Positions 1-49,097 of a DNA stretch of 49,097 nt are shown piece by piece; positions within the stretch are counted from its first letter, which is position 1; each line of letters starts with the position of its first letter. Location: NCBI GenBank assembly GCA_031273215.1, contig JAISSF010000010.1, forward strand, positions 1 through 49,097, read 5' to 3'. The translations under genes were made by a program, and so were the position numbers. Below the pieces are notes generated by a model. That model was not told where the DNA came from, ran no database searches, and saw only the letters and a list, made by a program, of their open reading frames with translations. Source of the stretch: Mycoplasmataceae bacterium. Lineage in GTDB: Bacteria; Bacillota_I; Bacilli_A; Mycoplasmatales; Mycoplasmoidaceae.

Positions 1-27
1 TTTTCTTCGAGTTATAGTCCTTCCCAT
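1..27 (-). CDS. Possible 5' end of a gene leaving the window (partial)
   Basis: On the minus strand an ATG at 27 opens a frame beginning MGRTITRRK that runs off the window edge. A TATAGT box lies a few bases upstream, matching the promoter-to-start spacing of many genes here. Only nine codons are visible, so no family can be assigned and this may be chance. Confidence 0.3.
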
Positions 28-143
28 ATAACTCAACTATATTTTTAATTTTCTATATACTATGTATATAGGTTTTTAAAAAATAACCATTTTATCCCAC
101 CGTTTTGCAACATTACTTACATTTTACTTATAATTATTTATAT

Positions 144-1238
144 ATGAATATAGTTTTAATTATTGTCCTAGTTTTATTAGTGTTACTTATCGTTGGTGGA
201 GTTGTAGCTATTCTATTATTTTTAAATAAGAAAAAAAATACACCAGTTGCTCCGGTTGCTACAGGCCCAAGTAATTTAGAATTACAAATGCAAACTATGA
301 TTTCACAAATTGGAGAAATTAGAAAAGACGTAGAGAAACATAAAGAGGAAGCAATCAAAATAAGTGACCGTATTGAGAATAACAGTAAAATCACAAATGA
401 TATGAATAAGTTTAGTGCTGAAATCAAAGCTAATTTAGATACTTTACACAAACACACAATAGAAATTCCCCAAGCCGCTAAAGATATTGCTAGTATTACT
501 AAACTTTATGCAAGTAGTAAGAATAGAGGTAATATTGGTGAATTACAATTAGAAATGATTTTAAAATCTATTTTTGGAGATAATTCTGATTTATTTAAAG
601 TACAAGCAAGTGTTGAAGGCGGAATTATTGATGCGTTAATCAAGAATGGTGAAAAAGAAATTTATATTGATGCTAAATTCAATAGAGACAATTGAGAAAA
701 AGCAATCAATGGAGATGAAGAGGCAAAAAAGAATTTTAAACAAGACGTAAAAAATATGATTGATGATTTAACAAAATATAAACATGAAGTTTTAATGTTC
801 TTACCTTCTGAAGGATTGTACGGCGATATTATGAACTGATATCCAGAGTTATTTGAATATGGTATGAAAAATAATATTATTTTAGTTTCTCCCTCTACTC
901 TTTGATACACAATTAAAATTGCTGATGATTTTAGAAGAAAACAAGATATTGAAAAGAATATTGAAAAGAAAATTAATCTATACAATGATTTTATCAAAGA
1001 TAGATTTATCACTTGATCTAAAGATTACAACGATTTCGTTAGAGGTTGAGAAATACAAACTGGTAAAATTAAGAAACTTAATAACAGTACAAGATACGTT
1101 CTTAATGATGCTAAAAAATTAGAAGAACAAAAAGAAAATAAAAAAATATTAGAGCAAGCAATAGAAGAAAGTTCTAATGTTAATGAAGAATTAAAAGCTA
1201 TCGAGAAAATAAATTCAAGTGAAGAAGATGCAAACTAG
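144..1238 (+). CDS. rmuC: RmuC family DNA recombination protein
   Basis: A 364-residue protein of the RmuC family, membrane-anchored proteins with a PD-(D/E)xK-type nuclease fold thought to limit DNA rearrangement. Visible: an N-terminal transmembrane segment (about residues 3-25), a coiled-coil stretch (about 50-110), then the conserved RmuC core with GNIGELQLE and a later YIDAKFNRDNW segment. Five or more in-frame TGA codons are read as Trp. I chose ATG 144 because TATAAT sits at 129-134; a TTG at 105 would lie upstream of that promoter. The last 11 bases overlap the next gene, so the two are probably co-transcribed. The family is a firm call; the exact role in mollicutes is not known. Confidence 0.88.
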
Positions 1239-1869
1239 AATAGAACGTTGAAAATCATATAGAGATGAAATCAAAAATAAAGCTACTATTATTGAACACA
1301 TCGAAAGTAAAAACGAAAAGATTGCTACATATAAAAAACAAATTGAAAGTATCTCTCCTAAAATAATCAATAATATCTCTGTTGATGAGTATTTAACACC
1401 ATTATTATCTTTTGATAAAAATGAAAATACTGATGCGGAAACTATTTTAAATATTTTAAGTCAAATTAATTATTCTGAATTAGAAAAAGTTGAAAACAAA
1501 CTTAATATGATTAACCAAAAAAATGATGACATGCAAAATAATGTATTGTTCTCTGGAATTAAAATGAATAAGTTGTGATTAGAAAAAAACTACGAAGATT
1601 ATCCAACTAATGTTAAAATTGAAAATGAAATCGAACAAATCAAGAAAGATATATCTCATGCAGAATATAAAAAGATATCAGTAGCTGAAAATATTGGTGC
1701 TGGGGACAATGATCAAGAAATAATTGAACGTGTAAAAGAATACAACATCACTACTGAACCTAGTAAATTTAATCACCGTAAATTTTATTTCTCTACGGCT
1801 ATTATTTGTTTGACATTATTAGCTGTATTATTTTTATTGGTATTCTACGATGAAATTATTCGTCTTTAG
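1228..1869 (+). CDS. Coiled-coil protein with C-terminal membrane anchor
   Basis: A 213-residue protein of no recognised family. It is mostly charged and helical, with heptad-like stretches of Glu, Lys, Ile and Asn through about residue 175, then one hydrophobic segment (about 189-207) ending DEIIRL*. This predicts a tail-anchored protein with its coiled coil in the cytoplasm. Its ATG at 1228 lies inside the end of rmuC, so it is translationally coupled to it; a partner role at the membrane is an inference from this coupling only. Its stop overlaps the end of convergent pcrA by 4 nt. Confidence 0.75.
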
Positions 1870-4034
1870 AATTTTCTCTTAACACTTTTATGTTTAGAGT
1901 TTAATGTTTTAGTTCCATATGGACTTTTAAAGATGACATCTATGATGTTTTCATTTTGAGAGATCACCAATCCTTCTCCAAACATTGTGTGGATAATTGT
2001 ATCTCCAACATTAATTTCAGGAGTTGTTTCGTTATACAAACTTTCTATTTTCTTTCCACTATCAAATCAGTCTTGTTGTAAGTCTGAAATAGTAACCATT
2101 TGTTTTCCAACTTCCCTTAAGTGTTTACCTTGTACTTCTTTTAAAAATAAACTATCAGTTAACTGTTTTTGATTAACTACATCAAAACCACTAGCGTTAG
2201 TTAAATACAATCGTTCTTGAGCGCGAGTTAAAGCAACATAAGCGATTCTTCTTTCTTCTTCATACTCACTCTTATTATCAAAATTAACTTTAGGGAAAAC
2301 ACCCATATTTAAGCTAATTACAAATACTACTTTAAATTCTAACCCTTTAGCTGCATGGATAGTCATTAAAGAAACATTATCGGCTGTTTGTTGTTCTTCT
2401 ACCGCAGTTGTATATAAAGAAATTTTATCTAAATAAGATTTAATATCAAATTCTTGTTCTTCTTTTTCAAATTTAATTATGGAAGCAACTAATTCTTTTA
2501 TGTTATCTAATCTTTGTGCATAATCTTCTGGACTAGCAGAAACCGAATCAAGATACTCATTATATTTTAGTATTTCTACAATTTTGTTAACTGTATCAGA
2601 AACTTTTAATCCTTCAACTTTATTTTTAATAAATTCTAATTCTTTAAAAAAGTATTCAATCTTATTTGTGCTTCAATCTACATATTCTGTAGTATTTAAA
2701 GCTTCATAGAAACTAATGTGATTTTGGTTTGCATATTCACTAATTCTATCAATTGTAGTAGAACCGATATTTCTTCTCGGAACATTGATTATTCTTTTTA
2801 AACTAATTTCATCACTTGGATTAATCAATAATTTCAAATATGATAATAAATCTTTAATTTCTTTTCTTTGATAGAATTTAGTACCGCCATAAATTACATA
2901 TGGAATACCATGGTTGATTAATGCACCTTCGATATTTCTAGATAAATAGTTTGAACGATATAAGATTGCGATATCTCTATATTGGTAATCTTTGCTTAAG
3001 TTCTTGATTTCTTTAGCGATAAAATCAGATTCATCATCAACACTTCTACCTTTATATATTAATACATGTTCTCCACCAGTTTTAGGGGTACGTAGTTCTT
3101 TATCAATTCTATTAGCGTTATTTTTAATAAGTTTATTAGAAGCATCTAAAATATTTTGTGTTGAACGATAGTTAACATCTAAAATATATTTTTTAGTTTG
3201 TGGGAAGCTTCTTAAATAGTCATTAAAGATTTCACTATAAGCTCCTCTTCAAGTATAGATTGTTTGATCAGGATCCCCAACAACGAATATATTGCTGTCT
3301 TCATTAATTAAATGCATTAAGATATCAAATTGGATTTTATTTGTGTCTTGGAACTCATCTACGAGAATATATTTAAACTTATTACTTCATTTCTTAGTTA
3401 CTTCGGGGTGGTTATCAAAGATTTCTAAAGTTAATATTAATAAATCATCAAAATCCATAATGTTATTTTCTAATAAATTCTTTTGGTATCTACGATAAAT
3501 TGCTTCTACATACGGTAAAGCTTCTTTATTCATTTGTAAAGCATTTAATACTTTAGAGAAATAAGTTGGTTCATTTTTTATTTTTTCAAATCCACCTGCT
3601 TTATATTTATTAATTCAACCGTGCATTTTCTTGGGAGTAAATAATTTAGTATCTACACCGTTAACTTTCATAATCTCTTTAATCAAGCCTAATTGATCTT
3701 CTTCGTCAATTACAGTAAAGTTTGGGTTTCTCCCTAAATAGCTTACTTCTTCTTTTAAAATTCTTAAAGCAATAGAAGAGTATGTACCAATTCATCTTAA
3801 ATTATCAAAACCATTATCACTAATACGCTTTTTCATTTCATTAGCTGCTTTATTTGTAAATGTTAAAGCAAGTATCTCTCAACCTTTTAAATGCTTTTCT
3901 TGCATCAAATACATTACCCGACTTGTCAATACCCTAGTTTTACCAGTTCCAGCCCCTGCTACGACTAAAACAGGTCCAAAAAGGCATTCTACTGCTTGTC
4001 TTTGTGAATCATTTAGTAAATTAATATCAAACAT
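1866..4034 (-). CDS. pcrA: UvrD/PcrA-type ATP-dependent DNA helicase
   Basis: A 722-residue superfamily 1A 3'-5' DNA helicase used in repair and in clearing recombination intermediates. Walker A is AGAGTGKT (residues 26-33), followed by [18 protein letters not shown] (Walker B), [12 protein letters not shown] (motif III, with TGA read as Trp), [11 protein letters not shown] at about residue 557 and [11 protein letters not shown] near 608. The length is normal for PcrA. The ATG overlaps the stop codon of the upstream RDD gene by one base (TAATG), so it is the last gene of the minus-strand block that begins with ribosomal proteins. PcrA versus UvrD cannot be separated by sequence alone, but mollicutes normally keep one enzyme of this kind. 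Confidence 0.95.
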
Positions 4035-4717
4035 TATAGATTATTCAACTCCTTTTCATCTTCTTCATCCATAATACCAGGCATTAACTTCTTTGTTTTA
4101 GTTTCTATTGGTTTAGTAGTAGTACTAACCATATAAGCCATTGTAGTATTAGAGAAATTGTCCAATCAAGTATGACGACGAGAATTATAAATGGTATTAG
4201 CGAAGACAATTAATACCAAGATGAACAGAAATGTTAAGAATGAGTTAAACACTGTAGCAATGACTTGTAAAGCACTAAATTTATCAGCATTTGTAAAATC
4301 AGTGATTGCATTTATTAAATCATGTGCTTCTTTTCCATTTAAAAAACATAAAACAATACCAATTACTAAAATTACACCATCGATAATAACTCAGATAAAT
4401 AGTTCTTTCTTGATTAAATTAACTAAATAATTACCTTTTTGATTAACTATCTTAGTTTTAAAAGCGATATTCATTAATGTACCTTTTTTAGTAAGATAAG
4501 GGACAAGAATGAAATATATAAAATCACAAATTACTAAAACTAAACCCATTAGTAAATATTTTCAAGTAGCAAAGTCATCAATGTTTCTAGTACCGTTAAC
4601 AAGTACGATAAGTACATCAATACCAATAATTACACATGTACAAATAATTAAGTCCAATATTCTCGCTCAAATCCTTCTATTAGCGGAAGCAATAGGATAT
4701 ATTTGTTTTTGTGTCAT
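4034..4717 (-). CDS. RDD family membrane protein
   Basis: A 227-residue integral membrane protein. The N-terminus has the RDD-type pattern ([16 protein letters not shown], Arg and Asp before the first membrane helix), followed by about four hydrophobic segments and a charged C-terminal tail rich in Thr, Lys and Glu. RDD proteins are small membrane proteins often linked to transport; the substrate here is unknown. It starts one base after the stop of the glycosyltransferase-like gene and overlaps pcrA by one base, so it belongs to the same transcript. Confidence 0.8.
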
Positions 4718-4718
4718 G

Positions 4719-5630
4719 CTATTTTAAATATAAGTTTAATTTCTTAGCTTTATCATCACTGAAATCGAATTCTTCAATTAGTTTAGATAATTTTTTCTCT
4801 AAGATTTTGTCAATGTATTCTAACTTCTTGTTTTTTCTTCAGTTAATATTTTTCTTACTTAGATATTTTTCGATGTATGTAAGTGTAATATTTCTTTTGA
4901 TAGATTTCTTATCATATAAAAATATATTGTAAATATAAATAAATGTGTAGAAGATCAATAATTCATTAATTAGTTCTTCATTTTGTTTTCAGAACTTAGA
5001 TTCTTGGTAGTTAACAATTAGTTCGTTATACATTTGTGCAAAATTAGCAAGGCTCATGTATAAATCTTGGTACATATTTTTAATTGAGGATTTAATTACA
5101 GTGATTGAATTACATTTAGCAATTGTTTTGTATAAGAAAATGATTGACATGTAATCATTATTGTGGAAATAGATTTCATTTGTTTTTAAAAAGTTAATTG
5201 AGAAAATTTTATCGCACAAAATTGGAGTAATGTAACTTTCAACTTTTTTTAATTCTTCTTTCTTAATAGTAATATTAGACTTAACATTACCACAAATTAT
5301 CACATCACTAGCGCCAGCTTTAGAAATTGATTCAACAAACTCAGTTGGAATGATAGAATTGTTATTACCAAAATAAATATATTTGTTTTGAGTGTTCTTA
5401 ATAATATCATCATAGAATAAGTGTAAACTTGAGATGTTATTAACTTTGGTATAAATGACATTTTTTAATGTATTGAAATCAAATTTATTTACAATTTGTT
5501 TTACTTCTAAACTAGTTGAAGCATCTAAGATATGTAAAGCAAAGTTTTTATTAGTTTGGTTAAAAATGTTGGATAAATTAGACTCTATATTTTTAGAATT
5601 GTTATCAATTGGGATAATTAAAGAAATCAT
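4719..5630 (-). CDS. Degenerate GT2-like glycosyltransferase domain protein
   Basis: A 303-residue protein whose first ~120 residues resemble a family 2 glycosyltransferase: it opens MISLIIPIDNNSKNIESNL, continues with a NQTNKNF segment and a LDAS segment, all in the order of the GT-A fold. Where active enzymes have an Asp-rich sugar-nucleotide/metal motif, this has FGNNNSI, so metal binding and catalysis are doubtful. The C-terminal half is Lys- and Ile-rich and unrecognised; no membrane segment is clear. It is followed after 1 nt by the RDD gene. It could be an active but divergent enzyme or a binding-only relic. Confidence 0.6.
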
Positions 5631-5640
5631 ATGCGTTTGC

Positions 5641-5952
5641 TTAATCTAAATTCTCTTCTTTCTTTTCTTCTTTTTTCTCTTCCTCTTTATCTTCGTCTTT
5701 TTTAAACATATCGAACATTGAGTTTAAATCAACACCAGAGTTTTTAATCATATCACCAATATTACCCATATCAAAACTTCCCATACTCTTTTCGAATGCT
5801 TGCATTTTTTCTAAAAAATCAGCAATGAACTCTTCTACACTAGTAAAAGTATTTAAAGAAGCGGGAACCATTTTTTTGAATTGTTCAAATTTAGTTTTGA
5901 AAGCTTCGTATGTTGCGTCGTCGATCTCAATATTTAGCTTAACTTTGGCCAT
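5641..5952 (-). CDS. Small acidic protein, unknown
   Basis: A 103-residue protein beginning MAKVKLNIEIDDATYEAF. It has a soluble helical middle and a highly charged Glu/Lys C-terminal tail of about 20 residues. No family recognised. A TATAAT box (5959-5964) lies 6 nt before the ATG, so it may have its own near-leaderless promoter in addition to read-through from rpsQ. The glycosyltransferase-like gene starts 11 nt downstream. Confidence 0.7.
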   Translation of the reverse strand: MAKVKLNIEIDDATYEAFKTKFEQFKKMVPASLNTFTSVEEFIADFLEKMQAFEKSMGSFDMGNIGDMIKNSGVDLNSMFDMFKKDEDKEEEKKEEKKEENLD

Positions 5953-5958
5953 ATTAAT

Positions 5959-5964
5959 ATTATA
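5959..5964 (-). promoter_or_regulatory. -10 box for the small acidic protein gene
   Basis: TATAAT on the minus strand, 6 nt before the ATG at 5952. This lets the genes after rpsQ be transcribed separately from the ribosomal proteins. No clear -35 box. Confidence 0.5.
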
Positions 5965-5992
5965 TGTTATATAAGCAAATTAATATTTAATA

Positions 5993-6256
5993 TTATTTAG
6001 CTTTTTCTACAATTTTAACCAAACGGTAAAATTTAGTTTTACTTAGTGGTCTAGTTTCAATAATAACTACCTTATCTCCAACTTGTGCTTCATTCTTTTC
6101 ATCATGAACGTGGTATTTCTTATGAGAAATAACAAGTTTTTTGAATCTTGGGTGCGTTGTTTTTCTTTCTACTTTAACAACAATTGTTTTTTGCATCTTA
6201 GTAGAAACAACAATACCACTAAACGTTTTTCTTGATTGTGTTGCTCTATTTTCCAT
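5993..6256 (-). CDS. rpsQ: 30S ribosomal protein S17
   Basis: An 87-residue S17, normal length, with the conserved [14 protein letters not shown] and [13 protein letters not shown] segments. It binds 16S rRNA early in small-subunit assembly. It overlaps rpmC by one base. In most bacteria rplN and rplX follow rpsQ; here the ribosomal cluster stops and unrelated genes follow. Confidence 0.97.
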
Positions 6257-6735
6257 TAATTACTTCCTCCTTGTGTTTTTCTAATAGCTGCAGTTCTAGT
6301 TTTAACTTGACTTGATTTAACGATCTTTTTAGCAGGAGCTTGATTTTTAATTAAGTTATCTTCTACTCCTAAGATTGTTTCAACTTCTTTATCTACAGAT
6401 TTTTTGTTTGCTTTGCTATTTGTAGCTTCATCAACAGCTTTGTTTGTAGCGTTAATTACTTCACTAGCTTCTTTGTTTAATGAAGTAACGGTGTTAGCTT
6501 TACGGTCATACATAGTTAAACCGTGAGTACCGATACTAATATCAACGTTTCTTGATTTTAAGATAGTCATAGCTTTAGCGATAGTTTTTTTAACTTCGTT
6601 AGTTAAGTGAGATTTTTCTAATTGACCTGCTTGTTTTTTGAATCTGAATTCCAATAATTGTAATTTTAGTCTAAATACAAGAACGGCTAATTCTTGGCTT
6701 GTCTTTGTATTTAATTCTTTAATAATATTACTCAC
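6256..6735 (-). CDS. rpmC: 50S ribosomal protein L29 with long C-terminal extension
   Basis: The first ~65 residues are L29 ([20 protein letters not shown], then a Lys/Arg helix), which sits at the peptide exit tunnel. The protein continues to 159 residues, more than twice the usual length, with a tail rich in Ala, Lys, Thr and Asn. Start is GTG at 6735, overlapping the rplP stop by 8 nt (GTGAGTAA). Extended L29 occurs in some mollicutes; the tail's role is unknown. Confidence 0.93.
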
Positions 6736-7150
6736 GGGCTGTATCTCCTTTCGCTACAACTTTACAAATAACATTTAATTTATTACCAGCTTTTCTTAAT
6801 GCATCTTTAGCAATCTTTGGTTCAACTCCAGCAATCTCGAACATAACTGTACCTTTTTTAACAACAGCAACGTAGTATTCAGGGTTACCTTTACCTGATC
6901 CCATACGTACTTCTAAAGGTTTTTTAGTAATAGATAATTGTGGGAAGATTCTTGTTCATGATTTACCAGTTTTCCCTAATACCTTCGCTAATACAACACG
7001 GGCAGCTTCTATTTGTTTTCCTGTAACTCAGTTACCAGTAGTAGACATTAATCCGAATTCACCAAAAGCAACATAACGGTTTCCTTTAGGTTTTCCATCA
7101 TATGGTGTTCTGTGCATTTTTCTATATTTAACTCTCTTTGGTTGTAACAT
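6728..7150 (-). CDS. rplP: 50S ribosomal protein L16
   Basis: A 140-residue L16 of normal length. It opens [16 protein letters not shown] and contains [20 protein letters not shown], both conserved. L16 helps shape the tRNA-binding side of the large subunit. Two TGA codons are read as Trp (GNWVTGKQ, SWTRIFP). It overlaps rpsC by one base and rpmC by 8 nt. Confidence 0.97.
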
Positions 7151-7896
7151 TATTTCTTGCCTCCTTTACTTGGTCCAGCTCATTTTTTTCTTTCTGGAAG
7201 TGTGAATTTTTCCGGTTTGTTTTGGTTGTTTAATCCTTTTTTAAAGATTTCACCACGATTAATTCATAACTTTACTCCTATTATACCCATTAATGTTTGA
7301 GCACACTCGTGAGCATAGTCTAAATCACAACGGAATGTTGATAGAGGAACTGTTCCTTCTGTATATCCAGCAGTAGCAGCCATATCAGCACCATTAAGTC
7401 TTCCTGAAACGATTACACGAACACCTAAAGCTTTAGAAGCCATAACATTCTTAAGAGCATTCTTCATAGCCATTCTGTATGGTACACGGTTTACGATATC
7501 ATCAGCAATTTTTCTAGCAACAACTCTCGCAGATCAATATACATTATCATAAGCGATTGGTTTTAAGTTAACTTTATATTTTCTACCAACGTTTTTTTGG
7601 ATTTCTTTGCTAGCAACAGTGATAACATCTTCACCAAATAATCCGATTTGTCCACAGTAAACTAAAATATCGATTGAAGGAGGAACTGCTTTATCAAAAC
7701 TATTTTTGTTATCTTTTCTTTCAATTTCAATTTTAACGATTTGTGCATTATCATATGCTTTAATTAAATATTTTCTAATTTTTTCATCACTAACCATGAA
7801 ATTACCAACTTCTTTACCATTAGAGGCATATCAACGAGAGTTTCAGTTCTTGTTAATACCTATTCTTAAACCATTTGAATTTGTTTTTTGACTCAT
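7150..7896 (-). CDS. rpsC: 30S ribosomal protein S3
   Basis: A 248-residue S3. It shows the N-terminal [18 protein letters not shown] segment, a KH-like RNA-binding region, and the C-terminal [16 protein letters not shown] and GIIGVKLWI segments. S3 lines the mRNA entry channel. Several internal TGA codons encode Trp. The stop overlaps the rplP ATG and the start overlaps the rplV stop, each by one base. Confidence 0.97.
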
Positions 7897-8435
7897 TATT
7901 TATTTTCCTCCTTTGCTTCTATTTCTGCAGCAATTTTAACTTCTTTAGCAGGAGATACTTTTTCAATTGGAGTTTCTACAACTGGTAATTCATTAAATTT
8001 AATTTTAGGTGAGTTGTTAGTAACTGTTTGTTTTTTAGCTTCAGCTTTTTTACTAATTTTAGTTTTAGCATTAGGAAGTTTGTTTAATGTTTTCTTATCA
8101 TTTAAATCATCACTAATAACAATTAGTAAGTGTGAGTGTCTTTTTCTCATCAATGAAGCAGAACCTTTAGCACGAGGTAATGTTCTCTTAATTGTTGTAC
8201 CTTGGTTAGCTAAAATGTGAAGGATGTATAACTTAGTAACATCCATACCAAAGTTGTTTGTAGCATTAGCAACAGCTGATTGTAATAATTTTAAAACAAT
8301 TTCAGTACCTTTTTTATCTAAGTTAAATAAAATAGTTTGAGCTTGGATAGCAGATTTACCTCTAACTAAATCACAAATTAAACCTAGTTTTCTTGGTGAA
8401 ATGTGGATTTGTCTTTGGATTACTTGAGTTTTCAT
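7896..8435 (-). CDS. rplV: 50S ribosomal protein L22 with C-terminal tail
   Basis: A 179-residue L22; the core (about residues 1-112) has ISPRKLGLICDLVRGK and the loop with RTLPRAKGSAS that reaches into the exit tunnel. About 65 extra residues follow. The tail ends with SPAKEVKIAAEIEAKEE, very like a segment in the membrane protein at 44004-44735. L22 is usually near 110-120 residues, so the tail is an added module. Confidence 0.96.
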   Translation of the reverse strand: MKTQVIQRQIHISPRKLGLICDLVRGKSAIQAQTILFNLDKKGTEIVLKLLQSAVANATNNFGMDVTKLYILHILANQGTTIKRTLPRAKGSASLMRKRHSHLLIVISDDLNDKKTLNKLPNAKTKISKKAEAKKQTVTNNSPKIKFNELPVVETPIEKVSPAKEVKIAAEIEAKEENK

Positions 8436-8437
8436 GA

Positions 8438-8782
8438 TTATTTAGTGCCAGCAGGCTTAGTAGAAGCACCATCAGTAGATTTAGCATCAGCAGCCTTATT
8501 GTTAGATGAGTGGGTTTTAAATGTACGTGTAGGAGAGAATTCACCTAATTTATGTCCAATCATTTCATCAGTAATATATACGCTAATAAAGTCTTTACCG
8601 TTATGAACTGCAAAAGTTAATCCAATTCATTTAGGAGAGATAGCACTTCTACGAGCTCAAGTCTTAATAGGTTTATGGTTATTAGCTGCTAAAGCAATAT
8701 CTGCTTTCTTCTCTAAAACAGGGTCTACAAAAAGTAAACCTTCTGCACGTCTCTCTTTACCAGCATATCTCTTATAAGCCAT
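8438..8782 (-). CDS. rpsS: 30S ribosomal protein S19
   Basis: A 114-residue S19 with the conserved [18 protein letters not shown] and [15 protein letters not shown] segments, plus about 20 extra C-terminal residues rich in Ala, Thr, Lys and Ser. S19 contacts S13 and tRNA in the small-subunit head. It is the first gene of the minus-strand block; rplB, the usual upstream neighbour, is absent. It ends just before the rplV start. Confidence 0.97.
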
Positions 8783-8793
8783 TTATATATATT

Positions 8794-8799
8794 ATTATA
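8794..8799 (-). promoter_or_regulatory. -10 box for the rpsS block
   Basis: TATAAT on the minus strand, 11 nt before the rpsS ATG, in the divergent region shared with holA. It is consistent with rpsS being the true first gene of the transcript. No clear -35 box. Confidence 0.5.
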
Positions 8800-8870
8800 T
8801 ATCAGTTTCATAAAAGTATGTTTAGTTTTAAGACTAGATATAGTTAAAAGTGTATTTTCAGCCTTTTCTT

Positions 8871-8876
8871 TATAAT
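8871..8876 (+). promoter_or_regulatory. -10 box for holA
   Basis: TATAAT 10 nt before the holA ATG, preceded by a T-rich stretch. No convincing -35 box. Predicted mRNA leader is only a few bases. Confidence 0.55.
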
Positions 8877-8886
8877 ATCTATAACC

Positions 8887-9759
8887 ATGAATATTTTATA
8901 TTCAACCGAACAAAATTTAACCTTTTTAACTAAAAATAAGTATAAGAAACAACCAGAGAAGTATGAGATTGTTGATGGTAGTAATATGGATATGGATACC
9001 ATTATTTCTTTAACAAAACAACAAAATATCTTTGATGATAATAAAATTAAGGTATTTACTGATATTAATTTAAAGAATAATGAGAAAATGTTAGTTAATG
9101 AACTAAAAGATATTGAAGTTGTTTTCATAGTTTTACTTAAACCAAGAGAAAAGATATCTCCGCTACTGTCTGAATACGCAAAAGAACTGAGTGAAACTAC
9201 AAAATCAGATAAATTAAAGATGGTTGAAGAAATTATTGCTAAAAACCATTCTAGTTTCGAAAACGAAGCAACAAAAGACTATTTTTATAAAACTATTGGT
9301 AATGATAGCTTTGCTTTAATTAATGAAGCAATGAAATTATCTAATTACACTAATACGATTAGTACAAAAGATGTAGATTTGTTAGTTAAAAGCTTTGAAG
9401 AACAAAAATTATTTGATTTAGTAGAGTTTATTATTACCAATAACAACACTAAAGCAATTAAATTAGTAGATAGTTTGATACAAGAAAAATATAGTGTAAT
9501 TGATATCGTCAATATAATTGCTTATCAATTATTTGTACTTAAACTAGTGGCTAATGCAAAAGGCAATGCTTTTTCAATTTCAAAAGAATTGGACGTACCA
9601 TCTTGATCAGTAACCAAACAATTAGGTTTATTAAACAGTAACTCAAAAACTAAAATAGATAATTTATTGAATTCATTGTCTAAATTAGAATATGAAATTA
9701 AAAACAATGCAATAAACCCATATAATAGTTTTATACTATTATTAACACATAATGATTAA
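8887..9759 (+). CDS. holA: DNA polymerase III delta subunit-like protein
   Basis: A 290-residue protein with the layout of a mollicute HolA: a divergent N-terminal AAA+ fold (MNILYSTEQN, then VVFIVLLKPREKISP), a central helical region, and a C-terminal collar with SVIDIVNIIAYQLFVLKLV. HolA opens the sliding clamp during loading. One TGA encodes Trp at 9604. Identification rests on overall pattern; no catalytic motif is expected in this subunit. It overlaps the next gene by 8 nt. Confidence 0.78.
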
Positions 9760-10858
9760 TAAAACATTTTACACTTCTGAGAGCAAAAAACTAAAGAAAT
9801 ATTTAGAGTTAATCTTTAAAAACTCAAGAATTACAACAGATTTAAAAGATAATGTACAAATCCAAGAAGCTTTAGAGGAATCTTTAAACATCATGAACAC
9901 TTTTGAAATTCAAACAAAATCTAAGAAAAACATTGCTTTAGAATATGTTGAGAAATATAACACCGCTGCTAATAAAAAGATTAGTTTAAGAGAACTTGAT
10001 TATAAAGAAGAGTATGAGTATGTTGATCAAATCAATTGATTAGTTATTTATTGCAAAAACCAATACCGCATCGATTTAATGAATGATAGTAGTGTTGTAA
10101 GTAGCGGGAATGAAATTATTGAACAAAGTCCTGAACAACAAAAGAGAGAGAAAATTATCAATGAAGCAATTGGTAGTGATGTTGATGCTAGTAAGATTAT
10201 TGAATTAAATAACAGAATGATTAGTTCTTCTAAACATTTAACAGAAGATATCGCTAATGGTAAAGTTTACATTTATAAATCTAAACCAACTATTATGCCT
10301 ATTATTAATTTATTATTCATGTATAGCTTTGCTTTATTAGCCTTATCCGCATTATTAACTAGTATTATGTTTTTTGTTACTTCCGGTATGAATATCAACA
10401 CGTTTGATACAACTAATACAGCTGTTTTCTCTTGACCTAATGGATTAGTATTATTTATTTTCTCAGGTTTTATGGCTAATACTTCCGTTAGATCATTCCT
10501 TGTTTGATATAAAAAGAAAAGTGATAATGCTAAATATTACATGAACTGAAATAATAATTTATTAGTTTTGATTTTCCTTTTCATTTGCTTGTTAATGATT
10601 ATTATCAATGTAACAAATATGAGTACTGATAATTATTGAGTTTCATGCTACTATATTTTCTTTCAAGTACTTAAAGTTGGGGCTGATGCTGGGGCTGTAT
10701 GAACTTTATCAATCTCTTTAAGTTGTACATTATTTTTCTTCTTAACTACGTTAATACTTATGGTTATTGGAATTGCTAAAAACCCTAAGAGAGATGATAA
10801 AAGAATTGAAGATTTATATAAAGATTATTTAAGTAGAGAACCAGTTAAATTAGACTAA
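9752..10858 (+). CDS. Four-helix membrane protein with cytoplasmic N-domain, unknown
   Basis: A 368-residue protein of unknown family. Residues 1 to about 180 are hydrophilic, then four hydrophobic segments follow (near 190-225, 230-250, 270-290 and 320-345), ending in a basic/acidic tail. The frame is continuous only if TGA at 10037, 10433 and others is Trp; a standard-code annotation would split it into several pieces. It overlaps the holA stop by 8 nt and is followed by an ATP-grasp gene after 1 nt, suggesting one transcript of three genes. Confidence 0.75.
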
Positions 10859-10859
10859 T

Positions 10860-11639
10860 ATGAATAAATTTCCACAAAGAAAGTTAGAGGTGATCGTCGC
10901 ATCTATTTGCAAAGAGAATAACATTGAGATGATTGAAAGTTCTCAAGGGTGAATTATTGAATTATTCAAGAATAACAAACACATGTTTATCTATGGCTAT
11001 AACTTCCCTAATAACAATTCTGCTGCCGCTAAAATTTGTGATGATAAATCTGGATTAAGCAAGATATTACAATACAAAAATGTTCCTACATTTAAATACG
11101 ATTTTTTTATGAGAGGTTTCTATTCTAACGAAGAAGTGGAAGCTTCATTCAAGAGAAATGGTGGCGATGTTGTGGTTAAACCAAATAATGGTACAGGAGG
11201 TAATAATGTATATCGTTGTAAAACTCTTTCAGAATTAAATTCTAACATTGATTTGATTATTTCCCAACACCAAAGTTTTGTTATCTCTAAATTTTATGAA
11301 TATGAAAATGAATATCGTGTTATTATTTGCAATAACAAGAATATGACTATCTATAAAAAACAAAGACAAAACGATTGAAAACACAATCTTGGATTAGGTG
11401 CAATCCCTAGCGAAGAAGTTGATAATGAAACTAAAAGTAAATTATCTATATTAGCTCTTAAAGCAATTGAAACAATTGGTATTAACTTCTGTTCAGTAGA
11501 TATTGCTGAACTATCTATCAATGATTATAAAATTGTAGAAATTAACGGTGGAGTAATGATAGAGAAATATAGTGAATTAAATCCACATAATGCTAAAAAG
11601 ATTTATGAAATAGCAATCAAAGAATATTTTAATCTTTAA
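10860..11639 (+). CDS. ATP-grasp ligase-like protein
   Basis: A 259-residue protein resembling RimK-type ATP-grasp enzymes, which join a carboxylate to an amine using ATP. Visible: a KSGLSKIL lid-entry region, the nucleotide-binding lysine strand DVVVKPNNGTGGNNVY, EYRVIIC, and the metal-binding C-terminal VEINGGVMIEKY. The substrate cannot be read from sequence. It ends a three-gene plus-strand unit after holA and overlaps the convergent membrane protein by 11 nt. Confidence 0.72.
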
Positions 11640-12810
11640 TTTTCTTCTTCTTATAGAACTCTACAACATTCTTTTTATTATCATAATCAATATATCCACT
11701 AATTGCTTTACAAGCTGGGAAGATAACAAGAATATTAACTACGTAAACAATTGGTAATAAAATTGTTCTAATTAGAATTCATGATTGTAAAGGTATTCCT
11801 CCACTTAATTGAGCATCAAAGTGAGGCATCAAAATAATATCTACTATTGTTTCACCAGTTGTTAATAATAAAATAACCGGAACTAAATAGAATAAGAATC
11901 CTTTATCACTGTTCTTTATATTAATATAAATATCATTTATTTTTGATTTTAAAGAAGCAATACCAAAACTATATTTAGTTTCTAAATCCAATAGTTTTTG
12001 TGCATTTTCATTTACATTAATTCCGTTAAATAAATTACTACGATATTTATTTTCATATTTACCATATAAACGGTAGTATTTAGCTTTTAAAGTTACAATT
12101 CTAAACATCTTTTTATAGTTAGTGAAATATAGAATTCAACAAATAGCTACAACTGATAAAATTGTACCAACCATAATTCCAATAACATCTAAAGTAGGTA
12201 AAGCGATCTCTAAAGAGAAGATGCTAATAGAATAAGGTTCACCATTATTCATGTAATATAAATAAACTCCACAAACTACACAAGCTAAAACAGAGAATAC
12301 AGTCATTGAGATTAGTGAAACAAACATATTGTTTTTCTTATTAGTAAGCATTAATTGTCTAATTAAACCAGCAAAGAAACCGTATGCTAAGGCAGAAATG
12401 AAATAACCATAGTGGAACATTCCCGCGGTTAAAGTAACGGTTAGAATATCGGTTGTTGCACCAATAAAGATACCTACAATTGGTCCAAATGTTAATCCAC
12501 CAATCTTAATTAAAATACCTTCAATTGTTGCTCTTCAACTTGGATAAACTCTGAAGAAAATACCCATAATTCCCGCACTTAGAGCAGTTAATAAAATAAT
12601 AATACTAATAGAGATAGAAATAACCATAGCAGTATTAGCAATTGATTTAGCATCCATCTTAGGGAAGATATGGAATACAATTCTATATCGACCGTATAAA
12701 TATATTTTTTTAGCAATTAAATATAAAAAATAAACAATAACAATTCCGAAAAACATCATAGAAACATGCTGAATATCAAAGAATTTACTAAAGGCATTAT
12801 TATTAACCAT
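11629..12810 (-). CDS. ECF-type transporter S-component-like membrane protein
   Basis: A 393-residue membrane protein with about eight hydrophobic segments. Residues around 92-125 read RATIEGILIKIGGLTFGP then GIFIGATTDIL, typical of substrate-binding S components of energy-coupling-factor vitamin transporters (folate or related). It is longer than a typical S component (~180-200 residues): a soluble loop and two more membrane segments follow, so it may be a family variant. No substrate can be assigned. It is divergent from gpmI with a shared palindromic promoter. Confidence 0.55.
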
Positions 12811-12812
12811 CT

Positions 12813-12826
12813 TTATAATATTATAA
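12813..12826. promoter_or_regulatory. Shared palindromic -10 region of two divergent genes
   Basis: A perfect 14-bp palindrome (TTATAATATTATAA) fills most of the 17 nt between the two start codons. It gives a TATAAT on the plus strand (12814-12819), 8 nt before gpmI, and one on the minus strand (12820-12825), 9 nt before the membrane protein. Both transcripts would start within a base or two of their ATG. Confidence 0.65.
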
Positions 12827-12827
12827 A

Positions 12828-14333
12828 ATGAATAAAGTAGCGTTAATCATTATGGATGGAGTTGGAATAACTGATACCACAAAAGGTAATGCCGTATACC
12901 ATGCAAATAAGCCTAATTTAGATGGATTAATTAAAGAATACCCTAATACTTTAATTGATGCTAGTTGTGAGGCTGTTGGTCTTCCTGATGGGCAAGTTGG
13001 TAATAGTGAGGTTGGACACTTAAACATCGGAGCTGGTAGAATTGTATATACTGGGTTGTCTATTATCAATAATACTATTAAAACAGGTACATTCAATAAC
13101 AATGAAGCTTTTAATGATGCAATTAACCATGCCAAAAAACATAATGGTAAACTACATTTATTTGGTTTAGTATCTCGTGGTGGTGTTCACAGTTCTTGAG
13201 AACATTTAATTTCATTAATCAACTTTGTTGGTGATAAAAACATTCCTGTAGTTTTACACACCGTTACTGATGGAAGGGATGTAAAACAACAAGCATTTCT
13301 AGAAGACTTATCTCAATTATTGCCTATCCTTAAGAAAAATAATGTGAAATTAGGTTCAATTAGTGGAAGATACTTCGCTATGGATAGAGATAAAAACTTT
13401 GATCGTGTACAAAAAGCTTATGATGCATTAGTTGGACAAGCTGAATTATCTTTCTCTAATCCAGTTGAATTTATTAAAGAGAACTATGCTAAAGGAGTTA
13501 ATGATGAATTTATCGTTCCTGCATTAAATTCTAGTTATGATAAGAACGAAGTGGCATTACAAGATAACGATAGCTTTATCTTCTTCAACTTCCGTCCAGA
13601 TAGAGCAAGAGAAATCTCTCACTTAATCTTTGATTCTAATTTATATGATTATCAAACTAAAAACAAAAAGAATAACATCTATTTTGTTACCATGATGAAA
13701 TATGACGGTATTACCCCTAGTGCTGTAGCATTTGCACCTCAACAAATTAAGAATGGTTTAGGTGAAACACTAGCTAATAATAAAGTTAGACAATTAAGAG
13801 TAGCAGAAACAGAAAAATATGCTCACGTTACTTTTTTCTTTGATGGCGGAGAAGATATTGATTATGCTTATGAAAACAAAATCATTGTAGAAAGTGCAAA
13901 AAACATTTCATATGATGAAGTTCCTCAAATGGGTGCTTATGAAATTTGTGAACATATTATTAATAAGATGGATAACAATGATGTAATCATTGCTAATTTT
14001 GCTAATGGAGATATGGTCGGTCATACCGGGAATTTTGAAGCAACTATTAAAGCAGTAGAAATTGTAGATGAGTGTATTGGTAAAATTTATGAAGCAGCTC
14101 AAATTCATGGATATACATTAATGATCACTGCTGATCACGGTAATGCTGATAAGATGCTAGATGAGAACGATGAAGTAGTGACTAGTCATACTTCTAATAA
14201 AGTACCTTTTATTGTTACAGACAAAAATATATCTTTAAAAGAAAATGGTAAATTAGCTAATGTTGCTCCTACTATGCTAAAATATATTAATGTAGATGTT
14301 CCCGATGAAATGGAAGAATCTTTGATTAATTAA
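12828..14333 (+). CDS. gpmI: 2,3-bisphosphoglycerate-independent phosphoglycerate mutase
   Basis: A 501-residue GpmI that interconverts 3- and 2-phosphoglycerate in glycolysis. Metal ligand Asp10 lies in IIMDGVG; the phosphorylated Ser60 is in [16 protein letters not shown]; the second metal site shows [12 protein letters not shown] and [12 protein letters not shown]. The length is normal. One TGA at 13198 encodes Trp in SSWEH. The end overlaps the convergent lipoprotein by 8 nt. Confidence 0.97.
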
Positions 14334-15954
14334 ATTCTATACAATTGGAAGGCACTATCTGTACAACATTATCTTTGCTTTCAACAAAACAATTATTTAA
14401 GAAATATTCGATATGGTAGCTCCCATTTTGGTCTTGAACATAATTTATATTGTCTGGACCATCTTTTCCGCGATAGAAGGACATCACTTGATATCATGGC
14501 AAATCATATTCCAAACTAGTATTTTGTACTCTTACTTTGAAAGTATTATAACCAATATGCGCTGCATCTTGTAAAAAATAAGAAGTGCCAAAATTTTCAC
14601 TAGAATATCCATCATCATGTACTCCTTTATCTTCAAAGATACCAATGTTTAAGAAATTATTAGAGGTTAGCCCAGCGCTATTAATCAACTGAAATTTACT
14701 ACTTTCAGTAAAAGGTTCTTCGTCTAACTCTAATAAATTAATTTGTTCGCAGTTACTTAATCAATATATAGGTAGATATACTCCTGTTTCTGCTCGGAAT
14801 TGTAAATCACCAAAAATTTCAGGACCAGGGTATGAATAAAAGCAATCAAATTTAAACATCTCTTCACCCAGTACAACAACCAATACACTGCAATCGTACA
14901 AACCACCTTCGCTATTATTGATTTCATCAACGGGTACTGGGATTAATTGTGAGAAATAAGTTTTATCTGGAAAATCTCGTTCAAATGCACCAAATAACTG
15001 ATATGGACTAAATATTTTAAAGTTAAAACTTGCACTCCCTAAGGAAGAAAGACTTGCAGAGATATTGCAAGTGAAAGATAAGATTGTTGAGGTATTCATA
15101 TCATATCTAAACTCATCTATATCCATCTTAAAGGTAGTTATCGGTAATGGTACTCAACTTTCAACGTTATTTTGGAGTACTTGACAAAGATAACACATGT
15201 CAGCTTTTAAAATGTTAGATATATCTACATATCGTGATATCATTTCTTCATAATCCGCTTGTTGGTCTGGCGTTGGAGTTGGTGGCAAATAAACATAATC
15301 AGTTCTATAACCAAAATATACATCTCGTCCCATATCAGCAATGCCATCGAATTTATACCCTTCATTATAAGGTTGTAATGTATTTATTTGTTCATTAGCA
15401 AAATCTCGAACATCAGGAATCGTTTTTAAATAATCACTAGGTTTAATTGTATTATCTAAACTAAATTTTAGATCTAATATATTAGAGTCTTGAAAAATAA
15501 CTTTTTTCTCAAATACATAGTTTGTTTTATTTCTCGAATGGCGAAAATCAAATCTAATATAGCATCCATTAACTTTTTTATAATCACTTAAATCAAGTTG
15601 ATCTTGGCTGATATTGAAATTAAGTTGAAATTGGTTTTGATTTGCTCTTTCACAACTAATAATCATTTTTTCCATTATGATACGCAATTTTTCATTGCCA
15701 TCGAATAATTGGTTACCATTTTCATCTAAATATGTAATTTTAGGATCTTTAAAATCTCTTAAAAAATATCCATGTAATGTTAAAACATTTTTGTCACCCG
15801 TTCCATTTATATTTACACTTTTTTCACCAGTTCAAACAATTTCAGGTTTAATAACGGAACATGATGTAATAAAAACCGAAGTGAAATATCCCCCCCCAAC
15901 AAGAGCAGCAGTAGAAATCGGAAGTAGTGTTTTTAGTAAATTTTTCTTGTTCAC
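14326..15954 (-). CDS. Phase-variable lipoprotein A
   Basis: A 542-residue predicted lipoprotein with basic N-terminus, hydrophobic core and lipobox ending at Cys32 (FITSCS). No enzyme motif is seen. It is clearly paralogous to the next gene (16015-17652): both continue after the Cys with SVIKPEI, share KKV-FQ-SNILDL-FS, and share YFSQL and WLSN blocks. The start is GTG (15954), 7 nt after a TATAAT. A run of eight G (15890-15897) encodes Gly20-22 inside the signal peptide; a one-base change would truncate the protein. The frame is open throughout, so it is ON here. Likely a surface-exposed variable antigen or adhesin; role inferred from family type. Confidence 0.85.
15890..15897 (-). repeat. 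Poly-G8 tract in lipoprotein A signal peptide
   Basis: Eight C on the plus strand (G on the coding strand) within codons 20-22 of the lipoprotein. Such runs are rare in AT-rich DNA and slip during replication, so this is a candidate ON/OFF switch. Confidence 0.85.
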
Positions 15955-15962
15955 ATTTCAAA

Positions 15963-15996
15963 TTATATCAAAAAAAAAAAAAAAAAACAATGGGAT
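15963..15996 (-). promoter_or_regulatory. Promoter of lipoprotein A with an 18-T spacer tract
   Basis: On the minus strand, TTGTTT is followed by the rest of an 18-T run plus GA (17 nt in total) and then TATAAT, 7 nt before the GTG start. The T run therefore fills the -35/-10 spacer, and changes in its length would move the two boxes apart or together. The plus-strand A run covers 15970-15987. The -35 box is weak, so its assignment is tentative. Confidence 0.65.
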
Positions 15997-16014
15997 ATTT
16001 GAATTTTTTTAATC

Positions 16015-17652
16015 CTAATTTGTCACTAAATTTTCTATAGCTTCAGATGGGATAGTTCTCTTATTGTTTGAATCAACAAAGCATTTATTTAGAAAGTATT
16101 CAATATGATATTTCCCATCAGCATCTTGAATATAATTAGAATTTTGACCATGGTAAAACATCATAACTTTATATCAAGGAATAATATGAGTACCGTCTTC
16201 ATTTTGAATTGTGCAAGTAAAATTGTTATCTCCGATATGTTCAGCATCTTCTAAGAAATATGAATTACCAAATCCACTTGGATCATCATAGTCAGTAAAT
16301 CCTTTATCCTTAAACATACCTACATTTAAGAAATTATCAGTAGTTAAATCTTCAACATTTTTTAATTGGAATTTATCTGTTGCGCTAAAAGGAGTGTCAG
16401 CAATTTGTAGTAAATTTATACTTGGTAAATTAGATAATCAATACAAGGGAATATATATTCCTAAAGCAGCTTGACTTCCAAGGTCACCAAAATAATTAGA
16501 GCCAACATAACTAAAAAATTGATCATATTTTTTATTTACAATACCACCAGCTACATATAAATCAACAGAACAATCGTATAAGGGTTGCTCTTTGTCTTCA
16601 CTATCGGCTTTTAATACAGGAACTAATTGCGAAAAATATGGTGTAATATTTTGCATTTCTTTTCGAAAAGTGCCAAAGAATTGATATGGAGAATTAATAT
16701 TGGCGTTAATATCAACAGTTCCGTTAAACAAACTCAATGCTTTTATATCAGCATGAGCACTAACTTTACAATTTAAAATTGTAGCGGTGTTCATATCATA
16801 TTGAAAATCTTCGATAGTTGCTTTAAAGTCTTTAATGGTTAAAGGAACAGAATATGTTAAAATTTGTTCAATAATTACTTTTGTGAAATAACAAATATCA
16901 GATTTGATTATGTTACTAATATCAACATACCGTTGTAACATTTCTTTATAAGCGGGCAAATCACTAGGATCTTCAGGGGGATCAACAGGATCTGTTTTAT
17001 ATCCAAAAAAAATAGGTCTGCCATATTCAACAACATCTTCGAAGCTATAACCTGAACTGTACGGTCTTAATACATTTATCGGTTGAGTAGCGAAATCTTC
17101 AACGGAAGGGATGGATTCTAAATATTCAGCAGGATCGGCTGTTTGATCAAAACTAAATGATAAATCCAGTATATTGGATGTTTGGAAAACAACTTTTTTT
17201 TCAAATGTGTAATCGATGTTTGTTTTTTTGTGTTTAAAATAGAATTTTATCTTACAAAGGTTAGCATTAATACATCTTTCAATATCATCTTGTTCGGTAA
17301 TAGCAGGGTGAAGGGGAATAAAGTTTAATGTAAATTCTTTACTATTTGTTCTTTCGACAGCAACTTCTAAGTGTTCATGAATAGTGATTAATCTTTGATC
17401 ATTTTCTAATAATTCTTGTCCATCCTGGTCTAAGAATGTAATAATAGGATCATTGAAATCTTCGGTAAAATAACCGGTTAAAGTAATGGTATTTTGATCA
17501 ACGTTAGTACCATTAATATTAACACTTTTTTCTCCAAATCAATCAATTTCAGGTTTAATAACGGAACATGAAGTAGTAGTTAACGGAAGCATACCCCCCC
17601 CAGTGGCAATTACAACTGGAGCAGAAATTTTAAGAAGTAATTTGTTTTTCAT
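16015..17652 (-). CDS. Phase-variable lipoprotein B
   Basis: A 545-residue lipoprotein paralogous to lipoprotein A along its whole length. Lipobox Cys29 (LTTTSCS). Eight G at 17594-17601 encode Gly18-20 in the signal peptide, in the same relative place as in A; the frame is open, so it is ON. Starts at ATG 17652, 12 nt after the cls stop, with TATAAT at 17663-17668. Shared blocks with A include SVIKPEI, GEKSVNINGT and INSPYQFFGTF-like segments. Function unknown; probably surface-exposed. Confidence 0.85.
17594..17601 (-). repeat. Poly-G8 tract in lipoprotein B signal peptide
   Basis: Eight C on the plus strand, encoding three Gly before the lipobox. Same length and location as in lipoprotein A; a candidate slippage switch. 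Confidence 0.85.
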
Positions 17653-17662
17653 GATATTAATT

Positions 17663-17668
17663 ATTATA
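17663..17668 (-). promoter_or_regulatory. -10 box for lipoprotein B
   Basis: TATAAT on the minus strand, overlapping the cls stop codon, 10 nt before the ATG. A TTACAA lies 16 nt upstream as possible -35. Unlike lipoprotein A, there is no long homopolymer in the spacer. Confidence 0.5.
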
Positions 17669-19193
17669 CAAGCGGCTTATATATTTGTAATAATTGGTGA
17701 CCAACTCTTTTTCTAAGCGGAACGTATTTCTTGATAAAAGCTTTATCTACTTTTAATGAGTATTTTTCATAGCTATCGTAGATATCTTTTAGTTCACCAG
17801 CAAATTCTTTGTCTTTAAATAATATTGAGTTTTCAAAGTTAATCATTAAAGATCTGTGGTCTAAGTTACTCGACCCGAAAAAACACAACTCCTCATCCGC
17901 AATGATGAATTTAGTATGTACAAACATATTAAACTCATATACTTCAATATTGTTCTTAATTCAATCAGCGTATAAATATCTGTTTATTAACAAAGAGTAG
18001 TTTTTATCGCTATTCCTGTGAGGTAAAATAATTTTAATTTTAACCCCTCTTCAAGCAGCAATCTTTAAAGCTTGTACAATTTCATTAGTAGGCAATAAGA
18101 ATGGATTAACTATAGTGATAGATTTCTTGGCAGTATTAATAATGGAAAGCACCGAGAAGTTAATGTTATCATATTTGCAATCTGGATAGCCAAGTACTAA
18201 CTGCGTTGATGAACCATTGTCTTTGTTTTCAATAGCTTTTCTAAACTTTAATTGTTTTTTAACTTCTTCACTAGCATTTGTATATTTTTTAAAGTTATAA
18301 ATAAATGTATCAATTAATGAATTGATAATCTTTCCAGTAATAATATAGTTAATATCGAAGAAAATATTTCTATTAGTATTAATTTGTAAATACTCTTCAG
18401 TGATATTAGAAGAACCATAGAAGCATACTTTAGAATCGACAATCAACATCTTTTGGTGACTTCTGAAGTTAATTGATGATTTTATAGGGATTCATCTATT
18501 ATAGTTGAATACAGCTACATGTACACCGGCCTTGTCAAGCATTCTAATAACCTTAGAATTGAATTTTCTATATGAACCAGCCCAATCATATACAAAATAT
18601 ACTTTTACCCCTTGTTTAGCCTTCTTAGCCATTTCATTTGCTAAAGTGTAGAAAAATACACTTTTCTTAATTACATATGTTTGAATGTAAATTGTTTCTT
18701 TAGCACTTCTTACTAAATCAATATATTGTTTAAGAATATCATTGTTATTTTTAATAATATCTATTTTAGTATCTGTATAGATAGGGGAGTGCATTGTATT
18801 AAAGTTTAATTTGTAGGCATTCCATTTGGTTTCATTTTTAATAATCTTTTTACTTTCTTCAACATCTTTAATATCCACATTTCCAAATACATTTTCATAT
18901 TCATTGTAATCTTTCTTCTTAAAAGGGATTACACCAAAAAAGAAGAATAGAATCAAACCGACAATAGGTAACAAGATAATAACAAACAATCAACAAGCTT
19001 TAACTGTATCTGTTCTTACTTTAGAAACTAGAATAATAAAACCACAAGCTAAATTTAAGAAATATGAAACTATTAAAATAGCAATTAAATAACGCGGGAT
19101 GTTTATATCTGCTAATAAGAAGCCTATTCCAACAAGTAAACCCGCCATTAGGATACCAAAAAATGTAGATGTTAGTGTTTTTTTGTTATTCAT
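17664..19193 (-). CDS. cls: Cardiolipin synthase-like phospholipase D family protein
   Basis: A 509-residue membrane enzyme expected to condense phosphatidylglycerol molecules into cardiolipin. Two or three N-terminal membrane segments (about 8-90) precede two HKD motifs: HQKMLIVD at residue 246 and HTKFIIADE at residue 426, both followed by FYGSSN or FFGSSN. The full frame needs four TGA codons read as Trp. It overlaps the parE stop by one base (TAATG), so they are co-transcribed. Confidence 0.93.
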
Positions 19194-21097
19194 TATTCGC
19201 TTTGAAGGGTGAAATCAATATTATTATCGATTCAAGTTTTTCTAATAGCGGAGTTATCTCCCATTAATTCAGTTACTCTTCTTTCAGCCAAAGCAGCATC
19301 TTCGATTGATACTCTAATTAATTGTCTACTAGCTTTATCCATCGTAGTTTCCTTTAATTGTTCAGAATTCATTTCACCTAAACCCTTATATCTTTGGATT
19401 GTATGGTTAGCGGTTTTATTTTTTAACTCTTCTAATTCTTCTTCATCTCATATGTACACAGATTTCTTTGAATTATTATTAGTAAATTTATACAAAGGAG
19501 GCATAGCAATATATACATGTCCAGATTCAATCATTGGTTTCATAAATCTATAGAAGAACGTTAATAATAATACTTGAATGTGTGAGCCATCAACATCGGC
19601 ATCAGTCATAATAATGATTTTATCATATTTTATATTTGCAATATTGAAATCATTACTAATACCAGTTCCACAACAAGCAATGATAGTTACAATTTCTTCG
19701 TTAGTTAATAAATCTTTTAATTTAGCTTTCTCTACGTTAATAACTTTACCTCTAAGTGGGAGGATTGCTTGGTGAACTTTATCACGTGCTAATTTAGCAG
19801 TACCACCGGCAGAATCACCCTCTACTAAGAATAGTTCATTGTTAGCATAATCTTTAGACTGAGCAGGAGTTAGTTTAGAAGATTTGATTGATCCTAGTTT
19901 ATTTACATTTTTTAACGCTTTAACATCTTGTCTTGCTTTTCTCGCAGCAATTCGTGCATCACGGCTAGTTAAAGCTTTTTGAATAATCTTTTCAGCAAAC
20001 TTTTTGTTTTGTTCCATTCAATACATGAATTTATCATAGAATACATCACTAACAGCGGTTTTAGCTTCTGGTGTAAATAGTTTGTTCTTTGTTTGTCCTT
20101 CATATTGAATTAGTTTTTCAGGAACTCTTACTGAAATAACAGCAGTTAATCCTTCTCTAACATCATCACCTTCAAAGTTTTTATCTCTTTCTTTTAATAA
20201 CTCTCATTTACGAGCACAGTAGTTAATAACTTCGGTTAAAGCGGTTTTAAAAGATGTTTCATGACTACCACCTTCTCTAGTTTTAACTGAGTTAGCGAAA
20301 GAAATGATGATTTCACTATTGCTAGTTGTGTATTGTAAAGCCACTTCCACTTCTATTTGGTGTGATTTACCTTCAAAGTAAGCGACATTGTTAATAGCAG
20401 ATTTGCCATCATTAATGAATTCTACATATTCACCAATTCCAGTTTTAGATTCAAATGTTTTATGAGTATCAGTATTTTCATCATTAAAAACAATTTTTAA
20501 ATTTTTATATAAATAACTAGATTCACGAATACGTTCTTCAACGATAGAAGGGTTGAATCTTAATTCCTTAAAGATTTTAGTATCAGGCATAAAATGAACT
20601 GTTGTTCCTGTTTTAAAACTCTTACCAATAGTTTGTAATGGTTGAACAATCTTTCCACCATCTTCATACTTAGATTGAGATAATAAACCATCTCTACTAA
20701 CTTCAACAACCATCCAAGAACTTAATGCATTTACTACAGAAGCACCCACACCATGTAAACCACCAGAAGATTTATAAGCAGAGTCATCAAACTTACCACC
20801 GGCATTTAATACAGTAAATACAGTATCAACTGAACTTAATTTAGTGGTTTTATTCATACCAATAGGAATACCACGACCGTCATCAGAAACAATCACTGAA
20901 TTATCTTTTTTTAATGTAACTGTAATAGTTGAAGCATTACCAGATAATACTTCATCTACGGAGTTATCGAAAATTTCTCAAATTAAGTGGTGTAAACCGT
21001 TAATATCAGTTGAACCGATATACATTCCCGGTCTTTTACGAACATGTTCAAGTCCTGATAATACTTTTATATCATCATCTTTATATTGAATAGCCAT
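19193..21097 (-). CDS. parE: DNA topoisomerase IV subunit B
   Basis: A 634-residue type IIA topoisomerase B subunit: GHKL ATPase motifs ([33 protein letters not shown]), transducer, then TOPRIM with EGDSAGG and the [10 protein letters not shown] metal site. I call parE rather than gyrB because [16 protein letters not shown] and [13 protein letters not shown] match ParE from Gram-positive bacteria better than the GyrB versions. parC is not in the window. Trp-coding TGA codons occur within conserved blocks. Overlaps cls by one base. Confidence 0.9.
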
Positions 21098-21134
21098 ATA
21101 TTAATTATAACTTACTATATATATGTATAGAGAG

Positions 21135-21150
21135 ATGATTTATAAATCAT
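21135..21150. promoter_or_regulatory. 16-bp perfect palindrome upstream of thiI
   Basis: ATGATTTATAAATCAT reads the same on both strands. It ends three bases before the thiI -10 box (21154-21159), so it sits in the promoter spacer. It could be a repressor operator or chance in AT-rich DNA. Confidence 0.4.
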
Positions 21151-21153
21151 ACT

Positions 21154-21159
21154 TATAAT
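21154..21159 (+). promoter_or_regulatory. -10 box for thiI
   Basis: TATAAT, 7 nt before the thiI ATG, which predicts a leaderless transcript. Confidence 0.6.
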
Positions 21160-21166
21160 TTCTATA

Positions 21167-22318
21167 ATGATTGTTTATATTAAATATGGTGAATTAACAT
21201 TGAAGGGTAAGAACCGTCATTTATTTGTTGATAAACTACATAACAATGTTAGATACTCACTAAAACAATTTGAGGATGTTAAAATTAATAAAGGTTATGA
21301 TGCTATTATTGTAGATAACATTACTGAAGAGAATGTAGACAAGATTATTCATGTATTGCAGCAAGTTAGTGGTATCGCTTTAATCATTAAAGCTTATGAA
21401 AGCACTACCGATTTAAAAGAACTAAGTCAAGATATTGTTAAAATACTGCCTAACAAAGAAACTACATTTAAAGTTGATGCTAAAAGAACAGATAAATCAT
21501 ATAAACTAAACTCTATGGAGATTAATAAAGAGATGGGTGGATTAATTTTAGACACTTTACCTAACTACCACGTTAATGTACGCAATCCAGAAATTAGAGT
21601 TAATATTGAGATTAAGCATAATAAATCTATTTTCTATTTTGATAAGATTAAAGGTATGGGTGGATTCCCTTTAGGGATTAATGGAAAAGTATTGGTTTTA
21701 ATCTCTGGTGGTATTGATAGTCCCGTGGCTGCTAAACTATTATTAAAGAAAGGGTTTATTGTTGATTTCTTAACTTTTATTACCCCTCCTCATACTAATC
21801 CTAAAGCTTTAGAGAAAGTTAAGAAATTAGTTAAAGTGATTGCAAAAGATATTTATGAACCAAAACTATATGTTTGTAATTTTACTAACTTGCAAAACGA
21901 GCTTGCACACATGTCTATTAAAGCATATCAAATTACTTTAATGCGTAGGTATTTCTTTAGAATCGCACGTGATTTAGCGGTACAAAATAATTATCAAGCG
22001 ATTGCTACTGGAGAATCATTAGGACAAGTTGCAAGTCAAACAATTGAATCGATGACTACGATCCAAAATGCAATTGAAGGATTCTTGGTATTAAGACCAT
22101 TATTAATTCATGATAAATCAGAAATTATTGAATTGGCACAAAAATATGGAACTTATGATATTTCCATCGAACCATATATCGATTGTTGTGCTTTATTTGT
22201 ACCTAAATCTCCAGCCACTAAACCAACTATTAGAACAGCAGAGAAATTAGAAAAAGAATTGGATTTTGCTGATGAAGTTTATAAGAATATACTTAGTAAA
22301 ATTGAAACAGAAAACTAA
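21167..22318 (+). CDS. thiI: tRNA 4-thiouridine synthase ThiI
   Basis: A 383-residue ThiI that places sulfur on U8 of tRNA. N-terminal ferredoxin-like and THUMP RNA-binding domains (about 1-165) are followed by the PP-loop ATP pyrophosphatase motif SGGIDSP (180-186). There is no C-terminal rhodanese domain, as in Gram-positive enzymes, so sulfur would come from a cysteine desulfurase. The stop overlaps the convergent YhhN-like gene by 4 nt. Confidence 0.95.
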   Translation: MIVYIKYGELTLKGKNRHLFVDKLHNNVRYSLKQFEDVKINKGYDAIIVDNITEENVDKIIHVLQQVSGIALIIKAYESTTDLKELSQDIVKILPNKETTFKVDAKRTDKSYKLNSMEINKEMGGLILDTLPNYHVNVRNPEIRVNIEIKHNKSIFYFDKIKGMGGFPLGINGKVLVLISGGIDSPVAAKLLLKKGFIVDFLTFITPPHTNPKALEKVKKLVKVIAKDIYEPKLYVCNFTNLQNELAHMSIKAYQITLMRRYFFRIARDLAVQNNYQAIATGESLGQVASQTIESMTTIQNAIEGFLVLRPLLIHDKSEIIELAQKYGTYDISIEPYIDCCALFVPKSPATKPTIRTAEKLEKELDFADEVYKNILSKIETEN

Positions 22319-23061
22319 AGTACTCTTCCCGTATCTTTAATATAACTAATACCATAAGCAAAGATTGCTCCAAAGTAAGTTAATCACATAGTGAATGCTA
22401 ATCCTGCATTTCAAGTAATGTGCATCGTAACTAAACCATCACTAACATAGAAACATAAAGCAGCAATGAATCAAATGAAGTAAGAACGATCTCTTGTAAA
22501 TAATACAATTGCTCTTCATAGTAATAAGTTTAATAAACCAATATAACAAGGATAAGCAATTTTCATTTTTAAATCATGATTGCTTCTATCATCATAAACT
22601 CAATAAGTAATATAGAAAGCACACATTGCTCCAATCACCAATCCAGTGTATAAATCTTTCTTTTTAAATGGGTGTTCAATTAATAAAGCAATAAAGATAC
22701 ATAATTGAGTTACAAAGAAGAAAGCGAAACCAAAACTTCTATCAATATGTAAAACAATACCAAAGAATGGTTTAGCAAATTCAGCTAACCCACAACATAC
22801 AATAGCAGTAAACATTAATCATTTAACATCTTTCTTTCCATTATGTTTTAAAGCAATCATACAAGCAACACTGAAAATTCATAAAGGGATGATAGTTAAT
22901 TCCATTCAATCGAAATAAGTTACACCACAAAGTTTATTGAGAGTAAGAATTTGATCTAAATAAGTAGCAATTCCAGCTAATACCAAAACTAATGCTAAGT
23001 TAACAAAAATATAAGTTTTTCCTTCTATACGTTTATCAAACTTATTATTACTAATGCTCAT
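22315..23061 (-). CDS. YhhN/TMEM86-like membrane protein
   Basis: A 248-residue protein with about seven or eight hydrophobic helices. Segments GLAEFAKPFFGIVLH and FCFYVSDGLVTMHITWN sit where the YhhN (TMEM86, lysoplasmalogenase) family has its conserved Asp-containing helices. Enzymatic activity in bacteria is not well established. Several TGA codons encode Trp. It lies 7 nt after the aldehyde dehydrogenase stop, so co-transcription is likely. Confidence 0.5.
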
Positions 23062-23068
23062 AAAAAAA

Positions 23069-24427
23069 TTATATTACTTTCTTCAATAATTTCATCTTCT
23101 TTTTAGTTCAAGGAGGGTAAAATAATTTACTATCTACTTTTGTGCTAGTTTTTAATACAGCTCGAGCATGAGTAAATGTGTGATAACTATATTTACCGTG
23201 GTAGTTTCCAACTCCAGATTCTTCAATACCTCCAAATGGTAAGTGATGGTTAGTAATATGCATAATGGTATCATTAATACATACTCCACCACTATTAATT
23301 GTATTTAAGCACTTATCCACAAATTTGTTATCATTACTAAATATATATAGGGCTAAGGGTTTAGGTCTATTAGCAATAATTGGTAAAATTTCATCAATCT
23401 TTTTATAAGTAATGATTGGCAATATTGGTCCAAAGATTTCTTCTTGCATAGATTTATCTTCAAATCCATTTGCTCTAATTAAAGTTGGGTGAATAGTGTT
23501 AGAAGCTGGTTCGTTTTGTCCACCATAAATCAAATTATTTTCATTAACATAACTCATCAATCTTTCAAAATGTACTTTAGTAATAATTTTAGGCATGTTG
23601 TCACCATACATATTTTTTATTTGTTTAATTAATTCAGCAATAAACTTATCATAAATCTTTTCATCTAATACTAAATAATCAGGTGCAATACATGTTTGTC
23701 CACTATTTAATCATTTACCACGGGCAATTTTTTTAGCAGCATTAATAATATTAACTTTAGCATCAACAATTGTCGGAGATTTACCACCAGTTTCTAAAAC
23801 AAAGGGAGTAGATGTTCTATTACATTGTTCACTTATGATTCTTCCTACTCTATTGCTTCCAGTAAAGAAAACAAAATCATATTTGTTATCTTGAGGAAAT
23901 AAGTCCTCATAAGCTAATTCTCACACTTCATAAGCTGCAACATATTTATTGTTAAATATTTGACTAACAATTTTTTTAATTATCTTATTTGTTTCAGCAA
24001 CAAAAGGAGATAAGTAAAGAATTGCTGTATTCCCGGTCATAATTGCACCAATTAAAGGTACAAAGCATAATTGGATGGGATAGTTTCAAGGAGAACAAAT
24101 TAAACATACTCCATAAGGTTCATGTCTTACATATCCTTGCGAGAAGATATTCATTAAAGTTTTAGGTACTTTTCTTTCTTTACTTCATTTAGAAATATGC
24201 TTAAGAGCACAATCTAATTCATTCATTACAATAGTGTATTCACTAATATAAGCTTCCTCTTCTGATTTATTAATATCAGCTTTTAAAGCACTAACAATCC
24301 CTTGGTAGTTCTTAACTAATGCTTGTTTAAGTAATTTTAATTGTTTTTTTCTAAAATCAACGCTACGCAAAATACCACTTTGAAAATATTTTCTTTGGTT
24401 ATTTATTACTAAACTTATTTCGGACAA
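23069..24427 (-). CDS. Aldehyde dehydrogenase family protein
   Basis: A 452-residue NAD(P)-dependent aldehyde dehydrogenase. Visible: the Asn-containing CSPWNYPIQL, cofactor-binding FFTGSNRVGRII, catalytic Glu in LETGGKSP, catalytic Cys in SGQTCIAPDY, and the C-terminal HLPFGGIEESGVGNYHG. The short form resembles class 3-type enzymes that act on fatty or aromatic aldehydes. Start is taken as TTG 24427, because no in-frame ATG lies between the tRNA gene and the first conserved residues. Confidence 0.92.
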
Positions 24428-24436
24428 AATGAATAT

Positions 24437-24512
24437 TGGTGGAGAATAGGGGACTCAAACCCCTGACCCCCTGAATGCAAATCAGGTGCTCTATCAACTG
24501 AGCTAATCCCCC
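24437..24512 (-). tRNA. tRNA-Ala (anticodon TGC)
   Basis: A 76-nt cloverleaf with encoded CCA. The acceptor stem GGGGGAT pairs with ATTCTCC, the anticodon loop is TTTGCAT, and the T arm has GTTTGAGTCC. It follows tRNA-Ile by 3 nt and is co-transcribed with it. Confidence 0.96.
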
Positions 24513-24515
24513 AAT

Positions 24516-24592
24516 TGGTAGGAGTAAATGGACTCGAACCATCGACCTCACCCTTATCAGGGGTGTGCTCTAACCAACTGAGCTATACTCCT
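24516..24592 (-). tRNA. tRNA-Ile (anticodon GAT)
   Basis: A 77-nt cloverleaf with encoded CCA. Acceptor stem AGGAGTA pairs with TACTCCT, anticodon loop CTGATAA. Ile-Ala pairs usually sit in the 16S-23S spacer; here the pair is a separate unit with its own promoter. Confidence 0.96.
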
Positions 24593-24600
24593 ATGCTAAT

Positions 24601-24606
24601 ATTATA
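24601..24606 (-). promoter_or_regulatory. -10 box for the tRNA-Ile/tRNA-Ala unit
   Basis: TATAAT on the minus strand, 8-9 nt from the tRNA-Ile 5' end, with TTACTT 16 nt upstream as a weak -35. Confidence 0.55.
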
Positions 24607-24644
24607 AGCATCAAAGGTATAAAAGTAAGGAAACATATAGTGGA

Positions 24645-24878
24645 TTACTCTTTTAGCTTATTTTTAGTAACTAAATTATCGAATCTATCTTCTAAATTCA
24701 CTATTCTATCTTCTAATTTATCTATTCTCTTATTCACACCATCAAAACCTTTTATAACTATTTTGGATAATTTATCTAATGTCATTTTACCAAGTCCACT
24801 AGTTTTAATTCTATCCGCCTCAACAACTAATTTATTTTTACCTTCACGTTTTAGTATTTCTACACCGTATTTACTCAT
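24645..24878 (-). CDS. Small coiled-coil protein, relative of a repeated family
   Basis: A 77-residue protein starting MSKYGVEILKREGKNK. The C-terminal half (MTLDKLSKIVIKGFDGVN, then IDKLEDRIVNLEDRFDN) has clear heptads. It resembles the MTVEKLANILMEF and MTLRELNKKVDKIE segments of the small proteins at 32621, 46128 and 48751, so it is probably a divergent member. TATAAT at 24889-24894 is 10 nt before the ATG. Function unknown. Confidence 0.6.
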   Translation of the reverse strand: MSKYGVEILKREGKNKLVVEADRIKTSGLGKMTLDKLSKIVIKGFDGVNKRIDKLEDRIVNLEDRFDNLVTKNKLKE

Positions 24879-24910
24879 TACATTAATTATTATAGTAAGG
24901 AGTGAGGTTG

Positions 24911-24916
24911 TATAAT
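24911..24916 (+). promoter_or_regulatory. -10 box for the YhgE/Pip gene
   Basis: TATAAT 8 nt before the ATG at 24925; divergent from the small coiled-coil gene. Confidence 0.55.
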
Positions 24917-24924
24917 ATAACATT

Positions 24925-26415
24925 ATGAGCAGCAAAATTGGTGAATCATATAAAAACGAATTTGTTGAACTTTCTTGTTCTTCTAGAAAGAAAATAGTTA
25001 AATTTATTGGTTTATTATTAATGCCTCTTATTTACGGTTTTATTTGTATTGCTGCCTTTTGAAATCCATTTGCAAAGATAGGAAATACACCTATTGCTAT
25101 AGTGAATTTGGATACACCAACTAGTGATGTTCAAAATAGTTTAGTTGATGATTTTATGGGTCAATGAAAAGATAATGATTTTGTAGATTTAGGTTTATCA
25201 TATGATGAGTTTACTCAAAAGTATGTTGCAGTTATTGATGAGAAAACAAAATTAGAAAATATAGAGTACTATGGTCCTAGTCAATCACAAAACTTTACAT
25301 CATATGATGTGGATACTAATAAATGAAATGTTAAAGAATCACCATACTATATGATTATTGGTTTCCCAACTAATTTTACGGATAACTTTCTTGCTGGTGG
25401 ATTAGGCGATATTACTGATCACTCTGTCAATAAATATGTATCTTTCCAAAAGAACTTTGTTACTAGTGAAATCTTAAGTATGGCTAGTAACTTTATTGTA
25501 TCTGCTGCTTTAGCAAAGATTTGTGCAGTTGCTATTCCTGATGTGGATGCTGGTAGAATTGTTAATGACGATATTCCTAATGAGAAGTTTGCAATATATG
25601 GTGTTGGAATTGGTGAAATGTTTTTAGCTCTTGGAACATGAGTTGGTGCGTTTAGTATGCTTTCTACTTTCGATAGAAAGAAAAGAGTTAAGAAATTGAA
25701 CTCTTACCAATGATATATGTCTAAATCATTAGTAGCATGAACATTCTCTTTATTACAAACATTAATTATTATGTTGGCCGTAGGAGCGCTTGGCTTCTTT
25801 GGATTGGGTATGGGTTTCTTCTATGAGTGTATGCTCATTGCCTTTGCCGGGATTGTGTTCTCGACCATGGTACAAGGTATCTGGTACTCGTTTAGGGACA
25901 AAACGATATCCACGTTTGTTTTAATTATTTTCCTTGTATTAAATATATCATGTGGATTTGGTACATTCCCTTCATTTATGCAATTCCCGATTTTCCAATA
26001 CATTTCACACATTGTTCCCTTCAATTATTTAATCCATGCTGAAGGTGCAATTATTTTCAATATTGCTTCAGGTACAAATGTTTATGAAAATAGTATGATT
26101 GTACTTAAAAACGTTGGGATATTATCTATCTATTTAGTTGGTTTCTTTGTATTGGGTATGTTTATGTCTAAGAGAAGAAATCGTGAAATCAACTATGGTA
26201 CAGCTAAATCTAAAGATTTGAGTTTGATTTTAATGCAAATGAAATTATTTGATAAATATTCAACTAACCACAAACTTGACTGAAAAAAATTACCTAATGA
26301 ACCTATGGAAAAAGTTATTGAGAAAGTTTTAGAGAAATATCCATATGAAGTTAAGTTTAATTGATTTAAGAAGAAACAAATCCCAATTATAGAAGATCCG
26401 CTAGTATTAGAATAA
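24925..26415 (+). CDS. YhgE/Pip domain membrane protein
   Basis: A 496-residue membrane protein of the YhgE/Pip (ABC-2-like) group. One N-terminal membrane helix (about 25-45) ends in the conserved FWNPFAKIGNTPIAIVNLD segment; an extracytoplasmic domain of about 150 residues follows, then about five C-terminal helices. Relatives serve as phage receptors in lactococci (Pip) or as type VII secretion-linked proteins; its role in a mollicute is unknown. Many Trp codons are TGA. It ends 2 nt before the convergent folA stop. Confidence 0.8.
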
Positions 26416-26417
26416 GC

Positions 26418-26882
26418 TTAAGCTTTACGGGAATATCATTTAATACTAAACTCTTCATGTGAGTCATCTTCTTTTATTAATTCAAAATCTTCTAAATGCA
26501 TATCTGCTACATATGTGTCTACTGCATATGGTTTTTTAATAAATGAAATAATATATTGATCTGCATATGGTTGAAATAGTGCATAGATCGAACTACCACC
26601 ACAGATATATAGATCTTTATCTTTATAGTCTTCCATTAGTTTCTTATAGTCTGTATATACTTTAACCCCAGGAATAACTAGGTTTTCATTTCTAGTTAAA
26701 ACAATATTTTCTCTATTAGGTAAAGGTCTACCGATTCCCATATATGTTCTTTCTCCAAAGACAATTGTTTTATTTAGGGTAGTAGAACGAAAATGTTGCA
26801 TTTCTTCTTTAATATTTCAAGGTAGGGTGTTATTAATCCCAATACCACCATTTATGTCTTGCGCTCAAACTAAGATAATCAT
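26418..26882 (-). CDS. folA: Dihydrofolate reductase
   Basis: A 154-residue DHFR that reduces dihydrofolate with NADPH. It has IILVWAQDINGGIGINNTLPW (partly substituted first strand), NKTIVFGERTYMGIGRPLPNR and ICGGSSIYALF, in the normal order. The ATG at 26882 is 7 nt after a TATAAT (26890-26895). Length is typical. Confidence 0.93.
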
Positions 26883-26918
26883 TATATAGATTATATCATA
26901 CACATTTTTACTTCTTTC

Positions 26919-26924
26919 TATAAT
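26919..26924 (+). promoter_or_regulatory. -10 box that may set the helicase start at GTG 26932
   Basis: TATAAT overlaps the annotated ATG at 26923. With the 6-10 nt spacing seen elsewhere, the real start would be the in-frame GTG at 26932, 7 nt downstream. Confidence 0.45.
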
Positions 26925-28194
26925 GTATATAGTGGTTGATACTAAAAAAATTATTAAAGATTGTTTAAAAGGGAAGAGCTTTCTTATAACTGGAGCAGCA
27001 GGGGTAGGAAAGACTTATTTAGTTAAGAAAATATATGAGGAACTTAAAGAAATGGGTAAGAATGTTGCTTTAACCTCTACAACAGGTATAAACGCATTAA
27101 ACTTAGGTGGTATTACCGTTCACAAACTATTTGGATTACAAAATCGAAGTGATATGGGTTATTTAGGATATATGAAATCTTCTTTCTTATTCTATGGTAT
27201 CTCTATTAGACTAAGTCAAGTAGATGTAATTATTATTGATGAAGTATCAATGTTAAGAGCTGATACATTTGAATTAATTGATGAAATCTTAAAACAAGCA
27301 TTAAAGAATGATAAACCATTGGGTGGTAAATCAATTATCTTTACAGGTGATTTCTACCAAATTGCTCCTGTAGTTAAATCATACGAGAAAAAGAAAACCC
27401 AATGATTATTTGAATCTCCTAGATGAATTGATGCTAATATTGATGTAATTATTTTAGATGAAGTATTTAGACAAAAGGACAAGAAGTTTATTGATTTCTT
27501 ACAAAACATTAGGGTTGGTAATTGAAACAAATCAATGGAAGAAACAATTGAGAAGTGCAAGAATAATAAATTACCTGAAGATACTACTATCTTTTTCTCT
27601 ACTAATGATGAATGTGATAACTGAAACAATAAGAAGTTAAGCGAATTAAAGGGTGAAGCTACTAAATTTGAAGCAGAGATTCATGGAAAACGAAATAAAA
27701 AGTTTGCCCATGATAAAGAAAGTATTGGTAAAGATTGTATTGCTAAAGTAGAATTAGTACTTAAACCAGAAACAAGAGTCATTGCAATTGTTAATGATAA
27801 GAATGGTGAATATGTAAATGGTAGTGTTGGAGTAGTTAAATCTTGTGTTAATAAAAAAGGTGAGAAATCAGTTACAGTTTTATTTGAAAACAAAACTAAA
27901 CCAATTAAGCTTAAACCATATACATGAATTAAATACAGTTTTAAAGGTAAAAAAGTAGCCTCTATGAAGCAAATCCCCTTAATCCCCGCTTATGCTCTAA
28001 CTATCCATAAATCGCAAGGGATGACCCTAGATAGAGCAATTGTAGATTGTAAGAATATATTTGTGAGTGGACAATTATATGTAGCTTTATCAAGGGTTAA
28101 AACAATTGAATGGTTAAAAATTAAGAACTTCAAGAAATCACAAATTCTTGTTAGTCCAGAAGTTAAAAAGTTTTATAAGCAACATAGCAAATAG
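26923..28194 (+). CDS. Pif1/RecD2-like DNA helicase
   Basis: A 423-residue superfamily 1B 5'-3' helicase. Walker A TGAAGVGKT (23-31), motif STTGINALNLGG, Walker B IIIDEVSMLRAD, FTGDFYQIAPV (motif III) and the C-terminal ALTIHKSQGMTLDRA with YVALSRVK. This matches Pif1-type helicases, which act on structured DNA. The start could be GTG 26932 instead of ATG 26923, because a -10 box overlaps the ATG. Several TGA codons encode Trp. Confidence 0.88.
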
Positions 28195-28196
28195 TT

Positions 28197-29423
28197 CTAT
28201 ACAATACTTTTAAGTCATTCTAATAAATTGATTACTTGAATTCCGTCATTTTCTGTATAAGTTTTATTTTTATAACTAATAACAATTTTTTTATTAGAAT
28301 TCTTCAGTTCTCTTAAATTACCAATCTCTCTATGGTAATTTCCTGTTAGCACTTTACCATTTTTGTCATACTCATTAGGAACCACTTCGTATGCAACTTG
28401 AATAAATATTGTTTCTTTATTTTTTTTGGCAACAAAATCAATTTCTTTATCTTCATTATTTCCGTAAGAAAAAACTTCATATCCGTTAATTTTAAGATGA
28501 GATAAAACTATATTCTCCAATGCATATGCAAATGGCACATCAGCACGAGAATTAGCTAATCCTATATCCTGTGAATAATATTTAGAATAATTCTTTAACA
28601 TATTTTTAGTTCTTTCACTTCATATTTCAATTTTATTTAACAACAATACTGCGCTAAGTCAATCAGCATACTTTATAACAGTTTCATTTTTAATACTAGT
28701 ATTATTGTGATTTTTAAGAGTTAGAGAGATATTGTTAGTAGAAATTACTCTTCCAATATTAGATAATATAAAATTATAAATTTTTATTAATTCATCAACG
28801 TTATTGATAATTTTTTTAGACAGTATATCTACTTCTAAAATTTCGCTATAAACCATCTTTAAATAATCTAATGTTTGCTCTGTTCCAAAACTCAATCTTC
28901 CCGGCATTCCTCCATAGCGAACATATTCTTCTAAAATAAATTCATCGGTTTTGCCTTTATATGAACTATGGTCTTTAATTTCATTAAATGATAAGGGGAA
29001 AACATAAATAGGGACAGTTACTCCTTTTAAAATAGTTGGCAAATTAGAAGAAAGTACTTTTGAGTTACTACCAGTAATATATAGATCAATATTTTTATTT
29101 CTCACTAAGCTATTAACAACTTCATCCCATCTTTCTACTTCTTGAACCTCATCAATGAAAATATATGTTTTGTTTGTTTGTTTAAGATTTTTTTTGATTT
29201 CATTATATAAAACTCCTTCTTTGATATATTTAGTTCTAATATCATAATCATTAAGATCATAAAATAAAACTGTATCTCCTTGAGTTTTTACAATATTAAT
29301 GAATTGCTTTAATATTTCAGTTTTACCACATTTTCTAATACCGATTAATACTTTAGCAACATTTGTATTCTTAAAGTTTAATAGTTTTTCTATATAATAG
29401 TCTCTTTTAATAATCTCCATCAT
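28197..29423 (-). CDS. AAA ATPase with DUF4143 domain
   Basis: A 408-residue ATPase of the archaeal/bacterial group with an N-terminal AAA domain and a C-terminal DUF4143 domain. Walker A is GIRKCGKT (28-35), Walker B YIFIDEVQEVERW, sensor ITGSNSKVLSS, then EEYVRYGGMPG. The C-terminal domain has the nuclease-like EIDFVAK and IQVAYE segments. Such genes are often mobile and occur in many copies; their function is unsettled. Two ATG codons stand in tandem at the start. Twin 22-bp repeats lie just upstream. Confidence 0.88.
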
Positions 29424-29429
29424 AATATA

Positions 29430-29435
29430 ATTATA
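29430..29435 (-). promoter_or_regulatory. -10 box for the DUF4143 ATPase
   Basis: TATAAT on the minus strand, 6 nt before the first ATG and directly adjacent to one of two identical 22-bp repeats. Confidence 0.55.
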
Positions 29436-29498
29436 TACATAATTTCACCCTTAGGGGTAATAATTGTAAAAAATCTTACATAATTTCACCCTTAGGGG
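29436..29498 (-). repeat. Two identical 22-bp direct repeats at the DUF4143 promoter
   Basis: The unit TACATAATTTCACCCTTAGG plus GG occurs at 29436-29457 and 29477-29498, 41 bp apart (about four helical turns). The inner core CCCTTAGGG is itself an inverted repeat. The proximal copy abuts the -10 box, which suggests an operator. Confidence 0.7.
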
Positions 29499-29510
29499 AA
29501 AAAAGTGTAA

Positions 29511-30779
29511 TTAAGATAGATACTGTTTTTCTCACGCTTCACATTTCTTAATATCACCTAAAACTACTTTTCTGTTTTTATTCTTAAGTTGAACTTCTCC
29601 AATTAATTCAAATAACGTGGTCGTTTTAGGCACCAAATCACCAATTTTATAGTTAAATTCAGATTCATAATAAGATTTAAGTTTTTTGAAGAAGGGTAAG
29701 GGATTTAAGTTATATTTAAAAGATTTTTCTGCTGTCAAACAATAGGCGACTCTAGTTTCTTTATTAGAGTACTTTAACGGTTCTTTTAAATATTTATTAA
29801 GTATTTTCGCATCATCAATATAGCTAAGGAGAGCTAATTCATAAGTAGAATACTTATCAATTACTGGATTATTTAAAAAATTATGTCCGCCAAACATTCT
29901 TAAATTCAATTCAATAAGCACAGGTCCTTTTTTATCATACATCACTTCGAAGTGTGTAGGTCCGTATTTATGATTAGTAGCATCAAGTATTTTCTTACAA
30001 TATTCAATACATTTTAAAACTTCGGGATTAAAATTAGTAACATATTCATCCATTTTATAAATAGAATTTCCTAGATTATTAATATATTTATGGTATTTTC
30101 AACAATCGGTAAAAACATGCTTACCATTAGACGAAACAAAATTAACTACATATTCAGTTCCTTTAATACATTCTTGATAAATCATTTCTTTATCTACTCG
30201 GAATTTACTTCCTAATGTATTATTTAATCTCAAAGCATCTTCTACTTCTTTCTTGTTGTTGCAACAAACTACTCCAATGCTTCCTGTTCCCTCTACTGGT
30301 TTAATAATAATAGGAAATTTATTTTTGAAAAATTTATCTATTTGAGTCAATGAAATATTTTTAGAAGTACTGCGCAATGTTTTAGGAACTCTAATATGTT
30401 TTTTTTCTAAATATTCATTGAGCATTCCTTTATCTTTTTTAATTAATGTCATTTTAGGATCATTCCCTTTGATTTTGAGTAAACTCGCTAATTCATCTGC
30501 ATAAACAACGGATTCTTCATAAGGCATTAATGCGATAATGTTATATTTTTTTAATTTAGGTAATATATCTTTAGGATTTAAGCTAGGAGCTCTAATAACA
30601 ACAAGTCCTGGTATCTTCTTCTTAAACTCTTTATAAACAGCTATGTAATCAACAAATGGTTTTTTATTTTCTAAATAAATATATATTGGTGTAAAATTAT
30701 ATTTTTTATAAAGAGTAAGTGGCATACTTGAACGTAAAGTTGTATTAATACAAACTACTGCGTCATTTTTTTTAATCAT
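29511..30779 (-). CDS. ATP-grasp ligase, carbamoyl-phosphate synthase-like
   Basis: A 422-residue ATP-grasp protein. The N-terminal pre-ATP-grasp region (1-120) is followed by FPIIIKPVEGTGSIGVV (phosphate-binding loop and Lys), EYVVNFVSSNG, and the metal-binding VLIELNLRMFGGHNF. This layout fits peptide- or amino-acid ligases of the carbamoyl-phosphate synthase-like group. No biosynthetic cluster surrounds it. TATAAT at 30786-30791 is 6 nt before the ATG, just beyond the 16S terminator. Confidence 0.78.
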
Positions 30780-30793
30780 ATTAAAATTATATT

Positions 30794-30820
30794 AAAAAAA
30801 GATGCCACTCGGACATCTTT
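30794..30820 (-). terminator. Rho-independent terminator of the 16S transcript
   Basis: On the minus strand AAAGATGTC pairs with GGCATCTTT around a short loop and is followed by a run of T. It lies 130 nt past the 16S 3' end and before the ATP-grasp promoter. Confidence 0.8.
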
Positions 30821-30838
30821 GGTTGATACAGAAAGTAT

Positions 30839-30861
30839 CTCTCAAAACTAAATAGAACCCG
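30839..30861 (-). other. 3' arm of the 16S processing stalk
   Basis: The trailer sequence around TTCTATTTAGTTTT is complementary to the leader at 32469-32491 (14 contiguous pairs plus more beside a mismatch). This is the typical RNase III cutting stem around 16S rRNA. Confidence 0.75.
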
Positions 30862-30952
30862 ACCATAATCATGTTTGTAAAATAAATTTTTGGTTAACAT
30901 TCATATGGATTTAATGTGTACACGATAAATCGTGTTAAAAAATAACTCCGAA

Positions 30953-32463
<1,511 letters not shown>

Positions 32464-32468
32464 ATTGA

Positions 32469-32491
32469 CGGATTCTATTTAGTTTTCAAAG
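32469..32491 (-). other. 5' arm of the 16S processing stalk
   Basis: The leader contains AAAACTAAATAGAA, the exact complement of the trailer element at 30839-30861. Confidence 0.75.
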
Positions 32492-32527
32492 AACTTTCTT
32501 AGTTGGGTTTAAAACCAACATATCTTA

Positions 32528-32533
32528 ATTATA
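32528..32533 (-). promoter_or_regulatory. -10 box for 16S rRNA
   Basis: TATAAT on the minus strand, about 65 nt before the 16S 5' end. A near-perfect inverted repeat (TTGGTTTT/AAACCCAA) follows in the leader. No clear -35. Confidence 0.55.
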
Positions 32534-32620
32534 TTAAAAAAATAATGGTATGTGGGGAGAATTAGAGGGTGGTTTTGGTGGGGTTAGCTGTGTGGAGGGA
32601 GATTAGAAGGATAAAATAGA

Positions 32621-32875
32621 TTATTCTGTTTTCAAGTTGTTTAGTTTGACTATGTTACGGTTGAACTGTTCCTGTCTAGCAATAAATTCCATTAGAATAT
32701 TAGCTAATTTCTCAACAGTCATTTTTGGTTTCTTAGTTTTATTCTTATTTTGTTTCACTTGGTTTTTAGGTTTTACATTTCCTATTATATTAGAACTGAT
32801 CTCAAGTTTATCTCCAATTCTGCTCGGATCGTTATCATACTTTGTAATTTTGATTATTATGGGTTTTCTGCTCAT
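32621..32875 (-). CDS. Small repeated-family protein (copy 1)
   Basis: An 84-residue protein. N-terminal IIIKITKYDNDPSRIGDKLE, a Lys/Asn-rich linker (KQNKNKTKKPK), then a coiled-coil-like MTVEKLANILMEFIARQEQF. It is homologous over its full length to 46128-46418 and, in its C-terminal part, to 48751-48918 and 48938-49084. No known domain. A dispersed element identical in type to the one before recA lies directly upstream. Confidence 0.8.
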   Translation of the reverse strand: MSRKPIIIKITKYDNDPSRIGDKLEISSNIIGNVKPKNQVKQNKNKTKKPKMTVEKLANILMEFIARQEQFNRNIVKLNNLKTE

Positions 32876-32878
32876 ACA

Positions 32879-33020
32879 TTAATAAGTTACCACAAAAGTG
32901 CCAAAAAGGGTCAAAAAATTTTTTCTTATTATATAATTATATAATAAAATTTTGCAAATCGATATGCTTAAAATAGGCAAAAAGTGCCATTTAACTCCAA
33001 TGAAAAGTCCAGTTTTTAAA
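32879..33020 (-). repeat. Dispersed element R, copy 1
   Basis: About 140 bp strongly similar to 48520-48665 upstream of recA, in the same orientation. It includes AATAAGTTACCACAAAAGT, a run AAAAAATTTTTT, a 22-bp perfect palindrome of A and T, and an AAATCGAT box. It likely carries the promoter and leader of the small gene. Confidence 0.8.
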
Positions 33021-33046
33021 GAATTTTAGAATAAAAGTGGACACAC

Positions 33047-33052
33047 TATAAT
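33047..33052 (+). promoter_or_regulatory. -10 box before the GmrSD remnant
   Basis: TATAAT followed by an ATG at 33060 that opens only an 7-codon frame (MTKNKYT). The promoter may be a relic. Confidence 0.4.
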
Positions 33053-33540
33053 ATGTAGTATGACTAAAAATAAATATACGTAGACTTGTTTGTTCACAAT
33101 CTCAAGACGCATCTTGAGCATATACCCCTGCCGCTAATTTTATAGATATGCAAAATGCAATCAGAAACGTTTCTATAGATGAAATAAGACCTAATAATGA
33201 ATTTATGCACGCTTGCTTTGATAATATTGAAGAAAAAATTACAAAAATTATTTTAACAATTATTAATAGGGATTTTGATACTGATTTCCAACTTGAACAT
33301 ATTTTCCCGCAAAATCCTCGTCACGGTGAAACATTAAGAGATTCCAAACTTATTAATAATATCGGAAATTTAACATTATTAAACTCTACTGATAATTTAG
33401 AAGCAAGCAATTTAACATTTGATCAAAAGAGAGTTATCTATGCAAACTCTAGGCTTCCAATTAATATGTATTTTAATTGAGACGATACAAGTATTACCGA
33501 GTGTAAGCTTGCACTTCTTAATTCTGTTGAGGAACTATAG
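33052..33540 (+). pseudogene. C-terminal remnant of a GmrSD-type (DUF262/DUF1524) restriction protein
   Basis: The open frame reads about 160 codons, including LEHIFPQNP (HNH-like DUF1524 motif) and NIGNLTLLNSTDN, then SNLTFDQKR. These are hallmarks of the C-terminal nuclease domain of GmrSD-like enzymes that cut modified DNA. The N-terminal DUF262 domain is missing, and the homologous frame extends upstream of ATG 33148 (VCSQSQDASW) without a start, so it is a 5'-truncated gene. Intact enzymes are several hundred residues long. Confidence 0.75.
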
Positions 33541-33607
33541 ATAAACTTGATCTGCAATTTAAAACAAGTCCTTACTAATTATTTATTTTATTTTCATTTT
33601 AAAACAA

Positions 33608-33613
33608 TATAAT
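33608..33613 (+). promoter_or_regulatory. -10 box for the HEPN-like gene
   Basis: TATAAT 6 nt before the ATG at 33620. Confidence 0.55.
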
Positions 33614-33619
33614 AGCCAT

Positions 33620-34036
33620 ATGACAAAAAAATTTGTAGAATACATAACAAAGGAGTTTATAGAATTATGCTATAAAGCACAATATGCTTCTCCAAAAGAA
33701 CTTTCAGTGCTACTTTTCCCTAATGGACAAATATGTGTTAATTTTTCATGTTTAAAAGATAGTGCAAGACATTATAGCGAAATTATTGGGATTCTTAGAG
33801 AAGAAATGAGAAAGTCTGAAAATAAAGAATTAGTTTTTAAAGATGATATCGAATGGCTGGTTAATTCAAGAAATGTAAGGAACCATTACGAGCGTCTTCC
33901 AAAACTTGATGAAAATGGAAATATGAGAGATGAATATTTTATGTCCCTTTCTAGATTAATGAGTTTTATTCAGCAACTTTTTAAACCATATAACTTAAAA
34001 TGAGAAGATTTCTTTCTTCAAAACTTTTAAGTATTA
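33620..34036 (+). CDS. HEPN-like protein with RX4H motif
   Basis: A 138-residue all-helical protein. Near residues 93-98 it has SRNVRNHYERL, i.e. Arg-Asn-x3-His, the RX4-6H motif of HEPN ribonucleases with the favoured polar residue after Arg. HEPN domains act as RNA-cutting toxins or in abortive infection. It lies in the defence island, has its own promoter, and one Trp TGA (34001). No antitoxin-like nucleotidyltransferase is adjacent. Family assignment rests on the motif and helical pattern only. Confidence 0.55.
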
Positions 34037-34078
34037 ATTGATTTTTTATATGCCTTCTTTAATTTAAATTAAGAAATA

Positions 34079-34261
34079 CTATTCAATAAGTTGTTTAATT
34101 CTTGAGTCAGTTAACATTCTATTTACATTATCACAGTATAATTTGCTATTATCTTTGCTGGAATTCAATTCAATAACGGTTTTGTCAAATAATTCATTTA
34201 GCTCCAAAATATCTAAGCAATCATCAATTTTATCAACCAAAAAATTTATAGCCAAAGGCAA
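34079..34261 (-). CDS. Small protein downstream of hsdR, unknown
   Basis: A possible 60-residue acidic helical protein starting at TTG 34261, ending RIKQLIE. TATAAT-like boxes lie 5-6 nt upstream. It is 19 nt past the hsdR stop and convergent with the HEPN-like gene. No family recognised; it could be a small partner of either neighbour or not real. Confidence 0.4.
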   Translation of the reverse strand: MPLAINFLVDKIDDCLDILELNELFDKTVIELNSSKDNSKLYCDNVNRMLTDSRIKQLIE

Positions 34262-34280
34262 TAATTATTATATATTATAA

Positions 34281-37200
34281 TTACTTTTCTTCTTTAATAT
34301 AGGAACTAGAAATATCAAAGAATTTTTCAAAAAATGATTTTAGCTTTTGAATAATTGAACGTTTAATTTTAGGACGATTACTATCTTTAGAAAATCTTGA
34401 AATTTTAGGTATAATTTTGCTTATCTCTGTCCCGTTTTCTTTTATTTCACCATCCCTAAAACAAGCATTAACATATTTGTATGTTTCTTCATGATTCAAA
34501 TCGTCAGATTTAATTATCGATTCTAATTCTTCTCTCTTGCATTGATCAATAAATTGTATTCATTCTTGCTTTTTTTCAGAATTAATTTGTTTTATAAATT
34601 CTTCTATTAATTCTTTTTTCAATCTCAAAGAAGGCGAACTGCTAATTGCTTTATTAATCTGTGACAATATTTCTTTATTTTTACAATGTGAATCATGGTA
34701 TTTTTCTACTAAATGAAGTATGTAGTCTATATTAATTTCTGTTTGTTTAACTAGTTCTAATTCAAATATCAAATCATCATTTATATTTTCTTTATCAGCT
34801 CCGGAATTATTTCTTAATTTATTGTATAAATCTAAATACACACTTTGATAATCTTGGAATTGCATTTCAGTTAAGATTTCACTTCCAATAAACTCGTCAA
34901 ATGAAGAAAGTATATTTTTAACTTTCAATATTCCACCAAATAATTTAATAAATTCTTTCTCATTTTGTTCTCCAATAATTTGTAATGACCCAAATTTTTC
35001 TTCTAACTTATTAATTAGTTCCTTATACCCCTCTATTCTTTTTCCATCTTTTTCGTATCCATTATAATATTCGCTAAATGTTTTTAATAAAACAATACCC
35101 TTCGCATCTCTATCTCCGAATAAAGAAATGGATTCATCTACATTTTTCTCTAAATCTCTAAAACACACTATATTACCAAATGTTTTAACTTCATTTAATA
35201 TTCTGTTGGTTCTACTGAATGCTTGTAGAAGTCCGTGAAGTCTTAGATTCTTATCTACCCATAATGTATTCAATGTTGTTGCATCAAAACCAGTTAAAAA
35301 CATATTAACAACAATTAAAATATCTAGACCTTTTTGTTTCATTCTTAGAGAAATATCTTTGTAATAGTTTTGGAATCCTTCTTTATTATCACCAGATGTA
35401 GAAAAATTAGTATTAAACATAGAGTTATAGTCTTTAATACTATGCTCTAAAAACTCTCTAGAACTTTTTTCCATTCCTTCTACTTCAAACTCTTCTTCGC
35501 CGAGAACACCATCAAGAGGATCTTCTTCATTTGGTGAGAAACTAAAGATTGTTGCAATTTTAAGTTTTGAATTTTCGGGTAGATTGTTTTGTTGTTTAAA
35601 GAATTCCTCATAATATTTTTTTGCCGCTTCTATACTTTGAACTGCGAATATAGAATTGAAACCATTAATACGTTGTTGTTTTAATTCGTAATATCTATTT
35701 CTTGCTGTTTTTTGAGCAAAATGTTCAAGTATATATTTTGTAACAGCGGATATTCTTTCTTTTGATAGTAAAGCAGCTTCAGTATCTATTTTAAGAGTTT
35801 GACCCAATATGTTATCTTTAGCTTTAATCGTATTAACATAGTCTACTCTAAAAGGCAAAACATTGTTATCATTAATTGCATCTATTATTGTATATGAGTG
35901 TAATCTTGCTCCAAATGCTTGTTCGGTAGTTTTTAGGTTAATAGAGTTAGAAGAAGATGAATTAGCGGCAAATATTGGAGTACCAGTAAAACCAAAAATG
36001 TAATAATTTTTAAAATAATCAGTTATATTCTTGTGAAATTCACCAAATTGACTTCTATGACATTCATCAAATATTAAAACAACATTTTGCTTATAAATTT
36101 CATGAATAGAATTCAGCTTTATAAACTGGTTCATCTTTTGTATAGTAGTTACCAATATTCTTTTATTAGAATCTTCTAATCCTTTTTTAAGTTCTTTAGT
36201 ATCTTTACTACCATTAACACTATTTTTTTGGAATTTGTCATATTCTTTCATTGTTTGATAATCCAAATCTTTTCTATCAACTATGAAAATAGTTTTACTA
36301 ATACAATCCATCTTAGAAACTAATTGTGCGGTTTTGAATGAAGTCAGGGTTTTACCTGAGCCTGTTGTGTGTCAAATATATCCACCAGCATCAACAGTTC
36401 CTTGTTTTTTGTAGTTAGTAGAGATTTCAATTCTGTTAATAATTTTTTCTGTGGCAACAATTTGATATGGTCTCATAACCAATAATTCTTCATCACTGGT
36501 ATATACACAATATTTAGTTAATATGTTTAATAATGCGTGTTTCGCGAAAAATGTTTTACAAAAGTCTACTAAGTCAGGAATAGTTTTGTTTTTTTCGTCT
36601 GCTCATCAAGATGTGAATTCGAAACTATTAGAAGTTTTCTTGATATTTGGTTTATTTCCTTGTTGGTCTTGACGTATTTTTTTGTCTCTAGTTGTGTTAG
36701 AGTAATATTTCGTATGTGTTCCATTGCTTATAACGAATAACTGGATATATTCATATAAACCATTACCAGATCAAAAACTTTCTCTTCCATATCGTTTAAT
36801 TTGGTTGAACGCTTCCTTAATTGCAACGCCACGTTTTTTAAGTTCGATATGAACTAGAGGTAAACCGTTGACAAGAATAGTAACATCATAACGATTTTCT
36901 TGTGAACCAACAGTCTCGTATTGATTTATAACTTGCAAGGTATTTGCATGTATATTGTTTTTGTTAATTAAATAAATGTTTTTAGTTGTGCCATCATCCA
37001 GCTTTATGTTATGTATGTAATCCTCTTGTATAATTTTGGTTTTTTCTTTAATTCCCTTAGAATCATTAGCAATAATATTAGTAAATAAATAATTTCATTC
37101 TTTTTCGCTAAACTTGTAGTTATTTAACTTTTCTAATTGTGTTCGTAGGTTTGATATTAGTTTTTCTTCACTATTGATGTCTAAATATTCGTATGCTTGA

Positions 37201-37334
37201 GACTTTAATTGTTCAATAAATGATTTTTCTGATTCGGCTTCAGATTGATATGAAGTTTGTGTTTTCCTTTCCGATATATATTCTGATACAACAGTAGTAT
37301 CTGGTGTTTGCATTACAATTTTATTTTTAGACAC
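34281..37334 (-). CDS. hsdR: Type I restriction enzyme, R (motor and nuclease) subunit
   Basis: A 1,017-residue HsdR that translocates and cuts unmodified DNA. The N-terminal nuclease shows [15 protein letters not shown] (the PD-(D/E)xK core); motor motifs include [10 protein letters not shown] (Walker A), [11 protein letters not shown] (DEAD-type) and FGFTGTPIF, later [19 protein letters not shown] and QAFSRTNRI. The full frame needs several Trp TGA codons; without them it would appear as three fragments. Start is GTG 37334, overlapping the HepT-like gene by 8 nt. Last gene of the hsd operon. Confidence 0.95.
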
Positions 37335-37704
37335 CCTTCACCTCCCTTAACAACTTACAATACTTTCTTAGCACTTTTATTTCCTCTTCTGTATTAGTAG
37401 GATATTCCTTGTATTTAATAACATTGTGTCCTACTCTTACTCTAATATTTCATAAATCCTTGTACTGACTTTTCGCAATAGGTGTCCCAAATTCATCGCA
37501 TAAAGTATTTGCGATATGTAAAATTTTAAAATGCATTGCATCATTTATTAACATATGTTCATAATATGGCGACATACCTTTTGTGGAAATACCATTATAC
37601 ATAATTGTTGGTTCATTATTTTCAATATCAAAACTCTTCAAATAGTTATTTATTAATTCAATTTCATCGATTGCACGTCCAATTTCAAAGGTTTTTCTAT
37701 ACAT
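37327..37704 (-). CDS. HepT/DUF86-like HEPN protein inside the hsd operon
   Basis: A 125-residue helical protein between hsdS and hsdR. The central NDAMHFKILHIANTLCDEF resembles the HepT (DUF86) helix with DAVxxxLxxIGEA, and the later LWNIRVRVGHNVI places an RX4H motif where HepT has its catalytic RX4HXY. The Tyr after His is not conserved, so the active site is degenerate or altered. It overlaps hsdS by 1 nt and hsdR by 8 nt, so its expression is tied to the restriction system. No MNT antitoxin gene accompanies it. Confidence 0.6.
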
Positions 37705-38921
37705 TAAACATTTACCTCCTCAAAACTTAGCAATTTCGTTCTGTAGAATTCATATTGTTTGTTTCTCAGTTCGATTTCTTTAGGCAAACCGTTTGAAATA
37801 TTATTAACAATTTCATAGAATTTATTTAGCTGCTCAGCTATGGTGTTTTGTACATCAATATGCGGAATAGGAATGATTACTTCAGATAAAAGTTTTTTTG
37901 AAACATTAAAACGTGTTACACCAAAAGCTGTTTTGATAATTTGTTCTCTAACATTTTTTGATCGAAATAAAAATTTTAAAAAGTCAGGGTTAAATAAATT
38001 TTTATTTTCAATTCTCAAACCGAAGCAAAAACTATTTAAATAAAGTTTTTCATTTGTTTTCTTTGTCAATACCGAAGTCATGCCGACTTCTAGAGGTGTC
38101 TCGGATGAACCAGTGAAAATTACGTCGGAGTATTCTATTGTGTTTTGTTTTTCATTCTCACTTATTTTTACCTTAGAACCAATATCGATATTTAGAGAAA
38201 TATTATCAAAAACATTCATATATGTAATAAGTTTAGAATTACCATTTGAAAAATCATCCTTTGTCTTCCCTGTTAGTCCTGAATAAAACTTTCCTATTTC
38301 ACTAATTTTCATCATCCTTATTCCCCCCCCCTCTGGGAATGTCAATAATTTATTTTTATAGTATTCATATTGTTTCTTTCTCGCTTCCAGCTCCGCTTCC
38401 AGCTCCGCTTCCAGCTCCGCTTCTAATGAAGAAAACTTATCTAATATTTCAACTATTTTGTCTTGAACTTCAATTGGTGGCACTGGGATTTTTATCAACA
38501 TTAATGAATTGATATCTAGTGTAGGGTATGTGGCTTTTTCTGGATAAAATTTCTGTATACAATCGGTTAATAAATAATACAAGAATTTCACTAGTAGTTT
38601 GCTTTTATTTTTGGAAGTAAATAAATGATTGTTCGAACTAACAAATTTTCCGTTTCAATATTTTAGATTAGCATATCTAGCTATACCTGCTGATATTACT
38701 TCACCCTCACATATATTTTCACCCGCCAGTTCTTTTGTTGTGTATCAAGTATTATTACTTAATGGCAATAAACGAACTTCATTTGTGCCTTGTAAAATCA
38801 TATTTTGCATAATATTTGCGGGTACTTGCTTAAATCCGCCATGCTTAACGATTTCTGAAAATATCATAAATTGTACACCTTTAGGGCACATTTTTTTAAT
38901 GAGTTCTTTTATGTTATCCAT
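37704..38921 (-). CDS. hsdS: Type I restriction specificity subunit with repeat tracts
   Basis: A 405-residue HsdS: two target-recognition halves, each ending in a conserved helix. Half 1 has PPIEVQDKIVEILDKF then the coiled region with KKQYEYYKNKLLTF; half 2 has PHIDVQNTIAEQLNKF then NKQYEFYRTKLLSF. Between them are the ELEA repeat (12-bp units at 38383-38423) and nine G (38323-38331) encoding Gly197-199, then MMKISEIGKFY, which looks like the start of a second HsdS. The frame is open, so the fused two-domain form is ON. The ATG overlaps the hsdM stop by one base. Confidence 0.93.
38323..38331 (-). repeat. Poly-G9 tract between the two halves of HsdS
   Basis: Nine C on the plus strand. A length change would end translation soon after the first target-recognition half, while two ATG codons just downstream could start the second half. 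Confidence 0.85.
38383..38423 (-). repeat. 12-bp tandem repeats encoding ELEA in HsdS
   Basis: Three full copies of GCTTCCAGCTCC and part of a fourth. They encode repeated Glu-Leu-Glu-Ala in the central spacer helix, comparable to the TAEL repeats of EcoR124I, whose copy number changes the recognised site spacing. Confidence 0.85.
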
Positions 38922-40474
38922 TATTTTTCAATCTCCTCCACTATTTTATCAATTTCGTTTCTTAAATTATCGACCTTAGCTACAGTTTCTTTTATTTGTT
39001 CGTTTAATACTTCAATATTGATAACTTCAGTAGTATTTTGTGATTGTATATATGTATTTGTAGTTAAGTTATATGAGGCATTTTTGATTTTGCTATTGCT
39101 AACAACTTTAGCTATATATTCAACATCTTTTCTTTCTTTATACAAATTCAATATATCATTTATATTTTCTTCCGAAAGTTTATTTTTTGTGTTTGTTCTT
39201 ACAAATTTTTGAGATGCATCAATAAACAATACATCATCAGATTTTTTTGATTTTTTTACAACCAATATACACGTAGAAATTGCAGTCCCAAAGAATAAGT
39301 CAGATGGTAATTGAATGATACAATCAACATAGTTATTATCAACTAAATATTTTCTAATTTTTTGTTCTGCGCCACCTCTATATAAAATACCAGGGAAAAC
39401 AACTATAGATGCTGTACCATTGGTAGATAATCATTTTAAACAATGCATTATAAAAGCGAAGTCGGCTTTAGACTTAGGTGCTAATACACCAGCAGGTGAG
39501 AATCTAGGATCGTTGATTAATAAAGGGTTTGAGTCCCCTTGTCAGTGAACAGAATATGGAGGGTTAGAAACAATTGCCTCAAATGGTTCGTCATTTATAT
39601 GTTGTGGATTGATTAATGTATCTCCACGTGCAATATTAAATTTTTCATAGTTAATATCGTGTAAGAACATATTAATACGACATAAGTTATATGTAGTAGG
39701 ATTTAGTTCTTGTCCATAGAACCCTTGGTGGACATTGTCTTTACCTAATATTTTAGCAAATTTTAAAAGTAGAGAACCAGAACCACAAGCGGGATCATAT
39801 ACTTTATTCACACTGGTTTTGCCTACAACAGCAATTTGTGTTAATAATTCCGATACTTCTTGAGGTGTAAAAAATTCCCCCCCCGATTTTCCAGCCTTAG
39901 ACGCATACATTCCCATTAAAAATTCATATGCATCTCCGAACAAATCAATTGAGTTATCCTTGTAATTTCCAAAATTAAGTTTTCCGATAGAATCAATTAA
40001 TTTTACTAATCTATCATTTCTCTCTAAAACAGTTACTCCCAATTTGTTGGAGTTAACATCATAATCGTCGAACAAACCTTTGATATCTTGTTCACTATCT
40101 GTACCAATCGAAGAAGCTTCAATTTCATTTAGTATTTTAGAAATGTGTTCGTTTAAATGCTCGCTATAATCTTTGTCTGTTTTAGATTTATTTCAAACAT
40201 TATTAAATAAGCCAGATGGCTTTATAAAAAAACCTTTTTCTTTTACAATATCTTCTTTTGCATTTAAAGCATCTTCATCTGAAAGTTTTTCATATTCTTC
40301 ATTATCCGTTTCCTTTATATAAGAAACTAAATTTTCGCTTATAAATCTGTAGAATAAAGTACCTAATATGTATTGTTTAAAATCTCATCCATCAACAGCA
40401 CACCTTTGTTCTTCAGCTATTTTTCAAATTGTTTTAAAAAGTTCTTGACGTTCTGTATCTTTTTTATTGTCCAT
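38921..40474 (-). CDS. hsdM: Type I restriction-modification DNA methyltransferase subunit
   Basis: A 517-residue HsdM (N6-adenine methylase). Motifs: [27 protein letters not shown] (SAM-binding motif I) and [11 protein letters not shown] (catalytic NPPY). Eight G (39877-39884) encode the Gly pair of GGEFFTP, so slippage would remove the whole methylase domain. The frame is open (ON). TATAAT (40481-40486) is 6 nt before the ATG, making it the first gene of hsdM-hsdS-HepT-like-hsdR. Confidence 0.96.
39877..39884 (-). repeat. Poly-G8 tract in the GGEFFTP motif of HsdM
   Basis: Eight C on the plus strand in the coding sequence of HsdM; a slippage here would truncate the protein before the SAM-binding motif. 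Confidence 0.8.
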
Positions 40475-40480
40475 ATTTAT

Positions 40481-40486
40481 ATATTA
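40481..40486 (-). promoter_or_regulatory. -10 box for the hsd operon
   Basis: TATAAT on the minus strand, 6 nt before the hsdM ATG; predicts a leaderless operon mRNA. Confidence 0.55.
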
Positions 40487-40536
40487 TAAATACCTCCCAA
40501 TTTTAAGATTTAACCAACACTCCCACCATTTCTATA

Positions 40537-40542
40537 TATAAT
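40537..40542 (+). promoter_or_regulatory. -10 box for rplK-rplA
   Basis: TATAAT about 67 nt before the rplK ATG. This leaves a 5' leader of about 60 nt, longer than most here, with two GATTAAT copies. A leader fits possible autoregulation by L1, which I cannot show from sequence. Confidence 0.5.
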
Positions 40543-40609
40543 ATAAATATTAGCAGTAGGAGATTAATATAAGATTAATCGTTAATACTACACTAAAGCG
40601 AAATAACTT

Positions 40610-41065
40610 ATGGCTATCAAAGAATTAAAGAGAATTGCAAAAATACAACTAATAGGAGGACAAGCTCGTCCAGGTCCAGCTTTAGCTTCTATTGGTATTA
40701 ACATGGCTGAATTTACTAAACAATTTAATGACCAAACTAAATCTAGAAATGGTGAAACAGTAAGAACTACTATTTGAGCTTATAGTGATAAATCATTTAC
40801 ATTCACTATTAAAGATACTGAACCAGCTTCTATTATGATTAAGAAAGCTGCTAATGTAAAAACTGCCGGAAAACACCAAATCAATGATAATGTTGCTACT
40901 ATCTCTAAAGAACAAGCATTAGAAATTGCTAGAAAGAAAATGGTAGATATGAATGCTTATGATGAAGAAATGGCTTTAAGAATGATTGCTGGTACTGCTA
41001 AACAAATGGGAATTAAAATTAAAGATGTAGACTTAACACCTGTAAAGAATGGAGGTAAGAAATAA
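40610..41065 (+). CDS. rplK: 50S ribosomal protein L11
   Basis: A 151-residue L11 with [21 protein letters not shown] near the N-terminus and the C-terminal rRNA-binding domain ([32 protein letters not shown]). It forms part of the GTPase centre. One Trp TGA (TTIWAYSDK). Overlaps rplA by one base. Confidence 0.97.
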
Positions 41066-41751
41066 TGAAATTTAGATCTAAAAGATATCAAGAATTAAGA
41101 AAAGCAATTAACCCTACTACTATTTACTCTGTAGCGGATGCATCTAAATTAGCACTAGAAAGCGCTAACACTAAATTCCCTAGTTCTATTGACATCGTTA
41201 TTAAATTAAACTTAGATACAACTAAAGCAGAACAACAACTAAGAGGAAACTTAGCTTTACCTCACTACTTCGGAAAAACTACTAAAGTATTAATCTTAGA
41301 TGATAACTTAATGGCTGCTGATGCTCAAGCTGCTGGTATTGACTTCTTTGGTGGTGATGACCAAATTGCTAAAATTAAAGAAGGTTGATTAGACTTTGAC
41401 GTAATGATTACTACTCCTAAGTTCATGCCTGAATTATCTAAATTAGGTAAAATTTTAGGTCCTAAAGGTTTAATGCCTAACCCTAAATTAGGCACAGTTA
41501 CTCCTAAACCATTAGAAGTTGCCAAAGAATTCAAGAAAGGTAAATATAACTACCGTACTGATACATATGGTAACATCCACATGCCTATTGCTAGTTCTAA
41601 AGCTACCGCTGAACAATTAAGTGAAAACATTAAGTTCTTTGTAGACTTCATTAAAACAAAGAGACCTGCTACTATTAAAGGTGACTTCTTCCAAAAGATC
41701 TATATTAAATCTTCTATGGGTCCTAGTATTAAAGTACAATTGCCTAATTAA
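41065..41751 (+). CDS. rplA: 50S ribosomal protein L1
   Basis: A 228-residue L1 of normal length, with SIDIVIKLNLDTTKAEQQL, GKILGPKGLMPNPKLGTV and the C-terminal MGPSIKVQL. L1 forms the mobile stalk at the E site and often represses its own operon. One Trp TGA at about 41386. YbaB follows after 2 nt. Confidence 0.97.
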
Positions 41752-41753
41752 TT

Positions 41754-42056
41754 ATGAATATGCAAGCAATGATGGCTCAAGCACAAAAGATGCAAAAAGA
41801 GCTTGAGAAAAAAATAAGTGAATTCAGTGCTAAAGCTTTTGAATATAGTTATAAGAATGATTCTATTGTAGTTATTATTAAAGGAGACCTAACTATCTTA
41901 GACATTAAGATTAATGATGTATTAGTTGATCCAGAAGATAAACAAACACTACAAGAAATGATTTGTGAAGCTGTTAATGCTGCTGTTAGTGGAGTTAACC
42001 AAGATAGAGAAGCAATTCAAAATAGCGTTAGTAGCAAAGGAGGAATGCCTTTCTAA
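41754..42056 (+). CDS. ybaB: YbaB/EbfC family nucleoid-associated protein
   Basis: A 100-residue DNA-binding protein. The N-terminal helix (MQAMMAQAQKMQKELEKK) and a compact beta core (IVVIIKGDLTILDIKIND) match YbaB/EbfC dimers. Overlaps plsC by one base; co-transcribed with rplK-rplA. Confidence 0.85.
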   Translation: MNMQAMMAQAQKMQKELEKKISEFSAKAFEYSYKNDSIVVIIKGDLTILDIKINDVLVDPEDKQTLQEMICEAVNAAVSGVNQDREAIQNSVSSKGGMPF

Positions 42057-42880
42057 TGAAAACATTAATTAAAGTATTAAAGGCTATTGGTTATGGTCTT
42101 GCTTATCCTTTTGTAGGTATTGGGTTAATAATTAGTTTCTCTAGTGCTAAAAGAGCTGCTAAGAAATACCGTAAAGCGCCTAATAAAGTATTTTTAGAAA
42201 ATAGATATTATGTAGTTTACAAACTAATTAACCGTGTATTATTTTTAAAAAGAATTAAAGTACAACACGATAGATTAAGTAAAGTGCCAACAACTCCTTG
42301 TCTATTTGTATATAACCACAAATCTAATTTAGATGCGTTAATCTTAATTAAATTACTATATGAATATAAAGCAGAATACTTTAATGGTTTTAAAATGAAA
42401 TTTGTAGCTAAACAAGAACTAAACAAAAAGAAAGGTGTTGTTACTGCTGTTATGGATTTAATTGATACACTTTATATCGATAGAGATAACATCCGTCAAC
42501 AACTACAAGTATTTGATCAACAAAATGAATCTATTAAAAATAAATATAGTATCGTTATTGCTCCTGAAGGTACAAGAGTTCCTGGAGATGAGTTTGGAGA
42601 ATTCAAAGCCGGCGCATTTAAAGTAGCTTATACTAATATGACTCCTATTCAACCAATCGTGATTTATGGTTCAAGTGGATTATTATTTGATAAAGATAAA
42701 ACTAATACAAATAAATCTAGACAAGTATATGTTAACTTTATGCCTTACTTAAAACCATTTAACTTCCACACTCATAATATCGAATATCTAAGCAATGAAG
42801 TAAAGAATGATATGCAAAATACATATGACCAAATTAAAGCTAGAGTTAGAGAGAATAGAAAAGTATTCGAAGAGAACTAA
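42056..42880 (+). CDS. plsC: 1-acyl-glycerol-3-phosphate acyltransferase
   Basis: A 274-residue membrane acyltransferase that makes phosphatidic acid. The HX4D motif is NHKSNLD (His88, Asp93), followed by FNGFKMKFVAKQEL and the APEGTR glycerol-phosphate motif. One N-terminal membrane segment. Its stop overlaps the convergent lspA-tsaB gene by 4 nt. Confidence 0.93.
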   Translation: MKTLIKVLKAIGYGLAYPFVGIGLIISFSSAKRAAKKYRKAPNKVFLENRYYVVYKLINRVLFLKRIKVQHDRLSKVPTTPCLFVYNHKSNLDALILIKLLYEYKAEYFNGFKMKFVAKQELNKKKGVVTAVMDLIDTLYIDRDNIRQQLQVFDQQNESIKNKYSIVIAPEGTRVPGDEFGEFKAGAFKVAYTNMTPIQPIVIYGSSGLLFDKDKTNTNKSRQVYVNFMPYLKPFNFHTHNIEYLSNEVKNDMQNTYDQIKARVRENRKVFEEN

Positions 42881-43983
42881 ATCGCTTCTTTTATATATAA
42901 GGGTTTAACCTCATTACTTTTAGTTAATACAAAATCATTTAAGTGAAACAACATATTAGCAAAGATATCTGCTGATTCAAAATCTTTATATACCGGTAGT
43001 TTATATTCACTAATTATTTTTTCTAGTTCTTCATCATTATGAATAGCAATTGGTTTAACTAATTTGTTTTTTTTATAAATAGCTGTGTAATATTTCTTTC
43101 CCCGAGCATCTAAAATAGAAATACCTTCATCTTTAACTTGTAGTTTATTAGATTCTATTGTGTAAATGTTTAAAGGTTTGATATTACTTCATACTTTAAC
43201 GATAATTGAGCCAATACGATCTCCAGTAAAACTACCAGGACCTATAGTAATATAGATGTTATCAATTTGGTTAGGTTGTACTTTCGCATATTTTAATAAT
43301 TTACGAATATGTTCAATAGCTACATCTGTTAAGTTATTATTAGTAGGAATTGATTTTCTAATATTAATTTCTATCCCTTGAAATAAGCAAATATTTAAAT
43401 GTTTTTGAGTTGTATCAATAAATAAGTTAATTGGTTTATTTTTATTTACATTCTTTTCTAAATTAACAACCATGCCAATAATTGTGTAAATAATAAAAGC
43501 AACTAAGAATAAAATTGTACCTCCAACCACACACATATCGGGAACATTGAAAATTGAACCACCAACCATATTATTACTAAATTGTAAATAATCTAAAACT
43601 TTGTTTTTCACTAATTCATTTCCAACCATTTTAGGTACCATTCTATCAAAGAAGTTAAATAAGCCACCAAAACCAATACCACTAATAGTAACTAGATACT
43701 CTCATTTATTGATAAATAAGATCATTACGGTTAATAAAATCAAGGGAAATAATATTTGAAAGAATGTAATCATCACACTATTACCCATACTAAAAGCACC
43801 ATTAGCGTTTAAAGCGACAATTATGTGGATAAAACCTTCTTGATTCCCATAAGTACCACCTTCTCCTAATTTCCTTGCTCATAAGCTTAAAATAAGTGAA
43901 GGAATAAGTAAAATAATCATGGTAGAAATGATAAATATACTTCTACGTATTAGATCGTTCTTTTTTACATTTAATTTTAGCAT
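42877..43983 (-). CDS. Fusion of lipoprotein signal peptidase (LspA) and TsaB
   Basis: A single 368-residue frame. Residues 1 to about 160 are LspA: four membrane helices, NANGAFSMGN, GFGGLFNFFDRMVPK (first catalytic Asp) and IFNVPDMCVVGG (second). From about residue 165 it is TsaB, a partner of TsaD in making t6A on tRNA: INLFIDTTQKHLNICLF, ITIGPGSFTGDRIGS and ISILDARGKKYYTAIY. Trp TGA codons are needed; none of the junction codons is a stop. The two activities are unrelated. TATAAT at 43990-43995 is 6 nt before the ATG. Confidence 0.85.
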
Positions 43984-43984
43984 T

Positions 43985-43996
43985 TTATAATTATAA
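43985..43996. promoter_or_regulatory. Second shared palindromic -10 region of divergent genes
   Basis: TTATAATTATAA is a perfect palindrome giving TATAAT on both strands (43992-43997 plus, 43990-43995 minus). Each box lies 6 nt before its start codon; only 20 nt separate the two ATG codons. Confidence 0.65.
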
Positions 43997-44003
43997 TAAT
44001 TAT

Positions 44004-44735
44004 ATGAGTGAAGAAAAGAAAGAACCAAGTCAAGAAATTGGTGAGGATATACAAGTTGATTTCACACCTGTTCCTAAAGTAATTACTAAAGATACTCTTG
44101 ATATCAACGAAAACGTTGGTTCTTTCTCTAAAACTTTTACTAAACCAGAAGAAACTAAAGTTGAAACAAACTTACCTGAAGTAATTATTAAAAATGAACC
44201 TAGTCCAGCTAAAGAAGTAGAGATTGCAGCAGCTGTTGAGAAAAAAGAAGAAGCTAAGGTTGAAGATAAAGAGGAAGTTAACTTTGAACGTTTCAATAGA
44301 ACTAAAACTTATTCTAAGAGTTCAGTTGGTAAATTTAAAATTGGTTTAGAAACTAAATTAAACAATAGAAAGAGCTTAATTAAAATTTGATTAATCTATT
44401 TAGGAGTAATTGCTGGATTAATCGTTGCTTGTGCTCTATTTATCGTATTTGATGCTAAGAACTTAGAAAAAGGTGGGGGATACAATCATATTAAAGATGT
44501 TAAGAACTGTGGATTAGTTGGAGAAATCTTTGCTTATATTGCTGTATGTTTGCCTGCAATTCCTTTATTTGTATTATTCATCGCTTGATTAATTCAAATT
44601 AATGGTACATACAAATCTCCTTCATACCACTTAATGTTCATTGTATTCTTATCTATCTCATTAGTTATCTTCTTTGTATCTCTTGTGTTAAGTTCAGTAT
44701 ACTTAAGCATGACTAACCACTATATATTAGCATAA
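44004..44735 (+). CDS. Membrane protein with charged N-terminal tail, unknown
   Basis: A 243-residue protein. Residues 1 to about 125 are hydrophilic and rich in Glu, Lys, Pro and Val, including [17 protein letters not shown], a near copy of the rplV tail. Three hydrophobic segments follow (about 130-150, 173-195, 205-228). No family recognised. Shares its promoter region with lspA-tsaB and overlaps the trmL start by one base. Confidence 0.75.
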
Positions 44736-45241
44736 TGCTTAACATAGTATTGTTTGAACCTGAGATTCCTCAAAATACTGGCAATATAGCTCGAACATGT
44801 GTTGGATATGATGCAACCCTACATATGATTAGACCATATGGATTTATATTTAATAAGCAAAACAAAGAATTAGTAAGAAGTGGTGTAGATTATTGAGACC
44901 ACTTAAAAGTGATTGAATATAACTCATGAGATGATTTTATTAAAAAGAATCAACCAGAACAAATCTATTTCTTAACTAGATATGGTAAATATACACCTTC
45001 TACTATGAAAATCGATAAACAAAAAGAAACATATATTGTATTTGGTAAGGAATCTACCGGTATTGATAAACAAATACTAAAAGAAAACGTAGAAAAGACT
45101 ATAAGAATTCCTACAAGTAAAAATGTAAGAAGCTTAAATGTATCTAATTGTGTCGCTATTCTTGCCTACGAATACTCTAGACAAAATAATTATGATGATC
45201 TAGAAATCGAAGAACCTCATAAAAAGAATATATTGTTTTAG
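44735..45241 (+). CDS. trmL: tRNA (cytidine/uridine-34 2'-O)-methyltransferase
   Basis: A 168-residue SPOUT methyltransferase. It starts [20 protein letters not shown], has the SAM-knot signature [15 protein letters not shown], and ends with [19 protein letters not shown]. TrmL methylates the wobble base of certain leucine tRNAs; a tRNA-Leu(TAA), a typical target, is encoded just downstream on the other strand. Confidence 0.93.
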
Positions 45242-45244
45242 TAA

Positions 45245-45330
45245 TGGTGCTGAAAGAGGGACTTGAACCCTCACGGTATTGCTACCACAGGATTTTAAGT
45301 CCTGTGCGTCTACCATTCCGCCACTTCAGC
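45245..45330 (-). tRNA. tRNA-Leu (anticodon TAA)
   Basis: An 86-nt class II tRNA with long variable arm, anticodon loop CTTAAAA and encoded CCA. Confidence 0.96.
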
Positions 45331-45331
45331 A

Positions 45332-45406
45332 TGGTGCCCCGCCAGAGACTCGAACTCTGGACCCCTTCATTAAAAGTGAAATGCTCTACCACTGAGCTAG
45401 CGGGAC
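45332..45406 (-). tRNA. tRNA-Lys (anticodon TTT)
   Basis: A 75-nt cloverleaf; loop CTTTTAA; acceptor GTCCCGC pairs with GCGGGGC (one G-U); encoded CCA. Confidence 0.96.
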
Positions 45407-45409
45407 GAT

Positions 45410-45484
45410 TGGCTGGGAATCCTGGATTCGAACCAGGGCATGTCAGGATCAAAACCTGATGCCTTACCGCTTGGCGAATTCCCA
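45410..45484 (-). tRNA. tRNA-Gln (anticodon TTG)
   Basis: A 75-nt cloverleaf; loop TTTTGAT; acceptor TGGGAAT pairs with ATTCCCA; encoded GCCA end. Confidence 0.96.
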
Positions 45485-45490
45485 ATAATA

Positions 45491-45575
45491 TGGTGGACAG
45501 GGACGGATTCGAACCGCCGAAACCGGAGGTGCTTGATTTACAGTCAAGTGCGTTTAGCCACTTCGCTACCTGTCC
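45491..45575 (-). tRNA. tRNA-Tyr (anticodon GTA)
   Basis: An 85-nt class II tRNA; loop CTGTAAA; acceptor GGACAGG pairs with CCTGTCC; encoded CCA. First of the four-tRNA cluster (Tyr-Gln-Lys-Leu), which follows the greA stop by 28 nt; a TATAAA at 45585-45590 may serve as its -10. Confidence 0.96.
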
Positions 45576-45603
45576 AAGTTATGGTTTATAAGCGGCAGTT
45601 CGA

Positions 45604-46077
45604 TTAAGAAATTTTCTTAATCTCTACGTAGTATGGTTTTTCAATGTTTAAAATTTGTACTCTTTCTCCAACTTCTTTACCCATTAAAGCTTTAGCAAAT
45701 GGAGATACGTTAGATATTTTGTTCATACTTGGATCAGCTTCAACCTCTCCAACAATTTCATATGCGTATGTAACTTTATCGCTTTCGTCATAAATTTCAA
45801 TTGTTTTACCAATAGCAACTATTTGTTTCTTAGTACGGTTGATATCGATAATTTCGTAGTTATTTAAAATAGCTTCGATTTCACTAATTCTAGATTCGAT
45901 TTCACCTTGTTGGTCTTTAGCACTATCGTAATCAGCGTTTTCACTTAAGTCACCTTGGTTACGAGCTGTTTGAATAGTTTTAATAATTTCAGGTCTTTTA
46001 ACGTTTACTAGTTCGTCAAATTCTCTTTGAAGATCATCTAATTTTTCTTTTGTTAATAAAACTTTATTGTTAGCCAT
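45604..46077 (-). CDS. greA: Transcription elongation factor GreA
   Basis: A 157-residue GreA that rescues backtracked RNA polymerase. N-terminal coiled coil with GDLSENADYDSAKDQQ (the conserved tip that enters the polymerase channel) and C-terminal FKBP-like domain with SPFAKALMGKEVGE. TATAAT (46086-46091) is 8 nt before the ATG. Confidence 0.96.
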   Translation of the reverse strand: MANNKVLLTKEKLDDLQREFDELVNVKRPEIIKTIQTARNQGDLSENADYDSAKDQQGEIESRISEIEAILNNYEIIDINRTKKQIVAIGKTIEIYDESDKVTYAYEIVGEVEADPSMNKISNVSPFAKALMGKEVGERVQILNIEKPYYVEIKKIS

Positions 46078-46085
46078 ACTTTAAT

Positions 46086-46091
46086 ATTATA
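46086..46091 (-). promoter_or_regulatory. -10 box for greA
   Basis: TATAAT on the minus strand, 8 nt before the greA ATG, so greA is likely separate from the recA unit upstream. Confidence 0.5.
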
Positions 46092-46127
46092 TAAGTAAAG
46101 TAAAAGTATAAGTAATAAAAATGTATG

Positions 46128-46418
46128 TTATTCAGTCTTTAGGTTGTTAAGAATGATAACTCTTTCCATTTTAGCATTAAATTGTTCTTGTCTAACGTTG
46201 AATTGTTCTTGTCTAACAATAAAATCCATTAGGATATTCGCTAATTTGTCAACTGTCATTCTTGGTTTTTTAGTGGTGTTCTTATTTTGTTTCACTTTCT
46301 TTTTAGGTTTTACACTTCCTATTATATATGTTTCGATTTCAAGTTCATCCCCAACTCTTTGTGGATCTTTATCATACTTCGTAATTTTGATAATTGTTGA
46401 TTTTCTTTTCATATACAT
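46128..46418 (-). CDS. Small repeated-family protein (copy 2)
   Basis: A 96-residue full-length homologue of the protein at 32621-32875, with the same three parts: an IIKITKYDKDPQRVGDELE domain, a KQNKNTTKKPR linker and a coiled-coil tail. The tail contains a tandem VRQEQFN VRQEQFN repeat (21-bp duplication). ATG 46418 overlaps the comEC-like stop by one base; a second ATG two codons later could also be used. So it is the third gene of the recA operon. Confidence 0.8.
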   Translation of the reverse strand: MYMKRKSTIIKITKYDKDPQRVGDELEIETYIIGSVKPKKKVKQNKNTTKKPRMTVDKLANILMDFIVRQEQFNVRQEQFNAKMERVIILNNLKTE

Positions 46419-47521
46419 TAACTTTTTCGCACCTCTTGCAGTCTCAATTCATGGTTCTTTTTATATTTATCAATAAATAGAATCGGAACCAAACAGCCAC
46501 AATAAAACACTGAGTCAATATAAGGACACAACTTGCCAACTTTAACTTCTACATTGATACTATAAATCTCATTAATAATAAAAAATAACCCATTAGCTAA
46601 AAAAGTATGGATGGGTTTGAGAAAAACTAAAAATCATGTAAAGAAGTACCAAATATAGAGCAAACCAAAAATTATCGAGAATCCAACCCCAAAGAAAATA
46701 TTAGTAATGCTAACCACCCCTTCCATCTTTGCTAAAAAGGGAATAGATATCAATAAACAACCCACATTAACCAATAACATTTCTAAAACCACATTACTAA
46801 ATTCTTGATCAAATACTCACATTACAAAATATGTACATAAGTAACTTAAACAAAAACCAAAGTTGAATACCGCACTCGGTTCAATAAAGATGGTAAACAT
46901 TCCACTAAGTGCTAATATATCATATTTATTTCTTACAACCTTAGATAAGCTCATAGAAAATATTAAACATAATAAAACTCTTAAGATACCACTCCTAAAA
47001 GACAAGACATAACAATAAAAACTAATAATGATTAAAGAAATAATCTTACTAGTTAATTTATGTCTAACAATCTTATTAATCAATAGTTTTAGGAATGATA
47101 CTTGAAACCCTCCTACACTCAATAAATAAACAATTGATAAATGTTTTGTTTGGTTATAAATAATTCATGATTCACTATTATTCTTCATCCCAAAACATAT
47201 TAATAATATGGCTGCACTAGTATTATCATCATACTTACGATCTACAAACCCTACTAAAGGTTTAGTAATTCAATCATTAGGTATTTGTTCAAATACACAA
47301 TAATTTTTAACAACTAAATACAAACCAATAGGGATAATACTAATCCCAAAATAAATAAGCACAAACACCCAGCTTATTCGTGAATGATGGAGGAAGATAA
47401 CCAGTATGGGTAAAACTCCTAAAATTGAATAAGCTGGGTCTTTGAAGATGATATACATGAGGATACATGAATTCATCAATATTAAAGAAAGATGTAATTC
47501 TCTCTTTTGCTTTTTAAGCAT
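46418..47521 (-). CDS. ComEC/Rec2-like competence membrane protein
   Basis: A 367-residue membrane protein with about nine helices. The segment YLLSVGGFQVSFLK, then FRSGILRVLLCLIFSMSL and EPSAVFNFGFCLSYLCTYF, match the ComEC/Rec2 channel core (LLSxSGxHxS, RA-like motif and FQLSF-like segment). The N-terminal OB and C-terminal metallo-beta-lactamase domains of larger ComEC proteins are absent. Overlaps recA by one base and the small protein by one base. Could take part in DNA uptake; not shown. Confidence 0.78.
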
Positions 47522-48504
47522 TAATCTATTGGTGTTTGTACACTATTCGTTGTTAAAGCCCTTTCTTTAATTCTACTAAACAACTCAGGGTTCTCTAATA
47601 AGTGTTTCTTAGTGATATCTTTACCTTGACCAATCTTTTCGTCATCGAAATAGAATCAAGAACCTTTTTTCTCAATCACACCTTTTTCTAAAGCAAAGTC
47701 AATAATTTCGCTTGTGTGATCGAAACCTTTATCGAAGTAAATGTCGACAAAAGCTTTTTGTAAAGGCGGAGCTAATTTGTTCTTTACTGTTTTAGCTGAA
47801 ATTCTAATGCCAATCACTTCGTCGCCATTCTTGATTAGTTCGCTCTTTCTTAACTCTAAACGAATTGATGCATAGAATCTTAAAGCACGCCCTCCAGTAG
47901 TCGTTTCATTGTTTCCATACATCACTCCTACCTTTTCTCTGATTTGGTTAATAAAGATCACGGAAGTAGAATCTTTAGTTAAAAGTGATTGAATGATTCT
48001 CAAACCCTTGGACATAATTCTTGCGTGTAGTCCAATTGTTTGATCGCTGAACTCTCCTGTAAGTTCAGCTTCAGGAACTAAAGCGGCAACTGAATCAACT
48101 ACGATTAAATCAATTTCTCCTGTTTTGATTAATGCTTCAATCAAGTCAAATGTTTGTTCAGCGTTTTCTGGTTGAACAATCATGATTTTTTCTGGATCGA
48201 TACCATTTGCTTTGCAGTAGTTGATATCCAATGCGTGTTCTAAATCGATATAAGCACATTTCCCGCCCAGGTTTTGACATTGGGCTACTGTTTGTAGGGC
48301 TACAGTTGTTTTACCGCAGGATTCGTTTCCAAAGATTTCAATAATTCTACCTTTAGGAAATCCTCCTACCCCAAGAATGTTGTTTAGTAACATACTACCT
48401 GTGGGTATTACTTCTGTTATTTCATCTTTTTTGTTTAGGTTAAGAATTAAACCCTTTCCGAATTGTGTTTCGATTTTTTTGATTGTTTCTGTTATGCTTG
48501 TCAT
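47521..48504 (-). CDS. recA: Recombinase RecA
   Basis: A 327-residue RecA that pairs homologous DNA strands. Walker A is GNESCGKTT (59-67; Cys where Ser is usual), followed by CAYIDLEHALD, Walker B LIVVDSVAALVP, FINQIREKVGVMYGN and TTGGRALRFYASIRLELR. The C-terminal tail is short. The ATG is preceded by AAGGAG (Shine-Dalgarno), and the dispersed element R lies upstream. First gene of recA-comEC-small protein. Confidence 0.96.
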
Positions 48505-48519
48505 TTTTTTCTCCTTACA

Positions 48520-48665
48520 CTAATAAGTTACCACAAAAGTACCAAAAAGGGTGAAAAAATTTTTTGTTATTATATTATCATATAATAAAATTTTTGAAAT
48601 CGATGTGCTCAAAATGGGCAAAAAACACGATTTAACTCCCAACAAAAACACCATTTTTTAAGGTT
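48520..48665 (-). repeat. Dispersed element R, copy 2, upstream of recA
   Basis: About 145 bp similar to 32879-33020, same orientation. The AT palindrome is kept as 9-bp arms around a 4-bp centre; AATAAGTTACCACAAAAGT and the AAATCGAT box are almost unchanged. It likely holds the recA promoter and leader. Confidence 0.8.
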
Positions 48666-48696
48666 TTTTGCTAGTTTTGAGGGTTTCAAAAATACT

Positions 48697-48721
48697 AAAA
48701 AGTGGTCAAAAATAGACCACT
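48697..48721 (-). terminator. Terminator after the tandem small genes
   Basis: On the minus strand AGTGGTC pairs with GACCACT around a 7-nt loop, followed by TTTT. It separates the small genes from the recA promoter element. Confidence 0.7.
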
Positions 48722-48750
48722 ATTTCGCTTGTAACATTTTCTACAAAAAC

Positions 48751-48918
48751 TTACTTCAAGTTGTTACGTTTAAATACATCTAACACATAAGCATTGAATT
48801 GTCTTTGTTCTTCATTGAATTGTTCTTGTCTAACAATAAATTCGGTAACTATCTTCGCCAGCTCACTTACCGTAGTCTCTATTTTATCTACTTTCTTATT
48901 TAATTCTCTTAATGTCAT
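48751..48918 (-). CDS. Small coiled-coil protein (tandem copy 2)
   Basis: A 55-residue protein, MTLRELNKKVDKIETTVSEL then a RQEQFN-type tail with EEQRQFN inserted. It equals the C-terminal coiled-coil part of the longer family members: the codons before the ATG still read NNTTKKPP in frame, matching the linker of the 46128 protein, before a stop. So it looks like a shortened copy. Function unknown. Confidence 0.7.
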   Translation of the reverse strand: MTLRELNKKVDKIETTVSELAKIVTEFIVRQEQFNEEQRQFNAYVLDVFKRNNLK

Positions 48919-48937
48919 TGGTGGTTTCTTAGTTGTG

Positions 48938-49084
48938 TTATTTTAAGTTATTACGAGAGAACACATCTAACACATAAGCATTGAATTGTTCTTGTCTAAC
49001 AATAAATTCGGTAACTATCTTTGCCAACTCACTTACCGTAGTCTCTATTTTATCTACTTTCTTATTTAATTCTCTTAATGTCAT
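48938..49084 (-). CDS. Small coiled-coil protein (tandem copy 1)
   Basis: A 48-residue protein nearly identical to copy 2 but without the EEQRQFN insertion and with SRNNLK at the end. Codons upstream of the ATG (SEPP) stay open to the window edge, so the gene could be longer than shown. Confidence 0.65.
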   Translation of the reverse strand: MTLRELNKKVDKIETTVSELAKIVTEFIVRQEQFNAYVLDVFSRNNLK

Positions 49085-49097
49085 TGGTGGTTCTGAT

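Follow-up and report, generated by a model that had tools for sequence, protein, structure and literature searches.

A lipoprotein signal peptidase and the t6A-synthesis protein TsaB joined in one reading frame in an uncultured mycoplasma genus

In an uncultured mycoplasma genus, the gene for a lipoprotein signal peptidase (LspA, signal peptidase II) runs in frame into the gene for TsaB, a component of the machinery that synthesizes t6A on tRNA. The fused gene is described here from a window of 49,097 nucleotides (the whole stretch of DNA that was analysed) belonging to a 549-kb, 77%-complete genome of a Mycoplasmataceae bacterium, and the same fusion is present, each time in an unbroken frame, in 8 of the 36 species of the genus that were searched. 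Judging by this set of sequences, the fusion is real, inherited, and conserved, and the picture of a decaying gene does not fit it. It is likely, in our estimate, that the two enzyme parts are both intact and probably working, that the fusion has a single origin by way of the loss of rluD, and that the resulting tethering of TsaB to the membrane is a tolerated by-product.

The fused gene and its reading frame

The gene lies on the minus strand, and direct reading of its frame gives an ATG at 43983-43981 and a stop codon at 42879-42877. The frame is free of stops only if TGA is read as tryptophan, as it is at three codons (W35, W94, and W265), and it is broken up when translated with table 11. 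Since most of the long frames in the window also require TGA to be tryptophan, this is the code of the organism, and no special pleading is made for the fusion gene. The preliminary description of this DNA had proposed one continuous frame for LspA and TsaB that holds both catalytic Asp regions of the former and the GPGSFTG motif of the latter. This is borne out by the 368-residue frame and its matches to both families, in which D113, D131, D149, and GPGSFTG are all found. The features of the gene are the following (positions are those of the window).

43983-42877, minus strand: LspA-TsaB fusion gene, 368 aa, with TGA as Trp
43447..43983, minus strand: LspA (signal peptidase II, Peptidase_A8) domain, approximately residues 1-179, by Pfam and predicted structure
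43645..43647, minus strand: codon of D113, the conserved Asp in the NFFDR motif, invariant in the eight fusions
43591..43593, minus strand: codon of D131, a predicted catalytic Asp in the VLDY motif, invariant in the eight fusions
43537..43539, minus strand: codon of D149, a predicted catalytic Asp in the FNxPD motif, invariant in the eight fusions
43435..43446, minus strand: junction, approximately residues 180-183, from the last aligned LspA residue to the first aligned TsaB residue in the structure alignments
42880..43434, minus strand: TsaB domain, residues 184-368, by TIGR03725 and structure matches
43222..43242, minus strand: GPGSFTG motif of TsaB, residues 248-254, by direct reading

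The LspA part

The N-terminal part matches Peptidase_A8 (PF01252) with 39.5 bits against a Pfam curated cut-off of 25 (8e-10), and its score of 50.6 bits with the NCBIfam LspA equivalog TIGR00077 (E 1.9e-13) is under the cut-off of 73.95. This is a divergent mycoplasma LspA that stays below the equivalog threshold, and the claim of LspA function therefore rests on the fold and the residues. With regard to the fold, four membrane helices are predicted in the structure model (residues 8-39, 69-90, 94-115, and 147-175), and residues 7-179 of the predicted structure align with the solved LspA 6ryp with Z 16.6 and an rmsd of 2.9 over 159 residues (VIA-align). With regard to the residues, the window protein bears the motifs NANGAF, NFFDR, VLDY, and FNVPD, and the active-site positions N59, N110, D113, D131, N146, and D149 are invariant in an alignment of the eight fusions. 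Going by LspA structures, D131 and D149 correspond to the catalytic pair, whereas D113 is the Asp of the “DR” motif conserved in LspA. The arginine of this motif, R114, is replaced by A in one fused species (G028) and by H in another (G008), which counts against the explanation that we prefer. In the separate LspA of G011 (L040), Gln stands where the DR motif has its conserved Asp.

The TsaB part and the junction

The C-terminal part matches the NCBIfam TsaB equivalog TIGR03725 with 76.1 bits against a cut-off of 69.3 (3.6e-21). In the predicted structure, residues 184-368 align with the TsaB chain 6s84_F from its native residue 1 (VIA-align; Z 16.6 and an rmsd of 2.8 over 182 aligned residues), and this part also matches TsaB chains of TsaBDE complexes (Z 16). 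Within the GPGSFTG motif, G248, P249, G250, F252, T253, and G254 are invariant in the fusion alignment. Since the structure matches span residues 7-179 and 184-368, the polypeptide is made of two complete proteins with about four joining residues. An AlphaFold2 model of the fusion, built on the eight fusion sequences, has a mean pLDDT of 81.7 and a pTM of 0.53; thus, each domain is credible, but the placement of the domains relative to each other is not.

Recurrence of the fusion

A search for the same fusion in mollicutes, suggested as a check in the preliminary description, brought up seven further species of the genus (G002, G017, G015, G028, G008, G012, and G030), whose proteins are 34-52% identical to the window protein, with G002 as the closest carrier (~52%). 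This recurrence puts the fusion far beyond chance, and the view that the single frame is a genuine gene fusion is strongly supported. Outside the genus, no LspA-TsaB fusion appears among the matches listed, either for 320 genomes of the order or for 392 genomes sampled from the phylum; in both searches, full-length fusions rank first among the matches listed.

Neither a second TsaB nor a second LspA was found in the window genome, where the other PF00814 match is TsaD. Six of the seven other fused genomes gave a single match only in the genus search, and hence no LspA or TsaB apart from the fused one was detected in them. G015 also encodes a separate and very divergent LspA of 186 aa (L042:1511-2071), which may have come from gene duplication, from transfer, or from contamination.

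Origin of the fusion

In relatives, the genes follow the order lspA-rluD-tsaB-rimI and often overlap. At E 1e-39 or better, an RluD of the operon type was found in 26 of the 36 genomes of the genus but in none of the eight fused ones, and it is also missing from G013 and G031; all of these genomes retain distant paralogues only. In G013, lspA adjoins tsaB with a 1-base overlap, unfused, and the operon rluD is missing. This abutting order, taken together with the lack of rluD in the fused genomes, makes a deletion of rluD followed by the loss of the lspA stop an explanation of the fusion. According to this proposal, rluD would have been deleted, once in the genus, from the lspA-rluD-tsaB-rimI operon, so that lspA came to abut tsaB, and the lspA stop would then have been lost in the right frame. 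Deletion followed by read-through from lspA into tsaB is, on the gene orders compared, the likely route.

In a concatenated tree of LspA and TsaB (mixture model), from which the divergent second LspA of G015 was excluded, the fused genes of all eight species group together in a single clade (99/99, in 100% of bootstrap trees). In the same tree, G013 groups with G011, apart from the fused species, and is therefore an analogue of the intermediate and not the intermediate itself. The tree of TsaB alone is poorly resolved, and that of LspA alone is distorted by the second LspA of G015. The GyrB+ParE tree agrees with the concatenated one except for G004 (L060), which it places beside G015 and G017 within the fused species; in G004, lspA, rluD, and tsaB are separate, with rluD in place. 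One clade of the eight fused species is rejected on GyrB+ParE (p-AU 0.0004). This counts against a single fusion with vertical descent, which can be kept only if the genes of G004 were replaced or acquired by transfer or if its long branch is misplaced; transfer of the fusion itself could equally account for the conflict.

A second fusion of lspA exists in the genus. In G007 (L055), G016 (L036), G019 (L057), and G014 (L061), which constitute one clade in the GyrB+ParE tree, LspA is fused in frame to RluD, giving proteins of 413-436 aa, and Pfam confirms both the LspA and the RluD domains in the G019 protein. As in LspA-TsaB, the same lspA is joined to an operon neighbour; here, however, lspA runs into the gene for the pseudouridine synthase RluD, and tsaB remains separate. 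No description of an LspA-RluD or other LspA-pseudouridine synthase fusion was met in the papers searched. That lspA has fused in two different ways with the gene that follows it suggests that operons as compact as these readily give rise to such joins. In the G014 protein (L061:1574-2815), the LspA part is devoid of the VLDY-Asp stretch present in all other members, and a second LspA was not found in this genome; the G014 LspA is possibly inactive, or the assembly is possibly at fault.

Proposed function and alternative readings

Both termini of known LspA proteins are cytosolic. Combined with a join of about four residues, this topology predicts a TsaB in the cytosol, tethered beside the membrane, and the anchoring suggested in the preliminary description is plausible. 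The N-terminal LspA, with its active site facing outwards from the membrane, would cut prolipoproteins, its substrates being the lipid-modified forms, while the C-terminal TsaB, on the cytosolic side, would pair with a separate TsaD for the synthesis of t6A37 on tRNA. The fusion would fix the ratio of LspA to TsaB at 1:1 and keep TsaB, and so some of the TsaD, at the membrane. The two reactions are probably unrelated, as independent activities housed in one polypeptide. The sequences themselves show the fusion, its conservation, the retained key residues, the missing operon rluD, and the gene orders of the relatives; both enzyme activities, the topology in the living cell, the membrane location, and the want of any specific coupling are inferred. 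The history of the gene order is enough to account for the join, with no need for membrane anchoring to serve a purpose, and the tethering would most likely be a tolerated by-product of genome reduction.

It is unlikely that the fusion was selected because a membrane-held TsaB/TsaD is useful, e.g., for tRNA modification near membrane-bound ribosomes or for coupling lipoprotein output to translation quality. Such selection would be in keeping with the persistence of the fusion, both domains retained, through the deep divergence of eight species, and membrane-bound ribosomes have been suggested for mollicutes (PMC4014445). However, persistence may mean only that both parts are needed, no link between t6A and lipoprotein maturation is known, and the LspA-RluD fusion in another clade is the kind of join that chance fusion of neighbouring operon genes would produce. 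Somewhat less probable still is the idea that LspA-anchored TsaB draws TsaD to the membrane, where t6A synthesis would be physically coupled to lipoprotein processing.

It seems very improbable that a free TsaB is made alongside or instead of the fusion protein, whether through translation starting within the frame or through proteolysis at the join. An ATG does occur 16 codons ahead of the FID motif of TsaB in the window genome, and in G002 both GTG and TTG occur close to the junction. Yet a scan of the junction for ATG, GTG, and TTG, covering seven fused species (with G030 left out), found none of these codons in the 35 preceding the TsaB start in two species, G028 and G012, and no start near the junction that the remaining scanned species have in common; moreover, the join is merely about four residues long.

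An assembly or sequencing error that fused two genes in silico has next to no probability: the named fused relatives are all Mycoplasmataceae metagenome assemblies, four of them from one sample (Nm470), but eight assemblies with strongly diverged proteins display the identical frame and join, and this recurrence across diverged genomes rules out a sequencing error. The names of samples, among them Nm470 and Zx50, presumably point to insect-gut metagenomes, although the text of a termite paper gave no confirmation of it.

Relation to known systems

With LspA (PF01252; 6ryp, 6ryo, and 5dir), the fusion shares the four-helix membrane fold and the conserved active-site residues, and it differs in carrying a complete TsaB at the C-terminus and in scoring under the TIGR00077 equivalog cut-off. 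With TsaB, or YeaZ (TIGR03725; TsaBD and TsaBDE complexes, e.g., 6s84 and 6n9a), it has in common the full length of the protein, the GPGSFTG motif, and a TsaD in the genome. Known TsaB proteins are soluble, whereas the TsaB of the fusion is without a free N-terminus and attached to a membrane protein. The Kae1-Bud32 protein MJ1130 from Methanocaldococcus (2vwb, 3en9), which is among the structure matches, is likewise a natural fusion with a t6A component, but it unites two subunits of one complex, whereas LspA and TsaB come from unrelated pathways.

The preliminary description knew of no reported LspA-TsaB fusion, and the open-access papers searched hold no description of one either (the subscription literature and domain-architecture databases being outside the scope); the gene appears to combine two known enzymes in a domain architecture not described before. 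It joins enzymes from pathways that have nothing to do with each other, in genomes that are reduced, and it leads one to expect a component of the t6A machinery tethered to the membrane. Moreover, a single genus with LspA-TsaB, LspA-RluD, and unfused abutting genes illustrates how neighbours in an operon fuse, and it warns that a domain fusion need not imply a functional link here.

Pathway partners and other genes of the window

In the window genome, TsaD is encoded separately (G000:C5:8753-9580; PF00814, E 3e-70), and Lgt is encoded as well. TsaC was not found in this 77%-complete genome, and TsaE was found only below the cut-off; the missing TsaC may be due to genome incompleteness. TsaE is reported to be absent from the Pneumoniae subgroup (PMC4014445). 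At 14326-17652 on the minus strand, two similar genes lie side by side; their products, of 540-554 aa, have lipobox-like starts (TSCSVIKPE) and no Pfam match and are candidate lipoproteins and hence candidate LspA substrates.

The fusion gene is flanked as follows.

42056..42880, plus strand: convergent PlsC-like acyltransferase gene (sequence reading), outside the fusion, with a 4-base overlap with the fusion stop
44004..44735, plus strand: divergent neighbour, a membrane protein without a Pfam match, adjoining the fusion in the window genome (G000), G002, G017, G015, and G028
44735..45241, plus strand: TrmL-like SPOUT methyltransferase gene (sequence reading), a neighbour in the same genomes

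Further along the minus strand, type I restriction-modification genes occupy 34281-40474, with HsdR recognized by Pfam and HsdS and HsdM by reading of the sequence; the HsdS-like protein of this region contains a short AELE repeat. Finally, a ComEC-type competence protein (PF03772) is encoded at 46418-47521 on the minus strand, beside a recA-like gene, in this reduced mycoplasma genome.
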